Shown here: piece after piece, positions 1-7,433 of the stretch
How the letters are laid out: the number at the start of each line of letters is the position of its first letter
Position numbering within the stretch: position 1 is the first letter of the stretch
From: CBDUXZ01 sp965371325 [NCBI: uncultured bacterium]
GTDB taxonomy: Bacteria; JAUYMQ01
Length of the DNA: 7,433 bases
Assembly (NCBI GenBank): GCA_965371325.1
Contig: CBDUXZ010000086.1
Location: 1 to 7,433, forward strand
Reading direction: 5' to 3'
The notes under the pieces: generated by a model
Database searches by the model: none
What the model was told of the DNA's origin: nothing
The model's input: only the letters and a program-made list of their open reading frames with translations
Program-made: the position numbers and the translations under genes

Positions 1-1015
1 CGCGGGTCGACCCGCCCACAAGCACTATCTCGTCGCGGTCGCCGGGCTTCAGTCCCGCATCGGAGAGCGCTTTCCGGCAGGGCTCGAGCGTCCGCTCGAG
101 CAAGTCCGCCACGAGCTGCTCAAAGGTGGCGCGGGTCAACTTGATATTCAGGTGTTTCGGGCCGGAAGCGTCGGCCGTTACAAAGGGGAGATTGACGTCC
201 GTCTCAACCGTGCTCGAAAGCTCGATTTTAGCCTTCTCCGCCGCTTCCTTGAGGCGCTGTACGGCCATCGGATCCTTGGAGATATCAATCCCCTGATCCT
301 TCTTGAACTCGGCCGCGAGCCAATCGATGATGCGCTGGTCGAGATTATCGCCACCCAGATGCGTATCGCCGCTGGTCGCCTTGACCTCGACGACGCTGTC
401 CCCCACCTCGAGGATCGAGATGTCGAACGTGCCACCGCCGAAGTCATAGACGGCGATGGTTTCGTCCTTCTTCTTGTTGAGGCCGTAGGAGAGCGCCGCG
501 GCGGTCGGCTCATTGATGATGCGCTTTACTTCGAGGCCGGCGATCGCGCCCGCATCCGTCGTGGCCTGCCGCTGGCCGTCGTTGAAGTAGGCGGGGACGG
601 TGATGACGGCTTCCTTGACAGGCTGCCCCAGGTAGGCCTCGGCGGATCGTTTCAGCTTCTGGAGGATCTTTGCGGAGATCTCCGGGGGTGAATACTTCTT
701 GGCGCGCGCCTCGATCGTGGCGACATCGTTTTCGCCGCGCAAGACCTTGTAGGGGACGAGCGTGATCTCCTCGTCAACCTCACCCAATCGGCGGCCCATG
801 AAGCGCTTGATTGAGTAAACGGTATTCTCGGGGTTGGTGACCGCCTGGCGCTTGGCAACCTGCCCCACGAGCTCTTCGCTCTCCTTGGTGAAGGCGACGA
901 CAGAGGGCGTGATGCGGCTTCCTTCCTCGTTCGTAATGACGACCGGCTCGCCCCCCTCCATGACCGCCACGACCGAGTTCGTCGTGCCCAAGTCAATGCC
1001 AATGATCTTGCCCAT
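1..1015 (-). CDS. dnaK: Molecular chaperone DnaK (Hsp70), N-terminal 338 residues, cut by window edge
   Basis: ATP-dependent cytosolic chaperone that binds exposed hydrophobic segments of unfolded proteins together with DnaJ and GrpE. Reading the minus strand from the ATG at 1015-1013 gives an open frame to the left edge. It contains almost the whole nucleotide-binding domain: phosphate-1 loop [10 protein letters not shown] (residues 5-14), Lys70 in SIKRFMGRR, the VPAYFND segment (140-146), NEPTAAAL (168-175), phosphate-2 loop [10 protein letters not shown] (191-200, with the Thr that is autophosphorylated in E. coli DnaK), and the adenosine segment LVGGSTR at the cut (332-338). The stretch [30 protein letters not shown] at 238-263 is of the Gram-negative DnaK type. 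A good ribosome-binding site, GGAGGA, lies about 7 bases before the ATG. The linker, substrate-binding domain and stop are outside the window. It follows hsp20 by 129 bases on the same strand, so co-transcription is likely. No defect is visible. Confidence 0.98.
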
Positions 1016-1032
1016 CAGCTATTCCTCCGTGG

Positions 1033-1046
1033 GCCCCGCAGGGGGC
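1033..1046 (-). other. GC-only stem-loop just upstream of the dnaK ribosome-binding site
   Basis: On the minus strand GCCCC (1046-1042), loop CTGC, GGGGC (1037-1033) form a 5-bp all-GC hairpin ending only four bases before the dnaK ribosome-binding sequence GGAGGA (1028-1023). It leaves the ribosome-binding site itself unpaired. It could stabilise the dnaK part of the message or tune translation. The pairing is seen; the role is inferred. Confidence 0.35.
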
Positions 1047-1083
1047 TCGTTACGTTCATGATTCCGGGAGATACGTAAAGCGG

Positions 1084-1106
1084 GCGGGGCGACCTGAGCG
1101 CCCCGC
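1084..1106 (-). other. Perfect 8-bp stem-loop in the hsp20-dnaK intergenic gap
   Basis: GCGGGGCG (1084-1091) and CGCCCCGC (1099-1106) are perfect complements around a 7-base loop. Read on the minus strand the hairpin lies between the hsp20 stop and the dnaK start. The only T run close after it is TTT a few bases on, so it is not a classic intrinsic terminator. In a heat-shock operon it could be a partial terminator, or a processing or stability element that gives different hsp20 and dnaK message levels. The pairing is certain; the function is inferred. Confidence 0.45.
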
Positions 1107-1144
1107 TCCGTCTTGACGTGATTGATAACCTGCTCTGTTCGCAT

Positions 1145-1585
1145 TCAGGCTGCAATGTTGATCTGCCGCGGTTTGGCGTCTTCAACCTTCGGCAGCGTGA
1201 CCTGGAGCACACCGTCCTTGCAGGCAGCCTTCACACGGGATGCGTCGACGTTCGAGGGGACGTTGAAGGCCCTGCTGAACTCGCCGTAACGCCGCTCGAT
1301 CCGGTGGACGCTCTTCTCGGTGACTTCCTTCCCCTGACGTCTCTCACCGCGAATGGAGAGAACACTGTCCTTCACTTCGAGGATCACGTCTTCCTTCCTG
1401 ACGCCCGGCAGCTCGACCGACAGCACGAAGCTGTCTTCTGTCTCGTGGATGTCCACGGAGGGCGTCCAGGACGAGCCCTTGCGGGGAATTCCCAGGAGGA
1501 CCGGCTCGTTCTCGCCGAACAGCTTGTTCATCTCCGTTTGAATGCTGAGCAAATCGTGAAATGGATCCCACCTCATCACCGCCAT
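1145..1585 (-). CDS. Small heat-shock protein, Hsp20 / alpha-crystallin family
   Basis: ATP-independent holdase that keeps denaturing proteins soluble and passes them to the DnaK system; cytosolic, normally a large oligomer. The 146-residue product has the family layout. The N-terminal arm (1-40) starts with the typical WDPFHDL. The alpha-crystallin domain (about 41-133) begins SVDIHETEDSFVLSVELPGV and ends with the family signature DGVLQVTLPK (124-133). The short tail carries an I-x-I motif, INI (142-144), used for oligomer assembly. Length is usual for bacterial class A/B Hsp20. The start at 1585 is supported by a strong ribosome-binding site, AAGGAGG, 4 bases before the ATG. dnaK follows on the same strand after 129 bases. 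The leader can pair with this ribosome-binding site (see the element at 1586-1687). No CIRCE element is seen upstream. Specific names such as ibpA are not justified by the sequence. Confidence 0.96.
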   Translation of the reverse strand: MAVMRWDPFHDLLSIQTEMNKLFGENEPVLLGIPRKGSSWTPSVDIHETEDSFVLSVELPGVRKEDVILEVKDSVLSIRGERRQGKEVTEKSVHRIERRYGEFSRAFNVPSNVDASRVKAACKDGVLQVTLPKVEDAKPRQINIAA

Positions 1586-1687
1586 GTTTCCTCCTTCCGC
1601 CCACCGTTCGGGCTCTTCCGCCCCTCCGCGCCAAAGCCCTGGTGCGCGGTCTCGATGGGCTCTCCGTTTCTTCAGGGCGGAGGAAAC
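1586..1687 (-). promoter_or_regulatory. hsp20 5' leader with a segment complementary to its ribosome-binding site (candidate RNA thermometer)
   Basis: On the minus strand GTTTCCTCC (1687-1679) is perfectly complementary to GGAGGAAAC (1594-1586), which contains the core of the hsp20 ribosome-binding site and ends at the ATG. A neighbouring CCGCCC (1680-1675) can also pair with GGGCGG (1602-1597), giving an alternative bulged stem of 13 pairs. Between the arms is a local hairpin, CCGCG/CGCGG plus CCA/TGG with a 2-base bulge (1626-1649). Hsp20 genes often carry ribosome-binding-site-masking leaders that open on heating (ROSE and related elements). No ROSE consensus is recognised here, so this would be a different sequence with the same logic. 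It requires a transcript starting upstream of 1687. Confidence 0.35.
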
Positions 1688-1713
1688 CTAAGAGCGACCG
1701 AGGGGCCGGTCAA
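1685..1713 (-). promoter_or_regulatory. Weak candidate promoter for hsp20-dnaK
   Basis: On the minus strand TTGACC (1713-1708) and TAGGTT (1690-1685) are separated by 17 bases. The -35 match is good (5 of 6 to the housekeeping consensus) and its context, CCCTTGAC, also resembles a heat-shock sigma-32 -35 box. The -10 match is poor (3 of 6), and no sigma-32 -10 (CCCCAT-like) sits at the right distance. Use of this promoter would start the message near 1678 and exclude the upstream pairing arm at 1687-1679. An alternative start in the AT-rich stretch at about 1783-1806 is possible. Confidence 0.22.
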
Positions 1714-1749
1714 GGGGCGCCGCAAGAAAAAGCGCCAAGAGGAGAACGG

Positions 1750-1769
1750 ACCTCGCCCTTTGGGGCGAG
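1750..1769. other. Perfect 8-bp stem-loop between lipoprotein gene and hsp20
   Basis: CCTCGCCC (1750-1757), loop TTTG, GGGCGAGG (1762-1769) form a perfect hairpin. It lies 46 bases past the stop of the upstream minus-strand lipoprotein gene and upstream of hsp20. On the minus strand no T-run follows directly (a T-rich stretch begins about 20 bases on), so it is at best a weak or factor-assisted terminator for the lipoprotein gene. It could equally be the first stem of a long hsp20 leader. A smaller 5-bp stem, GGCGC/GCGCC, follows at 1716-1736. Confidence 0.4.
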
Positions 1770-1815
1770 GCAGACCGTGGCGGATAAAATACGCCCTATA
1801 TTCAATAGCTTGGCC

Positions 1816-2463
1816 TTAGCGGCCCCTCCCCGTCCTGCCCCGCACCGGGCGCCCTGAAAGCATTGCCACCACCACCGGCTCCCCCAGGATCTGGCGAACC
1901 GCATCCCGGAGGGCTTCCCGCCAGGCACGGGTTGGTCCCCCGTCCTGGTAGGCGTCGAGCCGCACGTAAATGGACGACTCGCCCGTTCGCTCGAACTCGC
2001 GCTGCACGCGTCCCCGAATGCCATCTCCGGTCACCGTGACGCGCAGGCGAACGCTGCAGTTCTCCACCTTCCTAGAGCCAAAGAGCGGAACCCGGCTTTC
2101 GCACGCACTCTCACCGACAAAGCTCACCTCGACGCGGGTTGCGTAGGCCGGCGCGATCGACGCCGGAATTTCCATGATCGGGTAACCCTGCCCCTCGAGT
2201 TCCTGGGCGAGAACCTTCTCGGGGGTGGAGAAGAAGCGCCTGAACAGAGCCCGGTCTGCGTGTGGGCAGAAACTTCCGTCGCTCACCAACTCGGGATTCA
2301 CGCTGTCCGCATATGTGACGACCCCTACCGTCGGAAGGTGCAGGCCATCGACCCGGACGGGTGAGCGCACCGGCAGATCACGGAGATCCGGAGTATGGCA
2401 TCCCGCCGCAAACCCGATCGCCATGACCGAGGCTACCGCTGTAACCAATCGCATGAAAATCAT
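1816..2463 (-). CDS. Predicted lipoprotein of unknown function
   Basis: The 215-residue product starts with a short charged end, a hydrophobic stretch (residues 6-20) and a lipobox, FAAGC, with Cys22 as the expected lipidated residue, so it should be exported and membrane anchored. Residue +2 is His, not Asp, which fits outer-membrane sorting if the organism has a Lol system. The mature part has a beta-rich look (VGVVTYADSV at 47-56, a VRLRVTVTG strand at 138-146), an alpha-helical tail WREALRDAVRQIL (181-193), and three more cysteines (66, 121, 136). I do not recognise the family. The strand-then-helix layout is vaguely like small periplasmic lipoproteins such as YajG, but that is only an impression. 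Met1 or Met4 (2454) could be the start; neither has a good ribosome-binding site, and the signal peptide works with both. The C-terminal tail is Arg/Gly-rich (RPVRGRTGRGR). Stop is TAA. Confidence 0.75.
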   Translation of the reverse strand: MIFMRLVTAVASVMAIGFAAGCHTPDLRDLPVRSPVRVDGLHLPTVGVVTYADSVNPELVSDGSFCPHADRALFRRFFSTPEKVLAQELEGQGYPIMEIPASIAPAYATRVEVSFVGESACESRVPLFGSRKVENCSVRLRVTVTGDGIRGRVQREFERTGESSIYVRLDAYQDGGPTRAWREALRDAVRQILGEPVVVAMLSGRPVRGRTGRGR

Positions 2464-2583
2464 GGCAAAGCTTCAGCAAAATTCCGCTTGTCGGAGCATA
2501 ACCAGGGCCCAACCGGATCCCGCCGCCACTGTGAACCCCGCGCCGAGGTTCGAAACCGGCCAGCCCCAGTCTAGGCGATCGGG

Positions 2584-2645
2584 CCGTGGGGCGCACGTGG
2601 ACTGCATCGCGCGCCCGGCTGCGCGCCGTTGTGACCGCCCCACGG
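2584..2645. repeat. Nested inverted repeat in the divergent intergenic region
   Basis: CCGTGGGGCG (2584-2593) is perfectly complementary to CGCCCCACGG (2636-2645). The stem can extend by CAC (2594-2596) with GTG (2631-2633), leaving a 2-base bulge. Inside, GCGCGC is repeated around the 6-base loop CCGGCT (about 2609-2626) as a second perfect hairpin. The whole 62-base element could form a cruciform or a two-tier RNA stem. It lies between the divergently read lipoprotein gene and the DUF2461 gene. No T-run follows on either strand, so it does not look like an intrinsic terminator. The structure is seen; its function is unknown. Confidence 0.55.
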
Positions 2646-2675
2646 TTGTGCAATCATGGCCGCGTCGTCTAAAAA
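2646..2675 (+). promoter_or_regulatory. Weak candidate promoter for the DUF2461 / dehydratase-like operon
   Basis: TTGTGC (2646-2651) and TAAAAA (2670-2675) are 18 bases apart, matching the housekeeping consensus at 3 and 4 of 6 positions. The position, about 60 bases ahead of the ATG at 2736, is reasonable, and the AT-rich -10 stands out from GC-rich surroundings. If real, the right arm of the inverted repeat ending at 2645 abuts the -35 box. The rest of the 2464-2735 gap shows no other convincing signal. Confidence 0.22.
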
Positions 2676-2735
2676 AGTGACGGGCCCTTTGCCCGCCGAT
2701 ACCGCGTGGCGGTCATCCCGCAAAGAAAGCGGATC

Positions 2736-3449
2736 ATGTCTGACGTTCCCCGTTTCTCCGGTTTTCCCAGGGACGCGCTCCGGTTCTTCAGTGCGATCAA
2801 AAAGAACAACGACCGCACCTGGTTCGAGGCGCAGAAGAAAAATTACCAGGCGTCCGTCCTGGCGACGGCGGAGGCCTTCGTTTCGATTCTCGGGCCAAGG
2901 CTGCGGACCCTTTCCAAGGATCTCCGATTCGACCCGCGCACCAACGGCACCGGCTCCGTAAAGCGAATCTACCGGGACACGCGCTTCAGCAAGGACAAGT
3001 CTCCCTACAAGACCTATCTCGGCATACTCTTCTGGCAGGGCCCGCGAAAGGCAAAGAAGGAGAATCCGGGATTCCTCTTCCATCTCGATGAGAAGGGCGC
3101 GCGAATATTTGCAGGTCTCTACGCCTTCCCGCCCGATGTGCTCAAGGCCTACCGGGCGGCGCTTCTCGACAAACGCCTGGGCAAGGAGCTGGTCTTTGCG
3201 ATGGAGTCGATTGGAAAAAAACGCGGCTACGAGCTTGGCGGCCCTCATTACAAGCGTGTGCCGCAGGGCTACGATGCCAACCACCCGCGGGCAGAGCTGC
3301 TGCGGCACAACAACCTCTATGCAATCTCGCCGCGCATCGAGCCCGCGACCGTGATGTCCCCGAAGCTCCTCGATGCGTGCTTCAAACAGTGTCGCGACAT
3401 GGCACCTCTGGTGTCGTGGCTCGCGAAAGTGGAACGCCGGACAGGCTAA
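2736..3449 (+). CDS. DUF2461 (TIGR02453-like) family protein
   Basis: A cytosolic-looking protein of 237 residues with no signal peptide or membrane segment. The family is recognised from the N-terminal GFPRDALRFFSAIKKNNDRTWF (9-30), in which an F..F/L..L..NN..WF pattern is characteristic, and from the hallmark RIYRDTRFSKDKSPYKT (77-93). The mid-protein FLFHLDEKGARIFAGLY segment (113-129) and the C-terminal HNNLYA (191-196) also fit. The biochemical function of this family is not established to my knowledge, so none is assigned. I chose the ATG at 2736 because the product then begins just ahead of the conserved domain, as in the family. An in-frame GTG at 2706 would add ten residues (MAVIPQRKRI) but has no ribosome-binding site; the site ahead of 2736 is also weak. 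The stop is 15 bases ahead of the next gene, which strongly suggests co-transcription with the dehydratase-like protein. Confidence 0.9.
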   Translation: MSDVPRFSGFPRDALRFFSAIKKNNDRTWFEAQKKNYQASVLATAEAFVSILGPRLRTLSKDLRFDPRTNGTGSVKRIYRDTRFSKDKSPYKTYLGILFWQGPRKAKKENPGFLFHLDEKGARIFAGLYAFPPDVLKAYRAALLDKRLGKELVFAMESIGKKRGYELGGPHYKRVPQGYDANHPRAELLRHNNLYAISPRIEPATVMSPKLLDACFKQCRDMAPLVSWLAKVERRTG

Positions 3450-3464
3450 AGGAAGAGTTCCCGC

Positions 3465-4922
3465 ATGCCCCTCATGACCGTCTCCGAGTATGAAGAGAGT
3501 CTCCGCAAGCGCGACATTCAGGTCTACCTTTTCGGAGAGCGCCTTCCGAACGTGATCGACCACCCAATTCTGCGGCCGGCTTTCCGCTGCATCGCCGAGG
3601 TGTACCGTCTTGCTCTGGAGCCCGACACCCGGGACCTCATGACAGCCACAAGTCACCTCACCGGCGAGAGGGTGAATGCTTCGAGCATTCTCTGGCGGAG
3701 CAGGGAGGATCTCGAGAAGCGCGTCGAGTGGGAAAGGCTGGTTTCGCAGCTGACCGGGCGGGGCGCTCTCCGCTCTCCCGGGCTCGATGCGTTCAACGCC
3801 CTTGCCACCACCACGTGGGAGATGGATCGCGAGCTTAAGACCGACTACGGCAAGCGTTTTGAGAATTTTCTTCGGGAGGTTCACGAGAAAGACTGGGCGG
3901 TCTCCGGGGCCATGACGGACGTGCGTGGCGATCGATCGCGGCGCCCTTCAGAACAGGCCGACCCGGATCTTTTCCTGCGCGTTGTTGAACGGCGCGATGA
4001 CGGCATCGTGGTCAGGGGCGCCAAGATGCACCAGACCTCCGCCATCCATAGCCATTGGCATCTCGTCCTGCCGCTTCAGTGCCGCGAGGCCGACCGTGAT
4101 TACGCCGTTGCATTTGCGGTGCCGAGCGATGCCCCGGGGATCAGCCATGTCTACAGCCGGCAGCCGAGCGATACCCGCAAAACAGAGGAGGGGGGAGAGT
4201 TGGATCAGGGCCTCGGAGCATTCGGCGGTTGCGAGACGCTCATGATTTTTGACAACGTCTTTGTCCCCTGGGAGCGTGTCTATCTATGCGGCGAGTGGGA
4301 TTACACCACCCGCCTGGTCGAGCGTTTCGGCTCCTTTCACCGCTTCTGTTATGGCGGTTGCAAGGTGGGAATCGGCGATGTCGTGATCGGCGCCACGGCG
4401 CTTGCCGCTGAGGCGAACGGGGTGGCCGATAAACCCCTCATTCGCGACAAGCTGACCGAAATGCTTCATCTGAACGAAACGATGTATGCCTGCTCGGTTG
4501 CCGCGGCCGCCAGGGCGAAACCGCATCCCTCGGGCGTCTGGATTCCCGACCTCGGCCTCGCGAACGTCGCGAAGCTCAACGTCACCCGCTTTCCCTTCGT
4601 CATGGCCAGGCTCGCCGCCGACATCGCCGGCGGGATAATGCTCACACTCCCCTCCGAGAAAGACTTCCGATCCGAGAAGGTGGGCCCCTGGATCGAGAAG
4701 TACCTGAGGGGGGTCGATCACATTCCCACAGAGAACCGCATACGAATCCTCAGGCTTCTCGAAAACCTCACCTACGGCACGAACGCTACCTACTTCCTGC
4801 ACGAATCCCTTCACGGCGCTGGCTCGCCGGAATCGCAGAAAATCACCATACGAAAAGAGATCGATCTGGAGTCGCGGAAACGGCTCGCGCGCAGGCTCGC
4901 GCAGATTCCGGAGAGCGCCTGA
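3465..4922 (+). CDS. 4-hydroxybutyryl-CoA dehydratase-like protein (HpaB/AbfD superfamily), two iron-sulfur ligands missing
   Basis: A 485-residue protein of the flavin-dependent 4-hydroxyphenylacetate 3-hydroxylase / 4-hydroxybutyryl-CoA dehydratase superfamily, near the usual AbfD length. AbfD, which carries FAD and a [4Fe-4S] cluster, converts 4-hydroxybutyryl-CoA to crotonyl-CoA. AbfD-like stretches run throughout: AMTDVRGDR (149-157), QADPDLFLRVVE (164-175), GIVVRGAKMHQT (180-191), IFDNVFVPWERV (261-272), GEWDY (276-280), YGGCKVGIGD (296-305), LHLNETMY (334-341), TRFPF (374-378), PSEKDF (396-401), RILRLLENLT (427-436), HGAGSP (450-455). From memory of AbfD, cluster ligands His292 and Cys299 are kept (H292, C299), as are Glu257, Tyr296 and Lys300. 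The two N-terminal ligand cysteines fall at Gly100 and Ser104 in LTGRGALRSPGLDA. A normal cluster is therefore unlikely, and the reaction may be cluster-independent chemistry on a CoA ester, or the protein may be a degenerate homologue. The ribosome-binding site GGAAGAG supports the ATG at 3465 (ATG at 3474 is an alternative). Confidence 0.9.
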   Translation: MPLMTVSEYEESLRKRDIQVYLFGERLPNVIDHPILRPAFRCIAEVYRLALEPDTRDLMTATSHLTGERVNASSILWRSREDLEKRVEWERLVSQLTGRGALRSPGLDAFNALATTTWEMDRELKTDYGKRFENFLREVHEKDWAVSGAMTDVRGDRSRRPSEQADPDLFLRVVERRDDGIVVRGAKMHQTSAIHSHWHLVLPLQCREADRDYAVAFAVPSDAPGISHVYSRQPSDTRKTEEGGELDQGLGAFGGCETLMIFDNVFVPWERVYLCGEWDYTTRLVERFGSFHRFCYGGCKVGIGDVVIGATALAAEANGVADKPLIRDKLTEMLHLNETMYACSVAAAARAKPHPSGVWIPDLGLANVAKLNVTRFPFVMARLAADIAGGIMLTLPSEKDFRSEKVGPWIEKYLRGVDHIPTENRIRILRLLENLTYGTNATYFLHESLHGAGSPESQKITIRKEIDLESRKRLARRLAQIPESA

Positions 4923-5023
4923 GCGCCGAAACATTTCCGGGTGGGCCGTTCGCATGCAACTACACGGTTCCGGGCGATCCGGCTTGGGGCGAGGCGGGGG
5001 CGGGGAGTGTCCAGCAGGATTTG

Positions 5024-5440
5024 CTATCGCTCCAAGGCTTGCTTGATTTCGAGGATATAGCCATCGGGATCCGTGATGTAGATCGAAAGCCCCTCGCCAC
5101 GCGCTCCGTTACGCATTGTGGGTTCACCGATGATCTCCACGCCTTTCGACTTCAGGTAATCGGCGATTTCCTCAATGTTGTTCCCCGCAACACCAATGCA
5201 GACGTGATCGATGTGACGCTTGCCGAGATCTGGAAGCGGGGAGTCGCCGGAAAGCGGCATGAGATCGATCATCCCGGTTCCACATTGAAGCTGCCAGAGC
5301 TGGAATGCTTCGTTGTGGTTCACCAGCGCAAGCCCAAGGATACCCCGGTAGAAAGCGAGCGATGTCTGCGGATCACGAACGCGAAAGACGACGTGATCGA
5401 GTTCCCGCAGCCGGATCGGGTTTTCCGATCGATTTGCCAC
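5024..5440 (-). CDS. VOC (glyoxalase / extradiol dioxygenase fold) family protein
   Basis: A small cytosolic metalloenzyme-fold protein of 138 residues containing the paired beta-alpha-beta-beta-beta modules of the vicinal oxygen chelate superfamily. Module 1 starts LDHVVFRVRDPQTSLAFYRGILGL-like (14-37) and module 2 starts IDHVCIGV (77-84). The end is DPDGYILEI (124-132), a very common VOC closing motif. Expected metal ligands by position are His16, His79 and Glu131; the fourth position, in the strand MIDLM, appears to be Asp59 where glyoxalase I has Glu. Substrate cannot be told: lactoylglutathione lyase-like, epimerase-like or detoxifying VOC proteins all share this pattern. The start is GTG at 5440, chosen because GGGAGG stands 6 bases upstream on the minus strand. 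The gene is tail-to-tail with the dehydratase-like gene (101 bases between stops, with no clear terminator hairpin) and divergent from the methyltransferase. It has no operon partner here. Confidence 0.92.
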   Translation of the reverse strand: MANRSENPIRLRELDHVVFRVRDPQTSLAFYRGILGLALVNHNEAFQLWQLQCGTGMIDLMPLSGDSPLPDLGKRHIDHVCIGVAGNNIEEIADYLKSKGVEIIGEPTMRNGARGEGLSIYITDPDGYILEIKQALER

Positions 5441-5527
5441 GCGTGACCTCCCACCGACTGATTTTGCTCCCTCGGGCGCGCGACGGCCATGCCGAATTTG
5501 CGATCCCTGTCGGAAGACTGAATTCCC

Positions 5528-5556
5528 TTGACTTGTCGCGGCCTTGCGGGGATGCT
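5528..5556 (+). promoter_or_regulatory. Weak candidate promoter for the methyltransferase gene
   Basis: TTGACT (5528-5533) is a good -35 match, but the hexamer 17 bases on, GATGCT (5551-5556), matches the -10 consensus at only three positions. It is about 70 bases ahead of the preferred GTG start at 5628. It lies in the 187-base gap shared with the divergent VOC gene, where I see no convincing promoter for the other direction. Confidence 0.18.
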
Positions 5557-5627
5557 GCAGATTGGTACCAACTGCGGTTCCCCCAGTTCCACCCCCCGGG
5601 AAGCCGAGCTCGGCCCGGAAGAGCCCC

Positions 5628-6437
5628 GTGGAAGCCAGGGATTGGGATCGACTCGCAACGCGCTATCACCGGGAAGTCATCAGCCCCTTCCAGAAGGGCG
5701 TCGAGAACCCCCTCCCCGCGACCCTCAAACGCATCCGGGGTGCGCGGCAGATGCGCGCCGCCGAGTTCGGCTGCGGGACGGGCTCCCTTCTCCCGCTTCT
5801 TTCCAGCCGCTTCGGGCACGTCACGGCGATCGATTTCTCGGAGAGGATGCTCACCCTTGCGCGCCGGCGCGTGACCCGCGGGAACGTGCGCCTGGTCCGC
5901 CGGGATCTGCGCGATCTCGGCGCGCTGCGGGAGCGTTTCGACGTCGCCATCACCGTAAACGCCATTCTCGCCCCCGACACTCGGGAGGTCAACGCGATCA
6001 TCGGTGGAATCTTCCGGAGCCTTCGACCCGGGGGACGGCTCGTCGCGATCTTCCCCGCGATGGAGCCCGTGCTCTATCAAGCGATGCTGATCTATGAGGA
6101 AGAAGTCGGCGCCGGGGGTGAGCGGAAACGCGCGCTTTCGCGCACACGCCGGCGTCTGGAACGCTCGAAGTTCAACTTCGAAATCGGGCTCTACGAAGAC
6201 GCGGGACTGGCACAGAAGTTCTACTACGAATTCGAAATACGCTTCCGACTCCAGCGCGCGGGTTTCAGATGGATCCGCATCGGGAAGGTTCTCTATCCCT
6301 GGAAAGCCGGGCGCATCGGATACGATCTCTTCCCCGGACAACCCCGGATGTGGGACTGGTTTGTGACGGCCCGCCGGCCGCGAAAACGCGACGCGCACCC
6401 CGGAACAGCACGCCCGCCTCCCTTAGGGCTCGCCTAA
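5628..6437 (+). CDS. Class I SAM-dependent methyltransferase, substrate unknown
   Basis: Transfers a methyl group from S-adenosylmethionine to an unknown acceptor; cytosolic, 269 residues with the start used here. The Rossmann-type SAM site is clear: motif I AEFGCGTGSLLP (about 45-56), acidic residue at the end of strand 2 in AIDFSE (Asp69), a further acidic position in RRDLRDL (Asp93), FDVAITVNAILAP (104-116) and post-motif LRPGGRLVAIFP (132-143). A helical insert rich in charge follows, then GFRWIRIGKVLYPW and a final strand WDWFVTAR. This is the ubiquinone/menaquinone-methyltransferase-like fold (Methyltransf_11/25 type), but nothing identifies the acceptor. The frame is open from a TTG at 5544, but that extension is Pro-rich and unlike the family. 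GTG at 5628 has GGAAGAG 4 bases ahead, so I prefer it. The tail after about residue 249 is Arg/Pro-rich and probably disordered. It is divergent from the VOC gene and 142 bases ahead of ada on the same strand. Confidence 0.9.
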   Translation: MEARDWDRLATRYHREVISPFQKGVENPLPATLKRIRGARQMRAAEFGCGTGSLLPLLSSRFGHVTAIDFSERMLTLARRRVTRGNVRLVRRDLRDLGALRERFDVAITVNAILAPDTREVNAIIGGIFRSLRPGGRLVAIFPAMEPVLYQAMLIYEEEVGAGGERKRALSRTRRRLERSKFNFEIGLYEDAGLAQKFYYEFEIRFRLQRAGFRWIRIGKVLYPWKAGRIGYDLFPGQPRMWDWFVTARRPRKRDAHPGTARPPPLGLA

Positions 6438-6438
6438 G
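6422..6438 (+). other. Small stem-loop spanning the methyltransferase stop codon
   Basis: CTTAGG (6422-6427), loop GCTCG, CCTAAG (6433-6438) form a perfect 6-bp hairpin that contains the TAA stop. A second small hairpin, ATTTC/GAAAT with a 4-base loop, follows at 6446-6459, and a T5 tract lies at 6473-6477. Together they might weakly terminate the methyltransferase message ahead of ada, but neither is a textbook intrinsic terminator. Confidence 0.3.
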
Positions 6439-6579
6439 CAGCTGAATTTCCATAGAAATCCGCACCGACCCATTTTTCTGCTTTAATCGCAAGATCCGGA
6501 TAGATGGATCGGATGCTCCAGCTGTATCTCTTCTTGCAGGTGGCGCGGACCCGGATCCCGCGCGCAAGGAGGGCAGGCA

Positions 6580-7433
6580 ATGGGTTATTTTGATGCGAGG
6601 GTGGAGATTGCGAAAGTCAGGGAGAACGGCGCGGCGGAGGATGACCTTCGTGGCGTCCGGAAAACGCTCATGAGGGATGACGCACGCTGGCGAGCTGTCG
6701 TGAACCGGGATCGCACCGCGGATGGGGCCTTCGTGGTCGCGGTAAGCTCCACCGGTATTTACTGCCGCCCTTTCTGCCCCAGCCGCAGACCTTTACGAAA
6801 AAACGTCACCTTTTTCGACACGGCCGCCATGGCAGAGGCCGCGGGTTATCGCGCCTGTCTTCGTTGCCGCCCGGATAAGAACGCGGGTTACCCGCGACAC
6901 GAAGACAAAGTGCTCGCCGCCTGCCGTTACATCGAGGAGAGCGCCGAGCGTATCCCGACCCTTGCGGACATCGCCTCCGAGATCGGAATGAGCCCCTTTT
7001 ACTTTCAACGGATCTTCAAGAAGATCCTCGGCGTGACTCCCCGCCAGTACGCCGACGCCCACCGTGTTCGTCGTCTCAAGAACAAACTTCAGCAAGGCGA
7101 GGGAGTAGCGCCGGCGCTCTACGACGCGGGATACGGTTCGAGCAGCCGCCTTTATGAGAAAGCGCCCGGGCAGCTGGGCATGACCCCCGCAGCCTATGGA
7201 AAAGGGGGAGAGGGCGAGGTCATCCGCTACACCGTTCCGAAAACCTCCCTGGGGCGCATTCTCCTCGCGGGCACTGTGCGTGGCATCTGCCGAGTTTCGA
7301 TGGGCCCGACCATCTCGGAGCTGGCCCGGGATCTCCACGAGGAATTTCCGAATGCCTCGCTTGTGCGGGACGACAAGGGACTCAAATCCTGGGTTCGGGC
7401 GCTTCTGGAATACCTGAACGGGCGCCGCACGCT
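6580..7433 (+). CDS. ada: Ada: methylated-DNA repair protein and transcriptional activator, C-terminus outside window
   Basis: Master regulator of the adaptive response to alkylating agents. The N-terminal zinc domain takes a methyl group from DNA phosphotriesters onto a Cys, which turns the protein into an activator of ada-regulon genes; the C-terminal domain repairs O6-methylguanine. The visible 284 codons show the zinc domain with TGIYCRPFCPSRRPLRKNVTF-like sequence and Cys62, Cys66, Cys93 and Cys96, spaced exactly as E. coli Cys38/42/69/72; Cys62 is the expected methyl acceptor. Next come an AraC-type DNA-binding domain (about 108-205, with IPTLADIASEIGMSPFYFQRIFK and GMTPAAY) and the start of the methyltransferase domain (IRYTVPKTSLGRILLAG, 215-231). 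The active-site PCHR cysteine is beyond the edge. The ATG at 6580 has a strong AAGGAGGG site 6 bases ahead. It gives about 20 residues more N-terminal sequence than E. coli Ada; an internal ATG at 6670 would match E. coli more closely but lacks a ribosome-binding site. Confidence 0.96.
   Translation, partial: MGYFDARVEIAKVRENGAAEDDLRGVRKTLMRDDARWRAVVNRDRTADGAFVVAVSSTGIYCRPFCPSRRPLRKNVTFFDTAAMAEAAGYRACLRCRPDKNAGYPRHEDKVLAACRYIEESAERIPTLADIASEIGMSPFYFQRIFKKILGVTPRQYADAHRVRRLKNKLQQGEGVAPALYDAGYGSSSRLYEKAPGQLGMTPAAYGKGGEGEVIRYTVPKTSLGRILLAGTVRGICRVSMGPTISELARDLHEEFPNASLVRDDKGLKSWVRALLEYLNGRRT

Follow-up and report, generated by a model that had tools for sequence, protein, structure and literature searches.

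An AbfD-type protein with two of the four [4Fe-4S] cluster ligands replaced

The window, which is the whole stretch of DNA analysed here (7,433 nucleotides), carries a gene for a 485-aa protein that resembles 4-hydroxybutyryl-CoA dehydratase (AbfD) over its full length and has glycine and serine in place of two cysteine ligands of the [4Fe-4S] cluster. The reading that we favor, with about even confidence and for a single sequence, is that this is a repurposed AbfD paralogue that lacks the usual [4Fe-4S] cluster, does not dehydrate 4-hydroxybutyryl-CoA, and would carry out flavin-only chemistry on a CoA ester.

Family assignment and residues at the cluster site

The 485-aa protein matched two Pfam domains, PF11794 (HpaB_N; E 7.3e-87, 291.8 bits against a gathering score of 35) and PF03241 (HpaB; E 4.8e-70, 235.3 bits against a gathering score of 25). 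Its top match among solved structures was AbfD of Clostridium aminobutyricum (1u8v; E 5.3e-159, 51% identity, full length). The second was 6vjr (E 2.8e-145), and HpaB-type monooxygenases came next at 1.9e-47 or weaker. We take 6vjr to be a vinylacetyl-CoA Delta-isomerase chain, the archaeal-type AbfD. It also matched over the full length and carries CFQRC, but it has one residue fewer before its equivalent of Cys299, where the 485-aa protein has the Clostridium-type YGGC. Outside the motif, the alignment to 1u8v contained two single-residue gaps, a deletion near 204 and an insertion near 242. In a 101-protein tree built from a quick search, the protein was placed within 73 AbfD-type rows, itself counted, with an SH-aLRT of 100. 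By similarity and nesting it can be assigned to the AbfD type, as an earlier note on this DNA had proposed when it described the protein as AbfD-like along its full length.

Residues were mapped in an alignment of 107 fetched proteins, the 485-aa protein and AbfD (1u8v numbering). We take the [4Fe-4S] ligands of AbfD to be Cys99, Cys103, His292 and Cys299, and its catalytic residues to be Thr190, Glu257, Tyr296, Lys300 and Glu455. The gene and the residues that were placed by alignment, together with the N-terminal segment delimited by segment identities, are as follows:

3465..4922, + strand: gene for the AbfD-type (HpaB_N + HpaB) flavoprotein, 485 aa (open reading frame, Pfam, 1u8v match)
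3672..3782, + strand: residues 70-106, N-terminal cluster-binding segment
3678..3680, + strand: Ala72, replacing AbfD Arg71
3762..3764, + strand: Gly100 (codon GGC), replacing the cluster ligand AbfD Cys99
3774..3776, + strand: Ser104 (codon TCT), replacing the cluster ligand AbfD Cys103
4035..4037, + strand: Thr191, equivalent to AbfD Thr190, kept
4233..4235, + strand: Glu257, equivalent to AbfD Glu257, kept
4338..4340, + strand: His292, equivalent to the AbfD ligand His292, kept
4347..4349, + strand: Cys295, at AbfD Ser295
4350..4352, + strand: Tyr296, equivalent to AbfD Tyr296, kept
4359..4364, + strand: Cys299 (cluster ligand; codon TGC, 4359-4361) and Lys300, kept
4803..4805, + strand: Glu447, equivalent to AbfD Glu455, kept

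At the four ligand positions the protein reads G, S, H and C, and the four-ligand set of AbfD is incomplete. The catalytic set is present in full (T191, E257, Y296, K300 and E447). The earlier note had named Gly100 and Ser104 as the replacements for Cys99 and Cys103, and both the alignment to 1u8v and the 107-protein alignment agreed; its statement that the His292/Cys299 pair, Glu257, Tyr296 and Lys300 are kept was also borne out by alignment. The motif stretch aligned without gaps, which upholds substitution instead of deletion. The AbfD motif given there as LTG-x-C was near the mark but inexact, as 1u8v reads QKTASCFQRCVGMDA. The range singled out in that note, 3762-4361, begins with the codon of the first lost ligand and ends with that of the last kept one. 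The residues at Arg71, Phe72, Gln101 and Glu379 (AbfD numbering) are altered as well. With two cysteine ligands substituted, the usual Cys99/Cys103/His292/Cys299 site is predicted not to form, in line with what had been claimed.

A sequencing error at 3762-3776 had been raised as a possible source of the substitutions. Under any choice of synonymous codons, GALRSP is separated from CFQRCV by 8 or more base changes, and no hidden CxxxC motif was present in either of the other two forward frames. These results exclude an isolated base-calling error, and a hidden frameshift was rejected on the same grounds.

Rarity and placement of the ligand loss

The sample held 220 distinct proteins: the 485-aa protein and 219 others, including AbfD. 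Among the 219, 207 had at least 33% identity to the 485-aa protein with the motif covered, two were fragments without the motif (L066 and L115), and 10 fell below 33%. Cys99, Cys103, Cys299 and Arg71 were each found in 207 of the 207 AbfD-type relatives, at positions where the 485-aa protein has Gly, Ser, Cys and Ala, respectively. His292 was present in 200 of them, the rest having Tyr (six) or Glu (one). Among the sampled proteins with at least 33% identity, the 485-aa protein is the lone exception at positions 99, 103 and 71. The 10 proteins below 33% were two Rhodococcus plasmid proteins, with T, E, H and Y at the ligand positions, and eight HpaB-type proteins.

These proteins were drawn from genomes of two phyla (those of L001 and L002), from plasmids and from one viral-collection contig. 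The choice of phyla followed from the only genome relatives found, one Clostridia MAG and one Thaumarchaeota MAG; Proteobacterial and further bacterial phyla, to which the window may belong, were represented by plasmids only, and five partial loci were left out. No homologue with more than 56% identity was found in 398 genomes of L001's phylum and 398 of L002's phylum. The genome-contig search gave two relatives, both with the cysteines present, and the viral-contig search gave L114, which keeps the cysteines, and the fragment L115 without the motif. In the plasmid search, among the 60 listed of 271 records, H1-H7 were 46-52% identical and the other 53 were at 33% or below; the plasmid proteins fetched were H1, H2, H3, H7, H8, H9 and six more. 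The phage search gave one piece with 22.6% identity. An orthologue of the 485-aa protein was not found in the genome contigs, viral contigs, plasmids and phages searched.

The earlier note had suggested that cluster-deficient homologues may already form a known separate group, and this was tested in part. The nearest sequences found without the cysteines, the Rhodococcus plasmid proteins L005 and L006, are AbfD-like (32% identity) and keep His292 and Lys300 as the 485-aa protein does. They differ from its G, S, H and C at the ligand positions, and they lie outside 97 other AbfD-type rows in the 101-protein tree (support 95), with an unsettled placement in the 24-row tree described below. The 485-aa protein grouped with them in neither tree, and kinship with them is unsupported. 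The L005 gene (6001-7407) follows an acyl-CoA synthetase gene and the L006 gene (5950-7356) follows an aldehyde dehydrogenase gene. The L006 record labels its copy 4-hydroxybutyryl-CoA dehydratase, a label that is doubtful. Among the literature matches listed, no published AbfD homologue without cluster ligands was found; most subscription journals lay outside the search, and a published case is possible. A 'type 2' form, the crenarchaeal Msed_1220, has also come under discussion. PMC7078158 tabulates Msed_1220 as a candidate beside Msed_1321.

A second tree used 24 rows, chosen by thinning on identity, and omitted residues 70-76, 99-106 and 291-301; these were quick trees. In this motif-free tree the 485-aa protein again fell among the cysteine-bearing rows, and a constraint that united all 19 such rows to its exclusion was rejected (AU p 0.014). 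The cysteine loss looks derived, not ancestral, because the protein nests inside a cysteine-bearing family without the motif columns. It joined divergent rows in both trees (12 rows with an SH-aLRT of 96 in the 101-protein tree; L069 and L083 with 90 in the 24-row tree). Its exact neighbor is unsure, since long branches can cause the joining of divergent rows.

Constraint was assessed with the 56 closest relatives (at least 44% identity), in which 93 columns were conserved at 95% or more. The 485-aa protein keeps 80 of the 93 and departs from 13. Five of the 13 departures lie in residues 70-106, to which 11 of the conserved columns belong (p 0.007 by hypergeometric test, for a region picked after the data were seen). 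This is also the least conserved segment, with an identity of 0.35-0.41 to L001, L114, L014 and AbfD, compared with 0.40-0.68 for the other six segments. Over the same residues, identities between ordinary members were 0.54 (L001-L002), 0.57 (L001-L003) and 0.59 (L001-L044), and L001 was 0.41 identical to the divergent L083. L196 is the exception to the low values, at 0.54 to the 485-aa protein. The idea that residues 70-106 derive from an HpaB-type gene in a chimaera was rejected: L107 and L110 reach 0.22 and 0.30 there, and the best four rows are all AbfD-type (L196, then L141, L032 and L031 at 0.43). The N-terminal cluster arm seems to have been released from constraint and most of the rest of the protein does not, a pattern that appears to fit a lost cluster role better than general decay.

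General decay would mean that a former AbfD has lost its function while its reading frame is still open. In the 101-protein tree the end branch of the 485-aa protein is long, at 0.76 where the median is 0.15, and the protein's letter make-up was flagged as odd, which also fits decay. Several strongly conserved columns have changed, and the protein ranks second in the close set by number of departures, with 13 of 93 (26 of 93 in L065 and at most 6 in any other). On the other hand, the 485-codon frame is intact, GC3 is unchanged, including within residues 70-106 (0.78), and the acid-base residues are kept along with the 80 conserved columns. We consider decay unlikely.

Proposed chemistry and possible alternative metal sites

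AbfD positions both a [4Fe-4S] cluster and FAD at its substrate and is the textbook case in which flavin and iron-sulfur cluster together drive the radical removal of an unactivated proton. The role of its cluster has been argued from laboratory-made ligand mutants, and the variants C99A and C103A reportedly have no measurable dehydratase activity. Given these roles and the inactive variants, the 485-aa protein should not dehydrate 4-hydroxybutyryl-CoA. PMC12794621 describes AbfD as a [4Fe-4S]- and FAD-containing enzyme, and PMC13101534 reports that an internal one-electron transfer in AbfD yields a flavin semiquinone ahead of dehydration.

The 485-aa protein probably catalyses a different, cluster-free reaction, judging from its residues. 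FAD and the CoA ester would still bind in the AbfD fashion, and FAD together with Tyr296, Glu257, Lys300 and Glu447 would carry out chemistry that needs no cluster. Since Tyr296, Glu257, Thr191, Lys300 and Glu447 are kept, the simplest surviving chemistry would be proton transfer next to the thioester. The most likely reaction would be a double-bond shift in an enoyl-CoA, which is the isomerase half of AbfD, and the second choice would be a two-electron, flavin-dependent acyl-CoA oxidation. The choice of an isomerase draws on the second activity of AbfD by analogy and is the weakest step. If the proposal is true, the protein would be a natural counterpart of the ligand-mutant experiment, with the acid-base set kept and two ligands dropped, and would show which chemistry the flavin half supports by itself. 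Annotation as 4-hydroxybutyryl-CoA dehydratase, which is used as a marker of carbon-fixation cycles, should then check the cysteine pair.

Another possible explanation is that the metal site was rebuilt, with His292, Cys295 and Cys299 binding either a single metal or a three-ligand cluster that leaves one iron open, and with the N-terminal loop out of use. The local sequence is HRFCYGGC in the 485-aa protein and HRQSYGGC in AbfD and many of the relatives. In the AbfD-type family, position 295 may contribute a ligand: Cys295 occurs in only five of the 207 relatives, all of them among the seven without His292, which suggests that a cysteine at 295 can stand in for His292. However, the five belong to one related group and represent about one event, and they retain Cys99 and Cys103. 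In the 485-aa protein, Cys295 stands beside a kept His292 and Cys299. Residues 292, 295 and 299 are spaced i, i+3 and i+7, and a low-confidence model places a helix at 278-295, but its pLDDT is below 50 across 289-318. The two AlphaFold2 models, built from 3 and 4 alignment rows, were both of low confidence, with a mean pLDDT of 37.4 and 48.3. A cubane held by three ligands of a single helix would have an unusual geometry, and Cys295 may be incidental, as Cys206 and Cys256 are likewise unusual for their columns. A rebuilt site is doubtful in our view. Slightly more doubtful is its extended form, a relocated cluster site: the protein would have given up the N-terminal CxxxC loop, and a His292-Cys295-Cys299 helix, bearing a single metal or a three-ligand cluster beside FAD, would support new flavin-metal chemistry on a CoA ester.

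It is improbable that the protein is still a 4-hydroxybutyryl-CoA dehydratase with its cluster held by other ligands. The complete catalytic set would suit such an enzyme, but two invariant ligands and Arg71 have been lost together, and single ligand variants of AbfD are said to lack the activity. A flavin-dependent monooxygenase of the HpaB kind, using reduced flavin supplied by a reductase, is the least probable reading. In its favor, the Pfam domains are shared with HpaB-type 4-hydroxyphenylacetate 3-monooxygenases (2yyg and others), which have no cluster ligands. Against it, identity between the 485-aa protein and the HpaB-type rows is only 20-28%, the two HpaB-type rows included in the trees were placed outside, the AbfD acid-base residues are kept, the protein's scores lie far below the HpaB equivalog cut-offs (TIGR02309, 190 bits against 480.2; TIGR02310, 108.2 against 885.2), and no flavin reductase was found among the window genes scanned, a weak point because one is annotated at most 3 kb away in only three of the six HpaB-type plasmid loci viewed.

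Gene neighborhood and related loci

The repurposed-paralogue reading that we prefer was also viewed against the neighboring genes, which are listed here:

window edge, - strand: dnaK, incomplete, named by protein similarity
1145-1585, - strand: Hsp20 gene
1816-2463, - strand: gene without a Pfam match
2706..3449, + strand: DUF2461 (TIGR02453) gene, a possible operon partner of the AbfD-like gene (open reading frame and profile matches)
3450..3457, + strand: AGGAAGAG, read in the sequence as ribosome-binding-site-like, with the ATG 7 nt downstream
5024-5440, - strand: glyoxalase-family gene
5544-6437, + strand: methyltransferase gene
window edge, + strand: ada-type gene, incomplete

The AbfD-like gene starts 15 nt past the stop of the DUF2461 gene and behind AGGAAGAG, so the two may be co-transcribed. 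Its GC3 is 0.76, and that of the seven other window genes is 0.65-0.83. Pfam and NCBIfam scans of the window genes gave no clear CoA-metabolism gene among the neighbors, which speaks against the repurposed-paralogue reading. Neither a CoA transferase nor a 4-hydroxybutyrate dehydrogenase gene was found among the window genes scanned, and the AbfD family does not require them. Cetobacterium L007 has acetyl-CoA hydrolase/transferase and 4-hydroxybutyrate dehydrogenase genes less than 4 kb from its AbfD-type gene. A promoter and terminator scan of the window gave sites no more numerous than in shuffled sequence. Among the plasmid matches listed for the window's DnaK, the best was 68% identical (Azospirillum), and the ten nucleotide matches listed for the window covered nothing beyond its dnaK end.

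The NCBIfam matches of the glyoxalase-family protein were far under their cut-offs (best 25 of 36), including methylmalonyl-CoA epimerase at 34.9 bits against 114.95. A 437-codon open frame at 2571-3884 on the minus strand lies antisense to the DUF2461 gene and to the 5' part of the AbfD-like gene, and is most likely a by-product of high G+C.

Several related loci differ from the ordinary AbfD pattern. On the viral-collection contig (L114:557-3276), the AbfD-type gene lies behind an alcohol dehydrogenase-like gene, judged by eye, and an integrase-like frame is found further on (4119-5363, minus strand); this locus is probably host flank beside a provirus. In L041, from a genome of L002's phylum, the AbfD-type gene has an in-frame TGA and an in-frame TAA, which may reflect a pseudogene, an error or recoding. 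In an AbfD-type subgroup comprising L040, L065, L068 and L071, all four ligands are present, Tyr296 is replaced by Cys, and there is one extra residue ahead of Cys299. Seven AbfD-type paralogues from L001's phylum (L083, L087, L089, L090, L092, L104 and L069) keep Cys99, Cys103 and Cys299, have Tyr for His292 (Glu in L069), and lack Glu257, Tyr296 and Lys300; five of them have Cys295. This group is possibly a cluster enzyme with other chemistry. The L087 gene (context L229) adjoins an AMP-binding CoA-ligase gene, and the L090 gene (context L230) lies between 2-oxoacid:ferredoxin oxidoreductase and acyl-CoA dehydrogenase genes.
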